From: Vulcanococcus sp. Clear-D1
GTDB lineage: Bacteria; Cyanobacteriota; Cyanobacteriia; PCC-6307; Cyanobiaceae
Length of the DNA stretch: 64,000 nt
Direction: 5' to 3'
Assembly (NCBI RefSeq): GCF_014654725.1
Contig: NZ_JACVZV010000015.1
Coordinates: 310,001 to 374,000 of the forward strand
The notes under the pieces are model-generated. The model did not search any database and was not told where the DNA came from. It worked only from the letters and a program-made list of their open reading frames with translations. A program made the translations under genes and the position numbers. The stretch's first letter is position 1; each line of letters begins with the position of its first letter. Of the stretch, positions 1-64,000 are shown piece after piece.

Positions 1-642
1 CACCACTGACACGCCCGAACGAACCAGAGCGGTGATCTGCGTCTGCAGCTTGGCAATCTGCTCGCTTTCCAGCCGGTCGGCGCGGCTGAGCAACACCAGG
101 TCAGCCGCGTCTAATTGATCGTCAAACAGCTCTTGGATGCTGCTGAGGTGATCGAGGTTGGGATCAGCCAAGCGCTGGGCTTCCAGGGCGGCGGGATCTC
201 CCACCACGCTGCCGGCCGCGAGCGCCTCACCATCCACCACCGTCACCACACCACTCACACGGGTGCGGGTGCGGATCTCGGGCCAACCAAAGGCCTGCAC
301 CAACGGCACCGGCAAAGCCAGGCCACTGGTTTCCACGACAATGCCGTCGAGCTGATCAGCCCGCTCCAGCAGCGTTTGCATCGTGGGCAGGAATTCATCC
401 TGCACGGTGCAGCAGAGGCAGCCATTGGCGAGTTCCACCACACGACCGTCGAGCTCGTCTTCGGGGCAGAAGCCGCAGCTGCGGATCAAATCACCATCGA
501 TGCCCACTTCGCCGAATTCGTTGACCAGCACCGCAAGGCGAAGGCCGCTGCTCAACAGCAATTGACGCAGCAGGGTGGATTTACCGGCACCCAAAAACCC
601 CGTCAGCACGGTGACGGGCAAACGCCTGGTCGCTGATGTCAT
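1..642 (-). CDS. CobW-family (COG0523) GTPase, partial at window edge
   Basis: G3E-family P-loop GTPase of the CobW/metallochaperone group; the first 214 residues are present and the C-terminus lies beyond the window start. The start is ATG at 642. A Walker A loop GFLGAGKST (about residues 15-23) and the metal-binding CLCC motif (about residues 75-78, in ELANGCLCCTVQDEF) identify the family, whose members load or insert Co, Zn or similar metals. The ATG follows the hupE stop after one base (TGA-G-ATG), so the two genes are one transcription unit behind a cobalamin riboswitch. That context favours a cobalt role, but zinc-linked paralogs exist and the specificity is inferred. Confidence 0.9.
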   Translation of the reverse strand, partial: MTSATRRLPVTVLTGFLGAGKSTLLRQLLLSSGLRLAVLVNEFGEVGIDGDLIRSCGFCPEDELDGRVVELANGCLCCTVQDEFLPTMQTLLERADQLDGIVVETSGLALPVPLVQAFGWPEIRTRTRVSGVVTVVDGEALAAGSVVGDPAALEAQRLADPNLDHLSSIQELFDDQLDAADLVLLSRADRLESEQIAKLQTQITALVRSGVSVV

Positions 643-643
643 C

Positions 644-1234
644 TCAACCCACCAGGGCTGTCCAGCTGAACGCGGCACCAATGCCGATCAGGCTGCCGGC
701 AAGCAAGGTGCGGCCTTGACCCTCAAGGCGTTGAGCAGCTCCACGCAGGCTGACCAGAGCAAGAAGCAGCAGGGCACCCTGGCTAAGCAGAAGGCCCAAC
801 AGGTAGGTGGCGATCGGGGTGTTCTCCCAGCCGATCACGGTGCTGCTGAGCACATAGCCATGCAGGGCAAAGGCCGGCAGCAGAAGGATCTGAGGCAGGC
901 GGCGCAGCACCACAAGCCCTTCCACCACCAGCGTCAGCGACACCAGCAGCTCAGCCACAGGCAGACCAGGCCAAACCAGGCCCAGGGCGGTGCCTGCCAG
1001 GCCAACGGTCAGCAGTGTGAGCATCCAACGAACCGAGCGCTGCAGGCCCACAAGGGCCAGGGCAATCAGAAAAAGCAGATGATCAGGACCGAGCAGGGGG
1101 TGGGCCAGACCGCTCAACAGACCGGTGAAGGCGTTTGGCACCAGGTGCATAGCCTCCATCGGGTGATGGGCCAGGGCGGGCCCGGCCATCAGCAGGGCCA
1201 GAGCGCCGGCAACCGGCATGAGGCGTTGAATCAT
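644..1234 (-). CDS. hupE: HupE/UreJ-family metal permease (probable cobalt/nickel importer)
   Basis: A 196-residue integral membrane protein. It opens with a signal-like hydrophobic segment ending ALAHHP, followed by the family signature HPLLGPDHLLFLIAL at about residues 44-58, in which the His and Asp are the expected metal ligands, and then several further membrane helices. HupE/UreJ proteins move Ni2+ or Co2+. Cobalamin-riboswitch control directly upstream and a CobW GTPase directly downstream argue for cobalt supply to B12 synthesis. I chose ATG 1234; a TTG at 1270 in frame lies inside the riboswitch leader and is unlikely. The metal is inferred from regulation, not from the protein itself. 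Confidence 0.88.
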   Translation of the reverse strand: MIQRLMPVAGALALLMAGPALAHHPMEAMHLVPNAFTGLLSGLAHPLLGPDHLLFLIALALVGLQRSVRWMLTLLTVGLAGTALGLVWPGLPVAELLVSLTLVVEGLVVLRRLPQILLLPAFALHGYVLSSTVIGWENTPIATYLLGLLLSQGALLLLALVSLRGAAQRLEGQGRTLLAGSLIGIGAAFSWTALVG

Positions 1235-1264
1235 GTCTTGGCCTGGTCCGCGCCAGGGGTGAGG

Positions 1265-1400
1265 GAGCAACGACCGGCGGGCGTTCTGACTGCGAACGCG
1301 GCCTCAGCCCCGTTCGATCACAGCTGCGGGACAGCGCCGGATTCGCACCGGACTTTCCCCGTTTCCTCTTCGGGCTGATCCCCCGAAGAACCGACGCCAT
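1265..1400 (-). promoter_or_regulatory. Cobalamin (B12) riboswitch
   Basis: On the minus strand the leader of hupE contains the conserved AdoCbl-riboswitch core: GGTGCGAATCCGGCGC, then GTCCCGCAGCTGTGA (about 1326-1358), and further downstream a B12-box-like AGTCAGAACGCCCGCC (about 1280-1295). Order and spacing match the family. It probably represses the hupE-cobW unit when cobalamin is plentiful. Boundaries are approximate because the outer P1 stem was not folded. Confidence 0.88.
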
Positions 1401-1439
1401 CAATGTAGTGGGTCTTCGCGGTTGGGTTGCTCTGGCCGA

Positions 1440-1961
1440 TCAGCGGCAGTTGAGGCTGTCGCGGGTGGCGACACCCGTGCGTGCGTTGGTGCCGCTGGCG
1501 CGGCTGCAGAGTTCCTTCTGTTGCGGCAGATCCAGCACCGCATCGGTGAAATCCGCGCCCGCAATCTCGGCACCGGCGAATTTGCTGTTCATCAACATCG
1601 CGTTACGCAGCACGGCATCGCTGAGGTTGGCGTTGTCGAAGCGGCTGGCAAACGCCACAGCGTCTTCCAGGTCGGCGCCGCGCAGATTGGCGCCTTGCAG
1701 ATTGGCGGTGTTGAACACGGCGCCGCGCAAATCGCTCTCGCTGAGGTCGAAGCCCTCCAGGTTGGCCTTGAGGAATTCCTGCTGCTGCAGGTTGCGGCCG
1801 TGCATATCGGGCTGCAGGTCTTGCAGGCTGCGTTGGCTCCGCAGCTCCGGAGCTGTGATCGCGGCAGCGCTCTGGCCCCAGAGCACCAGTGGCAGCAACA
1901 GCACCACTGCCGCCCGCAGCGTGGCCTGCAGGGCGCTGGCCAGGAAGCGTGGGAGCGGCAA
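1440..1961 (-). CDS. Pentapeptide-repeat protein, probably thylakoid-lumen or periplasmic
   Basis: A hydrophobic leader (LRAAVVLLLPLVLWGQSAAA) is followed by a run of A(D/N)LXX pentapeptides: ANLEGFDLSESDLRGA, then ANLQGANLRGADLEDA, ANLSDAVLRNA and GADFTDAVLD. These fold as a right-handed quadrilateral beta helix. The C-terminal tail has two Cys (ELCSRASG and SLNCR) that could form a disulfide, as in lumenal pentapeptide proteins of cyanobacteria and chloroplasts. The biochemical role of this family is unknown. The start is uncertain: no in-frame ATG lies close to the leader, GTG 1961 is used here, and TTG 1988 or 2027 are alternatives; the frame stays open to 2078, antisense to the upp start. 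Confidence 0.8.
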   Translation of the reverse strand: MPLPRFLASALQATLRAAVVLLLPLVLWGQSAAAITAPELRSQRSLQDLQPDMHGRNLQQQEFLKANLEGFDLSESDLRGAVFNTANLQGANLRGADLEDAVAFASRFDNANLSDAVLRNAMLMNSKFAGAEIAGADFTDAVLDLPQQKELCSRASGTNARTGVATRDSLNCR

Positions 1962-2019
1962 CACGGCAGCACTACGTTGGGCAGCCAAGTTATTGCAGGC
2001 AGCCGCCGCAGCGCGATCG

Positions 2020-2691
2020 ATGAGCAAGACCCTGCGGGTGGTGGTTCCGCCCCATCCTCTGATCGGCCACTGGCTCACCCTGCTGCGCGATCGCGAGACG
2101 CCTCAGGCCCTGTTCAATACCGCCATGGCTGAACTGGGGCGCTGGCTCACCTATGAGGCCATGCGCGATTGGATCCCCTACCAACGCGTTCAGGTGCAAA
2201 CACCGCTGGCCAGCACCGAGGGCACGGTGGTGGATGGTTCAGTCCCGATGCTGGCTGTCCCCCTGTTGCGTGGTGGGCTGACCCTTTGGGAAGGCGCGCG
2301 CCCAGTGGTGCCGAGTGCCGCGGTCGCCCATGTGGGTGTGAGCTACGGCGATGGCACGGCGCCGGCAGCCCTCTGGTGCAACACCCTGCCTGAAACCATC
2401 CCGGCTCGAGCTGGGGTGCTGGTGTTCGCGCCTCAGGTGGCACGGGGCGACAGTTTGCTGCGGGTGCTGGAGCAGCTGGAGCAGCGTGGTGTGGGCGGCC
2501 AGCGTCTGCGGGTGATCACGGCGCTCACCGCCAGTCCTGGCCTGAAGCAGCTGGGTGAGCGCTACGAAGACCTCACGATCTACACCGGCTGCATTGATGC
2601 AGAACTCGACAGCGAGGGCCGCATCCTGCCGGGGATCGGTGACGCCGAACAACGGCTCTATGGCCTCAGCCAGACGAACTTCGTAGGCTGA
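2020..2691 (+). CDS. upp: Uracil phosphoribosyltransferase
   Basis: Converts uracil and PRPP to UMP in pyrimidine salvage; cytosolic. The 223-residue length fits the family. The N-terminus reads VVVPPHPLIGHWLTLLRD, corresponding to the HPLxxHKLxxLRD region of UPRTases. The central region has PLLRGGLTLWEGA, and the C-terminus has the uracil-binding LPGIGDAEQRLYG (family form PGLGDAGDRLFG). The start is ATG 2020, which leaves little promoter room from the divergent pentapeptide gene. The sequence diverges moderately from E. coli Upp, as usual in cyanobacteria, but the motif order leaves little doubt. Confidence 0.92.
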   Translation: MSKTLRVVVPPHPLIGHWLTLLRDRETPQALFNTAMAELGRWLTYEAMRDWIPYQRVQVQTPLASTEGTVVDGSVPMLAVPLLRGGLTLWEGARPVVPSAAVAHVGVSYGDGTAPAALWCNTLPETIPARAGVLVFAPQVARGDSLLRVLEQLEQRGVGGQRLRVITALTASPGLKQLGERYEDLTIYTGCIDAELDSEGRILPGIGDAEQRLYGLSQTNFVG

Positions 2692-2717
2692 GCGCACAGC
2701 ATTCCGATCACGGCGCA

Positions 2718-3014
2718 ATGGCCAACCGAGACAGCGGTTCCGGCTCCCTGGGCACCCTGTTGGCCGGCGCCCTGATCGGCGCCGCAGGACTCGGCTGGTG
2801 GCTGCTCTCCGAAGCAGAGCGTCGCCGCGGCGAGCAGCGGCAGAACCGCAGCCTCCGCCTCAACCGGCTCTCCTGGAATGAGGATGAGGCTCTGGATCCC
2901 CCGACCACCAGCCGGCCCCTTCGTGAAACCGAGCTGCAGGACAAGGTTCATGAGCTCAACCAGGCCATCGAAGACGTGCGCCGTCAGCTGGAGAGCATGA
3001 GCACCCAGGGCTGA
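2718..3014 (+). CDS. Small single-pass membrane protein, unknown function
   Basis: A 98-residue protein with one glycine/alanine-rich membrane helix (about residues 11-30, [20 protein letters not shown]), a basic Arg-rich stretch after it, and a polar C-terminal half likely to form a short coiled coil ([20 protein letters not shown]). The positive-inside rule puts the C-terminus in the cytoplasm. The start is ATG 2718, 26 bases after upp and 53 before ilvD on the same strand. I do not recognise a named family; the arrangement resembles small conserved cyanobacterial proteins. Confidence 0.75.
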
Positions 3015-3067
3015 GGCAAAGCGGGCCAGGCCGCTCGGTAGGTTGCTGCTACGACACTGCCGCAGCC

Positions 3068-4739
<1,672 letters not shown>

Positions 4740-4753
<14 letters not shown>

Positions 4754-5183
4754 TCAGGCGGCCCCGCCCCAGCGCGGGTGCAGGAATCCAGTGCTCGCGC
4801 TGATGCAGCGAAGCCAGCGGCAGTGGTGCAAAGTGCCCATCGCGCATCAGGCTCTGCTGCAATGCAGCCCAGTCAGGCTCTCTGGCTTGTTGGAGTTCTG
4901 CCTCGTCGAGGCTCCAGTGGGCAGCCGCCGATTCATCGCACCACTGGGTCAACCGTCGCATCGCTTGCCCATGGGACCCCTGATTGCGAAAGGTCTGCAT
5001 CGCCTTTTGATCACGCCAGAGCGTCAGCGTCCAGAAGGCGTTGTGGCGATCCCGTAGGAGCATCAGGCCCAGCAGGCCATCACAGCGCAACGACTGCAGA
5101 ATGGATCCGAGCACCCAGACGATGAATCCGGGGTAAGCACGCCAGCTGTGGAGGCGTAGGCGTGTGAGTGAAAGGATGGCCAT
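4740..5183 (-). CDS. Conserved hypothetical protein with possible DUF3291/ABM-like fold
   Basis: A 147-residue soluble protein rich in Trp, Arg and Leu. The central part ([37 protein letters not shown], about residues 33-69, read in parts) resembles the beta-strand/helix pattern of dimeric alpha-beta barrel proteins of the DUF3291 or antibiotic-monooxygenase type, but this is pattern resemblance only. The ATG overlaps the stop of the upstream gene by one base (TGATG), so it is probably translationally coupled to the 143-residue protein. Its 3' end overlaps ilvD by 14 bases. Confidence 0.6.
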
Positions 5184-5614
5184 CAGCAGGCCGGCAGATC
5201 AACGCCCACCAGCGAAGCGCGAATGCGCCGGCACAGTGCCTCAAGAGGCGCTCCATCGGCGGGCCGTTCGCAGCGTTCGCCACTGGCCGGATGCATCCAC
5301 ACCGGATGGCTCCCATGCCAAAGCATGGGGGCTTGGTCATCGCTCACCCGGCTGAGCATCAAGTTGAGATCGTCGCCGCTGCGGTAGATCTCCAGCTCCA
5401 GATCAGACTCCATCACGCGCACACCGTCGCTGTCGCGGGCTTCGATCAACAATGCGCAATCGCTGCACTCACCGATGGTGGTGGGAGCCTCGCCACTGAA
5501 CCGCAGTGCATGGCGGTGCGGCTTGAGGCACAGATCCGCGGCCTTGGCCAGATCCATGAGAAAGGCCTCGAAGGGACCGACTGGCTCGCCGGCATCAAAG
5601 GGGGAGAGATCCAT
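5183..5614 (-). CDS. Conserved hypothetical protein
   Basis: A 143-residue acidic soluble protein with five to six Cys, including the CSDC pair at about residues 50-53 and CERP near the C-terminus. No signal peptide or membrane helix is visible. I do not recognise a family. It sits 13 bases downstream of the CIA30-like gene and overlaps the next gene by one base, so the three appear to form one minus-strand unit, possibly continuing from pgl and gnd. Confidence 0.6.
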   Translation of the reverse strand: MDLSPFDAGEPVGPFEAFLMDLAKAADLCLKPHRHALRFSGEAPTTIGECSDCALLIEARDSDGVRVMESDLELEIYRSGDDLNLMLSRVSDDQAPMLWHGSHPVWMHPASGERCERPADGAPLEALCRRIRASLVGVDLPAC

Positions 5615-5627
5615 CAGCGCTCGCCCC

Positions 5628-6179
5628 TCACACCACAGCCCGGATGGAACGGATCAAAAACTGCAGCTCGCCAGGCCTGAATCCAGGGTTACGGCCGCCC
5701 ATGTCGCCGAATTTGGAATGGAGAATCTGCAGCCGGGTGACGCCTGCGGCGTCAAACCGCAGCGGCAAACCCACAGGGGTTGCACGCACGCTGGGGGTGA
5801 GCCGATTGAACGGAATCACCACAACTGAGGTGCCGTTGGGGCGAGTGGAAAACTCGGCCACCCAGCGAAGGCCTCCAGGGATCAGCTCGGTGAGCCCGGC
5901 CAATCCATCGCGGCAAGCGATGGCGAGCTTGTAGCGGCGGCCATCACCATCAACCGCTAGCTCGAGGGCTCCATAGGCAGAGAGATCCAGGGGCGGATCA
6001 AACACCGGTGAACGGCAGCTCACGAACCCACCACCTTCGGGCTCCACAAAGGCCTGCAGCAACAGACCGTCGCTGGTGGTCTGCACAGCCCCCTGGCTGC
6101 GGCCACCCATGATCGTGTCGTTCAGGGCCTGCCAGCCGGCAAAGCCATCGCCACTGGCGATCGGCTGGGGAACAAGCAT
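5628..6179 (-). CDS. CIA30-domain protein (complex I intermediate-associated protein 30 family)
   Basis: A 183-residue protein made almost entirely of one CIA30 (galactose-binding-like beta sandwich) domain. The diagnostic opening WQALNDTIMGGRSQG is at about residues 16-30, followed by GGGFVSCRSP and LAIACRDG. Eukaryotic CIA30 acts in complex I assembly; cyanobacterial relatives may act on NDH-1 or photosystem assembly, which is inference. The start is ATG 6179, eight bases after the pgl stop, indicating co-transcription with pgl. Confidence 0.82.
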   Translation of the reverse strand: MLVPQPIASGDGFAGWQALNDTIMGGRSQGAVQTTSDGLLLQAFVEPEGGGFVSCRSPVFDPPLDLSAYGALELAVDGDGRRYKLAIACRDGLAGLTELIPGGLRWVAEFSTRPNGTSVVVIPFNRLTPSVRATPVGLPLRFDAAGVTRLQILHSKFGDMGGRNPGFRPGELQFLIRSIRAVV

Positions 6180-6187
6180 CGAGGAGA

Positions 6188-6919
6188 TCAGGCAGACAGG
6201 GCTTGGGCCGCTTCGGCGTCCGCGAGCACCAACACGGGAGCCTGCGGCTGCACCAGCTTGGCGGGTGTGCGCTCCGCTTGTTCCGCAGGATCAAGCAGGC
6301 GCCGTAGCGCCTCGCCCTTCCCAGCACCGCTGACCAGAAAGATCACCTGACGCGCCGCACTGAGCACCGGTGCCGTGAGGCTGATGCGCTCCAACCCCTT
6401 GCCGGCGCCGATGGTCACCAGCCGGGTGCGCTCCTGGGTGGCAGCTGTTCCTGGAAACAGCGAGGCCGTGTGGCCGTCATCCCCCAACCCCAGAAGCATC
6501 ACATCGAACCGTGGTGGATCCCCGGGGCAGAGATCACGCACATACGCCTCGAATGCATCCACCGAGGCGGCAGGCGAATCGAGTTCGGTGGGAACGGGAT
6601 GAAAGCAGGCATCAGCCCCGGGGCCACCCGCGGCCAGCAACGTATCCCGCAACATCCGTGCATTGCTCGCAGGATCCGTGGGCGGCACCCAGCGTTCATC
6701 ACCGAGCACCACATCCACCCGATTCCAGGGCAGATGTTCCTTGTTCAGCACGCGGTAGGCCGCTGCTGGCGTGGTGCCTCCAGAGAGGGCGATGTGGGCG
6801 CGGTCGCGCTCATCGAGGGCGAGATCAATCAGCGCGGCAATGCGCTCGGCGCACTCGCGAGCCAGCTGGGTGGCATCGCTCACCACCTCCAGCTTGTAGG
6901 TGACGGAAGAGGGGCTCAT
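6188..6919 (-). CDS. pgl: 6-phosphogluconolactonase
   Basis: Second step of the oxidative pentose phosphate pathway: 6-phosphogluconolactone to 6-phosphogluconate. The 243-residue length is typical. Motifs of the NagB/Pgl fold are clear: ALSGGTTPAAAYRVL near residue 43, VVLGDERWVPPTDPASN near residue 68, and GLGDDGHTASLFPGT near residue 145. ATG 6919 was chosen because it restores the family N-terminus; the frame stays open upstream into gnd. It follows gnd by 13 bases, so pathway neighbours are co-transcribed. Confidence 0.95.
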   Translation of the reverse strand: MSPSSVTYKLEVVSDATQLARECAERIAALIDLALDERDRAHIALSGGTTPAAAYRVLNKEHLPWNRVDVVLGDERWVPPTDPASNARMLRDTLLAAGGPGADACFHPVPTELDSPAASVDAFEAYVRDLCPGDPPRFDVMLLGLGDDGHTASLFPGTAATQERTRLVTIGAGKGLERISLTAPVLSAARQVIFLVSGAGKGEALRRLLDPAEQAERTPAKLVQPQAPVLVLADAEAAQALSA

Positions 6920-6932
6920 CAAAGGGGCCCTC

Positions 6933-8348
6933 TCACATCCACTCGGTGTGGAAACTGCCGGGCTGATCCACGCGCTCATAGGTGTGGGAGCCGAAGCAGT
7001 CGCGCATGGCCTGCACCAGGTTCTGGGGCAGGCGGCCGGTGAAGTAGCTGTCGATGTAATCGAGGGAGCTGCTCAGGCAGGGCACAGGAATCCCGGCTGC
7101 GGCTGCGCCGGCCACCACCTGCCGAAGTCCGGCAATGCGGCGCTGGATCTGGTCGGTGAACCAGGGATCCACCATCAGGTTGGGCAGATCAGCCTTGGCG
7201 GTGTAGGCGTTCTGGATGCGCTGCAGCAAGCGAGCACGGATGATGCAGCCTCCCTTCCAGATCTGGCCGATGGCCGATAGGTCGAGGTTGTAGTTGTGAA
7301 GCTTGGAGGCCTCTTGCAGGAGCGCCATGCCCTGGGCATAGCTGGCGATGCAGGCGAGCACGCAGGCATCCATCAGCGGGGCCATCGCATCAGTGGGGTT
7401 GCCAAGCTCCACCGCCCGTGACGCCGGAGCAGCAAGGTGCGACTCAGCCGCCATGCGCTCGGCTCGCATCGAGCTGAGCACGCGGGCGTTGAGGGCGGCG
7501 TAAATGGTGGGCACAGGCACACCCATCTGCAGGGCGCTCTCCACGGTCCACAGGCCGGTGCCTTTCTGGCCGGCGGCATCCACGATCTTCTCCACCAGAT
7601 CAGCGCCATCAGCTGGATCCTTGGTGCGCAGGCAGATCTCGGTGATCTCCACCAAGAACGACGACAACTCCTCGGTGGCGTTCCACTGCTTGAGCACGTC
7701 GGCCATGGCGTCGCCGTTCATGCCGGCGCCGCGTTTCATCAGGTCGTAGGCCTCGGCCAGGATCTGCTCGATCCCGTATTCGATGCCGTTGTGCACGGTC
7801 TTCACAAAGTGGCCGGCACCGCCAGGCCCGATGTAGGTGACGCAGGGACCATCGTCGACCTGGGCGGCCATCTTGCGCACCAGGCTTTCGATCGCGTCGT
7901 AGGCGGCTTTGGTGCCCCCAGGCATCATGCTCGGCCCCTCGAGAGCACCCTTGGCACCACCGGAAACGCCCATGCCGATGTAGCCGAAGCTTTTGCTTTC
8001 CAGCTCGGCGACACGCCGTTCGGTATCGGTGTAGAGGGAATTGCCGCCGTCGATCAGCAGATCGCCTTCCTCCAGCAGCGGTGAGATCTGCTGAATCATG
8101 GCGTCGATCGGATCGCCCGCCTTGATCATCATCAAGATGCGGCGCGGTCGCTGCAGCTTGCCCACAAAATCCTCGAGGGAGGTGGCGCCGATGATCTGCT
8201 TACCGGCTCCGCGGCCTTTGAGGAAGTCCTCGGTCTTGGCGTAGGTGCGGTTGTACACGACGCTGGAGAAACCGTTGCGCTCAGCATTGAGCACCAGGTT
8301 TTCTCCCATCACACCCAGGCCGATCAGGCCGAAATGGGCCTTGTCCAT
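6933..8348 (-). CDS. gnd: 6-phosphogluconate dehydrogenase (decarboxylating)
   Basis: Oxidises 6-phosphogluconate to ribulose 5-phosphate with NADP+, an important dark NADPH source in cyanobacteria. It has 471 residues. The N-terminal Rossmann motif is GLIGLGVMGENLVLN; next come GGNSLYTDTERR and the substrate-binding GVSGGAKGALEGPSMMPGG, then the catalytic Lys/Asn/Glu region HFVKTVHNGIEYG. ATG 8348 (MDKAHFGLIGLG) fits the family start. It is followed directly by pgl. Confidence 0.97.
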   Translation of the reverse strand: MDKAHFGLIGLGVMGENLVLNAERNGFSSVVYNRTYAKTEDFLKGRGAGKQIIGATSLEDFVGKLQRPRRILMMIKAGDPIDAMIQQISPLLEEGDLLIDGGNSLYTDTERRVAELESKSFGYIGMGVSGGAKGALEGPSMMPGGTKAAYDAIESLVRKMAAQVDDGPCVTYIGPGGAGHFVKTVHNGIEYGIEQILAEAYDLMKRGAGMNGDAMADVLKQWNATEELSSFLVEITEICLRTKDPADGADLVEKIVDAAGQKGTGLWTVESALQMGVPVPTIYAALNARVLSSMRAERMAAESHLAAPASRAVELGNPTDAMAPLMDACVLACIASYAQGMALLQEASKLHNYNLDLSAIGQIWKGGCIIRARLLQRIQNAYTAKADLPNLMVDPWFTDQIQRRIAGLRQVVAGAAAAGIPVPCLSSSLDYIDSYFTGRLPQNLVQAMRDCFGSHTYERVDQPGSFHTEWM

Positions 8349-8381
8349 CACGAGGTTTGAAGTGGTTGTCACAAGTGTGGC

Positions 8382-8425
8382 GGGGCTGCCCCAGCAGCGC
8401 AGCCCCATCGTTGCCAACTGGCAAC
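8382..8425 (-). terminator. Paired hairpins between glgC and gnd, possible terminator
   Basis: Two inverted repeats lie in the 88-base gap after glgC: GTTGCC-AACT-GGCAAC at 8410-8425 and GGGGCTG...CAGCCCC at 8382-8406. Neither is followed by a clear T run, so they may act as an intrinsic terminator, a mRNA-stabilising end or an attenuator between glgC and gnd. Confidence 0.4.
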
Positions 8426-8436
8426 GTCAACGTGCT

Positions 8437-9732
8437 TCAGATCACCGTGCCGTCGGCGATCGTGGCGTTCTTGACGACCACCACGATGCCGTTGCGGATG
8501 TAGAAGCCGAGTTCAGGCCGGTCGGCTTCTTCAACCCGATCCTTGTTCACGATGGTCACATCGCGGCCGATGCGCACGTTTTTGTCGAGGATGGCGCGCT
8601 TCACCGTGGTGCCGCGCCCCACCCCGAGCGGTGTGCCGCCGCGCTCCCGCAGCACGGCTCGCTCCTCGCTCGACTCGAAGAAGTCGTTGCCCATCACCAG
8701 GGTGTCCTGAAGCACCACCTCGTCTTCAACGCGGGTTCGCACGCCCAGCACGCAGTGATGCACGCTGCAGGCCTTGAGCATCGAGCCCTCACCGATGATC
8801 GATTGCGTCACCTGGGCGTCGAGCATCTTGCTCGGGGGCAGGTAGCGGGGGCGGGTATAGATCGGGAACTGTTCGTCGTAGAAGGAGAAGGCCGGGTTGG
8901 GCTGATCGGTGAGCGCCAGGTTGGCCTCGTAGAAGGCACCGATGGTCCCGATGTCCTCCCAGTAGTCGTCGAAGAGGAAGCTCTGCAGGTGATCGCCGCG
9001 CTTGAGCGCCTCGGGGATGATCTCCTTGCCGAAATCGGTGGCGGTGGGGTTCTTGGCCAGCAGGTCGAACAGGGTGTCGCGGCTGAACACATAGATCCCC
9101 ATCGAGGCCAGGTAAGGCCGCTTCAGGGCTTCATCGGCAGCAAGCCCGAGCCGTGAGGTGTCCACCCACATCGCCTTGAGTTCCTCACCCTTGGGCTTCT
9201 CGCGAAACTCCTGGATGCGGCCGTGATCATTGGTATGCATCAGGCCGAAACCTTCCGCCTGGGCGGCGTCCACCGGCAGGGCACCGATGCTCACATCAGC
9301 GCCGCTGGCGATGTGGTGGTCCACGAAGGTGCTGTAGTCCATCCGGTAGAGCTGGTCGCCGGAGAGGATCAGGTAGTGGTCCACATCCCACTCCTGAAAC
9401 AGCCACTGGTATTTGCGCACCGCATCGGCGGTGCCTTCAAACCAGCTGGGGCTCTCCGGGGTCTGCTGCGCAGCCAGCACCTCAACAAAGCCCTGGCCAA
9501 AGCCTGAAGAGAGATTGTAGCTCTGGGTGAGGTGCCGGTTCAGTGAAGCGCTGTTGAACTGCGTCAACACGTACATCTTGTTGATGCCGGAGTTGATGCA
9601 ATTACTGATCGGAATATCAATCAGGCGATATTTGCCCGCCAGAGGCACAGCAGGCTTGGCGCGCATCTTGGTGAGCGGATAAAGGCGCGTGCCGGCTCCG
9701 CCGCCGAGAATGATCGCCAGAACGCGCTTCAT
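8437..9732 (-). CDS. glgC: Glucose-1-phosphate adenylyltransferase (ADP-glucose pyrophosphorylase)
   Basis: Makes ADP-glucose for glycogen synthesis and is normally controlled by 3-phosphoglycerate and phosphate. It has 431 residues starting at ATG 9732. The nucleotide-binding motif [20 protein letters not shown] is at residues 10-29, [10 protein letters not shown] in the middle, and a C-terminal left-handed beta helix carries hexapeptide repeats ([20 protein letters not shown]) as in cyanobacterial and plant enzymes. It is followed by gnd, so glycogen storage and glucose oxidation genes are neighbours. Confidence 0.97.
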
Positions 9733-9811
9733 GCCTGATTCCTAGTGCCTTGGGCGCCAAGACGGTAGGCGAAGCAATGCCCACACCGGAACCCTTCTGA
9801 GCAGATTGGCT

Positions 9812-9843
9812 GAAAACGGAAAGGCCGCGTCACAAGCGCGGCC
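9812..9843 (-). terminator. Probable intrinsic terminator downstream of hemA
   Basis: On the minus strand a perfect 7-bp stem GGCCGCG...CGCGGCC (9823-9843) with a 7-base loop is followed by TTTCCGTTTTC, a T-rich tail, 33 bases after the hemA stop. Confidence 0.65.
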
Positions 9844-9875
9844 TCACCAGGTCTCGGGGAGCACAGGAGAACGTC

Positions 9876-11180
9876 TCAGTCCTGGCTTTCGTGCAGCTCG
9901 AACAGGTCTTGAAGCACCTTCATCGCCTGATGCCGCTGCTGGCGGGATTGCGGTGCCCGCAGGTTGGTGACAGGGGTGTGCAGGATCTTGTTGATGATGC
10001 CTTTGGTGAGCGCCTCCACCACCTTGCGCTCACGAGCCGAGAGGTCAGGGCCCATGCGGCTGAGCGCTTTCTGCAGCTCCTGTTCGCGAATCACTTCCAG
10101 CTGGGTCCGCAAGCGGTTGGCGACGGGAACAGCCTCAAGACCATCCCACCAATCGAGGAAATCGCGGCCCTCCTGGCGCAGCATCCCTTCAGCTTCAGCG
10201 GCGATCTCGCGGCGGGCCTCCTGGTTGCGTGCCACCACCTCCTGCAGGTCGTCCACGTCGTAGGCGTTGACGCCACCCAGCTCGCCAACACCGGCGGCGA
10301 TGTTGCGGGGAACGCCGATATCCACCAGCATCAGCGAGGAGCGGCGGTTGAGCTTCTCAAGCCGCTCCACCGTGATGATCGGCTCCTCAGCACCGGTGCT
10401 GGTGAACACCAGCGAACACGTGCTCAGGCAATGATCCAGATCGGCGAGGGGCCGGCACTGCACTGGTAGGCCGGGGAAATCAGCGGCCATCTGCTCAGCC
10501 CGTTCCACTGTGCGGTTGAGCAACACCACACCACGGGCCCCTTTCGCCTGAAGGTGCTGCAACAGCAGGCGAGCCATGCGACCCGCGCCCACCACGGCGA
10601 TCTGCTCCTGATCGAGCGGCACCAGATCGTCGACCCCACGGGCCTGGCCCACTTTCAGCTGGGCGAGCTCCACGGCGGCGGAGCTGATCGATACTGCGCC
10701 GGTGCCGAGATTGGTTTCACTGCGCACTCGCTTGCCGGTGCTCACGGCCTGATTCAACAGGCGATTGAGAATCGGACCGATGGAGCGGTGCTCCTGGCCC
10801 AGGCGATACATCTTTTTCACCTGGGAGAGGATCTGGCCCTCTCCAAGCACCAACGAATCGAGTCCAGCGGCCACCCGCATCAGGTGGGCGACAGCGTCTT
10901 CGTGGTGATAGGTGAACAGGTGGGGGGTGAGCTCTTCAAGCTCAAGCCCGGAATGATCGCTGAGAAAACTGCCAACGGCGCTCACTCCCTGTTCGGGATG
11001 GCGCAGGAGGGTGTAGATCTCGAGCCTGTTACAGGTGCTCAGGATCGAGGCTTCCAGCACCTCATCGCTCGAGCGCAGCCGCTGCAGGGAATCCTCGATC
11101 GCCTGCTCGGCAATGCTGAGGCGTTCCCGGATCTCCACCGGGGCCGTGCGGTGACTGAGGCCGACGACGGCGATGTGCAT
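9876..11180 (-). CDS. hemA: Glutamyl-tRNA reductase
   Basis: First committed step of C5 tetrapyrrole synthesis: glutamyl-tRNA(Glu) to glutamate-1-semialdehyde, feeding chlorophyll, heme, bilins and B12. It has 434 residues. The N-terminus MHIAVVGLSHRTAPVEIRE is characteristic; the catalytic Cys sits in ILSTCNRLEIYT at about residues 47-58, and the NADPH domain has VVGAGRMARLLLQHL near residue 195. ATG 11180 is chosen over an upstream in-frame extension to 11231. Confidence 0.97.
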   Translation of the reverse strand: MHIAVVGLSHRTAPVEIRERLSIAEQAIEDSLQRLRSSDEVLEASILSTCNRLEIYTLLRHPEQGVSAVGSFLSDHSGLELEELTPHLFTYHHEDAVAHLMRVAAGLDSLVLGEGQILSQVKKMYRLGQEHRSIGPILNRLLNQAVSTGKRVRSETNLGTGAVSISSAAVELAQLKVGQARGVDDLVPLDQEQIAVVGAGRMARLLLQHLQAKGARGVVLLNRTVERAEQMAADFPGLPVQCRPLADLDHCLSTCSLVFTSTGAEEPIITVERLEKLNRRSSLMLVDIGVPRNIAAGVGELGGVNAYDVDDLQEVVARNQEARREIAAEAEGMLRQEGRDFLDWWDGLEAVPVANRLRTQLEVIREQELQKALSRMGPDLSARERKVVEALTKGIINKILHTPVTNLRAPQSRQQRHQAMKVLQDLFELHESQD

Positions 11181-11235
11181 GGAGCGGAAACGAAACGTGC
11201 GAGGGAAGGCGAAAAGGGTGTGCCAACACAAAGGC

Positions 11236-11264
11236 GGGGTGCTCTGAAGGATTCAGAGCACCCC
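11236..11264 (-). terminator. Strong hairpin between FBP/SBPase and hemA, probable terminator
   Basis: A perfect 13-bp inverted repeat, GGGGTGCTCTGAA...TTCAGAGCACCCC, with a 3-base loop lies 18 bases after the FBP/SBPase stop. The minus-strand tail is GCCTTTG, a short T run, so termination may be partial. Confidence 0.6.
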
Positions 11265-11281
11265 AACCAAAGCGGGAGCAA

Positions 11282-12286
11282 TCAGCGCAGAGCGATGCTC
11301 TGGGCGCCGTCCTTGATGTGCACGGTGGTGGTGAAGCGTGCGGTGTTGTCGAGGGTGCTGATCACCAGGGAGCTGGTGCGGGTGCAGTCCTTTTCGAACT
11401 TCACGCCATCGAACAGCAGACCATCGGTGATGCCGGTGGCTGCGAACACCACGTTCTCGCCGCAAGCCAGTTCTTCGGCTTCGTAGATGCGGTCGGGATC
11501 GGTGATGCCCATCTCAGCCAGGCGGGCCAGGTTGCCTTCTTTGGTCAGGCCCTCCCACTCGGAGGTCTGGGCCACGGCCGGGTCGTACACCAGCTGACCC
11601 TGGAAGTGACCGCCGAGGGCACGCAGGGCGGCAGCGGAAATCACACCTTCGGGAGCGGCGCCGATGCCCATCAGGCAGTGGGTGCCGGTGCCAGCAAAAC
11701 CGCAGGCAATCGCGGCCTGCACGTCGCCATCGGAGATGGGCTGCACGCGGGCGCCAGTGGCTCGGATCTCCTTGATCAGATCCTTGTGACGGGCACGGTC
11801 CATCACCACGATCACCAGCTCATCCTTGGGAATGCCCAGGCACTGGCTCAGGATCTCGATGTTCTCGGTGGCCGATTTGCGGATATCCACCTTGCCCTTG
11901 GCGGCCGGGGGAGCGGCCAGCTTCTTCATGTAGAAGTCGGGCGCGTTGAACAGACCGCCGCGGTCGGACGCTGCGAGCACAGCCATCGAACCGCGCTGGC
12001 TGTTGGCGCAGAGGTTGGTGCCTTCGCAGGGATCCACAGCGAAGTCGACGCCGGGGCCGGTGCCGCTGCCCACTTCTTCGCCGATGTAGAGCATGGGCGC
12101 TTCATCGCGCTCGCCCTCACCGATCACGATGCGGCCCTGCATCTGAATCTTGTACATCCGCTCGCGCATGGCTTCCACGGCGGCGGCGTCAGCCTCGTTC
12201 TTGAGGCCCATGCCGGTGAGCTTGGCGGAAGCGATGCCTGCCTGCTCAACAACCTCGAGAATTTCTTGAATCAGGGTGCGATCCAC
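11282..12286 (-). CDS. glpX: Class II fructose-1,6-/sedoheptulose-1,7-bisphosphatase (GlpX type)
   Basis: Cyanobacterial dual-function phosphatase of the Calvin cycle, hydrolysing fructose-1,6- and sedoheptulose-1,7-bisphosphate. It has 334 residues starting with GTG 12286 ([17 protein letters not shown], the family N-terminus). Metal and substrate motifs: [18 protein letters not shown] near residue 57, [20 protein letters not shown] near residue 85, and [16 protein letters not shown] near residue 200. The Calvin-cycle gene rpe lies divergently across a 232-base promoter region. Confidence 0.96.
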
Positions 12287-12484
12287 AGGCGGTGCAGCGA
12301 AGGGAAAGGGAGGTCAACGCCAGGAGGTGCTTGGGATCGTGACCGCCGGAACCGTGTGAACAGCCGGTTCGGCCAGCAACACCAAGGCCTTTCAGGCTTG
12401 AAGCGCCGCTCACTGTATCAGTGCTGCCAGAGCCTCTTCGAGCCGTTGTGAGGGCGCTTCAAAGGCCATTGGATGGTGCATTCC

Positions 12485-12490
12485 TACAAT
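12485..12490 (+). promoter_or_regulatory. Putative -10 element for rpe
   Basis: TACAAT lies 28 bases before the rpe ATG in the FBP/SBPase-rpe divergent region. No good -35 hexamer is seen at standard spacing, so this is tentative. Confidence 0.3.
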
Positions 12491-12518
12491 CGCCCCTCTC
12501 TCTGCCAGCAGCGCTGCC

Positions 12519-13202
12519 ATGAGCACCAAACCCCTGGTGATCTCGCCGTCGATCCTTTCGGCCGATTTCTCCCGCCTCGGCGATGACGTGCGCGCTGTGG
12601 ATCAAGCCGGTGCTGACTGGATTCATGTGGATGTGATGGACGGCCGCTTCGTGCCGAACATCACCATCGGCCCCCTGATCGTGGAGGCGCTGCGTCCTGT
12701 GACCCAGAAGCCGCTCGACGTTCACCTGATGATCGTTGAGCCCGAGAAATACGTGGCCGACTTCGCCAAAGCCGGGGCCGACATCATTTCCGTTCAGGTG
12801 GAAGCTTGCACCCACCTGCACCGCAACCTGGCCCAGATCAAGGATCTCGGGAAGATGGCCGGCGCCGTGCTCAACCCCGGCACCCCGATCGACACGCTCG
12901 AGTACTGCCTGGAGCTGTGCGACCTGGTTCTGGTGATGAGCGTGAACCCTGGCTTCGGCGGCCAGAGCTTCATCGAGAACCAGGTGCAGAAGATCCGCGA
13001 CCTGCGCCGTATGTGCGATGAGCGCGGCCTTGATCCGTGGATCGAAGTGGATGGCGGCATCAAAGCCGAAAATGCCTGGAAGGTGATCGAGGCCGGCGCT
13101 AACGCCATCGTGAGTGGCTCGGGCGTGTTCAATCAGCCCAGCTACGCCGATGCCATCACCGGCATCCGCAACAGCAAGCGCCCGGTAGCTGTGGCTGCCT
13201 GA
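12519..13202 (+). CDS. rpe: Ribulose-phosphate 3-epimerase
   Basis: Interconverts ribulose 5-phosphate and xylulose 5-phosphate in the Calvin and pentose phosphate cycles. It is a 227-residue TIM barrel with [13 protein letters not shown] near residue 10, [17 protein letters not shown] (metal-binding His and Asp) near residue 38, [10 protein letters not shown] near residue 145 and EVDGGI near residue 181. It starts at ATG 12519 and is followed by two hairpins that probably end the transcript. Confidence 0.97.
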
Positions 13203-13229
13203 TCGCAGCGGCTGCCAGCATCAAGATGT

Positions 13230-13257
13230 GCAGGGCCTGATCAAACGCAGGCCCTGC
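13230..13257 (+). terminator. Inverted repeat after rpe
   Basis: A perfect 10-bp stem GCAGGGCCTG...CAGGCCCTGC with loop ATCAAACG, 27 bases after the rpe stop. No T run follows at once, so it may be an RNA 3'-end stabiliser acting with the second hairpin. Confidence 0.5.
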
Positions 13258-13281
13258 CAAACAAAACATCGCTTTCTGAAG

Positions 13282-13323
13282 ACCCCGCTTTCCGCACGAG
13301 CTGTGCAGATAGCGGGGTTTTTG
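13282..13323 (+). terminator. Intrinsic terminator after rpe
   Basis: ACCCCGCT...AGCGGGGT stem with a further internal GCACGAGCTGTGC hairpin, followed by TTTTTGC. The repeat faces the 3' end of ccsA on the other strand, so it may serve both convergent genes. Confidence 0.75.
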
Positions 13324-13343
13324 CTGTTTGCTCCAGTCAGCGA

Positions 13344-14264
13344 TCAGGCGCTGAGGAACCAGCCGTAGCTGTGCAGGCCGATGCCGAGCAGGTTCACGCC
13401 GATGTAGCAAACGCAGATCACCACCAAGCCGGCCACAGCCACCATCGCCGGCCGGCGGCCCTGCCAGCCGCGGCTCAGCCGGGTGTGCAGATAGGCGGCA
13501 TACACGAGCCAGCAGATCAACGCCCACGTTTCCTTGGGGTCCCAGCTCCACCAGCTACCCCAGGCTTCATTCGCCCACACAGCACCGCTCACGATGCCGA
13601 TCGAGAGCAGCAAGAAGCCCACGGTGATCGTGCGGTAGCTGAGGCTATCGAGCTGCTCACTCAGCGAAAGAGTGGCACTGCTTAGTTGCAGAGCTACTGG
13701 TGAGCCGCCTTCGGTGGCCAGACTGGCCTGGCGGAACGCTCCGCTGCCGATCGAGCTGCTGCGCAGCTCCAGTTGCTGACCGCGGTCGGTGAACAACACC
13801 GCCAAGGAGAGCAGCGAGCCCACCAGCAAAGCGGCGTAACTGACCATGATCACGCTCACGTGCATCACCAGCCAGCTGGAGCGCAGGGCCGGCACCAGCG
13901 GAGCGGCCTGCTGCAGCTGATCAGGAAGGGCAAAGCTGGCAAAAGCAACACAACCCAGACCCATCGGCGTGGCGGCCGCCGCCACGATCGGGGAGGGGTA
14001 GCTGCGCTCCACCAACAACTGGGTGAGAGTGCAGGCCCAGGCCAGGAAGCAGAGTGATTCGTAGAGGTTGCTGATCGGGAAGTGACCCGACTGCCACCAG
14101 CGCAACACCAGCTGGGCGGTGAGCGCCAGGTTGGCCGCTGCCACCATCAAGCGCACAGCCTGACTGCCCTGCCCGCCGCCGCTCACGCTCCAGAAGGCCA
14201 GGGGTAATGCCAGGAGCAGCAAGGCGAAGGCACCGAGGCCAAGAGCCAAAACCGGATCGGTCAC
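13344..14264 (-). CDS. ccsA: Cytochrome c biogenesis protein CcsA (System II heme handling)
   Basis: A 306-residue polytopic membrane protein of the CcmC/CcmF/CcsA family. The heme-binding tryptophan-rich WWD motif [15 protein letters not shown] is at about residues 237-251, followed by conserved His in AAYLHTRLS. With Ccs1 (CcsB) it delivers and ligates heme to apocytochromes c on the lumenal face; the partner is not in this window. The start is GTG 14264. Some databases call the same family CcsB. Confidence 0.93.
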
Positions 14265-14317
14265 GAAAAAGGAAAACCACGCAGGGAATGGCGCCCAGTC
14301 TGCCGTGAAGGGCGGGC

Positions 14318-15526
14318 TCAGCGGCTGGCTTGTCTCAACAGCACAAGACCGCCGCCAAGGCCGATGAAGACCGGCATCCAGGCGGCAAAGAAAGGCATCA
14401 AGGTGCCTTTGATACCCAGCGAACTGAAAATGAATGACATCAGGTAGTAGCCAAAGATCAGCAGCACGCTGATGCCAAAGCCCTGGCTGCGGCTGGTGCG
14501 GGCATTCGGACGAACACCCAGGCTGCTCCCAATCAAGCCGAACACCAGGCAGATGGCCGGGAAGGCGAATTTCTCCTGAATGCGCACCCGCAACCGCCTG
14601 GCTTCTTTGCGATCGCCGGCCTGCTCGAGAAGTGCTTCAGCTCGCCAGGCCTGAGCAACGGTCATCTGGGCGGCATCGCTGGGCAATTTGCCCACATCCA
14701 AGGGTGCCTTCGTGAAGGGATAGAAATAACGGTCGAAATCAGCGGATGTGGTGCGGTTGTTGGCGCTATCGATATCGACAATGCGGCCATCGCGGAATTC
14801 CCACATGCTGCGCGGTTCGTTCCAAATGCCCGTTTTCGCAATCAAGAGCTGCTGGTGGCCTGCCTTGGTGAAATCCACCAAGGTGACCTCATACATTTTT
14901 CCCTCGCGGAACCGGCGGGCATAGAAGAGCTGGGCGAGGTCGTTGCCGGTGCGCTCACGGCCTTTCTCATCAATGGTCGTGAGTTCGGCGTAGCGGGAAT
15001 ACACCACGTTGTCGCCGCGTTCTGCAGCAACCGAGCGGCCCAGGGCGGAATCGAGTGTGTCGGCTGCCGCCAGGTTGGCGCTGGGCACGATCACATCATT
15101 GAACACAAAGGTGAGCAGCGTCATCAAGGCCGCCACCACGAGCGCGGGAACCACCATCCGCCAGGTGGGCACACCGATGCTGCGCAGGGCGGTGAGTTCG
15201 CTGGAGCTCGATAACCGGCTGAAGGCCAACAGGGTGGCCATCAAGGTGGCCATGGGGAACGAGAGCACCAGAAAGCCCGGCAGCCGTAAACCGAGAACCT
15301 GCATGGCAACCAGTGGAGGGAGCCCCGCCTCGGCCACCTTGCGCACCAGTTCGAACACGACCCCCACCGACAGCGACACAGCGGTGAAGGCCGCAATCCC
15401 GAACAACAGCGGGCCGAGCAACTCCGAGGAGAGCCAGCGATCCATCAACGGCAGCCGCTGCCATTGGCGTTTCAACCGCTGCAACTGGCGCTGAAAAGGT
15501 TCGAAGAGGGAGGGAAGCGTGCTCAC
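14318..15526 (-). CDS. LptF/LptG-family LPS transport permease
   Basis: A 402-residue YjgP/YjgQ permease: three N-terminal helices (first at about residues 34-56, [20 protein letters not shown]), a periplasmic jellyroll-like middle part, and three C-terminal helices ([16 protein letters not shown] onward). It works with LptB and the periplasmic LptA bridge to move lipopolysaccharide to the outer membrane. Its GTG start overlaps the lptB stop (GTGA), giving an lptA-lptB-lptF unit. Cyanobacteria often carry one such permease, so F versus G naming is arbitrary. Confidence 0.93.
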
Positions 15527-16251
15527 AGCCTGAAATCCTCCCCGAGGTAGTGACGCCGAACCAGGGGGTCGTTGGCCATCTCCCGCGAGGGCCCGCTGGC
15601 GAGAATGCTGCCCTCGGTGAGGATGTAGGCCCGGTCGGTGATGGCGAGGGTTTCGCGCACGTTGTGATCGGTGATCAGGATCCCCATGCCGCGATCGCGC
15701 AGCCGGGCAATCAGGCTTTGCAGGTCCGCCACGGCCAACGGATCCACCCCAGCAAAGGGTTCATCCAACAGCAGATAGCGCGGTCCGTGTTCACCCACGG
15801 CCAGGGCGCGGGCTACTTCGCAGCGCCTGCGTTCCCCTCCGGAGAGCTGGAAGCCGCGGCGCTCCACGAAAGGGCGGAGATGGAAATCATCCACCAGTTG
15901 TTCCACCCGCTGGCTGCGCTGACTACGGGGTGCTGCACTCTCCTGTAGGGCCAGAAAAAGGTTGTCGCGCACACTGAGATTGCGAAACACACTCGCTTCC
16001 TGGGGGAGATAACCGATGCCAAGCCGTGCCCGCTGAGGCATCGAGAGATCGGCAACCGGTTGACCATCCATCACCACGGCGCCGGAATCCGGCCGCAGCA
16101 GACCGGTAACCAAGTTGAAGGTGGTGGTTTTACCCGCGCCATTCGGGCCCAACAAACCCACCACCTCGCCGGGATTGAGGTTGAGGCTCACCTGCTTCAC
16201 CAGTGGCCGACCGCCGATGGTCAGCGCCACATGATCCAGTACCAAGCTCAT
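15523..16251 (-). CDS. lptB: LPS export ABC transporter ATP-binding protein
   Basis: The 242-residue ATPase of the Lpt complex. Walker A GLLGPNGAGKTTTFNLVTG near residue 33, signature LSGGERRRCEVARALA near residue 136, and Walker B YLLLDEPFAGVDP near residue 158, with the LptB-type GYLPQEASVFRNLSVRDN between them. ATG 16251 overlaps the lptA stop (ATGA) and its stop overlaps the lptF start, showing translational coupling. Confidence 0.96.
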   Translation of the reverse strand: MSLVLDHVALTIGGRPLVKQVSLNLNPGEVVGLLGPNGAGKTTTFNLVTGLLRPDSGAVVMDGQPVADLSMPQRARLGIGYLPQEASVFRNLSVRDNLFLALQESAAPRSQRSQRVEQLVDDFHLRPFVERRGFQLSGGERRRCEVARALAVGEHGPRYLLLDEPFAGVDPLAVADLQSLIARLRDRGMGILITDHNVRETLAITDRAYILTEGSILASGPSREMANDPLVRRHYLGEDFRL

Positions 16252-16781
16252 GGCTGAGCAGCCGGAGCGGGCGCAGGCGCAGCCGCTGGGGTCGCAGCTG
16301 GTGAGGCTGGGGGTGTCTGCTGGATCCGAACGCGGCTGAACACCTGCTGGCCAGTCGGGGGGATGGCAATCAGGCGTTCACCATCCACCAGATACACCAC
16401 CCGCTCAGCCCGGATCAGGTTGCCCCCCTCCTGAACGATGTCCACATCGCCACTGAGCACCACGCGGTTTTCCTTGCTGAAGTACTGGGCTTGGCGGGCG
16501 GTGGCTACAACCCGCTCATCGGGGTAGACGATGCGCACGTTGCCCGTGGCGGTGATCACGCCCGTGAGTTGATCGGCACGCTGCTGATCGGATTCAATCG
16601 TGACCAGACCAGTCGAGACCCGTGCGGGTTGGGCCGGAGCGGGCGGCTGAGCCGCTGCGGCTGGCTCAGCCGGAGCCGGTGGCTCAGCAGATGTTGCAGC
16701 CTCTTGCGCTGCGGCACCCTGCGGCAAGGCTGCTGCGGTGAGAAACAGAGCAACCACCAGAGCGGAAGCGTGTCTGGGCAT
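16248..16781 (-). CDS. lptA: LptA/OstA-like periplasmic LPS transport protein with Ala/Pro tails
   Basis: Signal peptide (residues 1 to about 26, ending QGAAA), an Ala/Pro-rich linker, then an OstA-like beta-jellyroll of about 90 residues (TIESDQQRADQLTGVITATG; ARQAQYFSKENRVVLSGDV), then an Ala/Pro-rich C-terminal tail of about 25 residues. It would form the periplasmic LPS bridge. The core is short for LptA, and low-complexity tails on both sides are unusual compared with E. coli. ATG 16781 is chosen (MPRHASALVV); an in-frame alternative is 16799. No separate lptC was found nearby. Confidence 0.85.
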   Translation of the reverse strand: MPRHASALVVALFLTAAALPQGAAAQEAATSAEPPAPAEPAAAAQPPAPAQPARVSTGLVTIESDQQRADQLTGVITATGNVRIVYPDERVVATARQAQYFSKENRVVLSGDVDIVQEGGNLIRAERVVYLVDGERLIAIPPTGQQVFSRVRIQQTPPASPAATPAAAPAPAPAAQP

Positions 16782-16855
16782 GCTGCACTCGGCGGCCAAA
16801 CCCCGCTCCCCTCGGTGTGAATGGCGCCATCGTATCGCTCAGTTCGCCTGGCCCA

Positions 16856-17248
16856 TCAGGCATCTGCGCAATCAGCATGGAGCCGCGGCAGCGGCAACCC
16901 CGTGGGGTCCTGCTCCTGCTGCAACGCCTGCAACCGCGCCCGTGCCTGCTGACGCAGCTGATCGAGATTAAGGCCCAGCTGGGCTGGTCCTGCGCTGTGC
17001 AAGCGCCCCAGGCCCTCTCCGAGCAGCACCGTGGCCCCGCGGCGATTGCCACGCTCGAGATGCAAGTGAGCAACCGCGATCTGCAGGATGCCCTGCAGCA
17101 CCTTGCGGCAGGGGCCCTGGGTTTCATGCCAGAGCTCCTCAAAGCCGTCGTGGCAGGCGTACCACTCGCCGGCATTGAAAAGCCTGACGGCCTCCCCGAA
17201 GCGGGGATCGACCATCAGGCTGGCTTCCTCAGACGGAGGCTGATTCAA
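16856..17248 (-). CDS. DUF309 protein
   Basis: A 130-residue all-alpha protein with the DUF309 pattern FNAGEWYACHDGFEELWHET (about residues 24-43) and LQGILQIAVAHLHLERGN, found across cyanobacteria and Firmicutes with unknown function. The stop of typA is nine bases downstream on the other side of the annotated TTG 17248... the two genes are co-directional, DUF309 following typA. Start is uncertain: TTG 17248 or ATG 17215 (MVDPRFGEA). Confidence 0.8.
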   Translation of the reverse strand: MNQPPSEEASLMVDPRFGEAVRLFNAGEWYACHDGFEELWHETQGPCRKVLQGILQIAVAHLHLERGNRRGATVLLGEGLGRLHSAGPAQLGLNLDQLRQQARARLQALQQEQDPTGLPLPRLHADCADA

Positions 17249-17256
17249 CGCAGGGA

Positions 17257-19065
17257 TCAGCGGCGAGCGGGTTTCTTCGCCGGCAGCTTGCGCAGACGGA
17301 TCGACTCGGGGGTCACCTCGAGCATCTCGTCGGGACCGATGTATTCCAGAGCGCGCTCCAGGGTCATCTGCATCGGTGCCTGCAGGGTGTCGAGCTCTTC
17401 AGCGCCGGCGGAGCGCATGTTGGTGAGCTGCTTGGTTTTGCAGACGTTGATCTCGAGATCCTGAGGGCGGTTGTTCTCGCCCACGAGCATGCCCTTGTAG
17501 ACCTTGGTGCCAGGGGTAATGAAGAACTGGCCGCGGTCTTCGGCGTTCTTGAGGGCATAGAAGGTGGCGGTTCCTTCTTCGAAGGCGATCAACACACCGT
17601 TGCGGCGGGTCTCGAAGTCACCCTGCATCGGGCGGTAATCGAGGAAGGAGTGGCTCATGATCCCCTCACCGCGGGTGGCGCGGATGAACTCGCCACGGAA
17701 ACCGATGAGGCCGCGGGAAGGCACCACAAACTCCAGCTGGGTACGGCCGTCGTTGGTGTTCTCCATGTTCTGCATTTCAGCCTTGCGGATGCCGAGCTTC
17801 TCGATGCACGCGCCCACGGCCTCTTCGGGCACATCCAGCACCAGGGTTTCGAAGGGCTCCGAAGGAGTGCCATCGATGGTGCGGAAGATCACCTGCGGCT
17901 GGCTCACCTGGAACTCATAGCCCTCACGGCGCATCGTTTCGATCAGGATGCCCAGGTGCAGTTCACCGCGACCACTCACGGCCCAACGGTCGGGGGAATC
18001 GGTGTCTTCCACGCGGAGCGCCACGTTGGTGAGCAGCTCTTTGTTCAGACGGTCGCGCACCTGGCGGCTGGTGACGAACTTGCCCTCTTTGCCGGCGAAG
18101 GGCGAATCGTTGACCACGAAGGTCATCTGCAGGGTGGGCTCATCCACCTTGATCAGCGGCAGAGCCTTGGGCTCATCCGGGCAGGCAATGGTTTCGCCGA
18201 TGTTCACCTCATCGAAACCAGACACGGCGACGAGATCTCCGGCGCGGGCCTGTTCGATTTCCACCCGCTGCAGACCCTGGAAGCCCAGCAGCTTGCTGAT
18301 GCGGCCGCGCTTGACGCTGCCGTCGTCGCGGAGCAGCGCCACCGGCTGGTTGGCGCGGATCGTGCCGTTGTGGATGCGGCCGATCATGATCCGGCCGAGG
18401 AAATCGCTGTAGTCGAGGGTGGTCACCTGCAGTTGCAGGGGCTTCTCGGGATCACCCACCGGCGGCGGAACGTGGCGCAGGATGGCATCGAAGAGCGGAC
18501 GCATGGTCTCGCTCTCGGTGGCCATGTCGGGCTTGGCGTAGCCGCCCATGCCACTGCCGAACAGATAGGGGAAGTCGCACTGATCGTCGTCGGCGCCCAG
18601 CTCCAGGAACAGGTCGAGCACCTTGTCGACGGCCTGCTCGGGATCAACGCGGGCACGGTCGATCTTGTTGACGAACACGATCGGGCGCAGACCCTTCTCC
18701 AGGGCCTTCTTCAGCACGAAGCGGGTCTGGGGCATCGGGCCCTCGTTGGCGTCCACGATCAGCAGACAGCCATCCACCATGCCGAGCACCCGCTCCACCT
18801 CACCGCCGAAGTCGGCGTGGCCAGGGGTGTCCACGATGTTGATCCGGATCCCCTCGTAGTCCACCGCGGTGTTCTTGGAGAGAATGGTGATGCCGCGCTC
18901 CCGCTCCAGATCGTTGGAGTCCATCACGCAGGTGGGGACGGCCTCGTTGTCGCGGAAGATGCCCGACTGAGCCAGCAGCGCATCCACCAGGGTGGTTTTG
19001 CCGTGGTCAACGTGGGCAATGATTGCAATATTGCGGATCGGGGTTCCCGGATGCTCGCCGCTCAT
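17257..19065 (-). CDS. typA: Ribosome-associated GTPase TypA/BipA
   Basis: Translational GTPase that binds the ribosome under stress or cold and is linked to 50S assembly. It has 602 residues. G1 [20 protein letters not shown]3 [17 protein letters not shown] and G4 NKIDRARVD are in the first 150 residues; EF-G-like domains and the BipA C-terminal domain follow ([20 protein letters not shown] near residue 430). It starts at ATG 19065 with a 235-base upstream region before the U32 gene stop. Confidence 0.97.
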
Positions 19066-19300
19066 AAATGGTGGTGTTGGTTGTGATCTCGATGGCGCAC
19101 GCCGCAGGCGTTGGCGTGGGAACGGTGTCTGAAACCCCTGAGCCGAATCGCATGGCAGAAAGCGGAGCGATCAGGGCTGGTATCTCTTGCAGCGTGGTCT
19201 GAATGGCGTGAAGCGTTGATGAACAACGACCACAACCCAGACCGATGACCCCTACGGTGCGTTAAGAGAATCTATCGCAGCGTCGCGCTCACCCTGGCTT

Positions 19301-21871
19301 TCAACGGCGCTCAGCCAGCGTGCCCCGGGTCACACCAAGGCGGCTCTCCAACTGCTCCTGCTGCCACACAGCCCGGCCGCTGAGCTCGCCCGCTAGGGCC
19401 TGGAGATACAGGTCCACCCGGCGTCGGGTGTCGGCGGCGCTGTCTTGGAGGAGTTCCACACGGAAATCACGCACACCCGCCTTGAGAAACTGCGGAATGG
19501 CCTCGGCCGCTGTCTGGGCACGGCCGTTGAACAGGGTGTTGCGGCAACCCAAATCAGCCCGCAGCGGATGCTCCGCGCCGCTGCGATCCCGCAGCAGCAC
19601 CTCATGGCTTTCGCAGGGTCGACCGCAATCGGTGTGATCGTGCCCCTCAGAAAGAAACGCGCAGAACAGGCAGTGCTCCATATGAAAGAGCGGCATGTGC
19701 TGATGCAGGGTGATCTCCACGCTGTTGGCAGGGCAGCCACGCACCAACGCGAGCAGCTGATCGAGAGCAAGGTCGTAGCTCGCGGTGATGCGCTCCAGCC
19801 CCCAGCGCTGGATCAACCAACGGGCTGAGAGCGGGTTGGCCACGTTGAGCGAGAAATCTCCCTGGCAAGGGGCCACGGGCGTGAGCCGCTCCAGCTGGTC
19901 GGCATTGCGCACCAGAAAACCATCGGCGCCTGCGCGCAGCAACGGCTCGAGGCTCCAGGCCTCATCTGGCCTGCAGATGCGCTGGCCGGCGACCCACACA
20001 CCACCAGGCCAGCAGCCACGGCCGCTTTCCACCGCATCTCGCAGCTGGCGCGGGTGCTCCAGATCCACGATCACGCGCTGGAGCGGTAGGCCCTTGAGCG
20101 ACTCCAACTGCTCCAGGCTGCGCACCAGAACCGCCAGGTGCGGCTGATGGCGCAGCTGTGCATCCGATCCTTCACCGCTGATCTGTGCCGCCAGCAACGT
20201 GTGCAATACCTCAGACACCTGCGCGTCGGGAGTGGAACGCGAATGCGGGGCCGCGGGTCCGGTGGTGGTGCTCTCAGCCAATTGATCCACCAGGCGGCGC
20301 CGGAGCTGATTGAGCTGTGCCACCGGCAGAAACAACTCCCCTTCGAGCGCAACGTCGAGCTGATCGAGCTGCCAGGGGGTGCCACCGAGCCGGCCAAGCT
20401 GTTGCCGCAATCGCTCTTGATCCAGACCGGGGCCACGGGCTGGTTCCAGCGGTTGCTCAGAACTCACGCGGGCCGTGCCGCCCAGCACTTCGATTAGCAG
20501 GGGCTCAGCGGCCCTGCCCGACACCCGTAAGGAGAGAGGCCGCCGCTGCTCAGGCACCTCCTGCTGCGCCAAACGCTGGAGCCGGCTCTCCAGCTGGGGA
20601 TCACTGGTGAGCCAGCAGGGGCTACCGGGCTGGAGGCCGCGAGAATCGATCCGGCCGGGCCCGAGGGTGAGAGCGACTCGGCCGCGGGGCAAGCGATCAA
20701 CCTGCATGAGCCGCCCACCGATCTCAGCAGGTGGCAGCAGTGGATCACGGCTGGGGATCTCCAGCACCACGCCATCCCCAGGCTTGAGCATTTGTTTGCT
20801 GCGCAGGATCAGCCGCCCGCCCGCCTCCACGCTCTCCAGCCGGCCCAACCAAGGCCCACGCTTTTTGCTCCAGCGGCCGTGCACGAGCTGGCGGTGGTTC
20901 ACGCCATCGAGCCAGCCGTGGCTCAGGCCACGGGAAAAGCTGAGTTCGAGTTGGCGCCGCAGAGTGTCGGTATCAGCGGAATGATTCGGTTCGTGATTGG
21001 CGCAGATCTCCGAGGGGGGATCCACGCCCGCAACCTCATCGGTCTCCCCAGGCCGCAGCTGATCCAGGCCACGCCGGTAGGCTTCAGTAACGGCCGCTAC
21101 ATAGGTGGATTCCTTGAGACGGCCTTCGATCTTCAAGCTGGCGATACCGCAGTCAGCGAGCTGGGGCAGCAGATCCCAGGCGGCCAGATCCTGGGGTGAC
21201 ATCAAATAGCGCTGTTCCCCCAGATCCCGTTCTTCGCCATCCACGATCAATTGATAAGGAAGCCGGCAGGCCTGGGCGCACTCGCCGCGGTTGGCGCTGC
21301 GCTGACCCAGGGCTTCACTGGTGAGGCACTGGCCGGAGTAGGCCACACACAGCGCACCGTGCACAAACACCTCCAGCGGCATCGTTAACCCACGGCGCTG
21401 CAATTGGTCCTGAATGCGGCGGAGATCCCGCAGGCTCAACTCACGCGCCAGCACCACACGGGTGCAGCCGAGTTCGGCCGCCATCGCCACCCCTGCGGCA
21501 CTGGTGATCGACATCTGCGTGGATCCGTGGATCGCCAGATCGGGGGTGAGCTGACCCGCCAGCCAGGCCAACCCCACGTCTTGCACGATCAAGGCATCCA
21601 CGCGCGCGGCTTGAGCGGCCAGCAGAAGATCCGCCGCTTGCTCAAGCTCCGAAGCGAAGATGAGCACGTTCACGGTGAGGAATCCCTTCACACCGCGCCG
21701 ATGGAGCCAATCCATCACCTCCGGCAGATCGGCGGTGCGGAAATTTTCGGCCCGCAAGCGGGCATTGAACTGCTCCACACCGAAATACACGGCATCAGCG
21801 CCGTTGGCCACGGCCGCCTTCAGCGACTCCCAGCAGCCGGCGGGAGCCAACAATTCAGGCAAGCCCGCCAT
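19301..21871 (-). CDS. U32-family protein with DUF3656-like region (RlhA-like rRNA hydroxylase candidate)
   Basis: An 856-residue protein. The N-terminal TIM-barrel-like U32 domain opens ELLAPAGCWESLKAAVANGA and contains DAVYFGVEQFNARL; the U32 signature with Cys residues is EALGQRSANRGECAQACR near residue 190, and further Cys near the C-terminus (CLFCAFLSEG, DCGRPCESHE) complete a likely Fe-S site. The length and C-terminal extension match the YdcP/RlhA branch, which in E. coli hydroxylates 23S rRNA C2501. The peptidase label is historical. ATG overlaps the stop of the upstream VanY-like gene (TGATG). Substrate here is inferred. Confidence 0.9.
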   Translation of the reverse strand: MAGLPELLAPAGCWESLKAAVANGADAVYFGVEQFNARLRAENFRTADLPEVMDWLHRRGVKGFLTVNVLIFASELEQAADLLLAAQAARVDALIVQDVGLAWLAGQLTPDLAIHGSTQMSITSAAGVAMAAELGCTRVVLARELSLRDLRRIQDQLQRRGLTMPLEVFVHGALCVAYSGQCLTSEALGQRSANRGECAQACRLPYQLIVDGEERDLGEQRYLMSPQDLAAWDLLPQLADCGIASLKIEGRLKESTYVAAVTEAYRRGLDQLRPGETDEVAGVDPPSEICANHEPNHSADTDTLRRQLELSFSRGLSHGWLDGVNHRQLVHGRWSKKRGPWLGRLESVEAGGRLILRSKQMLKPGDGVVLEIPSRDPLLPPAEIGGRLMQVDRLPRGRVALTLGPGRIDSRGLQPGSPCWLTSDPQLESRLQRLAQQEVPEQRRPLSLRVSGRAAEPLLIEVLGGTARVSSEQPLEPARGPGLDQERLRQQLGRLGGTPWQLDQLDVALEGELFLPVAQLNQLRRRLVDQLAESTTTGPAAPHSRSTPDAQVSEVLHTLLAAQISGEGSDAQLRHQPHLAVLVRSLEQLESLKGLPLQRVIVDLEHPRQLRDAVESGRGCWPGGVWVAGQRICRPDEAWSLEPLLRAGADGFLVRNADQLERLTPVAPCQGDFSLNVANPLSARWLIQRWGLERITASYDLALDQLLALVRGCPANSVEITLHQHMPLFHMEHCLFCAFLSEGHDHTDCGRPCESHEVLLRDRSGAEHPLRADLGCRNTLFNGRAQTAAEAIPQFLKAGVRDFRVELLQDSAADTRRRVDLYLQALAGELSGRAVWQQEQLESRLGVTRGTLAERR

Positions 21872-22629
21872 CAGCGGTTGAGCCGCTGGGCGGCTTCGAA
21901 GGTTTTGAGGGCCTCAGCAGAGCCTTCAAAACGCCAATGCCAGGGCTCGTAATTCACGCCCTGGGCGTTCCCTTCCGGGAAAGAGAGGGTGAAATGGAAG
22001 CGATTGGCATGGGCCTGCAACCAGGCGAAGGCTGGTGTGGATTTGAAGCTGGCCGACAGGTTGGTATCGGGGGCATTTCCATCGCCGAGATCAACGGCAT
22101 AGCCCGTGCTGTGCTCGGAGAAGCCGGGTGGCGCACTTACTTGGGCGCGCTCGAGGGCACTTTGGTTGCGCTCCGACTTCACATCAAAAAAGATTTGCTT
22201 CTGCAGATCGATCGAGCGGTAGGCGCTGAGCACCCGCAGATCGATGCCGTCGGCTGCAGCAGCGTCTTGCAGACGCAACAAGGCTGATGCCGCATCGCGA
22301 TGGAGTTGCACACCAGGCGCGATGGCCACCAGATCAGCAGCGGAAGCTTCGCCATAGGGGAAGTGGCCGAGCAAGCGGCCATCCAGGCCAACCCGGGCCT
22401 GCAAGCCCTGCACCGGCGGCGGCGCCATCAGGCGACGGAGGGGCTGAGGGAACACCACCACCAACGCGCCAGCTGTCAGAAATGCAGCTCCGGCCGCTGT
22501 GAGCGCAATGCGCAAAACCGGCCTGCGCTTCAGGGCAGGGGAGATGGTGCGCTGAGCGAGCGGGATGTCGTCAGCACCACGCCGTGTTGCGTTGCGCGTG
22601 GCTGTGGACTGCCGACTGGCGCTGGGCAA
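21871..22629 (-). CDS. D-alanyl-D-alanine carboxypeptidase, VanY-like (M15B)
   Basis: A 252-residue protein with an N-terminal membrane anchor or uncleaved signal (about residues 37-60) and an extracytoplasmic M15B zinc peptidase domain. Zinc ligands lie in SEHSTGYAVDLGD (SxHxxGxAxD, about residues 165-177) and EPWHWRF near residue 231; LSAYRSIDLQKQIF precedes them. It would trim D-Ala-D-Ala from peptidoglycan stems. The start TTG 22629 is the only candidate upstream of the anchor and is uncertain. It is translationally coupled to the U32 gene. Confidence 0.88.
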   Translation of the reverse strand: MPSASRQSTATRNATRRGADDIPLAQRTISPALKRRPVLRIALTAAGAAFLTAGALVVVFPQPLRRLMAPPPVQGLQARVGLDGRLLGHFPYGEASAADLVAIAPGVQLHRDAASALLRLQDAAAADGIDLRVLSAYRSIDLQKQIFFDVKSERNQSALERAQVSAPPGFSEHSTGYAVDLGDGNAPDTNLSASFKSTPAFAWLQAHANRFHFTLSFPEGNAQGVNYEPWHWRFEGSAEALKTFEAAQRLNR

Positions 22630-22751
22630 GCGACGACTCCCATCGCAGCAGGGTTGACCGATGGTAAGGCGGTGCCCAAGGAGCGCCAGCAGCTGCCTGC
22701 TCAGCGGTGTTAGCTTCGCCCCAACATCCTTCTGGCGGAGCGGGTTTCAAG

Positions 22752-24149
22752 ATGTTGCGAGTCGCGGTGGTGGGCGGCGGCCCGAGCGGATCCTGTGCTG
22801 CGGAAGTCCTGGCCAAGGCCGGCATCCAAACCTGGATCTTCGAGCGCAAGCTGGATAACGCCAAGCCTTGCGGCGGTGCCATCCCGCTCTGCATGGTGGA
22901 TGAGTTCGACCTGCCCGAGTCGATCATCGACCGCAAAGTGCGCAACATGAAGATGATCTCCCCCTCCAACCGCGAGGTGGACATCAATCTCGAGAACCAG
23001 AACGAATACATCGGCATGTGCCGCCGCGAGGTGATGGATGCCTTCCTGCGCAACCGTGCTGCAGATCTCGGTGCCAACCTGGTGAACGGTCTGGTGACCA
23101 AGATCGACACCGGCGCCAACCGTCAGGGCCCCTACACCCTCACCTACTCCGACTACAGCGACGGTGAGGCCACCGGCACCACCAAGAGTCTCGAGGTGGA
23201 TCTGATCATCGGTGCCGATGGCGCCAACAGCCGCGTGGCCAAAGCCATGGATGCCGGCGATTACAACGTGGCCATCGCCTTCCAGGAGCGGATCAAGCTC
23301 CCGGCCGAGGAGATGAAGTACTACGAAAGCCTCGCCGAGATGTATGTGGGCACTGATGTGTCGCCCGACTTCTACGCCTGGGTGTTCCCCAAATACGACC
23401 ACGTGGCCGTGGGCACCGGCACCATGCAGGAGAACCAGGGCCTGATCAAGAGCCTGCAGGAAGGCATCCGTGAGCGCGCCAAAAAGCGCCTGGTGAACGG
23501 TGAGGTGATCAAGGTGGAAGCCCACCCGATCCCCGAGCACCCGCGCCCGCGACGTGTGGTGGGTCGCATGGCCCTGGTCGGTGATGCCGCTGGCTATGTG
23601 ACCAAGAGCTCGGGTGAAGGCATCTACTTCGCCGCCAAGAGCGGCCGCATGTGCGCCGAGCAGATCGTGGAGTCGAGCCAGGGCGGCAGCAAGGTGCCCA
23701 GTGAGGCCGATCTCAAGAAGTACCTGAAGAAGTGGGACCGCCAGTACGGCGCCACCTACAAAGTGCTGGAAATCCTCCAGAACATCTTTTACCGCAACGA
23801 TGCGGCCCGCGAAGCGTTCGTGGAGATGTGCGATGACAAGGACGTGCAGCGCCTCACCTTCGACAGCTACCTCTACAAGCGGGTGGTGGCGATGAACCCC
23901 TGGCAGCAGCTCAAGCTGACCCTGCTCACCCTGGGTTCGGTGCTGCGCGGCAACGCTCTGGCACCGCAGGGTTACAAGCCGGTGCCCAGCGCTGTACGCG
24001 ACGAAGCGGAAGTGAACGCCATGCTGGCGGTGAGCACGATCAAAGGTGGGATCCGCGTGGGCAAGGCCAAAGAAGGCAAAGCCAATGCAGCTGTTGCCTC
24101 CGATTCAGCCTCGGACGAGCGCGAACCAGTGTTGGCTGGTAAAGGCTGA
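22752..24149 (+). CDS. chlP: Geranylgeranyl diphosphate/chlorophyll reductase
   Basis: Reduces the geranylgeranyl group to phytyl for chlorophyll, and GGPP for tocopherol and phylloquinone. It has 465 residues. FAD-binding VAVVGGGPSGSCAAEVLAKA is at residues 4-23, DLIIGADGANSRVAKAMDAG in the middle, and GDAAGYVTKSSGEGIYFAAK near residue 277. ATG 22752 gives the family N-terminus MLRVAVVGGG; an in-frame extension to 22707 is unlikely. The C-terminal 30 residues are Ala/Lys-rich and variable. A clear terminator follows. Confidence 0.96.
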   Translation: MLRVAVVGGGPSGSCAAEVLAKAGIQTWIFERKLDNAKPCGGAIPLCMVDEFDLPESIIDRKVRNMKMISPSNREVDINLENQNEYIGMCRREVMDAFLRNRAADLGANLVNGLVTKIDTGANRQGPYTLTYSDYSDGEATGTTKSLEVDLIIGADGANSRVAKAMDAGDYNVAIAFQERIKLPAEEMKYYESLAEMYVGTDVSPDFYAWVFPKYDHVAVGTGTMQENQGLIKSLQEGIRERAKKRLVNGEVIKVEAHPIPEHPRPRRVVGRMALVGDAAGYVTKSSGEGIYFAAKSGRMCAEQIVESSQGGSKVPSEADLKKYLKKWDRQYGATYKVLEILQNIFYRNDAAREAFVEMCDDKDVQRLTFDSYLYKRVVAMNPWQQLKLTLLTLGSVLRGNALAPQGYKPVPSAVRDEAEVNAMLAVSTIKGGIRVGKAKEGKANAAVASDSASDEREPVLAGKG

Positions 24150-24170
24150 AGCCGTCTCAGCACAGATCAC

Positions 24171-24195
24171 GCCGCCCGAAAGGGCGGCTTTTTTG
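24171..24195 (+). terminator. Intrinsic terminator of chlP
   Basis: GCCGCCC-GAAA-GGGCGGC stem with a GNRA tetraloop followed by TTTTTTG, 21 bases after the chlP stop. Confidence 0.9.
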
Positions 24196-24233
24196 TGTCA
24201 ACCTGCAAGCGCTTCAAGCCAGAACGAGAGCGC

Positions 24234-25334
24234 TTACACCTCAGACGTGGAGACCAGTCGCTGCTGGGCACTGTCCCAAAGAATTAAATCGAAGCAACGA
24301 GGGATATCTCTGATGCGCAGATACGTGCACTCGCCCAGCAGATGCTGGTTGGCCTCATGACAGGCGCGCAATTGGTAGTTGGGAATGCGTTCGCACAGGT
24401 GGTGAATGCTGTGGAAGGCGATATCCGCGGAGAACCAGTTGAGGATTCCAGGAAGAATCAGGTTACTGCTGCCCTCCATCGCTCCCTTGAAATAGCTCCA
24501 GTCGTTGCTGCGGTGGGCGTAGGAGTCGGGGAAGTTGTGCTGCACAAAGAAGATACAGATGAAGATGGCAGCCGAGCAGGTCATCACGATCGCGTAGGTG
24601 CCCCAGAACAATCCCGCTCCCAGCCATCGGCTCATCAACCACCAGCTGGCCAGCACGCACACATTGTTCGCCGCCAGATCGATGAATTCATCAGCCGTAT
24701 ACCAATGGCTGGATTGGAAGCTCAGCGTGCGTGGATACAAACTGAACAAGGCACGCCAACCATCACGGCGCAGCTCCCCTGTCATGGCCGCCAACCATTC
24801 CGCTAACCCAAGCAACAGCTGCAACCGTGGACGCACCACCAAATAGGAAAACCCACCCGGGAAGAGCATCAACGGATGCCGCGACCAGCCATAGCGCTGC
24901 TGCTGCTCAGGTGAGAGCTGTTGAAACTGCTCAACGGTGATCAGCGCCGACGGCCCTCGATAGCGCTCCCAGTTGCCGTTGTGGCGGTGATGAAAGGCGT
25001 GGCCGCGCGACCAGGGATGTTGCGGGATCGCGTTCACAACGCCGAGCAGGAAGCCAACGGCACGGTTGAGAGCGCGACTTCGAAAGAAGGAGCCGTGGCC
25101 GCAGTCGTGCATCAATGAAAAGCTGCGAGCTGAAAACAGCACCAACAGAGCGACAGCTGGCGCGATCAACAGCGATTCGAGCCGCAGCGGCCGCCAGATC
25201 CAGGGCAAACAGGCCCAGAGCAGGGCCGTTGGAACAAGGGTGGAGAGCAACTGCCAGACAGCCCGGAGGTTGTCTGGTCGACGAAAGGGAGCCAGCGAAA
25301 ATTCGCCGCGGTTCCGAAGCTGGGTTTGTTGCAA
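24234..25334 (-). CDS. Fatty acid desaturase (DesA/omega-6-like membrane di-iron desaturase)
   Basis: A 366-residue membrane desaturase with three histidine boxes: HDCGHGSFF (about residues 76-84), HAFHHRHNG (about residues 112-120) and FHSIHHL (about residues 308-314), and hydrophobic segments arranged as in acyl-lipid desaturases. The HDCGH box and overall length match the Delta12/omega-3 group; regiospecificity cannot be read from sequence alone. The start is TTG 25334. It is convergent with chlP and separated from it by the terminator. Confidence 0.9.
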   Translation of the reverse strand: MQQTQLRNRGEFSLAPFRRPDNLRAVWQLLSTLVPTALLWACLPWIWRPLRLESLLIAPAVALLVLFSARSFSLMHDCGHGSFFRSRALNRAVGFLLGVVNAIPQHPWSRGHAFHHRHNGNWERYRGPSALITVEQFQQLSPEQQQRYGWSRHPLMLFPGGFSYLVVRPRLQLLLGLAEWLAAMTGELRRDGWRALFSLYPRTLSFQSSHWYTADEFIDLAANNVCVLASWWLMSRWLGAGLFWGTYAIVMTCSAAIFICIFFVQHNFPDSYAHRSNDWSYFKGAMEGSSNLILPGILNWFSADIAFHSIHHLCERIPNYQLRACHEANQHLLGECTYLRIRDIPRCFDLILWDSAQQRLVSTSEV

Positions 25335-25428
25335 GGAGGATGCCGAACCTGATCACCAGGTGCGATGCATCACCTGCTCAATCCACACCCTAATGGGCTT
25401 GCACAGGCGCGCGCTGATCCGCGACGCC

Positions 25429-27594
25429 TCAACCGCTGATGCGGCTGAAGTCGGCCAGCACCGATGCCTGATTGCGCAGCACACCCAGAAGGTTGAGGCG
25501 GTTGCCGCGGATGGCGGCGTCCTCAGCCATCACCATCACGCTGTGATCGCCATCGAAGAACGCAGCCAAGGCCGATGCACCGCTGATCAACCCCTGGGCC
25601 AAGCGGCTGTAGCGATCAGCGCGATCGCTGGTGGCGATTGGCTCCAATTGCTGAATCACGGCCAGTATCCCGGCTTCGCTGCTCTTCTCAAACAGGTCTG
25701 CATCCACCACCCCAGCAGCCGAGAGCACGCTGGTGGCGAGATCTCCCTTCTCGGCCAGGCGAGCCGCGCGGGTGACCACCGCCTGCACCGCTGCCAGCTC
25801 GCCGCTGGCGCGCAGCGCCATCAGCAGCTCAGCCCGCTGACGTGCATCCGCCGGATCCGTGATCACGCGCTCGATCGGAACACCATCACCGGCCACGGCC
25901 TGCACCAGATCCACAGCCGTGCCGCTCTCTTCCAACAGGCTCTGAAGGCGCTGGCGCAGAAACTCAGACAGCTCGGCAGCCAGGGCAGCGGCATCCACCT
26001 TGAACTCCGGCAGCAGCTGAGCCCAGTGGGCCGTGGCCCGCTCCAGCCATTGCTGCAGATTCAGGCTCCAGCCTTTCGCCCAGAGGATCTGGAGCACGCC
26101 GTTGCCGGCGCGGCGCAGGGCATAGGGATCAGAAGAGCCGCTGGGGCGCTCCCCCTTGGCATAGATGCTCAGAAGCAATTCCAGGCGCTCAGCCAGGGCC
26201 ACCACCGCACCGGCATCCGACTCTGGCAAGGCATCGCCTGCACCCCGGGGCAGATAGTGCTCCAGCACCGCCAGAGCCACCTCACGGGGCTCACCTTCAG
26301 CCAGGAGGTACTTTCCGCCCATCACCCCCTGAAGTTCGGGGAATTCCCCCACCATCTGGCTCACCAGATCGTGCTTGCACAAATGGGCCGCCCGGCGGGC
26401 GTGGCTCGCGGTGCCTGCAGGAAGCTCCAACAGCTCCAGCAGCACATCCGTGCACCATTCCAGGCGCTCCACCCGATCGAGCAGGGAGCCCAGGCCGGCG
26501 GCAAAGGTCACGCGGGCGAGCTGATCGCGCCGATCGATGCTGGGCACCGCACGGTCAGCATGCACGAAGAATTCAGCATCCGCGAGACGGGCCTTGAGCA
26601 CCCGCTCGTTGCCGCGGCGCACCGTGGCGAGCGCCTCGGGAAGGCCATTGCCGATGCACAGGAAGCGAGGCAGCAAGCTGCTGCGCGCATCGAGGGCCAA
26701 TGGGTCCTGCGCCGCACCCTGGCGATACAGCGGTACGTAGCGCTGATGGGCGCGCATCACCGTGCTCAGCACCTCAGCCGGCAGGGCGAGGTAGTGCTCA
26801 TCCACGCTGCCTTCGATCAGCAGAGGAGCTTCCACCAAGTCGGTGAGCTCTTCAAACAGATCCTCCGGCAGATCGGGGTTCGCCTGTAGTGCCGCTGCCG
26901 CTTGATCCACGTTGCTCCGGATCCAGTGCGCCCGTTGGCCACGATCCACCTGCACCCCAGCTGCCGCAAGATCGTTGTCGTAGGCGGCGGCGCTGCTGAT
27001 CGTCACCGCTCCACCGCGCAGACGGTGGCTGCGGCTGGTGTTTCCGCTGACCACCTCGGGATCACTGCCCTCCAGCCGCACCGGCACCACCTGGCCATCG
27101 AGCATCGCCACCAGCCAACGCACAGGGCGGGAGAAGCGGCTTTCGCCCGAGCCCCAACGCATGAAGCGGCGGCCCTGAAGACTGCTGATCCACAGCGGAA
27201 TCCATTCACTCAGCAGTTCCGGGGCCGATCGCCCACGCTCGAGCACCGTGGCGAACACAAACGGGCCCTTGGGGGTCTCACGCACCTCGAGGGCCGAAGG
27301 ATCAATGCCACAACGCTTGGCAAAACCCACGGCAGCCGGTGTGGGCGCGCCGTCCTTGAAGGCCTGAGCCGCTGGCGGCCCTTTGCGCTCCTCCTCCAGA
27401 TCGGGTGCGGCAGCCTCTAGGTCTGCCACCTGAACCGCCAGGCGGCGCGGGGTGCTGGTGCAGCGGATCGCACCATGACCCAGGCGAGCCTCAGCGAGAT
27501 CGCGGCGAAGCATCTGCTCAAGCTGAGGCAGCGCTAGCCGGGCGAAATCAGCAGGGAGTTCCTCGGTCCCGATCTCCAGCAGAAAGGTCGACAC
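25429..27594 (-). CDS. glyS: Glycine--tRNA ligase beta subunit
   Basis: Beta subunit of the bacterial alpha2beta2 glycyl-tRNA synthetase; 721 residues with GTG 27594 giving STFLLEIGTEELPADFARLA. Other landmarks are FMRWGSGESRFSRPVRWLVA near residue 130, an HD-like region, and the C-terminal anticodon/ALR-type helical domain. An in-frame GTG at 27621 is an alternative start. glyQ (alpha) is not in this window, so the two subunits are unlinked. The promoter region is shared with divergent sir. Confidence 0.95.
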   Translation of the reverse strand: MSTFLLEIGTEELPADFARLALPQLEQMLRRDLAEARLGHGAIRCTSTPRRLAVQVADLEAAAPDLEEERKGPPAAQAFKDGAPTPAAVGFAKRCGIDPSALEVRETPKGPFVFATVLERGRSAPELLSEWIPLWISSLQGRRFMRWGSGESRFSRPVRWLVAMLDGQVVPVRLEGSDPEVVSGNTSRSHRLRGGAVTISSAAAYDNDLAAAGVQVDRGQRAHWIRSNVDQAAAALQANPDLPEDLFEELTDLVEAPLLIEGSVDEHYLALPAEVLSTVMRAHQRYVPLYRQGAAQDPLALDARSSLLPRFLCIGNGLPEALATVRRGNERVLKARLADAEFFVHADRAVPSIDRRDQLARVTFAAGLGSLLDRVERLEWCTDVLLELLELPAGTASHARRAAHLCKHDLVSQMVGEFPELQGVMGGKYLLAEGEPREVALAVLEHYLPRGAGDALPESDAGAVVALAERLELLLSIYAKGERPSGSSDPYALRRAGNGVLQILWAKGWSLNLQQWLERATAHWAQLLPEFKVDAAALAAELSEFLRQRLQSLLEESGTAVDLVQAVAGDGVPIERVITDPADARQRAELLMALRASGELAAVQAVVTRAARLAEKGDLATSVLSAAGVVDADLFEKSSEAGILAVIQQLEPIATSDRADRYSRLAQGLISGASALAAFFDGDHSVMVMAEDAAIRGNRLNLLGVLRNQASVLADFSRISG

Positions 27595-27748
27595 GAGGTT
27601 CAGCCCACAACAGCCGACCACTGTATTGAAGGGGTCTGGATGGTTCGACCTCGCCTAAGAGCTGGCCCGAGCCCGCGTTGCAGGGGCAACACCAGCGGAT
27701 TGAAGCCAGTGCTGATCGGCGTTTCGCTACGGTCATGGTTCCATTTCG

Positions 27749-29557
27749 ATGCAGCGTGTGACCGTGACGGCAGGGTCCGATGAGCGCAGCTCTGAACCTC
27801 AGAGCGGCCGCAGCTTCTCGCCTTGCATCGCCAACGGCGCCGAGCGCACCAAATTTGAGCAGCTGAAGGCCGACAGCGGCTACCTGCGCGAACCCCTGGC
27901 CACCGAGCTCGAGAACGAGCTCCCCAATTTCAGTGAGGGGGCCGTTCAACTGCTGAAGTTTCACGGCAGCTATCAACAGGACAACCGCGATAACCGACAG
28001 AAGGGTCAAGACAAGGACTGGCAGATGATGCTGCGGCTGCGCAGCCCTGCCGGCCGGATTCCGGCCTCACTGTTTCTCGCCATGGACGATCTGGCCGATC
28101 GTTTGGGTAATGGAACGCTGCGTGTCACCACACGCCAGGCGTTTCAGATGCATGGCATCCGCAAGCACAACCTGCGCGAGGTCATCGGCACGATCGTGCG
28201 CGGCATGGGTTCCACCCTGGCGGCCTGCGGCGACATCAACCGCAACGTGATGGCTCCCGCCGCCCCGTTCGACAAGGGTGCCTACCCCGCCGCTCGCCAA
28301 CTCGCCAATGACATCGCCGACACCCTGAGCCCCGTGGCCGCTGAAGGCGCCTATCTGGATCTCTGGGTGGATGGAGAACTCAGCTATCGGATCAAGCCGA
28401 GCCGCGCGGTGAACAAGGTGCGCGAGCGCCAGATGGATGACGGTGTGTTCAGCGGCGACAGCCAGGAGCCGCTCTATGGCACCACCTATCTACCCCGCAA
28501 ATTCAAGTGTGCCGTGACGGTGCCTGGCGATAACTCGGTGGATCTGCTCACGCAGGACATCGGACTTGTTGCCTTCGCCGACGCGAACGGCAGCCTGCGC
28601 GGTTGCAATGTGTACGTGGGCGGTGGCATGGGGCGCACCCACAACAAGGAGGAAACCTTCGCTCGAACTGCCGATCCCCTCGGCTATGTGGAGGCCGAGC
28701 ATGTGCTGGATCTGGTGCAGGCCATCCTGGCTCTGCAACGCGATTACGGCGATCGCAACAACCGCCGCCACTCCCGGATGAAATACCTGATTCACGATCA
28801 GGGAATCGCCTGGTTCAAGCAGGAGCTCAAAGCCAAGTACTTCCAGCACCCGATCAAGGGAATGCGGCTGGAGCCCAAGGCCAAACTCCAGGATTACCTG
28901 GGCTGGCACCGCCAGGGCAGCGGCACCTGGTTCGTGGGGATTCCGCTGTTGTGCGGGCGCCTCGCCGGTGATCTCAAGCGCGGCCTGCGCCAACTGGTTG
29001 AGACCTATCAACTGGACGTGCGCCTCACCCCCAACCAAGACCTGCTGCTCTGCAACATCGGCACCGCCCAGCGCGCCAGTGTGCGCAGTGCCCTGGAGGC
29101 GATGGGCATCACCACACCGGATGCACCACCGCTGCTGGCACGCCATGCCATTGCCTGCCCCGCGCTTCCCCTCTGCGGCCTAGCCGTCACGGAAGCCGAG
29201 CGCATCCTGCCCGATGTGCTGGATCGTCTGGACGCACAACTGCGGCGGCTGGAGATCGAAAAGCCGATGCTGGTGCGCATGACGGGCTGCCCCAACGGTT
29301 GCGCGCGGCCCTACATGGCGGAGCTTGGCCTGGTGGGCGACGGCGTGAATCAATACCAGCTCTGGCTGGGTGGCACGCCCAACCTCACTCGCCTGGCGGA
29401 GCCCTACCTCGAGCGGATGCCGCTGGAGAAGCTGGAAAGCACCCTTGAACCGCTCCTGCTGGGTTGGAAAGCGGCAGGCGGTCGCCGCTCCTTCGGCGAC
29501 TATGTGGCGAAGCTGGGCCGCGAGCAGGTCAAGGAGCTGCTAGCTGGAGCTGCCTGA
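27749..29557 (+). CDS. sir: Ferredoxin--sulfite reductase
   Basis: Assimilatory reduction of sulfite to sulfide with electrons from ferredoxin, using siroheme and a 4Fe-4S cluster. It has 602 residues, typical of the cyanobacterial enzyme. Cluster ligands are C-x5-C in ACPALPLCG (about residues 469-477) and C-x3-C in GCPNGCARP (about residues 513-521). N-terminal repeats contain RVTTRQAFQMHGI and CGDINRNVM. It starts at ATG 27749. The last 18 bases overlap the 3' end of the convergent VanX-like gene. Distinguished from ferredoxin nitrite reductase by length and the HGI/MAPAAP regions. Confidence 0.95.
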   Translation: MQRVTVTAGSDERSSEPQSGRSFSPCIANGAERTKFEQLKADSGYLREPLATELENELPNFSEGAVQLLKFHGSYQQDNRDNRQKGQDKDWQMMLRLRSPAGRIPASLFLAMDDLADRLGNGTLRVTTRQAFQMHGIRKHNLREVIGTIVRGMGSTLAACGDINRNVMAPAAPFDKGAYPAARQLANDIADTLSPVAAEGAYLDLWVDGELSYRIKPSRAVNKVRERQMDDGVFSGDSQEPLYGTTYLPRKFKCAVTVPGDNSVDLLTQDIGLVAFADANGSLRGCNVYVGGGMGRTHNKEETFARTADPLGYVEAEHVLDLVQAILALQRDYGDRNNRRHSRMKYLIHDQGIAWFKQELKAKYFQHPIKGMRLEPKAKLQDYLGWHRQGSGTWFVGIPLLCGRLAGDLKRGLRQLVETYQLDVRLTPNQDLLLCNIGTAQRASVRSALEAMGITTPDAPPLLARHAIACPALPLCGLAVTEAERILPDVLDRLDAQLRRLEIEKPMLVRMTGCPNGCARPYMAELGLVGDGVNQYQLWLGGTPNLTRLAEPYLERMPLEKLESTLEPLLLGWKAAGGRRSFGDYVAKLGREQVKELLAGAA

Positions 29558-30268
29558 GCCGCCGCAGCGTCCGTAGATGGCCTGGTGATGCCCCGTGCGC
29601 CAGGCCCACAGCTGATCGCCGTGGCTGAAGTGCCACCACTCGTTGGGGTGTTGGGCAAACCCCACCTCCAGCATCACGGCAGCGAGTCGATCGCGGCGCT
29701 GCTGAAACAAGGCCGCCTGGCTGCGCAGCCTTGGATCGCTGGCTTCCCTGGCGACAACAGCGAAGTGATCGGGCTCTGACACGGGGCCGATCGCATCGAT
29801 CGGCGAACCCAAATCGAGGGGCGTTCCATCAGGCCCCGCCAGGGTGAGATCCACAGCAGCGCCGGTGCTGTGGGGCGGTGGCGTGGCTGGATCTTCACTG
29901 GGTGGTGCCCAGAAGCGCCCAACCTCTTGCTCCACCGCATCCAGCTCAGGGCTGCGCTGGTGGGGCTCCACCCCACGCCGCTGGCATTCCTCGGCGATGG
30001 CGTAGGCCACCATGAACCGCTGCACCGCCAGGGGCCGCCAGGCATCAAAGATGGCCAGGCGATCGCCGGGGCTGCGGTCCTGCAACAACCGCTGCGCCTG
30101 AAGCAGGCGCTCGATCACCCCCTCCCGCAGGCGAAACGGGCAGATGTCCGCGCCGTAGGGGGCACCTGCCATCACATAGGGATGGGGCTCCAGCCGCAGC
30201 AACGCACCCGGCAACGGCAGCAGCGGTTCGCCGCAGTCATGGATGGGGATCGGGCTCCAGGGGCGCAT
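29540..30268 (-). CDS. D-alanyl-D-alanine dipeptidase, VanX-like (M15D)
   Basis: A 242-residue zinc peptidase without an obvious signal peptide. Motifs: FDAWRPLAVQRF near residue 74, HSTGAAVDLTL near residue 132 (SxHxxGxAxD type), and EWWHFSHGD near residue 213. In vancomycin producers and resistant bacteria VanX cleaves D-Ala-D-Ala; in Gram-negative bacteria relatives (DdpX) recycle it. It follows recG by only five bases in antiparallel-free order on the same strand, upstream of nothing else, and converges with sir. Confidence 0.88.
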   Translation of the reverse strand: MRPWSPIPIHDCGEPLLPLPGALLRLEPHPYVMAGAPYGADICPFRLREGVIERLLQAQRLLQDRSPGDRLAIFDAWRPLAVQRFMVAYAIAEECQRRGVEPHQRSPELDAVEQEVGRFWAPPSEDPATPPPHSTGAAVDLTLAGPDGTPLDLGSPIDAIGPVSEPDHFAVVAREASDPRLRSQAALFQQRRDRLAAVMLEVGFAQHPNEWWHFSHGDQLWAWRTGHHQAIYGRCGGSGSSS

Positions 30269-30273
30269 ACCGC

Positions 30274-32775
30274 TCAGTTCAGACGGGCTGGGGCCGCTGT
30301 GCGCTGGCGCTGCTCGGCCAGGGCGGCGGCCAGGCCGGCGTGGGCCTCCAGGCTGGGATCGCTCTCCATGATCTGCTGAGCCACGCGGCGCGCCTGCTCG
30401 AGCACATCGCCGTCATCGGTGAGGCTGGCCAGGGCCAGATCCGGCAATCCACTCTGGCGGGTGCCCAGCACCTGCCCCGGCCCCCGCAGGCGCAGATCCA
30501 TCTCGGCGATCTCGAAGCCATCGGTGGAATGCACCAGCACCTCCAGCCGCTGCCGCGCCAGGGCGTTGCGACTGTCGTTGATCAACTGGCAGTAGGAGGC
30601 GGCTGCGCCACGGCCCACCCGCCCCCGCAGCTGATGCAGCTGCGCAAGGCCAAAGCGATCGGCATGCTCGATCACCATCACACTGGCTTCCGGCACATCC
30701 ACACCCACCTCCACCACCGTGGTGCTCACCAGCACCTGGGTGTCGCCGGCGGCAAAGGCACCGATCGCCGCCTGCTTCTCGGGGCTGGGCATGCGGCCAT
30801 GCAGCAAGCCCACCTGCAGATCAGGAAAGATCTGGGTGCTCAGCTGCTCATGCACCTCCACCGCGGAGCGCAGATCGAGCTTCTCCGATTCCTCCACCAA
30901 AGGCAGCACCACATAGGCCCGCTGGCCAAGGGCAACCTGCTCACGGATCAGCTGATACGCCTGATCCCGTTCACCACCTGAAAGCAGGGCCGTGCGAATC
31001 GGTGTACGGCCCGGCGGGAGCTCATCGATCTGGCTGACCTCCAGATCACCGTGCAACGAGAGGGCCAGGGTGCGGGGGATCGGCGTGGCCGTCATGGTGA
31101 GCAGGTGGGGCTGCAAACCCTTATCCAGCAGGCGGTTGCGTTGATGCACGCCGAAACGGTGCTGCTCATCCACCACCACCAGCCCCAGGCGCGCGAACTG
31201 CACCGGGTCTTCCAACAGCGCATGGGTTCCCACCAGCATCTTTAGCGTGCCGTTGGCCAGATCAGCCAACAGCTCCCGCCTGCGCCGGGCAGGCGTTGAT
31301 CCGGTGAGCAAGGCGCAGCTCACATGCAGCTGCGGCAGCCATTCACAAAGCTTGCGGTAGTGCTGCTCGGCGAGCACCTCGGTGGGCGCCATCAGCGCCC
31401 CCTGGCAACCCGCTTCGATGGCGGTGAGCAGCGAGGCAATGGCCACAACGGTTTTGCCACTACCCACATCGCCCTGCACCAGCCGGGCCATCGGCTGCTC
31501 GCGCTCCAGATCGGCGCGAATCTCTGCCAGGACCCGTTGCTGGGCGCCGGTGAGGGGAAAGGGCAAGAGCTGCAGGAAGGCCGTGAGCAGGTTGCCGTTC
31601 GGGTGATGGAGGGCCGGAGCGGGGCGGCTGGTGAGCTGACGGCGGCGCTGCAACAGGCCCAGCTGCAGCAGCAGGAATTCGTCGAACACCAGGCGCCGCC
31701 GCGCGCTGGCCAGGGTGTCCTGGTTGCTGGGGGCATGGATCTGCGTGAGAGCCGTCGCCAGATCCACCAACTGCTCCTGCTGCTGCAGCCCCGTGGGCAG
31801 AGGATCCGGCCAGCGCTGGGCCGCCGGTAGCAGGGGCCGAACAAGAGCCCGCAAACGATCCGCCGTGAGGCCCTCCGTGAGCCCATACACGGGCAGCAGC
31901 CGGCCGATCTGCTCGCTCTGCACCGGTGCATTAGGGCTGGCCAGCACCTCCATCAACGGATCTTGAAAGGCTGGCCCGTAGGGCGTTTCCTTGACCAAAC
32001 CGCTCACGGCCACCGTGGCACCCGCGGGGTATTGCCGTTGCTGTGACTTCAGCCAGGCCGGTGAGCTGAAACGTTTGCCAGCAAAAAACTTGGAGATGCG
32101 AATGCGGCCGGTGATGTCCACCAGCTGCAGTTCCAGGATCGAGAGGTTGGGGTTGCGGGGGCTGGTGAAGCTGTGGCTGCGGCGCACCGTGGCCACGATC
32201 GTGGCGGTGCGGCCGGGCTCCAGCGCTGCGATGCGCACCAGGTTCGAATAATCGAGATAGTCGCGCGGGTAATACCGCACCAGATCGCGTGCCACCCACA
32301 GATCCAGGGCCGCGAGACGCGCGGCGCTCTTGGGACCGACTCCCTTGATCTCACTGAGCGGGGTCTGGGGGTGGATGACACCAACCGTGCCGCTGGGCTG
32401 GGGAGCATCGGACACCAGGCGCAACCGCGGCGCAGACACCGGCAACGCGGGAGCATGGGCTCGCTGCAGCTCATGCAGCGACTGACGGGTGCGGCGCACC
32501 AAAGCCTGACGGCGGGCCTGGCTCAGCTCTCCGTAGGCATCGAACTGTTCCGCGAGCTGGCTGAGCAGTTGCTGCTGGTGCGGAGGCAAGGGCTGCGGCA
32601 CCTCGCGCAGGCTGCGGCTCAGAAAGGCTTGGAAGGGCTCACGCCGGCCCTGCAGGTTGCCAAAACCATGATCAGCCTCCAGCTGCAACCCCTGCTGCAG
32701 GGGCCGCAACCAGGCCTGAAGGCTCAGGAATGCTCCGCCGCCGGCTTCAGGTTGTGAGCATGGTCCTGATACCAC
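30274..32775 (-). CDS. recG: ATP-dependent DNA helicase RecG
   Basis: Branch-migrating helicase that remodels stalled replication forks and Holliday junctions. It has up to 833 residues. The N-terminal wedge/OB region is followed by Walker A QGDVGSGKTVVAIASLL near residue 437, DEQH box VVVDEQHRFGVHQRN near residue 533, TATPIPRTLAL and the C-terminal motif VI region HQLRGRVGRG. The start is unclear: GTG 32775 overlaps the upstream gene by 52 bases, TTG 32709 is the next candidate, and the recognisable RecG N-terminus (QAWLRPLQQGLQLE) begins about residue 20. Confidence 0.95.
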   Translation of the reverse strand: MVSGPCSQPEAGGGAFLSLQAWLRPLQQGLQLEADHGFGNLQGRREPFQAFLSRSLREVPQPLPPHQQQLLSQLAEQFDAYGELSQARRQALVRRTRQSLHELQRAHAPALPVSAPRLRLVSDAPQPSGTVGVIHPQTPLSEIKGVGPKSAARLAALDLWVARDLVRYYPRDYLDYSNLVRIAALEPGRTATIVATVRRSHSFTSPRNPNLSILELQLVDITGRIRISKFFAGKRFSSPAWLKSQQRQYPAGATVAVSGLVKETPYGPAFQDPLMEVLASPNAPVQSEQIGRLLPVYGLTEGLTADRLRALVRPLLPAAQRWPDPLPTGLQQQEQLVDLATALTQIHAPSNQDTLASARRRLVFDEFLLLQLGLLQRRRQLTSRPAPALHHPNGNLLTAFLQLLPFPLTGAQQRVLAEIRADLEREQPMARLVQGDVGSGKTVVAIASLLTAIEAGCQGALMAPTEVLAEQHYRKLCEWLPQLHVSCALLTGSTPARRRRELLADLANGTLKMLVGTHALLEDPVQFARLGLVVVDEQHRFGVHQRNRLLDKGLQPHLLTMTATPIPRTLALSLHGDLEVSQIDELPPGRTPIRTALLSGGERDQAYQLIREQVALGQRAYVVLPLVEESEKLDLRSAVEVHEQLSTQIFPDLQVGLLHGRMPSPEKQAAIGAFAAGDTQVLVSTTVVEVGVDVPEASVMVIEHADRFGLAQLHQLRGRVGRGAAASYCQLINDSRNALARQRLEVLVHSTDGFEIAEMDLRLRGPGQVLGTRQSGLPDLALASLTDDGDVLEQARRVAQQIMESDPSLEAHAGLAAALAEQRQRTAAPARLN

Positions 32776-33947
32776 TGATGTTCAGCCTCGAGGGCATCCA
32801 GCCGGCGCTGCCAACTGCGGTAACGCTTGGCCATTGTGCGCAATGCGCGACGGCGCTGCTCCAGTCGCTTGCGGCAGGTGCGCAGCCGAGGTTGCTCGTA
32901 TTCGAGATCTGAGCAGCGCAGCAGCAGGGTGAGCACCTCGGTGGGGGCATTGGGCCCGAGCACCTGGCCCAAGGGCAACGGCAGTCGCAGCAGGTTGGCC
33001 GGGGCCGGCAGGGCGTCGACCTGCCCATCGAGCACGGCATCCAACAGATTCATCGGTAGCAAGCCCTGGGCCAGGCCCAGACGCAGCATCTCCACGTTGA
33101 TGGCATGGGAGAGGTTGCGCAGCCGGCGGCGTAGGGCGCGATCGAAATGGGTCCACCAGCGCAGCTGCAGCAGTGGATCGCGGGGAAGCGATGCAGCGGT
33201 GACCCGCGTGTCGAGATCAGCAGGCGCGGCAAGGAGCATCGCCGCCTCACCGGCGGGCTCGGCATCCTGCTCGGCCTGCGCATCAGCTGAGGGTGTTGGG
33301 GTGTTGCTGCTGGCTTGCAGACCCTCGGCGGCCATTTGGAACAGCGACTGCAGCAACGCCTGCTCCGAAGACGGCGAGTCCGCTGGCACGTCGGCGGAGG
33401 GCTCCGGCGCGGGTGACTGCGATGCAGGCTGTGGCACGGCAAGGCCGGGTAGCCCGCGATCAAAGAGATCAGCTGAAACAGGCAGATCCAAGCTCAGATG
33501 CACCGATCCGCTGGCACTGGGCCCTGGCTGTGCAGCCACGTCATCTGCTGCCGCTGCGCGGCTGTCGCCCTCGTCGCTGTTGTCGGCGCCGTCGCCATTG
33601 AGAAAGGCCTCCAGCATCCGCTGCTGTTGGGCGCGCTGGCGGCGATGCTCACGGCGCTGCTGCTGGGAAGCCAAACCGATCACCTGCTCCACCGTGAGCA
33701 GGGTGCCGGTGCGTTGCACCAGCTCTTGCAGGCGTTGTTGAAAGGCCTGGCGCCGCTCAGGCGGTAACTGGTTGTAGCGATCAGGGACCACCTGAGTGGC
33801 CAGATGAAAACAGGCCTGCTGCACGCCATGCAGCAGGCCTTCACGCAGGACCTGGAGATACAGGGCCAGGTCGCGATAGAGCTCCGGTGCCAGCTGCTCC
33901 TGCTGCTGCAGGAGCAGGTTGATCTGGCGCTGGGCCTCCTCGCGCAT
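32724..33947 (-). CDS. Conserved hypothetical protein with acidic Pro/Ala-rich linker
   Basis: A 407-residue soluble protein. The N-terminal third is helical and Gln/Arg-rich (EAQRQINLLLQQQEQLAPEL). A central stretch of about 150 residues is acidic and Ala/Pro/Ser-rich, probably disordered. The C-terminal third is again helical and Arg-rich (RRWTHFD-like region, RKRLEQRRRALRTMAKRYRS). I do not recognise a named family. Its ATG overlaps the tsf stop by one base (TGATG), placing it in a unit rpsB-tsf-this-recG. A role in translation, replication or repair is only suggested by context. Confidence 0.75.
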   Translation of the reverse strand: MREEAQRQINLLLQQQEQLAPELYRDLALYLQVLREGLLHGVQQACFHLATQVVPDRYNQLPPERRQAFQQRLQELVQRTGTLLTVEQVIGLASQQQRREHRRQRAQQQRMLEAFLNGDGADNSDEGDSRAAAADDVAAQPGPSASGSVHLSLDLPVSADLFDRGLPGLAVPQPASQSPAPEPSADVPADSPSSEQALLQSLFQMAAEGLQASSNTPTPSADAQAEQDAEPAGEAAMLLAAPADLDTRVTAASLPRDPLLQLRWWTHFDRALRRRLRNLSHAINVEMLRLGLAQGLLPMNLLDAVLDGQVDALPAPANLLRLPLPLGQVLGPNAPTEVLTLLLRCSDLEYEQPRLRTCRKRLEQRRRALRTMAKRYRSWQRRLDALEAEHQWYQDHAHNLKPAAEHS

Positions 33948-34603
33948 CAGGCAGCCTGCATCGCAGCCACTTCAGCCGCGAAGTCCATCTTCTGCACCTC
34001 GATGCCCTCACCCAGGGTGAAGCGCACGAAACGGCGCACCTGGATGTTCTCGCCCACCTTGCCGGCTACTTGCTTCACCATCTCCTCAACGGTCATGCCG
34101 CTGTCCTTGATGTAGGCCTGATCCATGAGGGCCATTTCCTTGAGGCGCTTGCCGATGCGGCCGGCCACGATCTTCTCCTTCATCTCCTCCTTCTTGCCGG
34201 CGAGGTCGTCGCGACCCATCTCGATCTGCTTCTCGCGCTCGGCCACTTCAGCAGGGATGTCGTCGACCTTCACATAGTCAACGCTGGGGCATGCAGCGAT
34301 CTGCATGGCCACGTTGCGGATCAGCTCCTGGAAGATCTCGCCGCGGGCCACGAAATCGGTTTCACAGTTCACTTCCACCAGCACACCCACGCGGGCACCG
34401 GTGTGGATGTAGCTGCCGATAGCGCCTTCAGCTGCGGTACGGCCCGACTTCTTCTCGGCGGAAGCGATGCCCTTCTGACGCAGCCACTCAACGGCTTTGT
34501 CCTTGTCGCCGTTGGTTTCTGCAAGAGCCTTCTTGCAGTCCATCATGCCGGCGCCGGTGACGTCGCGCAGTTCTTTAACGAGCTTGGCGGAGATCTCAGC
34601 CAT
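33947..34603 (-). CDS. tsf: Translation elongation factor Ts
   Basis: Nucleotide-exchange factor for EF-Tu; 218 residues, the short form found in cyanobacteria and plastids. The N-terminal UBA-like motif [20 protein letters not shown] is followed by [15 protein letters not shown] and the dimerisation core [18 protein letters not shown] 34603 gives [12 protein letters not shown]. It lies 134 bases downstream of rpsB, the classic rpsB-tsf order. Confidence 0.97.
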
Positions 34604-34649
34604 GGATCTGAAGTGGAAAGAGGGAAAAAATGCTGGGCTCAAACAGGCA

Positions 34650-34673
34650 GGAGCTCCCCCTCAGGGAAGCTCC
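34650..34673 (-). terminator. Hairpin between rpsB and tsf, possible attenuator
   Basis: Minus-strand GGAGCTTCCC-TGAG-GGGGAGCTCC can pair over about 9-10 bp with one mismatch. A T6 run (ATTTTTTCC) follows about 20 bases later rather than immediately. It may reduce read-through from rpsB to tsf or mark processing. Confidence 0.4.
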
Positions 34674-34737
34674 ATCGCCGCAGGGTTGAGGTCATCAGGC
34701 GAGAGCTTCTCAGCCCTCAGGCCTGACGGGCTGGTGT

Positions 34738-35460
34738 TCAGCCTTCCTCGTCGTCGTAACCGCCGCGCTGGTCGTTAGCGCCGTGGCGACCTTCGTTGAT
34801 GGCATCGGCGAGACGGCCAAGCACCAGTTGCACCGAACGCACGGCGTCGTCGTTGCATGGGATGGGCACGTCGCAGAGATCGGGATCGCAGTTGGTGTCG
34901 AGCATCGACACCAGGGGAATATCGAGCTTGCGGGCTTCGAGCACAGCGTTGGTCTCGCGGCGCTGGTCCACCAGCACCACCACATCGGGCAGACGACGCA
35001 TGTTTTTGAGGCCGCCCAGATACTTCTGGAGACGCTCGAGCTCACGACGCAGCACAGCGGCTTCCTTCTTCGGACGCATCGCAATGGCGCCGGAGGCTTC
35101 CATGCGCTCGAGGTCCTTGAGGCGGTCGATGCGGGCGCGCATCGTGGTCCAGTTGGTGAGCATGCCGCCCAGCCAACGCTGGTTCACGTAGGCAGCGCCG
35201 CAACGGGTTGCCTCAATGGCAATCACCTCGGAGGCCTGCTTTTTGGTACCCACAAACAGGAAGCGCTTGCCGCTGCGTGCAGCACTGCGCACCCACTTGT
35301 AGGCGTTGTTCATGCAGACAGCGGTCTGCACGAGGTCGATGATGTGAACACCGTTGCGCGCGCAATAGATGTAGCGCGACATCTTGGGGTTCCAGCGGCG
35401 GGTTTGGTGCCCAAAGTGGGCACCCGCCTCCATCATTTCGGCGAGAGTGACAACAGCCAT
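34738..35460 (-). CDS. rpsB: 30S ribosomal protein S2
   Basis: Small-subunit protein that binds late and contacts S1. It has 240 residues. Characteristic motifs: [20 protein letters not shown] at about residues 13-32, [13 protein letters not shown] near residue 94, and [13 protein letters not shown] then [15 protein letters not shown] near residue 195. It starts at ATG 35460 behind a structured leader (35470-35522). tsf follows. Confidence 0.98.
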
Positions 35461-35469
35461 GAGTTGAGG

Positions 35470-35522
35470 GTTTCGGGTTCGCCTCCACCTGCCAGGGACT
35501 CCGCGAGCGGGTCACCCGAAAC
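35470..35522 (-). promoter_or_regulatory. Structured rpsB leader (candidate S2 autoregulatory element)
   Basis: On the minus strand, GTTTCGGGT (35514-35522) pairs perfectly with ACCCGAAAC (35470-35478), enclosing a second stem GACCCGC-TC-GCGGAGTC. The 3' arm ends nine bases before the rpsB ATG, so the fold would overlap the ribosome landing site. Leaders that respond to S2 are known upstream of rpsB in other bacteria; equivalence here is inferred. Confidence 0.5.
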
Positions 35523-35583
35523 ATGCAGGTGTGCGGTGTGAATGAACCCAGTGACCTTACCAAATGGCAGTGCTGAACTCCGC

Positions 35584-36516
35584 TCAGGCGAGCCCCTCGG
35601 CCCGCGCCTCGCGGTAAAGCGCCCGCACACCGATGCGGTTGAGCGGGAGCCGCAGCAGCTCCATCGCCAGAGCCGGCTGGCCGCGGCGAATCAACCAGGC
35701 CAGAAGCGGCCGCAAGCTGCGCTCATTCAGCAGGCCACCGAGGGTGAGCAACTCCCAGAGCAGCCGGTGGAGCACGGTGAATTGAATGATGAAGCGCACC
35801 CGCCGGGTGGGGTGCTTCCGGTAGAACACCAGGCCCATTTTCGCCCGCTCACCCTCCACAGCGATGAGGCGGGGCACCTGCTCAAGGCTCAAGGGCGGAT
35901 GCCAGTGGTATCCCACCGCTTCCGGGCAGCGCACCAGCACCACCCCCATGCGCCGCAGCCGTTCACCAAGCTCGAGATCCTCCCAGCCATAGAGGCGGAA
36001 GCGGGTATCAAACAGACCGCTGCGCTCCAGCACCTCGCGATCAATGGCCACATTGCCGGTGGCGAAATAGGCCCAGGAGAGATCGCTGAGCTTGTGGGGC
36101 TCGCTGGTGGGATCGTCGAAATTGGCGGTGTTGATCACCGCGCCATAGGTGAAGCAGAGCCGATCGCCGCGCTGCTGCCAGGTCTGCTCCAACCGGCGCG
36201 CATGGCTGAGCAAAAAGCTGTCAGTGACCACCAGGTCACTGTCGATGAACACGATCACATCCCCGCGGGCGTGATCCACACCACGGTTGCGACCTTCGGC
36301 CGGCCCGCCATGGTCCTGCTGCACCAAGCGCACGTGCGGAAACTGACTGCCATGGCGGAGCAGCCAATGCACCGTGTCGTCGGTGGAGCCGTCGTCGACC
36401 ACCACCACCTCATAGGCGCTGATCGGTGCCTCCAACTGCTGCTGCTCCAGCGCCCGCAGACACTTCTCCAGGATCGGCAGCCGGTTGTAGGTGGGGATGA
36501 CGACGCTGAGGAACAT
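35584..36516 (-). CDS. Family 2 glycosyltransferase
   Basis: A 310-residue GT-A fold enzyme: SVVIPTYNRLPILEKCLRAL at residues 4-23, VVVDDGSTDDTVHWLL (nucleotide-sugar binding), the DxD-type metal site FIDSDLVVTD near residue 93, and GWEDLELGERLRRMG near residue 197, the acceptor-side ED motif. No membrane helix, so a cytosolic or membrane-peripheral enzyme for cell-surface polysaccharide. Donor and acceptor are unknown. No other polysaccharide genes flank it. Confidence 0.9.
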   Translation of the reverse strand: MFLSVVIPTYNRLPILEKCLRALEQQQLEAPISAYEVVVVDDGSTDDTVHWLLRHGSQFPHVRLVQQDHGGPAEGRNRGVDHARGDVIVFIDSDLVVTDSFLLSHARRLEQTWQQRGDRLCFTYGAVINTANFDDPTSEPHKLSDLSWAYFATGNVAIDREVLERSGLFDTRFRLYGWEDLELGERLRRMGVVLVRCPEAVGYHWHPPLSLEQVPRLIAVEGERAKMGLVFYRKHPTRRVRFIIQFTVLHRLLWELLTLGGLLNERSLRPLLAWLIRRGQPALAMELLRLPLNRIGVRALYREARAEGLA

Positions 36517-36560
36517 GGCGCGGCAGAGGGATCAGCCCGGATGGGAGCTAGAGCAGTGAC

Positions 36561-36586
36561 AAAAAAGGGGACCCCGCAGGATCCCC
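36561..36586 (-). terminator. Intrinsic terminator after the 51-residue protein gene
   Basis: Minus-strand GGGGATCC-TGCG-GGGTCCCC (8-bp stem with one G-T pair) followed by TTTTTT, 24 bases after the stop at 36611. Confidence 0.88.
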
Positions 36587-36610
36587 AGCTGACGCTTTCG
36601 TGTGAGCCGA

Positions 36611-36766
36611 TCAGTCGGCAGCGCCACCGTTGTTGGCTGTTCCGGTCACGCCGTTGCCTGCACCTTCACCACGGCCGTCGTTGCGGAGCTTGCGCTTCTT
36701 GAACTTGCGGGCGTAGGCGCGGTTGCGCTCCTGCTTTTCTTTCTTGAGGTTGCGGCGTTTGGCCAT
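36611..36766 (-). CDS. 51-residue basic conserved small protein
   Basis: The reading frame MAKRRNLKKEKQERNRAYA..., 51 residues ending GGAAD, starts at ATG 36766 and stops at 36611. The N-terminal 32 residues hold about 18 Lys/Arg and are likely helical; the C-terminal third is Gly/Asn/Ala-rich. The basic half suggests nucleic-acid or ribosome binding. A strong terminator follows directly, supporting a real transcript. It resembles a short KRR-start protein common in cyanobacteria, from memory, with no known function. Confidence 0.75.
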   Translation of the reverse strand: MAKRRNLKKEKQERNRAYARKFKKRKLRNDGRGEGAGNGVTGTANNGGAAD

Positions 36767-36813
36767 CGAGACGGCTGGAACTTTGGGGTAAACACCACAC
36801 TACTGAATGGGGT

Positions 36814-37524
36814 TCAACCGCTGGTGACCAAGCCCATCGGTTCAGCCTCGCTGAGCTGACCATCCTCCATGCGCACCAAGCGATCGGCGATATCGAGAAT
36901 GCGGGGATCGTGGGTGACCATCAGCACGGCACATCCCTGTTCGCGGGCGAGGCGCTGCAGCAGTTCCACCACTTCGCGGCCGGTTTTGGAATCCAGCGCC
37001 GCCGTGGGCTCATCCGCCAGCAACAGGCGCGGCCGTGCGGCCAAAGCACGGGCGATGGCCACACGTTGCTTCTGGCCGCCCGAGAGATCATGGGGCAATT
37101 TGTTGAGTTGATCACCGAGGCCTACGGCACGCAGCCATTCGCGGGCCTGATCACGCCGGACGCGGTAGCTCAATCCCGGCAGTAGATCCGATCCCATCTG
37201 CACGTTCTGCTCAGCCGTCAGGCAACGCAACAAGTTGTGGCCTTGAAAAATCATCCCGATCGAGCGCCGCAGTTGCTGGCGTTCGCGGCGACCGGCCCCC
37301 TGCAGGTCCTGGCCCAGCACCCGCACGGATCCCTGCTGCACCTGCCGCAGGGCACCCACGAGGGTGAGCAGGGTGGTTTTGCCGCAACCGGAAGGACCTG
37401 TGAGCAGAACCACCTCACCGGCCGCCACCCGCAGGTTCACACCCTGCAGCACCTGACGGCGCATGCTGCCGCTGCCATACCAGTGGCAGAGGTCTTGAAC
37501 ATCGATCGCAGCGGCAGCAGCCAT
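36814..37524 (-). CDS. devA: DevA-family ABC exporter ATP-binding protein
   Basis: A 236-residue ATPase of the DevA/MacB/LolD group. Walker A LTGPSGCGKTTLLTLVGAL near residue 40, signature LSGGQKQRVAIARALA near residue 145, and Walker B RLLLADEPTAALDSKTG near residue 168. ATG 37524 is five bases after the devC stop, completing devB-devC-devA in order. In Anabaena, DevBCA with TolC exports heterocyst glycolipid; unicellular species have homologs with unknown cargo. Confidence 0.9.
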   Translation of the reverse strand: MAAAAAIDVQDLCHWYGSGSMRRQVLQGVNLRVAAGEVVLLTGPSGCGKTTLLTLVGALRQVQQGSVRVLGQDLQGAGRRERQQLRRSIGMIFQGHNLLRCLTAEQNVQMGSDLLPGLSYRVRRDQAREWLRAVGLGDQLNKLPHDLSGGQKQRVAIARALAARPRLLLADEPTAALDSKTGREVVELLQRLAREQGCAVLMVTHDPRILDIADRLVRMEDGQLSEAEPMGLVTSG

Positions 37525-37529
37525 GGTGC

Positions 37530-38747
37530 TCAGAAGATCTCCGCGGGATCGGCATCCGCCAAGCGCCGCATGGCCAAACCAGCGGAGGCCATGCACATCA
37601 CCAGGATCATGGTGAACACGGTCACCGCGCGGGTGGTGTCCATAAACACAGGCAGTTGCGTGGCACTGCGCACCAACAGATACAGCCCCTGACCCGCGGC
37701 GTAGGCCGGCAGGTATCCAAAGGCCGCAAGCAGCAGCCCCTCACGGGCCACCACACCCAACAGGCTGATCAGGTTGTATCCCATGGCCATCAAGGTGGCG
37801 TATTCCGGCAAGTGATCACTCACATCGGAATAGAGCACCTGGTACACGATCACGCAGCCGACCACAAAGCCCATAGCGGCCCCCAAGGTGAAGATGAAGC
37901 CAATGGACGTGCTGGTGCGCCAGTAGTTCTGCTCGAAGTCAATGAAGCCCTGCTTGGTGAGCACGGTCACATCGCTGGGCAACTGCGTCTGAAGCCGCTT
38001 GGCCACCGCGGCCGGATCACTGCCTGGCTTCAGCCGGATCAGCCCCACTTCAATGCTGCCTGGGGGCGTATTGGGCAGCAGCTCGAGGAAGGTTTCAGAG
38101 CTGGTGAGCAGGTTGCCGTCGGCGCCGAACGACGTGCCCAAGCCCACCAGACCAGCCACGCGCACCCGCTTGCCAGCGATCTCACTCTCCACGGTGCGAC
38201 CGGCCTTGAACCAGGAGGCCACCGGGCCAAACTCCGGGCGTGATTGCTCATCAAACAGAACACGGCCCTTCTGGGTAAGCAAACGGGCTTTCGGCGCCAG
38301 GCTGGGATCGGTGAACAGGGGGTCGTTGGGCTCAAAGCCGAGGGTGAGGATCGAGCGGGTGCCGCGGGTTTCTGGGTTACGCCAGAGCAGCAGGTTCCAA
38401 TGCACCGGGGTGATCCCTTCCACCTCCGGCGCGGCCATCGCCTGCACCAGGCGCCGCTTGGGAAAGCCCGCCATGCTCACCGAGCTGGTGGAGCGCGGAC
38501 TGATCAGCACCAGATCGGCATCAAACAGCCGATGAATGGTGACGCTGGCATCAAACAGGCCGTCGCGAAAACCCAGCTGCATGAACATCAGGATTCCCGC
38601 GAAGCTGATGCCTGCCAGTGCCACCGCCAGCCGCACGGGCTGCCGGGTGAGCAGGAGCAACGACAGGGGGATGCCGCGGCGCTGCCAGAGGCCAGCCAGC
38701 CAGCGTTGAACCGTGAGGGGCTGAGCGCGCACAGGCTCGAGGCTCAC
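37530..38747 (-). CDS. devC: DevC-family ABC exporter permease
   Basis: A 405-residue MacB-like permease: an N-terminal helix (about residues 38-58), a periplasmic domain of about 230 residues (SPRSTSSVSMAGFPKRRLV; LGFEPNDPLFTDPSL), then three C-terminal helices (IGFIFTLGAAMGFVVGCVIV; GLLLAAFGYLPAYAAGQG; TVFTMILVMCMASAG). It starts with GTG 38747 overlapping the devB stop (GTGA). It pairs with DevA and the adaptor DevB. Confidence 0.92.
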   Translation of the reverse strand: MSLEPVRAQPLTVQRWLAGLWQRRGIPLSLLLLTRQPVRLAVALAGISFAGILMFMQLGFRDGLFDASVTIHRLFDADLVLISPRSTSSVSMAGFPKRRLVQAMAAPEVEGITPVHWNLLLWRNPETRGTRSILTLGFEPNDPLFTDPSLAPKARLLTQKGRVLFDEQSRPEFGPVASWFKAGRTVESEIAGKRVRVAGLVGLGTSFGADGNLLTSSETFLELLPNTPPGSIEVGLIRLKPGSDPAAVAKRLQTQLPSDVTVLTKQGFIDFEQNYWRTSTSIGFIFTLGAAMGFVVGCVIVYQVLYSDVSDHLPEYATLMAMGYNLISLLGVVAREGLLLAAFGYLPAYAAGQGLYLLVRSATQLPVFMDTTRAVTVFTMILVMCMASAGLAMRRLADADPAEIF

Positions 38748-39640
38748 GGGGCGAAGCGGGCGATCACCTTCAAACCGGCCAGATCGTGAACCTTGCCCGC
38801 ATCAGATGGATCCAAGGCCAATCGCACTTCCACCACACGCGCATCAGCGTCGCCGGTGGGATCGGTGGAGAGCACGGCCCGCTGACGCACCTGGGGCGAA
38901 ATGCGGATCACGCGTGCCTGGAGGCTGCCGCTGAAACCACCGTTTTCACTCACCAGCGACACAACTTGACCCAGCTTCACGCGGTTGATATCGCTTTCGT
39001 ACACCTCGGCCACCGCTTCCATCTGATCGCCGGCACCCAGCTCGAGCACACCGTCGTTGGCGGGGCGCTCACCGGGGCGGCTGTGAATCTTCAGCACCGT
39101 GCCCGCCAGTGGAGCGCGCAGCTCGCTATCCGCCAAATCCACCTGCAGGCCCTGGCGCTGGGCCACAGCCTCCCGCAGTTGGCCCTGGAGCTTCACCAGC
39201 TCATCTTTTTTCTCCTCGAGAAGCACCATGGCCGCCGCGCCTGAGGTGGCGGCGCTCTGGTAGCGCTCCACCTCACGGGTCTGCATACGGATCTGCACCT
39301 GCAGGCTGGTGATTCGTGCTTGCAGCGCAGCCAGATCTGCCACCAGTTTCGGGCGGCTATCAAACGTGGCCAGCAGTTGGCCCTGCTTTACGCGCTGGCC
39401 CTCTTCCACAGCCAGGCTGAGCAGGCGCGGACTTCCCCCCATGGCACTGGTGGGAGCTGCCAAGCGGCGCACATCGCCGGCGGGCTGGAGGGTGCCGAGT
39501 GCCGACACGGCTTCAAGCCGCGGCGCCGTAGCTGTAGCCGGGACAGGAGCCGGCACTTTCGGAGTCGACCGGCGGGACACAGCCACAGCCAGCACCACAA
39601 CCAGCAAAGCGCTGCCGGCAATCAGCCAGGGACGACGCAT
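38744..39640 (-). CDS. devB: DevB-family membrane fusion protein (HlyD type)
   Basis: A 298-residue periplasmic adaptor: an N-terminal anchor (residues 5-24, WLIAGSALLVVVLAVAVSRR), lipoyl-like hairpin halves (LLSLAVEEGQRVKQGQLLAT and ELRAPLAGTVLKIHSRPGE), a coiled-coil hairpin between them, and a beta-barrel domain. It starts at ATG 39640, overlapping the pcyA stop by one base (TGATG), so it is translationally coupled to pcyA. It should bridge DevC to a TolC-like outer-membrane channel not present here. Confidence 0.92.
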   Translation of the reverse strand: MRRPWLIAGSALLVVVLAVAVSRRSTPKVPAPVPATATAPRLEAVSALGTLQPAGDVRRLAAPTSAMGGSPRLLSLAVEEGQRVKQGQLLATFDSRPKLVADLAALQARITSLQVQIRMQTREVERYQSAATSGAAAMVLLEEKKDELVKLQGQLREAVAQRQGLQVDLADSELRAPLAGTVLKIHSRPGERPANDGVLELGAGDQMEAVAEVYESDINRVKLGQVVSLVSENGGFSGSLQARVIRISPQVRQRAVLSTDPTGDADARVVEVRLALDPSDAGKVHDLAGLKVIARFAP

Positions 39641-40371
39641 CAGACCAGGGGCAGAGGATCGTCGAAGAGGAGCTCCTCGATGTAGCGGTCCGCCCAGACT
39701 GGATTGAAGGCCTTCTCCAGCACCCGCCTGGTCTTGTCGTTGCGCTTCTGCTGCCGGCAATAGGAGAGCTGCCCTTCGTGCCGTTTCACGGTATCCGGGT
39801 GGTCGATCGGCTGCGGCTGAGCCGCCCGGCATGCCGTGCTGAGCACCTGCAGAAAGTCGCCCACGACACTGATGAACTGCTGCTCTTCCTCCCCAGTGGC
39901 TGGGCGAACGAAGCGCACATAGGGAGAAAAAATTGAGCCCCACTCCGGCAGCTCTCGCTCCTGGCTGAAGCTGCGCTCTGGCAAGGCGGAAAGCCCCTGG
40001 GCCACGGCTTCGGGCAGTGCACCGGTCACGGGCGAGAGATCCACGATCGCAGCAGAGACCACACCCCGGCCCGCCACGATGTCGGCACCGAACACCGGCA
40101 GGTCGTAACGGGGGTCGGGGAAATACACGCAGTGCAGGATCTGCAAACCGGCTCCCAGGCGAGCCGTCTCAAGGTGGAGCTTGCGCAGGCCCTGGCACTG
40201 GCGCAGCTCATTGCGAATGAACAGCGCCTCGCCATCGAGGCTGCCACTGATCGCCTCGAGCTCTGGATCCACAGCCAACGGCTGCAGACCTGGCAGGTGA
40301 TCCCAGCTTTGGCGGATCTGATCAGCCAGTGCATCCACCAGCGGATGAATTCCCAAGGCGGCTGAACTCAT
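39640..40371 (-). CDS. pcyA: Phycocyanobilin:ferredoxin oxidoreductase
   Basis: Four-electron reduction of biliverdin IXa to phycocyanobilin, the chromophore of phycocyanin, allophycocyanin and cyanobacterial phytochromes. It has 243 residues, the family norm. The bilin-reductase core includes CVYFPDPRYDLPVFGADIV (about residues 82-100) and VSAAIVDLSPVTG; the N-terminus HPLVDALADQIRQSW is typical. It starts at ATG 40371, divergent from the M16 gene at 40441, and leads a unit with devB-devC-devA. Confidence 0.95.
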   Translation of the reverse strand: MSSAALGIHPLVDALADQIRQSWDHLPGLQPLAVDPELEAISGSLDGEALFIRNELRQCQGLRKLHLETARLGAGLQILHCVYFPDPRYDLPVFGADIVAGRGVVSAAIVDLSPVTGALPEAVAQGLSALPERSFSQERELPEWGSIFSPYVRFVRPATGEEEQQFISVVGDFLQVLSTACRAAQPQPIDHPDTVKRHEGQLSYCRQQKRNDKTRRVLEKAFNPVWADRYIEELLFDDPLPLV

Positions 40372-40440
40372 TGGGGTTCCTGGGAAACAGGCTGCCGATC
40401 CTGACAGCAGAATGAACCTTCAGACACAGCACTCGATCCG

Positions 40441-41706
40441 TTGCCCGCGTCGCCTGGTCCCTCGACCCCGCCCCTGCCGGACCCGCGGCGCCACCAACTC
40501 GAAAACGGCGTGAGCCTGGTGCAGATCGAGCTGCCCGAGGCGCCGGTGGTGTGCCTTGATCTCTGGTGCCGGGCCGGTAGCGCCTGTGAAGGCGAGGCTG
40601 AATCCGGGTTGGCGCACTTCCTCGAGCACATGGTGTTCAAAGGAAGCGAGAAGCTTGAGGCTGGTGAGTTCGACCTCAAGGTGGAGGCCCTGGGGGGCAA
40701 CAGCAATGCCGCCACCGGTTTCGATGATGTGCACTATCACGTGCTGATCCCGCCCCAGGCAGCACCTGAGGCGCTGGATCTGCTGCTGGATCTGGTGCTG
40801 CAACCACGCCTCGATGGCGGCGACTTTGCGATGGAGCGCCAGGTGGTGCTCGAAGAGCTGGCCCAGAGCGAAGACCAACCTGAGGAGGTGGCATTCCAGG
40901 AGTTGTTGCGCCAGGCCTGCGGCACCCATGCCTATGGGCTGCCGATCCTGGGGAGGCGGGAGGCCCTGGAGGCCCATACCCCCGAAGCGATGGCCGCCTT
41001 CCATCGGCGGCACTACCGGGCCGATCGCTGCTGCCTGTCTGTGGCCGGGCCCCTCGCAGGCCTCGAGCTGGAGACGCGCCTAAACCAATCCCCCCTGGCT
41101 GCGCTCCAACCCTCGGAGCCGCTGGCGCCAGTCCCCAACTTGACGTTGCAACCCGGCCGCGATCGGATCGAACTGGCGCGGCTGGAGGCGGCGCGGCTGC
41201 TGATGGCCTGGCAGCTGCCGGGTGCCGCCGATCAAGACAGCGTGATGGGCGGCGATCTGCTCACCACCTTGCTGGCAGAGGGTCGGCGCAGCCGGCTGGT
41301 GGAACAGTTGCGGGAGCGCCTGCGCCTGGTGGAAAGCATCGATCTCGACCTCAACGTGCTCGAGTCGGGCTGCCTGGTGCTGCTGGAGGCGGTGTGCGAT
41401 CCCGAGCAACTGCCTGCGGTGGAGCAGCAGGTGCGCCAGGTGTTGCTGGAGTTGATCGAGCACGCGCCCAAGCAGGCGGAGCTGGATCGGGCCAAACGGT
41501 TGGTGGGCAATGGCTACCGCTTCAGCCTGGAGGTGGCCGGCTCGGTGGCCGCGATGGTGGGCAATAGCCAGTTGTGGGGCAGACAGCACAACCTGCAGCG
41601 CCCGCTGGAATGGCTCGAGGGTTGGAGCAGCGAGCGGCTGAGCCGCGACGTGATTCCCTTGCTGCATCCCGATCAGGCCTTTTGCCTGCAGGCGGTGCCG
41701 GCATGA
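40441..41706 (+). CDS. M16 zinc metallopeptidase (processing-peptidase type, catalytic)
   Basis: A 421-residue M16B peptidase. The inverted zinc motif HFLEH (HxxEH) is near residue 60 in GLAHFLEHMVFKGSEKL, with the distal Glu in the following helix. The second half has the R/Y-containing substrate region (RLVGNGYRFSLEVAGSVA). The start appears to be TTG 40441; a GTG at 40510 would remove the first strand. It overlaps the next M16 gene by four bases (ATGA), so the pair should be made together as a heterodimer of active and inactive subunits. Confidence 0.93.
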   Translation: MPASPGPSTPPLPDPRRHQLENGVSLVQIELPEAPVVCLDLWCRAGSACEGEAESGLAHFLEHMVFKGSEKLEAGEFDLKVEALGGNSNAATGFDDVHYHVLIPPQAAPEALDLLLDLVLQPRLDGGDFAMERQVVLEELAQSEDQPEEVAFQELLRQACGTHAYGLPILGRREALEAHTPEAMAAFHRRHYRADRCCLSVAGPLAGLELETRLNQSPLAALQPSEPLAPVPNLTLQPGRDRIELARLEAARLLMAWQLPGAADQDSVMGGDLLTTLLAEGRRSRLVEQLRERLRLVESIDLDLNVLESGCLVLLEAVCDPEQLPAVEQQVRQVLLELIEHAPKQAELDRAKRLVGNGYRFSLEVAGSVAAMVGNSQLWGRQHNLQRPLEWLEGWSSERLSRDVIPLLHPDQAFCLQAVPA

Positions 41707-42995
41707 AGGAGCGCGCTGTGCAGCAACGGCTGCTGCCGGGCGGATGCCCGCTCTGGCTGATCGATCGGCCCGGGGCCGGCATCCTCTCGGCCAAGTTGTG
41801 GATGCGGGGGGGAAGCAGCGGCGATCGAAGCGGCCAGCGCGGTGCTGCCCAGCTGCTGGCCGGGGTGTTGAGCCGCGGCTGCGGTGATCTCAGCGGTGAT
41901 GCCCTTGCCGATCTGGTGGAGGGTTGCGGCGCCGGCTTGCGCTGTGAAGCGGCGGAAGACGGCACCTTGATCAGCCTCAAGTGCGCCAGCAGCGATGCCG
42001 AAGCCCTGCTGCCGCTGCTGTTGCTGATGGTGCGGCGGCCGTGGCTGGTGGACGACCAGATCGATCTGGAGCGTCAGCTCAATCTGCAAACGCTGCAGCG
42101 GCAGAAGGAAGACCCGTTTCAACTGGCCCACGACCAGCTGCGCGGCCTGCTTTACGGCGATGGACCATATGGCCACGATGCCCTGGGCGTTGAAGCCGAC
42201 CTCAAAGCGATCGGCCGGCCGGAGCTGGAGCTGCTGGCGCGCAGCTATGGCCGCTCAGGCGCGGTGCTCGTGCTGGCGGGTGAGCTGCCTGCCGAAGCCG
42301 AAGCGTGGCTGCTCTCAGGCCTGAACGGCGAGGCATGGCCCTGCAGCGAGCCGGAGCGCAAGGCTGGCCCAACGGGCCTGAAACAGCCAAGGCTGGCCTG
42401 CAGCAACGACGACACCGAACAACTGGTGCTGATGCTGGGCGCCAGCACCACGCCCCTTGGGGCCCCCCACGCCCTGGCACTGCGGCTGCTGCACTGCCAC
42501 CTGGGGGTGGGCATGTCGAGCCGGCTGTTCGTGGCGCTGCGTGAGGAACATGGCCTCGCCTACGACGTGGGCGTTCACTACCCGGCCCGGCTTGGAGATG
42601 CCCCCTTTGTGTTCCATCTCTCCACCAGTAGTGATCGGGCAGCGGAAGCCACCCGCGAGCTGCTGGCCGAATGGCAACGACTGCTGGATCAAGCGATCAG
42701 CGCCGCCGATCTGGAGCTCGCCCTGGCCAAGTTCCGCGGCCAGGAAGCCCTCGGCCGGCAGAACAGCAGCCAGATCGCCGATCGCCATGCCCTGGTGTTG
42801 GGCCATGGGCTGCCCTTTGATTTCGCCGACCGCAGCCTGAACGAGGCCGCTGAGCTCTCCCCTCAGCAGCTGCTGGAGGCAGCACGGGAGCTACTCGCCC
42901 AGCCGAGCCTGAGCCTGTGCGGCCCCTCGGCAGCGCTGCAGCAGGCCGAGGCGGTGTGGCAGTCCCACAGCCTCAGTGGTGGCGTCAGGAGCTGA
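41703..42995 (+). CDS. M16-family peptidase-like protein lacking the zinc motif
   Basis: A 430-residue paralog of the upstream gene. At the position of HxxEH it has GAAQLLAGVLSRG, so metal ligands are missing, while the C-terminal Arg/Tyr region is kept (REEHGLAYDVGVHYPARLGD). This matches the non-catalytic partner in mitochondrial-processing-peptidase-like M16B heterodimers. ATG 41703 overlaps the stop of the catalytic subunit. Its 3' end overlaps convergent sipA by 11 bases. Confidence 0.92.
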   Translation: MKERAVQQRLLPGGCPLWLIDRPGAGILSAKLWMRGGSSGDRSGQRGAAQLLAGVLSRGCGDLSGDALADLVEGCGAGLRCEAAEDGTLISLKCASSDAEALLPLLLLMVRRPWLVDDQIDLERQLNLQTLQRQKEDPFQLAHDQLRGLLYGDGPYGHDALGVEADLKAIGRPELELLARSYGRSGAVLVLAGELPAEAEAWLLSGLNGEAWPCSEPERKAGPTGLKQPRLACSNDDTEQLVLMLGASTTPLGAPHALALRLLHCHLGVGMSSRLFVALREEHGLAYDVGVHYPARLGDAPFVFHLSTSSDRAAEATRELLAEWQRLLDQAISAADLELALAKFRGQEALGRQNSSQIADRHALVLGHGLPFDFADRSLNEAAELSPQQLLEAARELLAQPSLSLCGPSAALQQAEAVWQSHSLSGGVRS

Positions 42996-43224
42996 TGGCC
43001 TCGAGCTGCCGGGCCTCCAGCAAAAAGGTGCCGCGGCGGAAGCGCACAGCCAGCTGCTCCAGGGCTCGTAAGCCCACCACCTCGCCCTCCTCCTGGGCAT
43101 CCACCAGATCGGGCGGGCGCAGCATCGGCATCGGATCTGCGCTCTTGAGATAGGAGGGCAGCTCGCGCAGGCGCACGCGGCTGCCAATGGCGAAGGGCAT
43201 GGCCGGCGATGCGGGGTCGGTCAT
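42985..43224 (-). CDS. sipA: SipA-like regulatory protein (NblS partner)
   Basis: A 79-residue protein with the compact beta-barrel pattern of SipA/DUF3148: FAIGSRVRLRELPSYLKSAD, PMPMLRPPDLV, then EEGEVVGLRAL and VRFRRGTFLLEARQLEAI. In Synechococcus elongatus SipA binds the ATP-binding domain of histidine kinase NblS, which controls high-light and nutrient-stress genes. It starts at ATG 43224 (an internal ATG at about 43200, MPFAIG, is possible). Convergent and 11 bases overlapping with the M16 pair; divergent from bioY. Confidence 0.88.
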   Translation of the reverse strand: MTDPASPAMPFAIGSRVRLRELPSYLKSADPMPMLRPPDLVDAQEEGEVVGLRALEQLAVRFRRGTFLLEARQLEAISS

Positions 43225-43287
43225 GGCGACACAATCGCTTGCAAGGCTTCCACTCTCCTGCAGGATGGGGCGAGCGACTGGCCCTCC

Positions 43288-43860
43288 GTGCGAGCCCTCA
43301 CCAACTGGAGCGGTGCCCTCGCCGGCCTCTTGCTGATTGTGTGTGGCGGCTTGGTGCAGGCGGCCCTTCCCGGGCTTGGGCCCACGGGGTTCAGCCTGAT
43401 CCCGCTGCCAATCACCCTGCAGGTGCCGGCGCTGCTGCTCACCGCCCTGGTGTGTGGTGCCCGCTCCGCCATGTTGGCGGGCGTGGCCTACATCAGCCTT
43501 GGACTGTTTCAACTGCCTGTGTTTCAGGCCGGTGGCGGCGTGAACTACCTGCTCGACCCTGGCTTCGGCTATCTCGCCGGTTTCCTGCCGGCGGCCTGGC
43601 TCACGGGCCGTTTGGCCCGCCAAAACGGCATGGACAACCTGCTGAGCCTCGCCGGCGCCGCCATGCTCGGGCTGTTGGTGCTGCAGCTCTGCGGCCTTGC
43701 CAATTTGTTGTTGGGTGGCCTGGTGGGGCGTTGGAACGGCGCCCTGCCCCAACTGCTGATCAGCTACAGCTTTGGCCCGCTCGTGCCGCAGCTGCTGTTG
43801 TGTTGCGCCGTGGCCGTGCTCGCCCTGGGCTTGCGGCGTGTGCTGCTACTGGAGTCATGA
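43288..43860 (+). CDS. bioY: Biotin transporter BioY (ECF S component)
   Basis: A 190-residue protein with six hydrophobic helices and BioY landmarks: PLPITLQVPALLLTALVCGA (about residues 34-53), FQAGGGVNYLLDPGFGYLAGF (read in two halves) and a C-terminal LISYSFGPLVPQ. It captures biotin for import, alone or with an ECF AT module encoded elsewhere. GTG 43288 is the start. Its stop overlaps the lspA start (ATGA). Confidence 0.92.
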   Translation: MRALTNWSGALAGLLLIVCGGLVQAALPGLGPTGFSLIPLPITLQVPALLLTALVCGARSAMLAGVAYISLGLFQLPVFQAGGGVNYLLDPGFGYLAGFLPAAWLTGRLARQNGMDNLLSLAGAAMLGLLVLQLCGLANLLLGGLVGRWNGALPQLLISYSFGPLVPQLLLCCAVAVLALGLRRVLLLES

Positions 43861-44327
43861 TCCGCCCGGTGTATTTCACCGCACTGGCGGTGGTGCTGAG
43901 TGATCAACTGAGCAAACTCGTTGCGCTGCAGCAGCTCAGCGGGCGAGGCGTTCAACCCTTGCTGCCAGGTCTGCTGCAGCAGCGGTTGGTGTTCAACACC
44001 GGCGCGGCCTTCAGCATGCTGGAGGGCAATGCCTTTGGCCTCGGACTCGTCAGCGCCGCGGTGGCCGTGGGCCTGGTGCTCTGGATTCAGAGCAGCGGGA
44101 CCCTCAGCCGTTGGCAGAGCCTTGGGCTTGGGCTGCTGTTGGGTGGAGCGATTGGCAACGGGCTTGATCGCTGGCGGCTCGGCAGCGTGGTGGATTTTCT
44201 CGAGTTCGTGCCGGTGCAGTTTCCGGTGTTCAACCTGGCTGACACCGCGATCAATCTGGCGGTGGTCTGCCTCCTGATCGATCTGCTGCGCCGCCAGGAT
44301 GGGCGTCATGACCGCCCGGCCCGCTGA
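43857..44327 (+). CDS. lspA: Signal peptidase II (lipoprotein signal peptidase)
   Basis: A 156-residue inner-membrane aspartyl protease cleaving prolipoprotein signal peptides. Catalytic aspartates are in NGLDRWRLGSVVDFLEF and FNLADTAINLAV near the C-terminus, and FNTGAAFSML is the third family block. Four membrane helices. ATG 43857 overlaps bioY; its own end overlaps the PBP gene, making bioY-lspA-PBP a compact operon. Confidence 0.96.
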   Translation: MIRPVYFTALAVVLSDQLSKLVALQQLSGRGVQPLLPGLLQQRLVFNTGAAFSMLEGNAFGLGLVSAAVAVGLVLWIQSSGTLSRWQSLGLGLLLGGAIGNGLDRWRLGSVVDFLEFVPVQFPVFNLADTAINLAVVCLLIDLLRRQDGRHDRPAR

Positions 44328-46440
44328 ACTGAGCTGGACCACCCTTGGCCAGGGCGAACAGCGCCAACAGCTCCAGCCCGGCACCTACCGCATCGGCCGC
44401 GATCCAGCTGCCGAACTCTCCATCCAGGCTGCCGGCGTCAGCCAGCAGCACGCCTTGCTCGAGTGGGTGGCCGGCCACTGGCTGCTCACAGATTTGAAGT
44501 CCACCAACGGGCTGTGGTGGCGTGGGCGGCGGATCCAGCAGCTGCTGCTCTGCGATGGCGATTGCATCCGCCTGGGACCAAGCGGCGCGGAAGGAGCAGC
44601 CGAACTGGTGTTTCATCAACCGGCGCAACGGCCCTGGCGGCTGCTGCGGCAGTGGGGAAGCGCCTCTGCCGCGCTGCTGGCCGCCGGAGGGCTCGCCCTG
44701 ATGAGCGTCGGCCGGCTGCAGGTTCCGGTGGGAGCGGGCCTGGGAGCCAGCCGCGGGCCGCTGCTGCTGTTCGATGGAGCCGATCGGCCGTTGATCTCTG
44801 CCGAGTCGATTCAGCACCGCGAGCAGAACGATCTCAGCCGGTATCCAGCGGAGCTGATCAGCGCCCTGCTGGCCAGCGAGGACAACCGCTTCTGGTGGCA
44901 TCCAGGCATCGATCCGATTGGTACGGCCCGGGCCCTGCTCACCAATCTCAGCGGTGGGCGTGTTCTTGAGGGGGGAAGCACCCTCACCCAGCAGCTGGCA
45001 CGGAGCGTGCATCCGGAAACGGTGGGTCGCGGTGACACCTTCGGCCGCAAGTGGCGCGAGCTCTTGGTGGCGCTGCAGCTGGAGGCCGGCAACAGCAAGC
45101 GGGATCTGCTGCTCAGTTATCTGAACCGGGTGTATCTGGGAGTGGGTTGGGGCTTTGAAGACGCCGCCCGGGACTACTTCGCCAGCCCGGCCAGTGCGCT
45201 AACCCTCGAGCAGGCGGCGCTGCTGGTGGGCTTGTTGCCGTCGCCAAACGGCTTCGATCCCTGCACCCAACCGGAAGCGGCACTCGGTTCCCGCAATCGG
45301 GTGCTGCTGAAGATGGTGGAAGCAGGGCGGCTCAGCCAGCAGCGGGCCAGACGTGCCAGGCGGCAACCCCTGCAGCTGGCACCCCAGGCCTGCGGCGCGG
45401 GCCTGCAACAGGCCGCTCAACCGCTGCCCTTCTATACCGACCAGGTGAAGCGCGATCTGGAGGCGCTGCTGGGGGCGGATGTCGCAGCGGAAGGGAATTT
45501 CCTGGTGAGCACCTACCTCGACCCACTGCTGCAGCAGGTGGTGGAGCGGCGCCTCAGCACCTTGCTGCGCTCCAAGCTGGGGCCCCAGCAGGGTGCGGTG
45601 GTGGTCATCGACAGCCGCAACGGCGGCATCCTCGCCATCGCCGGCGGCCGCGACTACAGCCAGAGCCAATACAACCGGGCCAGCATGGCCCTGCGCCAAC
45701 CGGGCAGCACCTTCAAGCTCTTTCCCTATCTCGCAGCACTGGAGCTCGGCCTTCAACCCAGCGATCGGGTGAGCTGTGGGCCACTGGAATGGGGCGGGCA
45801 AGTTTTTCGCAGCAACTGCGGCGGCAGCCTGAGCCTGGAGCAGGCCATGGCCAGCTCCAGCAACACAGCCGCCCTACGCCTGGCCAGGCGCGTAGGCCTG
45901 GATCGGGTGATCGAAACCGCCCGCAAGCTCGGCATCACCACACCCCTGGAGGCCGTGCCCGGCCTGGCTCTCGGGCAGGCGGAGGTACGCCTGGTGGAAC
46001 TCACAGGCGCCTATGCCGCGGTGGCGAACCAGGGCATCTGGCATCCGCCCAGCACGATTCGCCAGCTCACCGATGCCGAACAGCAGCGCAGTCGCGTCAG
46101 CCAGCCGCAGGGCCAGGGGACAGGTCCGGGACGGCGCGTGCTCAGCGAAGCCCAGGCCCGCCAGATGCAGGCGATGCTGCGGGCCGTGGTGCGTTCCGGA
46201 ACAGGTCGCGCCGCACGGCTCGGCGGCGACGAATGGGGCAAAACCGGCACCACCAACAACGGCCGGGATTTGCTGTTCATCGGGGCTGAACCCAGCCGCC
46301 ACTGGGTGATGGGTGTGTGGCTCGGTAATGACGACAACACCCCCACCGGATCCAGTAGCGCCTTGGCGGCAGAGCTCTGGGGCGAGATCATCCGCTCAGC
46401 CGGTCGAGGCAGCCTCGATCGCGGTATCACCCTGCGCTGA
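44299..46440 (+). CDS. Class A penicillin-binding protein with N-terminal FHA domain
   Basis: A 713-residue bifunctional peptidoglycan synthase. The cytoplasmic N-terminus is an FHA phosphothreonine-binding domain (YRIGRDPAAELSI; VSQQHALLEW; LTDLKSTNGLWW, about residues 30-75). A membrane anchor lies at about 117-138. The GT51 transglycosylase follows (LLASEDNRFWWHPGIDPIG; EGGSTLTQQLARS; LNRVYLGVG), then the transpeptidase with SxxK in GSTFKL, SxN in ASSSNTAA and KTG in GKTGTTNNG. The start is ATG 44299 or 44308. FHA-PBP fusions are known in cyanobacteria; the FHA part suggests control by Ser/Thr kinases. Confidence 0.95.
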   Translation: MGVMTARPAELSWTTLGQGEQRQQLQPGTYRIGRDPAAELSIQAAGVSQQHALLEWVAGHWLLTDLKSTNGLWWRGRRIQQLLLCDGDCIRLGPSGAEGAAELVFHQPAQRPWRLLRQWGSASAALLAAGGLALMSVGRLQVPVGAGLGASRGPLLLFDGADRPLISAESIQHREQNDLSRYPAELISALLASEDNRFWWHPGIDPIGTARALLTNLSGGRVLEGGSTLTQQLARSVHPETVGRGDTFGRKWRELLVALQLEAGNSKRDLLLSYLNRVYLGVGWGFEDAARDYFASPASALTLEQAALLVGLLPSPNGFDPCTQPEAALGSRNRVLLKMVEAGRLSQQRARRARRQPLQLAPQACGAGLQQAAQPLPFYTDQVKRDLEALLGADVAAEGNFLVSTYLDPLLQQVVERRLSTLLRSKLGPQQGAVVVIDSRNGGILAIAGGRDYSQSQYNRASMALRQPGSTFKLFPYLAALELGLQPSDRVSCGPLEWGGQVFRSNCGGSLSLEQAMASSSNTAALRLARRVGLDRVIETARKLGITTPLEAVPGLALGQAEVRLVELTGAYAAVANQGIWHPPSTIRQLTDAEQQRSRVSQPQGQGTGPGRRVLSEAQARQMQAMLRAVVRSGTGRAARLGGDEWGKTGTTNNGRDLLFIGAEPSRHWVMGVWLGNDDNTPTGSSSALAAELWGEIIRSAGRGSLDRGITLR

Positions 46441-46452
46441 GGCCCGGCACCT

Positions 46453-48018
46453 GTGAAAGCTCCTGCACGGCTCTGGCTCTGGCTCGGTGGCGGCCTGCTG
46501 GTGCTGGTGGTGTTCACCGCTGTGCTGCAAGCGATCAACAACCTGATCTGGCAGTTGAGCTACCTGCTGCCGGCCTGGCTGGTGGGTCCCTTCACTCTGC
46601 TGCTGTTTGGCAGTGGTGCCTTGCTGATCGCCCGGGTGGCATGGCCTTGGCTGGAGGGCTGGCGCCGCAAGCGCCATGGGAGCAGCGCCGGAACACCCTC
46701 CCCCGCCGCGGCTCCGCACAACCGCCAGGAGGCTGCGCAACAGCAGCTGCAGGCTGTGGATCAACTGCTGGAGCGGATCCGTGATGCCGTGCAACGGGAG
46801 GCCTTGCAGCAGGAACGCGAACGGGTGGCCGCCGAGCTGGAGCGCGGCGACCTGGTGTTGGTGGTATTTGGCACCGGCTCCGCCGGCAAAACCTCGTTGA
46901 TCCGAGCGTTGTTGAAGGATGTAGTGGGACGGGTGGGTGCCGCGATGGGGTCAACCGATGCCTGCGTGAGTTATCGGCTGCGCCTGCAGAACCTCAACCG
47001 CGGCATTCGCCTGGTGGATACCCCCGGCATCCTTGAAGCCGGCGATGCAGGCCAGCGCCGTGAACAGCTGGCCCGCAAACAAGCAGCGGAGGCCGATCTG
47101 CTGCTGCTGGTGGTGGATGGAGATTTGCGCGCCGCCGAGCAGGAGGTGTTCGTGGCGCTGGCGCAGCTGGGCAAGCGGCTCTTGCTGGTGCTCAACAAAT
47201 GCGACCTGCGCGGCAGCGACGAGGAGCGGCGCCTCCTGGCCCTACTGCGTCGCCGTTGCCAGGGGCGCATCGCCCCGGAGGATGTGATCGCCGCCAGCGC
47301 GGCACCGCAATCGGTGCCGATGCCGGGCGGCAGGCCGCTGCAGCCCGAGCCTGAACTCGATGCGCTGCTGCGCCGGATCGCCCAGGTGCTGCACAGCGAT
47401 GGCGAAGAACTGATCGCCGACAACATCCTCATGCAGAGCCGCCGGCTGAGCGAAACGGGGCGGCGGCTGCTCAACGACCAACGCCAGCAGGATGCCGAGG
47501 CGGTGGTGGATCGCTACAGCTGGATCAGCGCCGGAGTGATCGCCGCCACGCCCCTACCCGGAATCGATCTGCTGGGGGCGGCGGCGGTGAATGCCCAGAT
47601 GGTGATGGAAATCGGGCGCATCCATGGGGTGAGCCTCAGCCGCAGCTCCGCCCAGGAGTTGGCGGTGTCGGTGGGGCGCACCCTCGCGAGCCTGGGTGTG
47701 ATCAAAGGGGGGATGGGGCTGATCAGCGCCGCGCTCAGCCTGAACCTGCCAGCCTTGGTGCTGAGCCGCGCCGTGCAGGCCGTGGGTGCTGGCTGGCTCA
47801 CGCGGGTGGCCGGGCGCAGCTTCATCACCTACTTCCAGCAGGATCAGGATTGGGGTGATGGCGGCATGCAGGAGGTGGTGCAGCGCCAGTACGACCTCAA
47901 CCGCCGCGATTCAGCGCTCAAGGCCTTCCTCAGCGCGGCCTTCAGCCGAGTGGTGGAGCCGTTGCAGCGTCAGCAGAAGCAGGAGCAGCTGCCACCGAGG
48001 CCAGAGGGGAAGCGCTAG
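46453..48018 (+). CDS. Membrane-anchored GTPase with DUF697-type C-terminus
   Basis: A 521-residue protein: two N-terminal membrane helices (about residues 7-27 and 37-58), a GTPase domain with G1 FGTGSAGKTSLI near residue 138, G3 DTPGILEAG near residue 192 and G4 LNKCDLRGSD near residue 251, then an alpha-rich C-terminal region (ATPLPGIDLLGAAAVNAQMV) matching the DUF697/YcjF group. Such proteins occur widely in cyanobacteria; their role is unknown. GTG 46453 is 12 bases after the PBP stop, extending the operon. Confidence 0.88.
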   Translation: MKAPARLWLWLGGGLLVLVVFTAVLQAINNLIWQLSYLLPAWLVGPFTLLLFGSGALLIARVAWPWLEGWRRKRHGSSAGTPSPAAAPHNRQEAAQQQLQAVDQLLERIRDAVQREALQQERERVAAELERGDLVLVVFGTGSAGKTSLIRALLKDVVGRVGAAMGSTDACVSYRLRLQNLNRGIRLVDTPGILEAGDAGQRREQLARKQAAEADLLLLVVDGDLRAAEQEVFVALAQLGKRLLLVLNKCDLRGSDEERRLLALLRRRCQGRIAPEDVIAASAAPQSVPMPGGRPLQPEPELDALLRRIAQVLHSDGEELIADNILMQSRRLSETGRRLLNDQRQQDAEAVVDRYSWISAGVIAATPLPGIDLLGAAAVNAQMVMEIGRIHGVSLSRSSAQELAVSVGRTLASLGVIKGGMGLISAALSLNLPALVLSRAVQAVGAGWLTRVAGRSFITYFQQDQDWGDGGMQEVVQRQYDLNRRDSALKAFLSAAFSRVVEPLQRQQKQEQLPPRPEGKR

Positions 48019-48169
48019 CGCCGAGGCCCATGGCCTCCGGTGGTGGTGGCAGCAGAGGGCCCCGGGAATCCAGCACGGTGATCAACACCAAATAAGCCAC
48101 TGCAATCAGGATCGAGATGGCACCCGTCACGATGGCCACCCAGCGGCCGCGGGTCTGGGGTGCAGTCAT
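47942..48169 (-). CDS. Small single-pass membrane protein, unknown
   Basis: A 75-residue reading frame starting ATG 48169: MTAPQTRGRWVAIVTGAISI, one clear membrane helix (about residues 10-31) and an Ala/Pro-rich C-terminus. The first 48 residues look like a real small protein; the last 25, which lie antisense to the GTPase gene 3' end (77-base overlap), are low-complexity. It is followed by no gene of its own and lies ten bases after the start side of the PLP decarboxylase stop. Function unknown. Confidence 0.55.
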   Translation of the reverse strand: MTAPQTRGRWVAIVTGAISILIAVAYLVLITVLDSRGPLLPPPPEAMGLGASASPLASVAAAPASADAATAPPLG

Positions 48170-48178
48170 GCGGTGGAA

Positions 48179-49666
48179 TCAGCGAAGGGATTGCGGTGCA
48201 GGCAGGGAAGCCGCCACGACATCGGCCACAGCTTCGAGCTGGGCGACGCCGGTGTGGGGATTGCCCAGCACAGCCTTGAGGTGATGTCGACCCTGATACA
48301 GCGGCCTCGACAGCATCAATTGGCGTTCGAGCAGGCGATGGCGTGTCTGCTGCGACCAGTTCTCCGCCTCCGGAGCACTGAGGTGCCGGGGGGTGAAGGC
48401 CAACAGGTGCAGCGGGCCGCTGCGAAGCTCCAAGGGCAACGGCTCCAGCAGGGTCTGGAGCTGCTGACGACGTTCGATCGCTCCGCTGAGCACCTGGTCG
48501 ATGCCGTTCAGCCCCAGCTGCCGCAACCCCAGCCAGAGCTTGAGCACCTCAGCGGGGCGGGTGCCCTGCAAACCGCACTCACCACCGTGGGCCTCTGCCC
48601 AGCTGGGCTCCATGTAGGGCAGGCCGGTGGCAAAGCAGGAGGCCAGCGCATCGGGCTGGCGCAGCAGCAGCAGCGAGGACGTTTTGGTGATGCCCAGTAG
48701 CTTCTGGGGATTCACCGTGAGTGAATCGGCCCGTCCGAGACCCTGCACCAGGGCGGCGTGCTGGGAACTGAGCCCAAACACAGCCCCGATGGCCCCATCC
48801 ACATGCAGCCAGATCTGGCGCGCGCGGCAGAGGGCCGCAATCGGCCCCAGCGGATCAATCGCACCGCGCACGGTGGTGCCGGCGGTGGCCACCACGGCCA
48901 GCACTGGCTGGCCAGCCGCTGAGGCCGCATCGAGCTGCGCGGCCAGCTGATCCACCTGAAGGCAACCACCACCATCCACCGCCACTGGCCGCAGGGCCGA
49001 TGGCGGCAGTCCCATCACCGCCAGCGCCTTGGCGATCGAGACATGGGCATCCGCGCTGCAGAACACCAGCGCCTCCTGTGCGCCAAGCAACTGCCGCTGC
49101 TGGCGCGCCACCACCAACGCCATCAGGTTGCTGAGGCTGCCGCCGCTGGCGGCCACACCACCGGCTTGCGCGCCAAGGCCCAGGCGTTCAGCCATCCAGG
49201 CACACAGGATGCGCTCGAGCCGCGAGAGGCTCGGCGAGAGCTCTTCCGCCAGCAGGTTGTTGTTCAGGCCCGCGCAGATCAGATCCGCTGCAACCGATGC
49301 GGTGAGTGGGGGCGGGTCCAGATGGGCCATTGAACCCGGATGCACCGGGTTGAACGCCCCATCCATCACCAGCTGGAGATCGTCGAGCAGGGCGAGTGGA
49401 TCCAAACCATCCGCTGCCGGTGCCACCTCGGGCAACACGCTCAGCAGGGGCAGGGGCGAGCGCTGGCTGGAATCCCCCCACCAGCGGCAGAGCTGATCGC
49501 TGGCCTGCTTCAGAAACGCCAGAAGATCCGCATCCAGCCGTTCAGGATCTGGAAAGAGCGGCAAGGAAGGCGCGGCCGCTGGCTCGTGCTGAGGGGCTGG
49601 AGCCAAGGGGGCGCCACAGGGTTCGCCCATTCTCACCAATGGCGGGATGGGATCAGGCGCTGGCAT
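48179..49666 (-). CDS. Group II pyridoxal-phosphate-dependent amino acid decarboxylase
   Basis: A 495-residue PLP enzyme of the glutamate/aromatic/diaminobutyrate decarboxylase family. GVAASGGSLSNLMALVVAR is the PLP phosphate-cup region near residue 182, VVATAGTTVRGAIDPL and HVDGAIGAVFGL follow, and the PLP lysine is in NPQKLLGITKTS near residue 320. The substrate cannot be assigned; L-2,4-diaminobutyrate, tyrosine/tryptophan or cysteine-sulfinate are possible. ATG 49666 is used; ATG 49630 (MGEPCGAP) would avoid overlap with the divergent tadA start. Confidence 0.88.
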   Translation of the reverse strand: MPAPDPIPPLVRMGEPCGAPLAPAPQHEPAAAPSLPLFPDPERLDADLLAFLKQASDQLCRWWGDSSQRSPLPLLSVLPEVAPAADGLDPLALLDDLQLVMDGAFNPVHPGSMAHLDPPPLTASVAADLICAGLNNNLLAEELSPSLSRLERILCAWMAERLGLGAQAGGVAASGGSLSNLMALVVARQQRQLLGAQEALVFCSADAHVSIAKALAVMGLPPSALRPVAVDGGGCLQVDQLAAQLDAASAAGQPVLAVVATAGTTVRGAIDPLGPIAALCRARQIWLHVDGAIGAVFGLSSQHAALVQGLGRADSLTVNPQKLLGITKTSSLLLLRQPDALASCFATGLPYMEPSWAEAHGGECGLQGTRPAEVLKLWLGLRQLGLNGIDQVLSGAIERRQQLQTLLEPLPLELRSGPLHLLAFTPRHLSAPEAENWSQQTRHRLLERQLMLSRPLYQGRHHLKAVLGNPHTGVAQLEAVADVVAASLPAPQSLR

Positions 49667-50204
49667 TGTGCACAGAGCGTGGGCGGATGTTCTGGGGCCG
49701 GCGGAGCAAATCCTCTGGATGCAGAGGCTGTTGAGGCGCGCTGAGCTGGTGGGCCAGCAGGGCGAGATTCCCGTGGCCGCCGTGATCGTGGATGGGAAGG
49801 GAAGGGCCGTGGGCTGGGGCAGTAACCGGCGGCAGCAAGACCAACAACCCCTCGGCCATGCCGAGCTGGTGGCGCTACAGCAAGCGGCTCGCCTGCGTGG
49901 CGATTGGCGCTTCAACGACTGCACCCTGCTCGTCACACTGGAGCCCTGCCCCATGTGTGCAGGAGCCCTGGTGCAAGCGCGGGTTGGCCAGGTGGTGTTT
50001 GGCGCCCATGACCCCAAACGGGGTGGATTGGGCGGCGTGCTCGATCTGAGCACCAGCCCCAGCGCTCACCACCACATGAACGTAGTGGGTGGCGTGGAGG
50101 CAGAGGGCTGTGCGACTCAGCTCGAACGCTGGTTCAGGCGGCGGCGGCAGCAGCGACGGGAGCAGCGCTGCGGAATGCGGGAAGCTCCTGCTCCAGCAGG
50201 TTGA
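49647..50204 (+). CDS. tadA: tRNA-specific adenosine deaminase (A34 to inosine)
   Basis: Zinc deaminase making wobble inosine in tRNA-Arg(ACG). Catalytic motifs: GHAELVALQQA (HAE) and LEPCPMCAGALVQARVG (PCxxC), preceded by WMQRLLRRAELVGQQGEIPV. The start is ATG 49647, GTG 49668 or ATG 49719; the family N-terminus needs only a few residues before WMQ, so 49668 is equally plausible. The Arg/Gln-rich C-terminus runs 71 bases into the 3' end of the convergent aminotransferase. Confidence 0.92.
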   Translation: MGSGAGIVHRAWADVLGPAEQILWMQRLLRRAELVGQQGEIPVAAVIVDGKGRAVGWGSNRRQQDQQPLGHAELVALQQAARLRGDWRFNDCTLLVTLEPCPMCAGALVQARVGQVVFGAHDPKRGGLGGVLDLSTSPSAHHHMNVVGGVEAEGCATQLERWFRRRRQQRREQRCGMREAPAPAG

Positions 50205-51324
50205 GCAGCAGATCCACGTTCTCTTCGCGGCTGTTGTAGCCCATCAGGCCGATGCGCCAGACCTTCCCGGCGAGTGCCCCAAGGCCACCGCCCACTTCAA
50301 TGCCGTGCTTGTTGAGCAGGTGGAGCGTGAAGGCCTTGCCATCCACACCCTCGGGGATGCGCACGGTGGTGAGGGTGGGTAGGCGGAGTTCCGCCGGTAC
50401 ATGGCACTCCAAGCCGAGCGCTTCCAGACCCGACCACAACCGCTCTGCGTTGCGGCGGTGACGCTCCCAAACGTTCTCCAGACCTTCTTCCGCGATCAGG
50501 CGCAAGGCCTCACGCATCCCGAAATTCATGTTGACCGGGGCGGTGTGGTGATACACGCGGTCGCTTCCCCAGTACTGGTTGAGCAGGCTCACATCGAGAT
50601 ACCAGTTCGGCACCTTGCCGCTGCGGGCTGCAAGCTTCTCCTCGGCGCGGGGTCCCATGGTGAAGGGGCCCAGGCCCGGAGGGCAGCTAAGGCCTTTCTG
50701 GCTGCAGCTGTAGGCCAGATCCACCTTCCAGTCATCGAGGAAGAGGGGAACCGCACCCAGGGAGGTAACGGTGTCGAGCAGCAACAGGCAGTCGTACTGG
50801 CGGCAGAGATCACCGATGCCATCCATCGGCTGGCGCACACCGGTGGACGTTTCGGCGTGCACCATCGCCAGGATCTTGGGGCGATGTTCCTTCAGTCCGG
50901 CCTCGATCTCGTCGAGGCTGAAAGCCTCGCCCCAGGGCTTTTCAATCGTGCGCACGTCAGCGCGGTAGCGGCCGGCCATGTCTTGCAGGCGCAGGCCGAA
51001 GTAGCCCTTCACGGCCACCAGCACGGTGTCACCAGGCTCCACCATGTTGGCGATGGTGGCTTCCATGGCTGCCGAGCCCGTGCCGCTCATTGGCAGGGTG
51101 AGGCGATTGTCGGTCTGCCACACGTAGCGGAGCAGCTCCTGAACCTCACCCATCAGGGCGACGTAGAGGGGGTCCAAGTGCCCGATGGGCGTGCGGCTCA
51201 GGGCCTGCAGCACCGTGGGGTGAGCGTTCGAAGGACCAGGACCCAGCAGCAACCGATCCGGTGTCGCGATCGGAGCGAGGTTCAGACGATGCCGATCGGA
51301 CACTGAAGGAGTGGTGCTTGCCAA
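50134..51324 (-). CDS. Class V aminotransferase (alanine/serine--glyoxylate type)
   Basis: A 396-residue PLP enzyme: LLLGPGPSNAHPTVLQAL near residue 26, MSGTGSAAMEATIANMVEPG, DTVTSLGAVPLFLDDW, and the PLP lysine in YSCSQKGLSCPPGLG near residue 212. It most likely transaminates glyoxylate to glycine in photorespiratory 2-phosphoglycolate salvage. The start is TTG 51324 or GTG 51303 (MSDRHRLN). Its C-terminus is Ala-rich (AAPVAAAAAA). It follows apcF by 50 bases on the same strand. Confidence 0.92.
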   Translation of the reverse strand: MASTTPSVSDRHRLNLAPIATPDRLLLGPGPSNAHPTVLQALSRTPIGHLDPLYVALMGEVQELLRYVWQTDNRLTLPMSGTGSAAMEATIANMVEPGDTVLVAVKGYFGLRLQDMAGRYRADVRTIEKPWGEAFSLDEIEAGLKEHRPKILAMVHAETSTGVRQPMDGIGDLCRQYDCLLLLDTVTSLGAVPLFLDDWKVDLAYSCSQKGLSCPPGLGPFTMGPRAEEKLAARSGKVPNWYLDVSLLNQYWGSDRVYHHTAPVNMNFGMREALRLIAEEGLENVWERHRRNAERLWSGLEALGLECHVPAELRLPTLTTVRIPEGVDGKAFTLHLLNKHGIEVGGGLGALAGKVWRIGLMGYNSREENVDLLLNLLEQELPAFRSAAPVAAAAAA

Positions 51325-51374
51325 GGCCTAGAGGGGTCTGTGGGGTGGAGCCTACGCAGTCGTGGCGTGGCGGA

Positions 51375-51905
51375 TCAGCGGGCGCGAACGTTGTTGTCAG
51401 CCAGACCGCGGCAGAGGTGCTCAAACGGTGCACGCACAACAGCGTTGAGCTGATCGGCGCTGGCCACACCGGCATCCAGGAGCAGCTCGCACACCACATC
51501 CGCCATCAGGGCGATGCTGCGCACGGTGGGGCCGGTGGGCACACCCAGGCTCTTGTAGGTGTCGTCGAGTCCGTTCAGCACCCGCTCGTTGAGGATCGTG
51601 CTGTCGTCAGCCACCAGGGCGTAGCTGGCATAGCGCAGGAAGTAGTCCATGTCGCGCAGGCAGGCGGCCCAACGACGGGTGGTGTAAGCGTTGCCGCCAG
51701 GAAGCAGCAGCTCCGGATCCGACTGCCAGAGGCGCTGGCTGGCTTCGCGCACGATCTCGGCGGCTTCACGGTTGATCAGCTCAACGGCGCTCAGACGGAG
51801 CTGCGCTTGAGAGAAATAGATGGCAATCCGGTCGACCGCATCACGATCGAAATAGCGGCCCAGCTGGTCGTACCGACCGATCAGACCGGTGATGGCATCG
51901 CGCAT
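51375..51905 (-). CDS. apcF: Allophycocyanin beta-18 subunit (ApcF-like)
   Basis: A 176-residue core phycobiliprotein. The chromophore region [20 protein letters not shown] carries the PCB-attachment Cys (about residue 87); further beta-type features are [19 protein letters not shown] and [11 protein letters not shown]. The N-terminus [20 protein letters not shown] and the LPGGNAYTT loop match ApcF better than ApcB. ApcF sits beside ApcE in the terminal emitter of the phycobilisome core. ATG 51905 is chosen; the 15 residues upstream in frame are not conserved. The C-terminus (ADNNVRAR) is a few residues longer than usual. Confidence 0.9.
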
Positions 51906-52039
51906 GGCGTGAAGGATCGACGCACCTGAGCCGGAACGTAGCACCTGCAAACGCCCAGATCCCTTGCCATTGCATGGATCTGATCAAGTTGACAGAAACG
52001 GTTACGCAAGCGAATCCACCCTCACCAGTCGTCGGTTTG

Positions 52040-52053
52040 GTTACACCTGATAC
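52040..52053 (+). promoter_or_regulatory. Putative NtcA site of the glnA promoter
   Basis: GTTACACCTGATAC fits the NtcA consensus as GTT-N8-TAC (GT-N10-AC conserved). A -10-like TACGGT (TAN3T) starts 23 bases downstream at 52077, the spacing of class II NtcA-activated promoters, and glnA is a classical NtcA target. Confidence 0.65.
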
Positions 52054-52076
52054 ACAGAGATGGTCAGGCTGCTCCG

Positions 52077-52082
52077 TACGGT
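52077..52082 (+). promoter_or_regulatory. Putative -10 element of NtcA-dependent glnA promoter
   Basis: TACGGT, form TAN3T, 23 bases after the NtcA half-site and 53 bases before the glnA ATG. A second possible promoter with TTGACA at 51989-51994 lies upstream. Confidence 0.5.
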
Positions 52083-52135
52083 CCCGCGAGCCCGGTTCCA
52101 GGCGGGCTTCCTCTCAGCCTCCAAGCGTTCACGTC

Positions 52136-53554
52136 ATGGCCAAAACCGCCCAGGACGTCCTCCGTCAGATCAAGGACGAGGGCATCGAACTGATTGATCT
52201 CAAGTTCGTCGACCTTCATGGCAAGTGGCAGCACCTCACCGTGTGCCAGGACCTGATCGACGAAGCCGCGTTCACTGAGGGTGTGGCCTTCGACGGCTCC
52301 TCGATCCGCGGTTGGAAAGCGATCAACGAATCGGATATGGCGATGGTGCCGGATCCGAATACCGCTTGGATCGATCCCTTCTACAGCCACAAAACCCTCA
52401 GCCTGATCTGCTCGATCCAGGAGCCCCGCAGCGGCCAGCCCTACGCCCGTTGCCCCCGCGCCCTGGCCCAGAAGGCCCTCGATTACCTCGGCTCGACCGG
52501 TCTGGCTGACACCGCCTACTTCGGTCCGGAACCGGAATTCTTCATCTTCGACGACGTTCGCTACAAGAGCTCCAACGGCTCCAGCTTCTACAGCGTTGAT
52601 TCGATTGAAGCCCCCTGGAACACCGATCGGGTGGAAGAAGGTGGCAACCTCGCCAACAAGATCCAACTGAAGGAGGGCTACTTCCCCGTCGCCCCCAACG
52701 ACACCCTGCAGGACATGCGCAGCGAAATGCTGCTCACGATGGGTGCCCTGGGCGTGCCGATTGAGAAGCAACACCACGAGGTGGCGACAGCCCAGCACGA
52801 ACTCGGTATCAAGTTCGCTGAACTGATCAGCGCCGCCGACAACGTGATGATCTACAAATACGTGGTGCGCAACATTGCCAAGAAATATGGCAAGACCGCC
52901 ACGTTCATGCCCAAGCCGATCTTTGCCGATAACGGCAGCGGCATGCACGTGCACCAGAGCCTGTGGAAGGGCGGCCAGCCCCTGTTCTGGGGTGAAGGCA
53001 CCTACGCCAACCTGTCACAAACCGCCCGCTGGTACATCGGTGGTCTGCTGAAGCATGCCCCCAGCTTCCTGGCCTTCACCAACCCCACCACCAACAGCTA
53101 CAAGCGCCTGGTGCCGGGCTTCGAGGCTCCGGTGAACCTGGTGTATTCCCAGGGCAACCGCTCCGCTGCTGTGCGCATCCCGCTCACCGGCATGAACCCC
53201 AAGGCCAAGCGCCTCGAGTTCCGCTCCGGCGATGCCCTCTCCAACCCCTATCTGGGCTTCGCCGCGATGCTGATGGCCGGCATCGACGGCATCAAGAACC
53301 AGATCGATCCGGGCGACGGCACCGACGTTGACCTGTTCGAACTCTCGGCTGAAGAGCTGGCCAAGATTTCCACGGTCCCCGCTTCTCTGAACGGTTCTCT
53401 GGAAGCCCTCAAGGCCGACCACGAATACCTGCTTGCCGGCGGTGTCTTCAGCGAAGACTTCATCGACAACTGGATCGCCCTGAAGTACGAGGAGGTGCAG
53501 CAGCTGCGTCAGCGGCCTCACCCCCACGAATTCACCATGTACTACGACGCCTGA
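52136..53554 (+). CDS. glnA: Glutamine synthetase type I
   Basis: ATP-dependent ligation of ammonium to glutamate, the entry point of nitrogen. It has 472 residues from ATG 52136 ([16 protein letters not shown]). Motifs: [32 protein letters not shown] (ATP), [17 protein letters not shown] and [14 protein letters not shown]. At the adenylylation-loop position it reads [13 protein letters not shown], with Phe where E. coli has the modified Tyr (NLYDLPPEE), consistent with cyanobacterial GS not being adenylylated. Regulation is probably by NtcA and inactivating factors; gif genes are not in the window. A strong hairpin terminator follows. Confidence 0.97.
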
Positions 53555-53585
53555 TCCACGGATCGCGCTGTCGACGTTGATGAGC

Positions 53586-53637
53586 ACCCCCCGTGGTCTG
53601 GGCCTCAGCCGGCCCGGGGACCGCGGGGGGTTCCTTC
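53586..53637 (+). terminator. Terminator of glnA
   Basis: Long GC-rich inverted repeat CCCCCCG-TGGTC-TGGGCC...GGCCCGGGGACCGCGGGGGG with tail TTCCTTCTTG, 31 bases after the glnA stop. Confidence 0.8.
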
Positions 53638-53719
53638 TTGAACAGTGCGGGGTCGGCCTGTGGTGGAATCAGGAGTCCGCCGTGAGGCCGGCCGTGCCCT
53701 CGTCGCCGAGGTTCTGGTC

Positions 53720-54895
53720 GTGAGCCACGTGTCCAACCATCGTTTGAAGCGTTTCACCATCTGGGTCGCGGCGCCGCTGACCGGTCTGCTGCTCGGCGCA
53801 GCCTCCCTTCAAGCCGTGCCGATGGCACCCAACGTCCTGCGGGTTGGTGTTGTGGATGGCAGTCAGCCCTGCAGCTATCGCGAGGGGGGAGCCTGGCAGG
53901 GGCTTGCGGTGCGGCTGTGGAGTCAGATCGCACAACGGGAGCGGATTCCCTACGTGCTGCAGCCGATGCCCTCGATCCGGGCCATGCTCGAAGCCACGCG
54001 CAAGGGGGGGCTTGATGTCGCGGTGGAGTGCATCAATCTTTCGCCCGATCGTCTGCGCCGCTACCGCTTCAGCCTTCCCTTCCAGGAGGATGGCCAGGCG
54101 CTGATGGTGATCAGCAACCCCTTCAGCCTGGGGCAGGCCTTTCTGAGTGCCCTGTTCAGCGGCACCTTGCTCCGCCTGCTGCTGGTGACGCTGGTGCTCA
54201 CGCTGGCCCTGACAGGGTCCGTCTGGTGGGTGGAAGAACAACCTGAGCGGCGCGCCATGGGCTGGCGACAACAGCTGCGGGGCTTCTCCAGAGTGTTTGC
54301 GGTGATGGTCACAGGCAGCGGCGACGACGCTGTGGTGACCACCAGCCGAGGGCGTGCCCTGGTGCTGCTGGCCTATCTCGTGCGGCTGATCGTCAGCGCC
54401 GTGCTGGTTGGTTTTCTCACCGTTGAGCTGGTGCAGGAAGCCCAGGGCCGAGCCGGCAGGCGGGTGCAGAGGCTCAGCGACCTCGCCGGTCTGCGGGTTG
54501 GGCTCAAACCTGGCACCGTGAGCGAAACACTGGTGCATGAGATCAACCGCAGCAGCGGAACCGATCAGGCCGTGATCGTGCCGATCGCTCGCATCGACCA
54601 GGCCCTGAATGCACTGGGCCGGGAGCAGATCGACGTGATGCTGGCCGATGAGCTGCAACTCAGATACCTGATCGCCAGCAATCAATCACCCAACATCATT
54701 CCCGTGCTCGCCATTCAGGGAATCCGGCCGGAACTCCAGGGCTTCGCCCTCTCTCCCAGCCTGCCTGCCGATCTGGTGCGACGCATTGATCTGGCCATCA
54801 GCGAGCTGAAACGCAGTGGCGTGGTTCAGGATTTGCACCGCCAAGCCCTGGCGGGTTCGGAGGAGCTCAACCAGGACTCCAGGAACGGAGATTGA
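53720..54895 (+). CDS. Prokaryotic ionotropic-glutamate-receptor-like protein (split solute-binding domain with inserted channel)
   Basis: A 391-residue protein with signal peptide (about 11-33), first half of an SBP_bac_3 domain (37-133: VLRVGVVDGSQPC; SPDRLRRYRFSLPF), helix M1 (150-170), an amphipathic pore-loop segment (188-206: RVFAVMVTGSGDDAV), helix M2 (213-236), then the second half of the binding domain (253-378: LAGLRVGLKPGTVSE; VMLADELQLRYLI). This order is that of GluR0-type receptors. The filter-like stretch VTGSGD replaces TVGYGD, so selectivity, or channel activity at all, is uncertain. GTG 53720 is chosen (GTG 53645 is possible). It lies 165 bases after glnA and overlaps the convergent SBP-TRIC gene by 29 bases. 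Confidence 0.82.
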   Translation: MSHVSNHRLKRFTIWVAAPLTGLLLGAASLQAVPMAPNVLRVGVVDGSQPCSYREGGAWQGLAVRLWSQIAQRERIPYVLQPMPSIRAMLEATRKGGLDVAVECINLSPDRLRRYRFSLPFQEDGQALMVISNPFSLGQAFLSALFSGTLLRLLLVTLVLTLALTGSVWWVEEQPERRAMGWRQQLRGFSRVFAVMVTGSGDDAVVTTSRGRALVLLAYLVRLIVSAVLVGFLTVELVQEAQGRAGRRVQRLSDLAGLRVGLKPGTVSETLVHEINRSSGTDQAVIVPIARIDQALNALGREQIDVMLADELQLRYLIASNQSPNIIPVLAIQGIRPELQGFALSPSLPADLVRRIDLAISELKRSGVVQDLHRQALAGSEELNQDSRNGD

Positions 54896-56594
54896 ACTGC
54901 ACCACGAGCTGCCGGGTGACAAACACAAAGATCCAACTCAGGATCATCACAACCAGGACAGGCCACTGCAGGGTTTCGAACTGGTCGGCGACCAGGAGAC
55001 CCACGATCAGCAGCAAAGCACCCGCAACCGCGATCTCCTCATAGGGTTCGCCCTGGAAGGTCCGGGGTTCACGCCCGGTCACCACGTCGAGCAGCATGCC
55101 TCCGCCGGCACAGGTGAGCGCCGCGCAGATCGGCATCCACCACCAGCTCAGATCACCCTCAAGGGCAACCTGTGCGCCGATGATCGTGAAGGTGGCCAGA
55201 CCGACACTGTCGCAGACGCCCAGAACGCGATTGAAGCGTTGACCATCTGCAGCCCCACTGGACAGCAGGCCCGCCAGCACAGACCCTGCCGCCACCACCA
55301 GTGCAACCACCAGCAGATAGGTGCTGTCCTTGAAGATGAACGGAGGTGATCGCATGCCGCCGATCAACAGATCGCGCAGCGTTCCTCCGCCGACGGCTGG
55401 CAACAGGGTGAGGATGAAGCATCCCCAGAGGTCATAGCGGCGCTGCAGGGCATGCAGGAAGCCTGACAAGGCAAAGGCAGCCGTGCCCACCAGGTCCAGC
55501 CCGTAAAACCATGGAGATTGAACCAAGGCGGAAAACACCTGTCGCCCCGCCGGGCCAAGGGGCCCGCGCTGCGGCCCATCGATCCGGGCTGCCCTCCAGA
55601 TCTTCAGGCTCCAGGCACCTTCGGCCGCATTCCGGATGGCCGCTTCGTGACCACTCCCCTGCCCCACAATCGCCGCACTGCGGGCAAAGCTGACCGGATC
55701 CAGCAGAGCAAAGCCTCGGCTGAGGTCCATCAGCTTCAGAATCTCCTGAAGCATGTCGGCTTGATGCTGGCTGTCACTGTGGGTCATATAACGTTCCGTG
55801 ATCGCAACAGCTTCCTGAGGATGCCGGGAGGCGTAGCGCCAACCGCGCGCGAGGCCACGCAGCAGGCGAATCAATCGTGCTCGCTTCGTGGGGTCCTGCA
55901 GATCAGAACCACGCACATACAGACCATCCTCGAGAAAGCCGCTGTTCTCCAGAGCAAAACGCACAGTGAACAGCCTTGATTGGAAGGCTCCTGCTCTGAG
56001 AACGGTCTGAAATTCGTTGTAGCTCATGGCCGTGGCGCAATCCACGCGGCCATCGAGCAGATCCTGGGCAGCGGGACGCTGCCGGACCAGACGAACATCC
56101 TTCAGATCCAGCCCATGGGACCTGAGCCAGTGGCCCACATCAAACTGATCACCCAGGAACCAGGTGCCAATCCGCTTCCCCTTGAGGTCAAGCGGTTGTT
56201 TCACACCGGATTCAGCGCTGCAGATCAGCATCGTGCCCGAACGCTGCAGCAACTGAGCCACATTGACCAGATCAGCGCCCTGACGGCGAAGATCCAGAGC
56301 ATCGGATGACCAGCCGATCGCCACATCGGCCTCACCATCGATCAGCCGCTGCAGACCGTTGATGGATGGTCCACCCGGTTGAAGGGAAACGGCCAGGCCT
56401 TCGTTCTCAAAGAACTTGAGATCCTTGGCGACATAAAAACCGGCAAACTGGGCCTGGGGAAGCCAGCGCAGCTGAACGCGCAGGGGCTGCTGCATGCCTC
56501 TGGCTTCACCTGGGGGCAGAGCCGTGAGGCCCAGGGCGAGCAGCATCAGGAGCAGAACTGCCCGAATCCGCCGAAGCCATCGAGGGCCGCGCAT
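54867..56594 (-). CDS. Fusion: NMT1/THI5-type solute-binding domain plus TRIC cation channel domain
   Basis: A 575-residue protein with signal peptide (about 11-33), then a periplasmic type II binding domain (36-335) whose opening LRWLPQAQFAGFYVAKDLKF and GEADVAIGWSSDAL match the NMT1/THI5/SsuA family. From about 363 to 562 there are seven hydrophobic helices forming a TRIC (formerly UPF0126) domain: YGLDLVGTAAFALSGFLHAL, the glycine-rich AVGGGTLRDLLIGG (400-413), CDSVGLATFTIIGAQVAL and the second repeat CAGGGMLLDVVTG (495-507). TRIC proteins are K+-permeable channels whose N-terminus faces outside, which fits a periplasmic N-terminal receptor. ATG 56594 is used. No kinase or GGDEF module is present. 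Confidence 0.85.
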   Translation of the reverse strand: MRGPRWLRRIRAVLLLMLLALGLTALPPGEARGMQQPLRVQLRWLPQAQFAGFYVAKDLKFFENEGLAVSLQPGGPSINGLQRLIDGEADVAIGWSSDALDLRRQGADLVNVAQLLQRSGTMLICSAESGVKQPLDLKGKRIGTWFLGDQFDVGHWLRSHGLDLKDVRLVRQRPAAQDLLDGRVDCATAMSYNEFQTVLRAGAFQSRLFTVRFALENSGFLEDGLYVRGSDLQDPTKRARLIRLLRGLARGWRYASRHPQEAVAITERYMTHSDSQHQADMLQEILKLMDLSRGFALLDPVSFARSAAIVGQGSGHEAAIRNAAEGAWSLKIWRAARIDGPQRGPLGPAGRQVFSALVQSPWFYGLDLVGTAAFALSGFLHALQRRYDLWGCFILTLLPAVGGGTLRDLLIGGMRSPPFIFKDSTYLLVVALVVAAGSVLAGLLSSGAADGQRFNRVLGVCDSVGLATFTIIGAQVALEGDLSWWWMPICAALTCAGGGMLLDVVTGREPRTFQGEPYEEIAVAGALLLIVGLLVADQFETLQWPVLVVMILSWIFVFVTRQLVVQFNLRSWSPG

Positions 56595-56642
56595 GACCAC
56601 ACGATTCAGTGGGCCGAGCGTAGATCGCTAGAACGTGCCAGA

Positions 56643-56663
56643 GCCTGTTCGCCATGAACAGGC
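56643..56663 (-). terminator. Hairpin after the 71-residue His-rich protein gene
   Basis: Perfect 8-bp stem GCCTGTTC-...-GAACAGGC with a 5-base loop, 16 bases after the stop at 56679 on the minus strand; the tail is only weakly T-rich (TCTGG). Confidence 0.5.
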
Positions 56664-56678
56664 CCGAGGCCCGGTGGT

Positions 56679-56894
56679 TCAGTCGTGGCGGATCTGAGCG
56701 ATGGCGCTGTCGTGCAGCCGGCGCTCATGGGCATGGCGCTCCGCCCAGGCCACTTCCTGGGAATGCACGCCGGACGCTTCGCTCTGATCGGCGGTGGCGT
56801 GGCGTTGAGCGACGACGGGCTGGTGACGACGCTGCTCAATCTGACGGTGCCGCATGTACTCCACAAACAGTGGCTCGCCTTGAGAGGCTTTCAT
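56679..56894 (-). CDS. Small His/Arg-rich protein with strong ribosome binding site
   Basis: A 71-residue protein, MKASQGEPLFVEYMRHRQIE at the start, with eight His and about ten Arg, often as (R/A/V)H pairs, and no membrane segment; likely helical. A strong Shine-Dalgarno GGAGGGTGAG sits directly before the ATG, rare among its neighbours, and a hairpin follows the stop, so it is very probably expressed. No family recognised. Metal binding or nucleic-acid binding are possible from composition only. Confidence 0.72.
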   Translation of the reverse strand: MKASQGEPLFVEYMRHRQIEQRRHQPVVAQRHATADQSEASGVHSQEVAWAERHAHERRLHDSAIAQIRHD

Positions 56895-57072
56895 CTCACC
56901 CTCCGGGGTGATCGCATGGATTCATTCTGTAGCGGTTGCTACGGAAATCCGATCTGCTCCACGAAACGTGATCTGCGTTCGTTAGGGCACAGAAGAGCGC
57001 GTGGACCTGGCCGATCGCGATCCAGGCCGTGATCCGTTGGAATGGGGCATCGCTGCGACGTTGCCTCGCTCC

Positions 57073-58128
57073 ATGGCCGACACCCTCACCAAGCTCGCCT
57101 ATCAGGCCCTGCAGCAGGGCAAGAGCCTGGTGGGTGTCGCCCATAAGGAGGTGAGCACCAAGTTGATGGAGCTGGTGGCCCCCCAGGGAGCACCGAAAAC
57201 ACGGCCAATCCCTCCGCAGATGCTGATGGATCTGCAAGCCGCCAATTCGGCATTGATGGAGATCGATTGGGAAGAAGCCGAGCAGGGGCTCTACCCCACC
57301 AGCCTTCTCTTCGATGCTCCCTGGCTGGATTGGGCCGCCCGCTATCCGATGGTGTGGCTCGACATGCCCAGCACCTGGAATCGGCGCAGTGAACGCAACG
57401 TGAGCGACCTGCCGCCGGATGTGGAGAGCGACAACTATCCCGACTACTACCTCCAGAACTTCCATCACCAAACTGATGGCTACCTGAGCGATCACTCCGC
57501 CTCGCTCTACGACCTGCAGGTGGAGATCCTGTTCAACGGCACCGCTGATCCAATGCGGCGCCGTGTGATCAAACCGCTGGTGCAGGGCCTGAGAGCGTTT
57601 GCAGAGCGGCCGGCTTCCCAGCTGCGGGTGCTGGATGTGGCCACCGGCACCGGCCGCACCCTGCGGCAGGTGCGTGCAGCCCTGCCGCAGGTGCAGCTGG
57701 TGGGCCTCGATCTCTCGTCCGCCTATCTGCGTCAGGCCAACCGCTGGCTCAGCCAGCTGCCGGATGAACTCCCGCAACTGGTGCAGGGCAATGGCGAGAG
57801 CATGCCTTTCGCCAGCGGCAGCATGCAGGGCGTGACCTGCGTGTTCCTGCTGCACGAGCTGCCCGGCGATGCTCGCCAGAACGTGATCGATGAGTGCTTC
57901 CGTGTTCTGGAGCCCGGCGGTGTTCTGGTGCTTGCTGATTCCGTGCAGCTGGCGGATTCTCCCCAGTTCGAAACAGCCATGGATAACTTCCGCCGCGTAT
58001 TCCACGAGCCGTACTACCGCGATTACATCGGCGATGACATTGAGGCGCGCCTCACTGCCACTGGCTTCAGCGGCATCCGCGCCACCTCGCATCTGATGAC
58101 GCGGGTGTGGAGTGCCACCAAGCCCTGA
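57073..58128 (+). CDS. Class I SAM-dependent methyltransferase
   Basis: A 351-residue protein. The N-terminal 170 residues are a cyanobacteria-type extension (LTKLAYQALQQGKSLVGVAH; NYPDYYLQNFHHQTDGYLS). The C-terminal Rossmann methyltransferase has motif I VLDVATGTGRTLRQVRAAL near residue 188, the acidic loop LVGLDLSSAYL, and FRVLEPGGVLVLADSV near residue 278. The combination resembles ubiquinone/menaquinone-type (UbiE-like) methyltransferases, but the substrate is unknown. ATG 57073 is chosen; frame is open to 57001. Confidence 0.88.
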   Translation: MADTLTKLAYQALQQGKSLVGVAHKEVSTKLMELVAPQGAPKTRPIPPQMLMDLQAANSALMEIDWEEAEQGLYPTSLLFDAPWLDWAARYPMVWLDMPSTWNRRSERNVSDLPPDVESDNYPDYYLQNFHHQTDGYLSDHSASLYDLQVEILFNGTADPMRRRVIKPLVQGLRAFAERPASQLRVLDVATGTGRTLRQVRAALPQVQLVGLDLSSAYLRQANRWLSQLPDELPQLVQGNGESMPFASGSMQGVTCVFLLHELPGDARQNVIDECFRVLEPGGVLVLADSVQLADSPQFETAMDNFRRVFHEPYYRDYIGDDIEARLTATGFSGIRATSHLMTRVWSATKP

Positions 58129-58184
58129 CAAAGGGCCGTGACCGCTGCCCAAACGCCATAGGGTCCGCCTAAAGCGATGAGGGC

Positions 58185-58508
58185 ATGAGCAATCCGTTCA
58201 GCGTGCGCTGGTTGGCAGGCTGGACCTTCCAGACCGTCTTCATGGAAGGGTGTGTGCAGGTGGAAGCCCATGGCTTCGGAATCTGCCTGCGCACACCGTT
58301 GCTACCTGGCGAAAGCCCTGTTGTTGCTGCCGACCGCTTGGTGCTGGCTGAGGATCAGCGGCGCCGCGCCCTGCACAACGCCTGGTTGCGTGGCAATCGG
58401 CTTCCGGCGGCTGAGCCTGCACCTCCCCTCAATGGAGCCAGCGCTGATGTGGAGCCCACCCCGCTTGAGCAGCCCGAACTCGAGCCACTGATCCGCCTAG
58501 TGGCTTGA
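58185..58508 (+). CDS. Conserved hypothetical protein
   Basis: A 107-residue soluble protein. The first 70 residues look folded (VRWLAGWTFQTVFMEGCVQV; ADRLVLAEDQRRRALHNAWL) and the rest is Pro/Glu-rich. No family recognised. It lies 56 bases after the methyltransferase on the same strand and is convergent with the next gene by a 12-base gap. Confidence 0.6.
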   Translation: MSNPFSVRWLAGWTFQTVFMEGCVQVEAHGFGICLRTPLLPGESPVVAADRLVLAEDQRRRALHNAWLRGNRLPAAEPAPPLNGASADVEPTPLEQPELEPLIRLVA

Positions 58509-58520
58509 GCCGTACCGGGA

Positions 58521-58793
58521 TTAGCGCTTCAGCCACAAAGCCAGAACCAGCCCGAGCCCACCCCAGCGCAACGCGGTCCAGAGCGTGGTTTCCTGCCAGG
58601 TGGTTGGGCGGAGCGGAGCTGGAAGGGGATCAAGCAGGCGCTGAGCTAGGGCCATGCGCTGGCGCAGCCGCCGGGCTTGCAGGCTTTCGTCGCCACTGCT
58701 GATGCGCTCAGCCCTCGACACCTGCGCCATCAGGTTCGCCAGCTGATGCAGCCAGCGAATAGGGGTGTGGGGGGAGCGCGGACGCTGCTGCAT
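58521..58793 (-). CDS. Small protein with C-terminal membrane anchor, unknown
   Basis: A 90-residue protein from ATG 58793 (MQQRPRSPHTPIRWLHQLAN). The body is basic and helical (ESLQARRLRQRMALAQRLLD) and ends in one hydrophobic tail helix (LWTALRWGGLGLVLALWLKR), a tail-anchored arrangement. The frame remains open far upstream but that part is antisense to the next gene. Start codons of this and the divergent DUF6439-like gene are nine bases apart. Confidence 0.6.
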   Translation of the reverse strand: MQQRPRSPHTPIRWLHQLANLMAQVSRAERISSGDESLQARRLRQRMALAQRLLDPLPAPLRPTTWQETTLWTALRWGGLGLVLALWLKR

Positions 58794-58802
58794 GGCGCCA
58801 GG

Positions 58803-59117
58803 ATGGCCTTCCAGCCGAGGTTGTGTCCAGTGGCAGCGAGTCAACAGTGGCCCGAAGGCAGCCGCGAGGCGGCGGAAGCCCTGCATCGGCTGCTCACGAT
58901 CGACAACCGCCAGTGGCACGCGCTCAAGAGCCAGCCGCAGCGGCGTGCCGCCGAACAGGTGGCTGCCGCTCTGGTGCAATTGCTGGATCCGGCTAATCCC
59001 GCCAACGCCCCAGTGGCCACCGAACAACGCCAGCACGCCATCGAGCTGCTGGAGCATGGGCTGGGCTGGCTGCGCGGAGAGCTGAAGGACCCCGGCTGCC
59101 CCAGCCACGGTCACTGA
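58803..59117 (+). CDS. DUF6439-like conserved cyanobacterial protein
   Basis: A 104-residue helical protein. The block EALHRLLTIDNRQWHALKSQ followed by RRAAEQVAAALVQLL and a C-terminal ELLEHGLGWLRGEL resembles small cyanobacterial proteins filed as DUF6439; this is from memory. Function unknown. ATG 58803 was selected; the same frame is open to 58677 but that region is antisense to the tail-anchored protein. Its last seven bases overlap the convergent ATPase gene. Confidence 0.65.
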   Translation: MAFQPRLCPVAASQQWPEGSREAAEALHRLLTIDNRQWHALKSQPQRRAAEQVAAALVQLLDPANPANAPVATEQRQHAIELLEHGLGWLRGELKDPGCPSHGH

Positions 59118-59500
59118 CGCCGCAGGGCCACCTGAACCCGGTTGCCGCGGGCGCTCCAGCGCACGTCGTCGAAGCAGGAGTGGATCAGAAACAACCCGCG
59201 GCCACACAAGGCATCCGGCTCCTGCGGCAGCGCTCCGCAGCGGGCATCCGCAGGAACACCGCAACCCTCATCCTGCACCTGAAACACCCACCAGCGGGGC
59301 GTCACGATGCGGCGCACCCGCAGGCACTTGCCCGGGTCGTTGCCATTGCCATGGCGCACGGCATTCACCAGCACCTCCTGCAAGCCCAGCTGCAGCGAGG
59401 CCATCTGTTGGGCACAGCTGATCGGCTCGAGCAACACCTCCAACAGCGGCGAGAGCTGCAGGGTGGAGGGGGTGATGAAATCGGCCCAGCGATGTGGCAT
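59111..59500 (-). CDS. RsbW-like ATP-binding protein (HATPase_c_2, anti-sigma or kinase type)
   Basis: A 129-residue single GHKL ATPase domain with N box LGLQEVLVNAVRHGNGND near residue 42, G1 VQDEGCGVP near residue 77 and G2 CGRGLFLIHSCFDDV near residue 100. This is the build of RsbW/SpoIIAB anti-sigma kinases. No anti-anti-sigma or PP2C phosphatase gene is nearby, so the partner is unknown. ATG 59500 (MPHRWADFI) was chosen. It lies 65 bases downstream of gun4. Confidence 0.85.
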   Translation of the reverse strand: MPHRWADFITPSTLQLSPLLEVLLEPISCAQQMASLQLGLQEVLVNAVRHGNGNDPGKCLRVRRIVTPRWWVFQVQDEGCGVPADARCGALPQEPDALCGRGLFLIHSCFDDVRWSARGNRVQVALRRQ

Positions 59501-59565
59501 CGAACCCAAGCCGGCGGAGCAGCCGTGCAGTGGTTTGAAGCTACCGCTGCTGCGAACCCGCCGAT

Positions 59566-60288
59566 CTAGGCCGACACGCGCTGTTGCAGCCCGGGATGGG
59601 AGAGCAGCGCATCCATCAGGCGCACGCCGCGCAGCTGATTCACCAGGGGCAGATGGCCCTCCGGTGCCTCCAGCGACCAAGTGAAAGCATTGGGGTAGCG
59701 GGTCCACACGCCGCCCTGCTTCCAGCCCAAACGTGGCCACAGCTGATCCCAGCGGCCGTTGAGCGAACGCAGCAGACGGATCTGCACCGAAAAGCCAAAC
59801 CGGCCCTGCGAATACACCACCCAGAGGCGATCCAGGCTCTCGAGGTCCACCGAAGCGATGGGAGGAACCTCGGAGTAATAGACGTATCCCCGCTTCACCG
59901 CCGCCTCACCGGCCAGTTGGCGCAGGTGTTCGCTGGTGAGGCGATCCGCCTCCTCAAAGGCCTGATCGATCAGCGCCCGTTGCAGCGGGGCGTAATCCAA
60001 ACCAGCCGCACTGGTCACCGCCAACCAACCGTCGCGGTAGCGCTCGCGGAAAGCCTGGGCCAGACCATCATCGACCGACACCAGCAGCTGAATCAGCAGG
60101 CCAGCTGCCCAGTCATCGCCGGTGGCATCGAGGCGATCGATCTGCTCTGGAAGGAGCGGACGCAGTTCAGCCGCGCGCTGTTGCACCTGGCTGAGCAAGC
60201 TGCGGCGCTGGCGGGCATTGGCCGCCAGAAAACGCTCCAGAAGTTGTTCGGCGCTAACCGTTGTGGTGACGGGGGGTCCGGAAAGCAT
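59566..60288 (-). CDS. gun4: GUN4-domain protein (Mg-chelatase regulator)
   Basis: Binds protoporphyrin IX and Mg-protoporphyrin and stimulates Mg-chelatase through ChlH. The 240-residue protein has an N-terminal helical bundle (about 1-85) and a C-terminal GUN4 core: LDYAPLQRALIDQAFEEADR, then DLESLDRLWVVYSQGRFGFS, GWKQGGVWTRYPNAFTWSL and GHLPLVNQLRG. This two-domain form matches Synechocystis Gun4. ATG 60288, divergent from mnmH. Confidence 0.93.
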   Translation of the reverse strand: MLSGPPVTTTVSAEQLLERFLAANARQRRSLLSQVQQRAAELRPLLPEQIDRLDATGDDWAAGLLIQLLVSVDDGLAQAFRERYRDGWLAVTSAAGLDYAPLQRALIDQAFEEADRLTSEHLRQLAGEAAVKRGYVYYSEVPPIASVDLESLDRLWVVYSQGRFGFSVQIRLLRSLNGRWDQLWPRLGWKQGGVWTRYPNAFTWSLEAPEGHLPLVNQLRGVRLMDALLSHPGLQQRVSA

Positions 60289-60365
60289 GAAGAGAGATCA
60301 GACCTGCCATGGGGCCAGCGTTGGCCCACTATGTCAGGCATGGCCAGGCCAAGGCGGGTTCCCGA

Positions 60366-61439
60366 ATGGTTGGGATGCAACTGAATCGCCAACCGGTGGA
60401 ACGGTTTCTCCAGGGAACGGCTCCGGTGGTGGATGTGAGGGCACCGGCGGAGTTTGCCCAGGGCCACATCCCCGGTGCCCGCAACCTGCCGCTGTTCAGT
60501 AATGAGCAACGGGCCGCCGTCGGCACCACCTACAAGCAACAGGGCAGGCAAGCCGCCGTGCAGCTGGGGCTCGAGCTGGTGGGTCCGCGGCTGGGCGAGG
60601 TCGGCAGCCAGCTCAGAGCCTGGGCAATGGAGGCCGGCGGTGCACCCCTGCGCCTGCACTGCTGGCGCGGTGGCATGCGCTCCGAAAGCGTGGCCTGGCT
60701 GGCCACGCAGCTGGACCTACCGGTGGTGCTGCTCGAGGGCGGCTACAAGAGCTTTCGCCGCTGGGCGCTGGCGCTGTTTGACACCCCTTGGCCCATCCAT
60801 TTGATGGGTGGACGCACCGGCAGCGGCAAAACGGACCTGCTGATCGCCCTGGCCGAACGCCAGGTGGCGGTGGTTGATCTGGAGGGCCTGGCCCATCACC
60901 GCGGCAGCAGCTTTGGCAGCCTCGGGATGCCGCCGCAGCCCAGCAACGAGCACTACGAAAACCGCATTGCTCTGGCGCTGCATGGGCTCCGAGAAGCCGA
61001 GCAGATCTGGGTGGAAGCCGAGAGCGTGCAGGTGGGCCGCTGCCGCATTCCGGGCGGAATCTGGCGGCAGATGCAGGCAGCACCGCTGCTGGAGATCCGC
61101 AGACCTCTCGAGGAGCGACTGGAGCAACTGGTGGCGGTCTATGGCTCCCAGGACCCAGCGGCGCTGAAAGAGGCGACCGAGCGCATTGGCCGCCGCCTCG
61201 GACCGCAGCGCACCGCTGCCGCCCTCACGGCGATCGACCAGCAGCAGTGGGGTGAAGCGGCAAAGCAAATGCTCGATTACTACGACCGCTGCTACGACCA
61301 CGAACTGGAGCGCCATGGCGCCGCCGATCAGCACCGGCTGCTCGGTCATGAGGATCTGGCCGGATTGAGCGCGGAGACCGCCGCCGACCAGCTGATCAGC
61401 CGTGGTGTCATCAGGGCCCAGGGCCGGAACGCTGCCTAG
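60366..61439 (+). CDS. mnmH: tRNA 2-selenouridine synthase (MnmH/SelU)
   Basis: A 357-residue protein combining a rhodanese domain ([20 protein letters not shown]; catalytic Cys in [16 protein letters not shown] near residue 98) with a C-terminal P-loop domain ([16 protein letters not shown] near residue 146; [11 protein letters not shown]). In E. coli it geranylates 2-thiouridine and exchanges sulfur for selenium in tRNA. Whether selenium is used here is unknown as selD is not in the window. ATG 60366 is chosen; 60309 and 60375 are in-frame alternatives. Confidence 0.92.
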
Positions 61440-61464
61440 GATCGAGCTTTGCTGGGTTCGATCG

Positions 61465-61836
61465 ATGGCCGCCATTCAGTTCTTCCGCGGTGTCGACGAG
61501 CCTGTGGTTCCTGATATCCGCATGACCCGCTCGCGCGATGGACGCACCGGTCAGGCGATTTTTGTGTTCGATCAGCCCGAAGCCCTCTCGCCCGAAAGCA
61601 TGGGCGACATCGGCGGGATGTACATGGTGGATGAGGAAGGGCAACTCGTCACCCGCGAAGTGAATGCCAAGTTTGTGAACGGCAAGCCCGCCGCCCTGGA
61701 AGCCACCTACACCTGGAAGACTCCGGACGATTTCGAGCGCTTCATGCGCTTTGCCCAGCGCTACGCCGATAGCCACGACCTTGGCTTCTCCCAGAAGGAG
61801 AACAACGCTGGCGATTCGGCCGACGACGCCGAGTGA
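61465..61836 (+). CDS. psb28: Photosystem II assembly protein Psb28
   Basis: A 123-residue protein that binds the cytoplasmic face of PSII assembly intermediates near CP47. Sequence landmarks: [20 protein letters not shown] at the N-terminus, [33 protein letters not shown] and [22 protein letters not shown] 61465, 25 bases after mnmH. The acidic C-terminal tail ([11 protein letters not shown]) is variable in the family. Confidence 0.97.
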
Positions 61837-61846
61837 GTTCGGCCCG

Positions 61847-62899
61847 ATGAAGTTCGGCCAGGGGCTGGGTTTGCTGGCCACAGCAGCCGCAGCGCTGCTG
61901 CTGTGGTCGCTGCGGCACGTGGTGATTCAGCTGTTCGCCGCGGTCGTTCTGGCCATGGCGCTCTGCACCATCGTGGGCGTGGTGCGGGAGCGGTTGCGCT
62001 GCAGCCGCCCGCTCGCCCTGCTGCTCAGCCTGTTCGGCTTGCTTGTGCTTGTGGCCGTTGCCCTGGCCGCCGTGGTGCCGCCGTTCCTGGAGCAGTTCCA
62101 ACAATTGCTGCTGCAACTGCCGCTGGCGGCCAACCGCGCCGCAGCACTGCTCCAGGAGTTGATGGATGTCAGCAGCCGCATGCTCTACGGCCAGCAGGCG
62201 CTCGATTGGATCAAGCAGAGCTGGGGCAGCGGCGGCTCCAGCAATGAGGCCTTGGGGCAGGGTCTTCAGAACCTGCTGGATCTGGCCGGCAACCTGGGCG
62301 GTGGCCTGCTTCAGCTGCTGTTCGTGCTCGCGGTGGCACTGATGATCGCGGTGCATCCAACCGCCTACCGGGAGGTGGCGGTGCTGCTGGCTCCGTCCTT
62401 CTACCGGCGACGCCTGCGCGAGGTGCTGCTGCAATGCGGCGATGCCCTCAGCAGCTGGATGGGCGGTGTGCTGATCAGCTCCCTGTGTGTGGCCCTGCTG
62501 GCGGGCATCGGTCTGTCGCTGTTGGGGGTGAAGCTCGTGGTAGCCAATGCCCTGCTGGCCGGTCTGCTCAATGTGATCCCCAACGTGGGGCCCACTTTGA
62601 GCACGATCTTCCCGATGTCGGTGGCGCTGCTGGTGTCGCCGTGGAAGGCACTGGCCGTGCTGGGGCTCTACGTGCTGGTGCAAAACCTGGAGAGCTATGT
62701 CATCACCCCCTCGGTGATGCAGCACCAGGTGAATCTGTTGCCAGGCCTCACCCTGGCGGCTCAGTTCCTGTTCACCGTGCTGTTTGGGCCACTGGGCCTG
62801 CTGTTGGCCCTGCCCCTGGCGGTGTGCCTGCAGGTGGTGATTCGTGAGGTGTTGATCCACGATGTGCTTGATCCCTGGCAGCAGCAGCGCATCCCATGA
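61847..62899 (+). CDS. AI-2E/PerM-family transporter, first tandem copy
   Basis: A 350-residue membrane protein of the UPF0118 family: N-terminal helices from residue 7 (LGLLATAAAALLLWSLRHVV), a cytoplasmic or amphipathic middle part, and the conserved C-terminal block NVIPNVGPTLSTIFP followed by the LYVLVQNLESYVITP signature and LPLAVCLQVVIREV. Functions reported in the family include ion or small-molecule export; autoinducer-2 export is not expected here. ATG 61847 is ten bases after psb28; stop overlaps the next gene (ATGA). Confidence 0.93.
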   Translation: MKFGQGLGLLATAAAALLLWSLRHVVIQLFAAVVLAMALCTIVGVVRERLRCSRPLALLLSLFGLLVLVAVALAAVVPPFLEQFQQLLLQLPLAANRAAALLQELMDVSSRMLYGQQALDWIKQSWGSGGSSNEALGQGLQNLLDLAGNLGGGLLQLLFVLAVALMIAVHPTAYREVAVLLAPSFYRRRLREVLLQCGDALSSWMGGVLISSLCVALLAGIGLSLLGVKLVVANALLAGLLNVIPNVGPTLSTIFPMSVALLVSPWKALAVLGLYVLVQNLESYVITPSVMQHQVNLLPGLTLAAQFLFTVLFGPLGLLLALPLAVCLQVVIREVLIHDVLDPWQQQRIP

Positions 62900-63897
62900 C
62901 CCTGCGCGGCCTGATCGGTTTGCTGGCCTTGGTGGTGCTGGGCCTGCTGGCCTGGGAGCTTCGCTGGGTGCTGCTGGTGCTGTTTGGTGCCGTGGTGCTC
63001 GCGGTGGCCCTGGATGTGCCTGTGAGTTGGCTGCGGCGCTTCACACCGATGAACCGCCCCCAGGCTCTGGCTGGGGTGGTGGTGCTGCTGCTCCTGGGGG
63101 GCTGGCAGCTAGGGGAACTGCTGCTGCCCGAGTTGATCGAGCAGGTGCAGCAGTTCACCCAATTGGTTCCGGCCCTGCTCAACCGCGTTGGGGAGCTGCT
63201 GGGTGGTGTGGCGATGCTGGAAAGCCTGGAAGGCCGCGTCGCCGACCTGGCCACCTTCGACAAACTGCAGCCACTCGGTGGGCAGTTGCTCGGTTTCGCC
63301 GGAGGAGCCGCCAACAGCACGATTCAGCTGCTGCTGATGGGACTGCTAGCCCTGCTGCTGGTGCTCGATCCCCGTAGCCACCAGCGCCTGGTGCTGGCGG
63401 CAACCCCCGCCCATTACCGGCCACTGGTGGGGGAGCTGCTGAGCGCCTGCCGGGAAGCCCTGGGTGGCTGGCTGGCCGGGATGACGATCTCTGCCAGCGC
63501 CGTGTTCCTGCTCACCTGGGCCGGCCTGGCAGCCCTGAAGGTGCCGCTGGCCCTGCTGAGCGGCCTGGTGTGCGGCCTGCTCACGTTTGTGCCCACGATC
63601 GGCCCCACCGTGGCCACGCTGCTGCCACTCGCGGTGGCACTGCTGGTGTCTCCCGCCCTGGCACTGCAGGTGCTGATCCTCCGGCTGGTGTTGCAGAACG
63701 CGGAGGCATTTCTGCTCACCCCACTCCTGTTAAGCCGAACCGTGAATCTGCTGCCCACCGTGGCACTGATGGCACAGCTCAGCTTGGGGGCTCTGCTGGG
63801 GCTGCCCGGGGTGCTGCTGGCGCTGCCGTTGGTGGTGGTGCTTCAGGTGTTGTCCCAGCGGGTGCTGGTGGAGCAAATCATGGATCGCTGGCTCTAA
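62896..63897 (+). CDS. AI-2E/PerM-family transporter, second tandem copy
   Basis: A 333-residue paralog of the upstream gene with the same layout: helices from residue 4 (GLIGLLALVVLGLLAWELRW), middle part with EQVQQFTQLVPALLNRVGEL, and C-terminal block TFVPTIGPTVATLLP, then LQNAEAFLLTPLLLSR and LPLVVVLQVLSQRV. Overlap of four bases with the first copy suggests a heteromeric complex or a recent tandem duplication that has since diverged. Confidence 0.93.
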   Translation: MTLRGLIGLLALVVLGLLAWELRWVLLVLFGAVVLAVALDVPVSWLRRFTPMNRPQALAGVVVLLLLGGWQLGELLLPELIEQVQQFTQLVPALLNRVGELLGGVAMLESLEGRVADLATFDKLQPLGGQLLGFAGGAANSTIQLLLMGLLALLLVLDPRSHQRLVLAATPAHYRPLVGELLSACREALGGWLAGMTISASAVFLLTWAGLAALKVPLALLSGLVCGLLTFVPTIGPTVATLLPLAVALLVSPALALQVLILRLVLQNAEAFLLTPLLLSRTVNLLPTVALMAQLSLGALLGLPGVLLALPLVVVLQVLSQRVLVEQIMDRWL

Positions 63898-63919
63898 CGA
63901 GAACACAGCAACTGGCTCG

Positions 63920-64000
63920 CTAGCGCGATCGGTTCCAGAGCCAGGGTGTGCAGAGCAGCACGGCCATCGCCAAAGGGTGATGGCGCGGGATCTCCACCAA
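63920..64000 (-). CDS. Partial gene entering from the right edge (C-terminal 26 residues)
   Basis: An open minus-strand frame runs from the window end to a TAG at 63920-63922. The visible tail, ending AVLLCTPWLWNRSR, is hydrophobic with Trp/Leu and a basic end. Too short to assign. It would be convergent with the AI-2E genes with a 22-base gap. Confidence 0.35.
   Translation of the reverse strand: MVEIPRHHPLAMAVLLCTPWLWNRSR

Follow-up and report, generated by a model that had tools for sequence, protein, structure and literature searches.

The minus-strand gene P0002 of Vulcanococcus sp. Clear-D1 encodes, in one frame, an NMT1/THI5-type solute-binding protein (SBP) fused to a TRIC-family pore domain. 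Such a combination of a pyrimidine-type binding domain with a TRIC-family pore is rare, and we found it as a single frame in five genomes (Clear-D1 itself, G051 = UW105, G075, G034 and AG-673-A03). Our preferred reading, to which we give a probability of about 0.5, is that P0002 is a receptor-tethered TRIC pore in which the SBP would close on a pyrimidine-like ligand and so control passage, most likely by gating.

A convergent gene pair

P0002 lies in a 64,000-nucleotide window (the whole stretch of DNA that was analysed). The ORFs 53720-54895 (plus strand, 391 aa, P0001) and 54867-56594 (minus strand, 575 aa, P0002) are both open and convergent, which bears out the first-pass annotation of two convergent genes that overlap by 29 bases. 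That annotation also described each gene as a ligand-binding domain joined to a pore-type domain; Pfam, hydropathy and solved relatives agree with this, the pore-type domains being predicted ones. Because the genes are convergent, they do not form one operon. The features of P0002 and of the overlap are as follows.

54867..54895, no strand: convergent overlap of both reading frames, 29 bases (ORF coordinates)
54867..56594, minus: P0002, NMT1/THI5-type solute-binding protein fused to TRIC (PF03458) pore domain (Pfam, relatives)
56496..56594, minus: signal-peptide-like N-terminus, residues 1-33, limits set by eye (sequence; hydrophobic segment 10-28)
55809..56453, minus: NMT1/THI5 binding domain, residues 48-262 (Pfam)
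55542..55580, minus: linker with GPLGPAGR, residues 339-351 (alignment)
54885..55505, minus: seven-helix TRIC domain, residues 364-570, with GGG402-404, D462, F469, GGG497-499 and Y518 (Pfam, alignment, hydropathy)
55089..55091, minus: Leu502 codon, at the position of the SaTRIC lock residue R139 (alignment; lock from PMC5477506)

Architecture of P0002

Pfam matched NMT1 (PF09084) to residues 48-262 with 114.7 bits (cut-off 20.5, E 8e-33). PF03458 (TRIC/UPF0126) scored 105 bits over the whole protein (cut-off 23.5, E 2e-30) in two stretches which, taken singly, gave 67.7 and 52.3 bits. Hydropathy showed the signal-like segment and seven further segments between residues 365 and 567. The LGPxGR part of the linker is also present in two unfused relatives (L007 and L008). 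Since the single frame recurs in four other genomes, the fusion is not an assembly error. A structure model computed from four sequences had a mean pLDDT of 50, too low for interpretation.

Among relatives with solved structures, TRICs (PF03458; 5wuc, 5wuf, 5h35, 5h36) score best against the membrane half; they share with P0002 the two repeats and seven hydrophobic segments, the GGG motifs of TM2 and TM5 (GGG402-404 and GGG497-499 in P0002) and the equivalents of D99, F106, D140 and Y155. P0002 differs from them in its added N-terminal periplasmic binding protein, for which the solved chains of 212-249 aa have no room, and in one residue of the cytoplasmic lock. In the alignment, P0002 and the other fusions retain the equivalents of F20, both GGG motifs, D99, F106 and D140, and P0002 keeps Y155 as Y518; the pore-lining glycine, Phe and Asp positions are identical in all five fusions. 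On the other hand, the lock D99-R139-D140-Y155, of which R139 is a part in SaTRIC (PMC5477506), is incomplete in P0002: D462 and D503 are kept, while R139 is replaced by Leu502. This replacement does not establish a new gate, as the position is Met in three SBP-less relatives and as the R139A mutant of SaTRIC did not differ in behaviour from wild type at 20 mV, according to the same report. The lock is a gating feature of characterised prokaryotic TRICs and not a criterion of homology. Loss of Asn144 was considered as a mark of receptor control and rejected, because this position varies in stand-alone TRICs too.

Probable ligand class of the binding half

The binding half of P0002 is nearest to ABC binding proteins, the best matches having 35-38% identity. 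These belong to the same NMT1/THI5 family, and several come from pyrimidine-catabolic clusters; they are free-standing and mostly sit beside ABC permease/ATPase genes, whereas the SBP of P0002 is fused to TRIC. Pfam identified glnA, P0001, a methyltransferase gene and a phycobilisome protein gene among the window neighbours, together with a small ORF without a match, and none of the tested neighbours was an ABC permease or ATPase gene.

A dihydropyrimidinase gene is nearby in six of ten annotated neighbourhoods of the better-covered SBP relatives, and absent from the other four, as compared to none of seven for the weaker relatives that served as controls; these counts are not independent, as there is duplication between the two Azospirillum neighbourhoods, between the two Deinococcus neighbourhoods and among three of the seven controls. 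In the SBP tree the fusion was placed beside the better-covered ABC binding proteins (91/90). A long branch (1.41) leads to the fusion SBPs, so their specificity may have changed. Solved relatives include 3ix1 (a thiamin-pyrimidine binding protein), THI5 and THI13. The first-pass annotation had offered a pyrimidine or a sulfonate-like ligand. The dihydropyrimidinase neighbourhoods fit the former; the latter may also hold, as the nearest NCBIfam model is SsuA (aliphatic sulfonate), although at 30.5 bits against a cut-off of 163.5, and this model also falls short on L070 (48 bits). Pyrimidine catabolism by the host through dihydropyrimidinase was rejected, as its genome has no match above the cut-off (best 28 bits against 393).

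In the preferred reading, export would place the NMT1/THI5-type domain on the periplasmic side, where the N-terminal (outside) end of the seven TRIC helices is predicted to lie, and the protein would presumably be a trimer. The binding domain would take up a small pyrimidine-like ligand, and its closing could then control passage through the TRIC pore, most likely as a gate.

Distribution and the gatB-thiO setting

Full-length relatives of P0002 (72-73%) occur in four other picocyanobacteria, where the gene is flanked by gatB and thiO (glycine oxidase), not by ABC genes. The end of the fusion gene overlaps thiO by ATGA in all four, and the thiO product scored above the TIGR02352 cut-off in both genomes tested. 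The four arrangements may represent one insertion. Whether they carry the fusion or not, 196 of 200 genomes have a thiO homologue, and the window's genome has gatB and thiO adjacent with no fusion between them. No Rfam family, the TPP riboswitch included, reached its gathering score in the five fusion loci, nor was there any Rfam match with E up to 1 at 51900-57200 of the window; control of the fusion by a thiamin riboswitch was rejected on these grounds.

A second fusion type

A different fusion, SBP_bac_3-TRIC, was found as eight picocyanobacterial genes and in four of 337 genomes of the phylum of an Opitutales MAG (that MAG, L072, and three more). These proteins have the same order as P0002 (signal, SBP, TRIC); they carry a family 3 binding protein of the amino-acid class in place of NMT1/THI5, and they keep R139 where P0002 has Leu. 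Both fusion types share one TRIC branch (98/96). For this tree 20 stand-alone candidates were considered (8 from one search, L017, and 11 of 30 loci from another), and seven of them were left out, six by a crude two-glycine-motif filter and L052 through a misread frame; the stand-alone set is accordingly biased to rows with clear motifs, and the grouping carries a warning of long branches meeting. One TRIC branch bearing two classes of binding protein suggests that receptors have been swapped. There is no ORF cluster common to all ten SBP_bac_3-TRIC loci and thus no conserved partner among them; some neighboring clusters recur in up to four of the ten.

P0001 is an iGluR-like receptor

The plus-strand gene encodes a known kind of protein: within the order, 45 of 200 genomes have an orthologue.

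53720..54895, plus: P0001, prokaryotic iGluR-like receptor (signal segment, S1, TM, pore loop, TM, S2) (Pfam, alignment, hydropathy)
53837..54118, plus: S1 half of the SBP_bac_3 ligand domain, residues 40-133, with invariant Arg111 (Pfam, alignment)
54167..54223, plus: first membrane segment, residues 150-168 (hydropathy)
54275..54340, plus: pore-loop region with TGSGDD, lacking the K+ signature (alignment, hydropathy)
54359..54415, plus: second membrane segment, residues 214-232 (hydropathy)
54461..54841, plus: S2 half of the ligand domain, residues 248-374, with invariant Asp310 (alignment)

SBP_bac_3 gave a single match (E 5e-14), drawn out over residues 40-375 by the interruption of the domain. 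A loop is flanked by membrane segments 150-168 and 214-232, and there is an additional N-terminal segment. Solved relatives are iGluR ligand domains and NMDA-receptor cores; profile residues 77-353 align to 501-789 of the NMDA receptor chain 7yfg with E 3e-8. R111 and D310 are invariant in 15 sequences (P0001 included) and align with an Arg and an Asp of GlnH. We take these residues to be the ones that bind the alpha-carboxylate and alpha-amino groups of an amino acid. P0001 is predicted to be a prokaryotic receptor of the iGluR family whose ligand is probably an amino acid.

The S1-TM-P-TM-S2 order is that of prokaryotic iGluRs (GluR0; Groups 1 and 2 of PMC2950845; PMC13099474), as are the amino-acid Arg and Asp, and to this extent the GluR0-like order noted earlier holds. 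The GluR0 filter does not: a search for a TVGYG-type K+ selectivity filter in P0001 found no GYG or GFG, which rules out a GluR0-type K+ channel. The pore loop has TGxG in all 30 aligned sequences (P0001 included), and since this motif replaces the K+ filter, P0001 is closer to Group 2 of PMC2950845 than to GluR0 (Group 1).

Pairing observed in this genome alone

The first-pass annotation read P0001 and P0002 as a single sensing locus with two channels, with glnA as its link to nitrogen status. Their adjacency and overlap in this genome, and the ligand domain in each, are in keeping with that idea. However, the annotation named a lack of adjacency in all relatives as refuting it, and none of the relatives examined has the two genes adjacent. 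Neither P0002 nor the orthologous glnA was within about 8 kb of P0001 in any of 18 relative loci, and neither P0001 nor glnA was in the stretches around the fusion gene in the four other genomes. Among 200 genomes, 45 have P0001, four have the fusion and one (Clear-D1) has both, which is in line with the chance expectation of about 0.9. In eight of the ten genus loci fetched, glnA and gene 57001 are direct neighbors with neither P0001 nor P0002 between them; in a ninth, another ORF separates them. These results, together with the convergent orientation, leave a joint two-channel locus very improbable. We infer from the relatives that P0001 and P0002 reached the slot between glnA and gene 57001 by insertion in this lineage. 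Nothing was found that would give the two a common function, and P0001 is an unrelated receptor.

The only exact NtcA-type box near the pair, at 56929, lies upstream of a different small ORF and is also present in seven relatives that do not have the gene pair; the nitrogen link through glnA was rejected on this basis. The exact pattern occurs twice in the whole window, against 0.41 expected. A GC-rich hairpin between glnA and P0001 (-32.5 kcal/mol) was not listed by a simple terminator scan, and 20 of 200 shuffles folded as well.

Gate, carrier or anchor

Instead of a gated ion channel, P0002 could be a carrier that depends on its binding protein. The TRIC/UPF0126 half would then move glycine or another small metabolite, the fused SBP would capture the substrate or a co-substrate as in TRAP or TTT systems, and in the four gatB-thiO genomes the protein would supply the thiamin pathway with glycine for ThiO or with a thiamin pyrimidine. 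We take it that TRAP and TTT secondary transporters would work like P0002 if the fusion is an SBP-fed carrier; their membrane part is DctQM or TctAB, whereas in the membrane half of P0002 these families are absent and PF03458 is the only Pfam family over its cut-off. UPF0126 genes are important for glycine utilisation in 11 bacteria, as reviewed in PMC12173739, and Pfam names PF03458 'Glycine transporter'. The ATGA overlap with a TIGR02352-type thiO and the presence of 3ix1, THI5 and THI13 among the SBP relatives point the same way. However, thiO is nearly ubiquitous irrespective of the fusion and adjoins gatB without it in Clear-D1, the four coupled genomes may go back to a single event, and their loci have no riboswitch match. 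In all eight picocyanobacterial SBP_bac_3-TRIC genomes, moreover, thiO is either on a different contig or separated from the fusion gene by 298 kb or more, and SaTRIC was recorded as a K+ channel in PMC5477506. We consider a carrier conceivable but doubtful. Another possibility is that the TRIC half passes no solute and only anchors a periplasmic receptor in the membrane or serves as its scaffold. Loss of the lock residue R139 in the P0002 clade does mean that not all of the usual constraints hold; this reading is nevertheless improbable, as an inert anchor would not need the pore-lining glycine, Phe and Asp residues that are the same in five fusions.

Implications

The role of bacterial TRICs is unsettled: recordings indicate K+ channels (PMC5477506) while mutant fitness indicates glycine use (reviewed in PMC12173739). 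A natural SBP fusion makes TRIC function directly testable, because binding assays can reveal the ligand of the SBP, which can next be examined either as a substrate or as a gating signal. More tentatively, the SBP-TRIC fusions could be a distinct modular class of ligand-controlled TRIC pores, in which a single TRIC lineage has received different periplasmic SBPs by exchange, the amino-acid type of family 3 and the pyrimidine type of NMT1/THI5; in its boldest version, for the gatB-thiO genomes, a thiamin-pyrimidine receptor would control glycine entry for ThiO. Taken together these proposals are speculative. If they are true, such a receptor would balance both halves of thiamin, and if the SBP gates the pore, the fusions would add to the ligand-gated channels a class with no relationship to iGluRs or pentameric channels.

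A convergent gene pair and its surroundings

Both genes of the pair were confirmed as open reading frames at the coordinates first proposed, with an overlap of 29 bases:

53720-54895, + strand: P0001, an SBP_bac_3 domain into which two membrane segments and a loop are inserted
54867-56594, - strand: P0002, an NMT1/THI5 domain behind a signal-like segment, followed by a PF03458 (TRIC/UPF0126) domain of seven segments

Pfam and membrane-segment prediction recovered the parts claimed for P0002 (signal peptide, NMT1/THI5, seven-helix TRIC), the first as a signal-like segment. The source genome belongs to a picocyanobacterial family, f1.

The first-pass annotation had treated the pair as a two-channel sensing locus tied to nitrogen through glnA, and this arrangement was not found in the relatives examined. 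At P0001 loci in 18 of the 44 other genomes with an orthologue, neither the fusion gene nor an orthologous glnA was nearby; one locus had a glnA-like gene (35%) at a distance of about 4 kb. Around glnA, compared in ten of the twelve genomes of the genus, none of the ten stretches contained P0001 or P0002. Gene 57001, which lies next after glnA beyond the pair in the window, directly follows glnA in 8/10 stretches; of the remaining two, one has a different 500-aa ORF after glnA, and in the other gene 57001 was not found. We infer that P0001 and P0002 relocated independently of one another and that the glnA-57001 spot accepts insertions.

In genus relative G535, the 500-aa ORF separates glnA from gene 57001 (L092 1676-4075), and the interval has a GC content of 0.505, compared to 0.604-0.710 in six relatives. 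In the window, a 71-aa ORF beside glnA (56682-56894, - strand) had no match in Pfam or NCBIfam; it may encode a protein resembling the glutamine-synthetase inactivating factors. Homologues were read in L091, L093 and L098. About 35 bases upstream of it is an NtcA-type box, GTAGCGGTTGCTAC (56929-56942). Seven relatives in the genus (L091, L093-L098) also have such a box between glnA and gene 57001; L092 lacks it, as does the 53-base interval in L100.

P0001 is an iGluR relative

P0001 had been described as GluR0-like in domain order. Its interrupted solute-binding domain with two helices and a loop fits this description, but the GluR0-type K+ filter is missing: a search of the sequence for GYG or GFG found neither. 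In a profile search, its top match among solved structures was 2pyy, the ligand domain of a bacterial ionotropic glutamate receptor (E 3.5e-21), and NMDA receptor subunits align with it across their core (7yfg, E 3e-8). R111 and D310 are invariant in 15 sequences and align with the GlnH Arg and Asp that bind the amino acid. C51 and C104, also invariant in the 15, may pair as a disulphide within that domain's ligand-binding part. The pore loop carries TGxG in 30/30 aligned sequences, P0001 included. Because of this loop and the missing GYG/GFG, P0001 resembles Group 2 as defined by Ger et al. (PMC2950845) more than their K+-filter Group 1. GluR0 itself has been proposed to help control cell volume at high K+ (PMC13099474). 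Of 200 genomes sampled from the order, 45 carry an orthologue (E <= 1e-57), the source genome counted; in three of these a stop codon falls within a matched part or between two of them. P0001 is therefore of an already known kind.

P0002 and its relatives

Full-length relatives of P0002 (72-73% identity) were found in three other genomes among the 200 and in AG-673-A03; the named carriers are AG-673-A03 and Synechococcus sp. UW105 (G051). L071, from the same contig as G051, was not counted as a further relative. Among 72,556 plasmid records, none had a single place covering 80% of P0002.

In all four, the fusion gene is flanked on one side by gatB (assigned by Pfam in two, and by sequence, or position and length, in the others) and on the other by an FAD oxidase gene. 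The latter is thiO, encoding glycine oxidase: it scored above the NCBIfam cut-off in both cases tested, and homology places thiO at the fusion locus in G051, G075 and G034. The fusion stop and thiO start overlap as ATGA in 4/4 genomes (L057 4382, L058 10008, L059 10161, L070 6728), an arrangement suggesting that a putative glycine/TRIC-family pore and glycine oxidase are translationally coupled. In the source genome gatB adjoins thiO, with no fusion gene in between. A thiO homologue occurs in 196/200 genomes, and its occurrence is thus independent of the fusion.

The halves of P0002 differ in their nearest relatives. The solute-binding protein (SBP) half best matches ABC binding proteins (35-38% identity). 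Three unfused TRICs (G142, G144, G102) match the TRIC half, two at 54% identity and the third at 48%; judged by eye, all three start with a hydrophobic segment. The LGPxGR linker of P0002 recurs in unfused TRICs at L007 and L008, a pattern that would fit gain or loss of an SBP at that point. In genus relative G102, the gene preceding the unfused TRIC gene (L068 7087-7800) matches the lysosomal K+ channel family TMEM175 (PF06736) at 28.7 bits, against a cut-off of 25.

A second fusion type, SBP_bac_3-TRIC, is represented by eight picocyanobacterial genes (L010-L016, L018) and one from an Opitutales MAG (L072); the four of these nine scanned with Pfam each showed both domains. A profile built from the nine detected single open frames in 4/337 genomes of the MAG's phylum, the MAG included, where any PF03458 gene occurs in 120/337. 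In the cyanobacterial phylum PF03458 is present in 16/386 genomes, with open frames of 543-625 aa in six f1 genomes and 205-240 aa in ten others. Within f1, four genomes of the order sample have unfused TRICs (G102, G142, G144, G150). Two SBP_bac_3-TRIC proteins, L072 (4068-6278, 736 aa) and L152 (open frame 768 aa), have an extra region after the TRIC domain; that of L072 matched no Pfam family.

A tree built from 33 TRIC domains has a branch (98/96) that separates 12 SBP_bac_3 fusions, five NMT1 fusions and three of the unfused f1 TRICs from 13 other stand-alone TRICs, a set filtered mainly for clear glycine motifs; a warning that long branches meet applies to this tree. Binding proteins may have been swapped on a single pore lineage, or the fusions may have arisen independently.

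Ligand class of the binding half

From the match lists we chose 12 better-covered SBP relatives (29-38% identity); two records lacked annotation there, leaving ten neighbourhoods. A dihydropyrimidinase lies within 6-7 kb in six (a Klebsiella plasmid, S. meliloti, Roseinatronobacter, Thalassospira and two Deinococcus) and is missing in four (two Azospirillum, one Paracoccus, one Neorhizobium). None was near seven control SBPs, weaker relatives with 30-53% of the half covered. Certain neighbourhoods in both sets repeat one another, which makes the counts non-independent. In the SBP tree the fusion SBPs form one long-branched clade adjoining dihydropyrimidinase-linked proteins, at a node (91/90) that is not starred and carries long-branch and composition warnings. 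On the other hand, the closest NCBIfam model, far under its cut-off, is the sulfonate family SsuA, which counts against a pyrimidine. The ligand class is probably pyrimidine-like.

A possible ligand-controlled pore

SaTRIC (PMC5477506) has a cytoplasmic side shut by D99-R139-D140-Y155 and kinks in TM2 and TM5 at glycine triplets. Structure 5wuc was taken as SaTRIC because its numbering agrees with that paper. By alignment, P0002 retains equivalents of F20, both GGG motifs, D99, F106 and D140, and Y155 corresponds to Y518. The R139 position is Leu in 5/5 NMT1 fusions, Met in their 3/3 unfused relatives, and Arg in 12/12 SBP_bac_3 fusions and 13/13 other TRICs. The cytoplasmic lock may be weaker in the clade of NMT1 fusions and unfused relatives. 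In SsTRIC, R137 is part of the same gate and R137A is a gain of function (PMC5401562); unlike this mutant, SaTRIC R139A resembled wild type at 20 mV (PMC5477506). Loss of R139 alone is no evidence for SBP gating, since unfused clade members also lack the Arg.

Loop positions in PMC5477506 suggest that TRIC channels are N-out; an N-terminal SBP, once exported, would thus stand over the outer pore mouth. The explanation we judge most likely, at a probability of about one half, is that ligand binding by this SBP would control the pore. The main rival, that P0002 is an SBP-fed carrier, seems less likely; in its favor, a review (PMC12173739) records that 11 bacteria depend on UPF0126 genes in their use of glycine, and ThiO is a glycine oxidase.

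Among the literature matches listed, judged by title, abstract start and some passages, no paper dealt with SBP-TRIC fusions. Domain fusions of prokaryotic TRICs are reportedly a subject of Silverio and Saier 2011, and SBP-TRIC proteins may therefore have been mentioned before. The domains of the ligand-controlled pore we favor are already known; their combination is recurrent and little-known.
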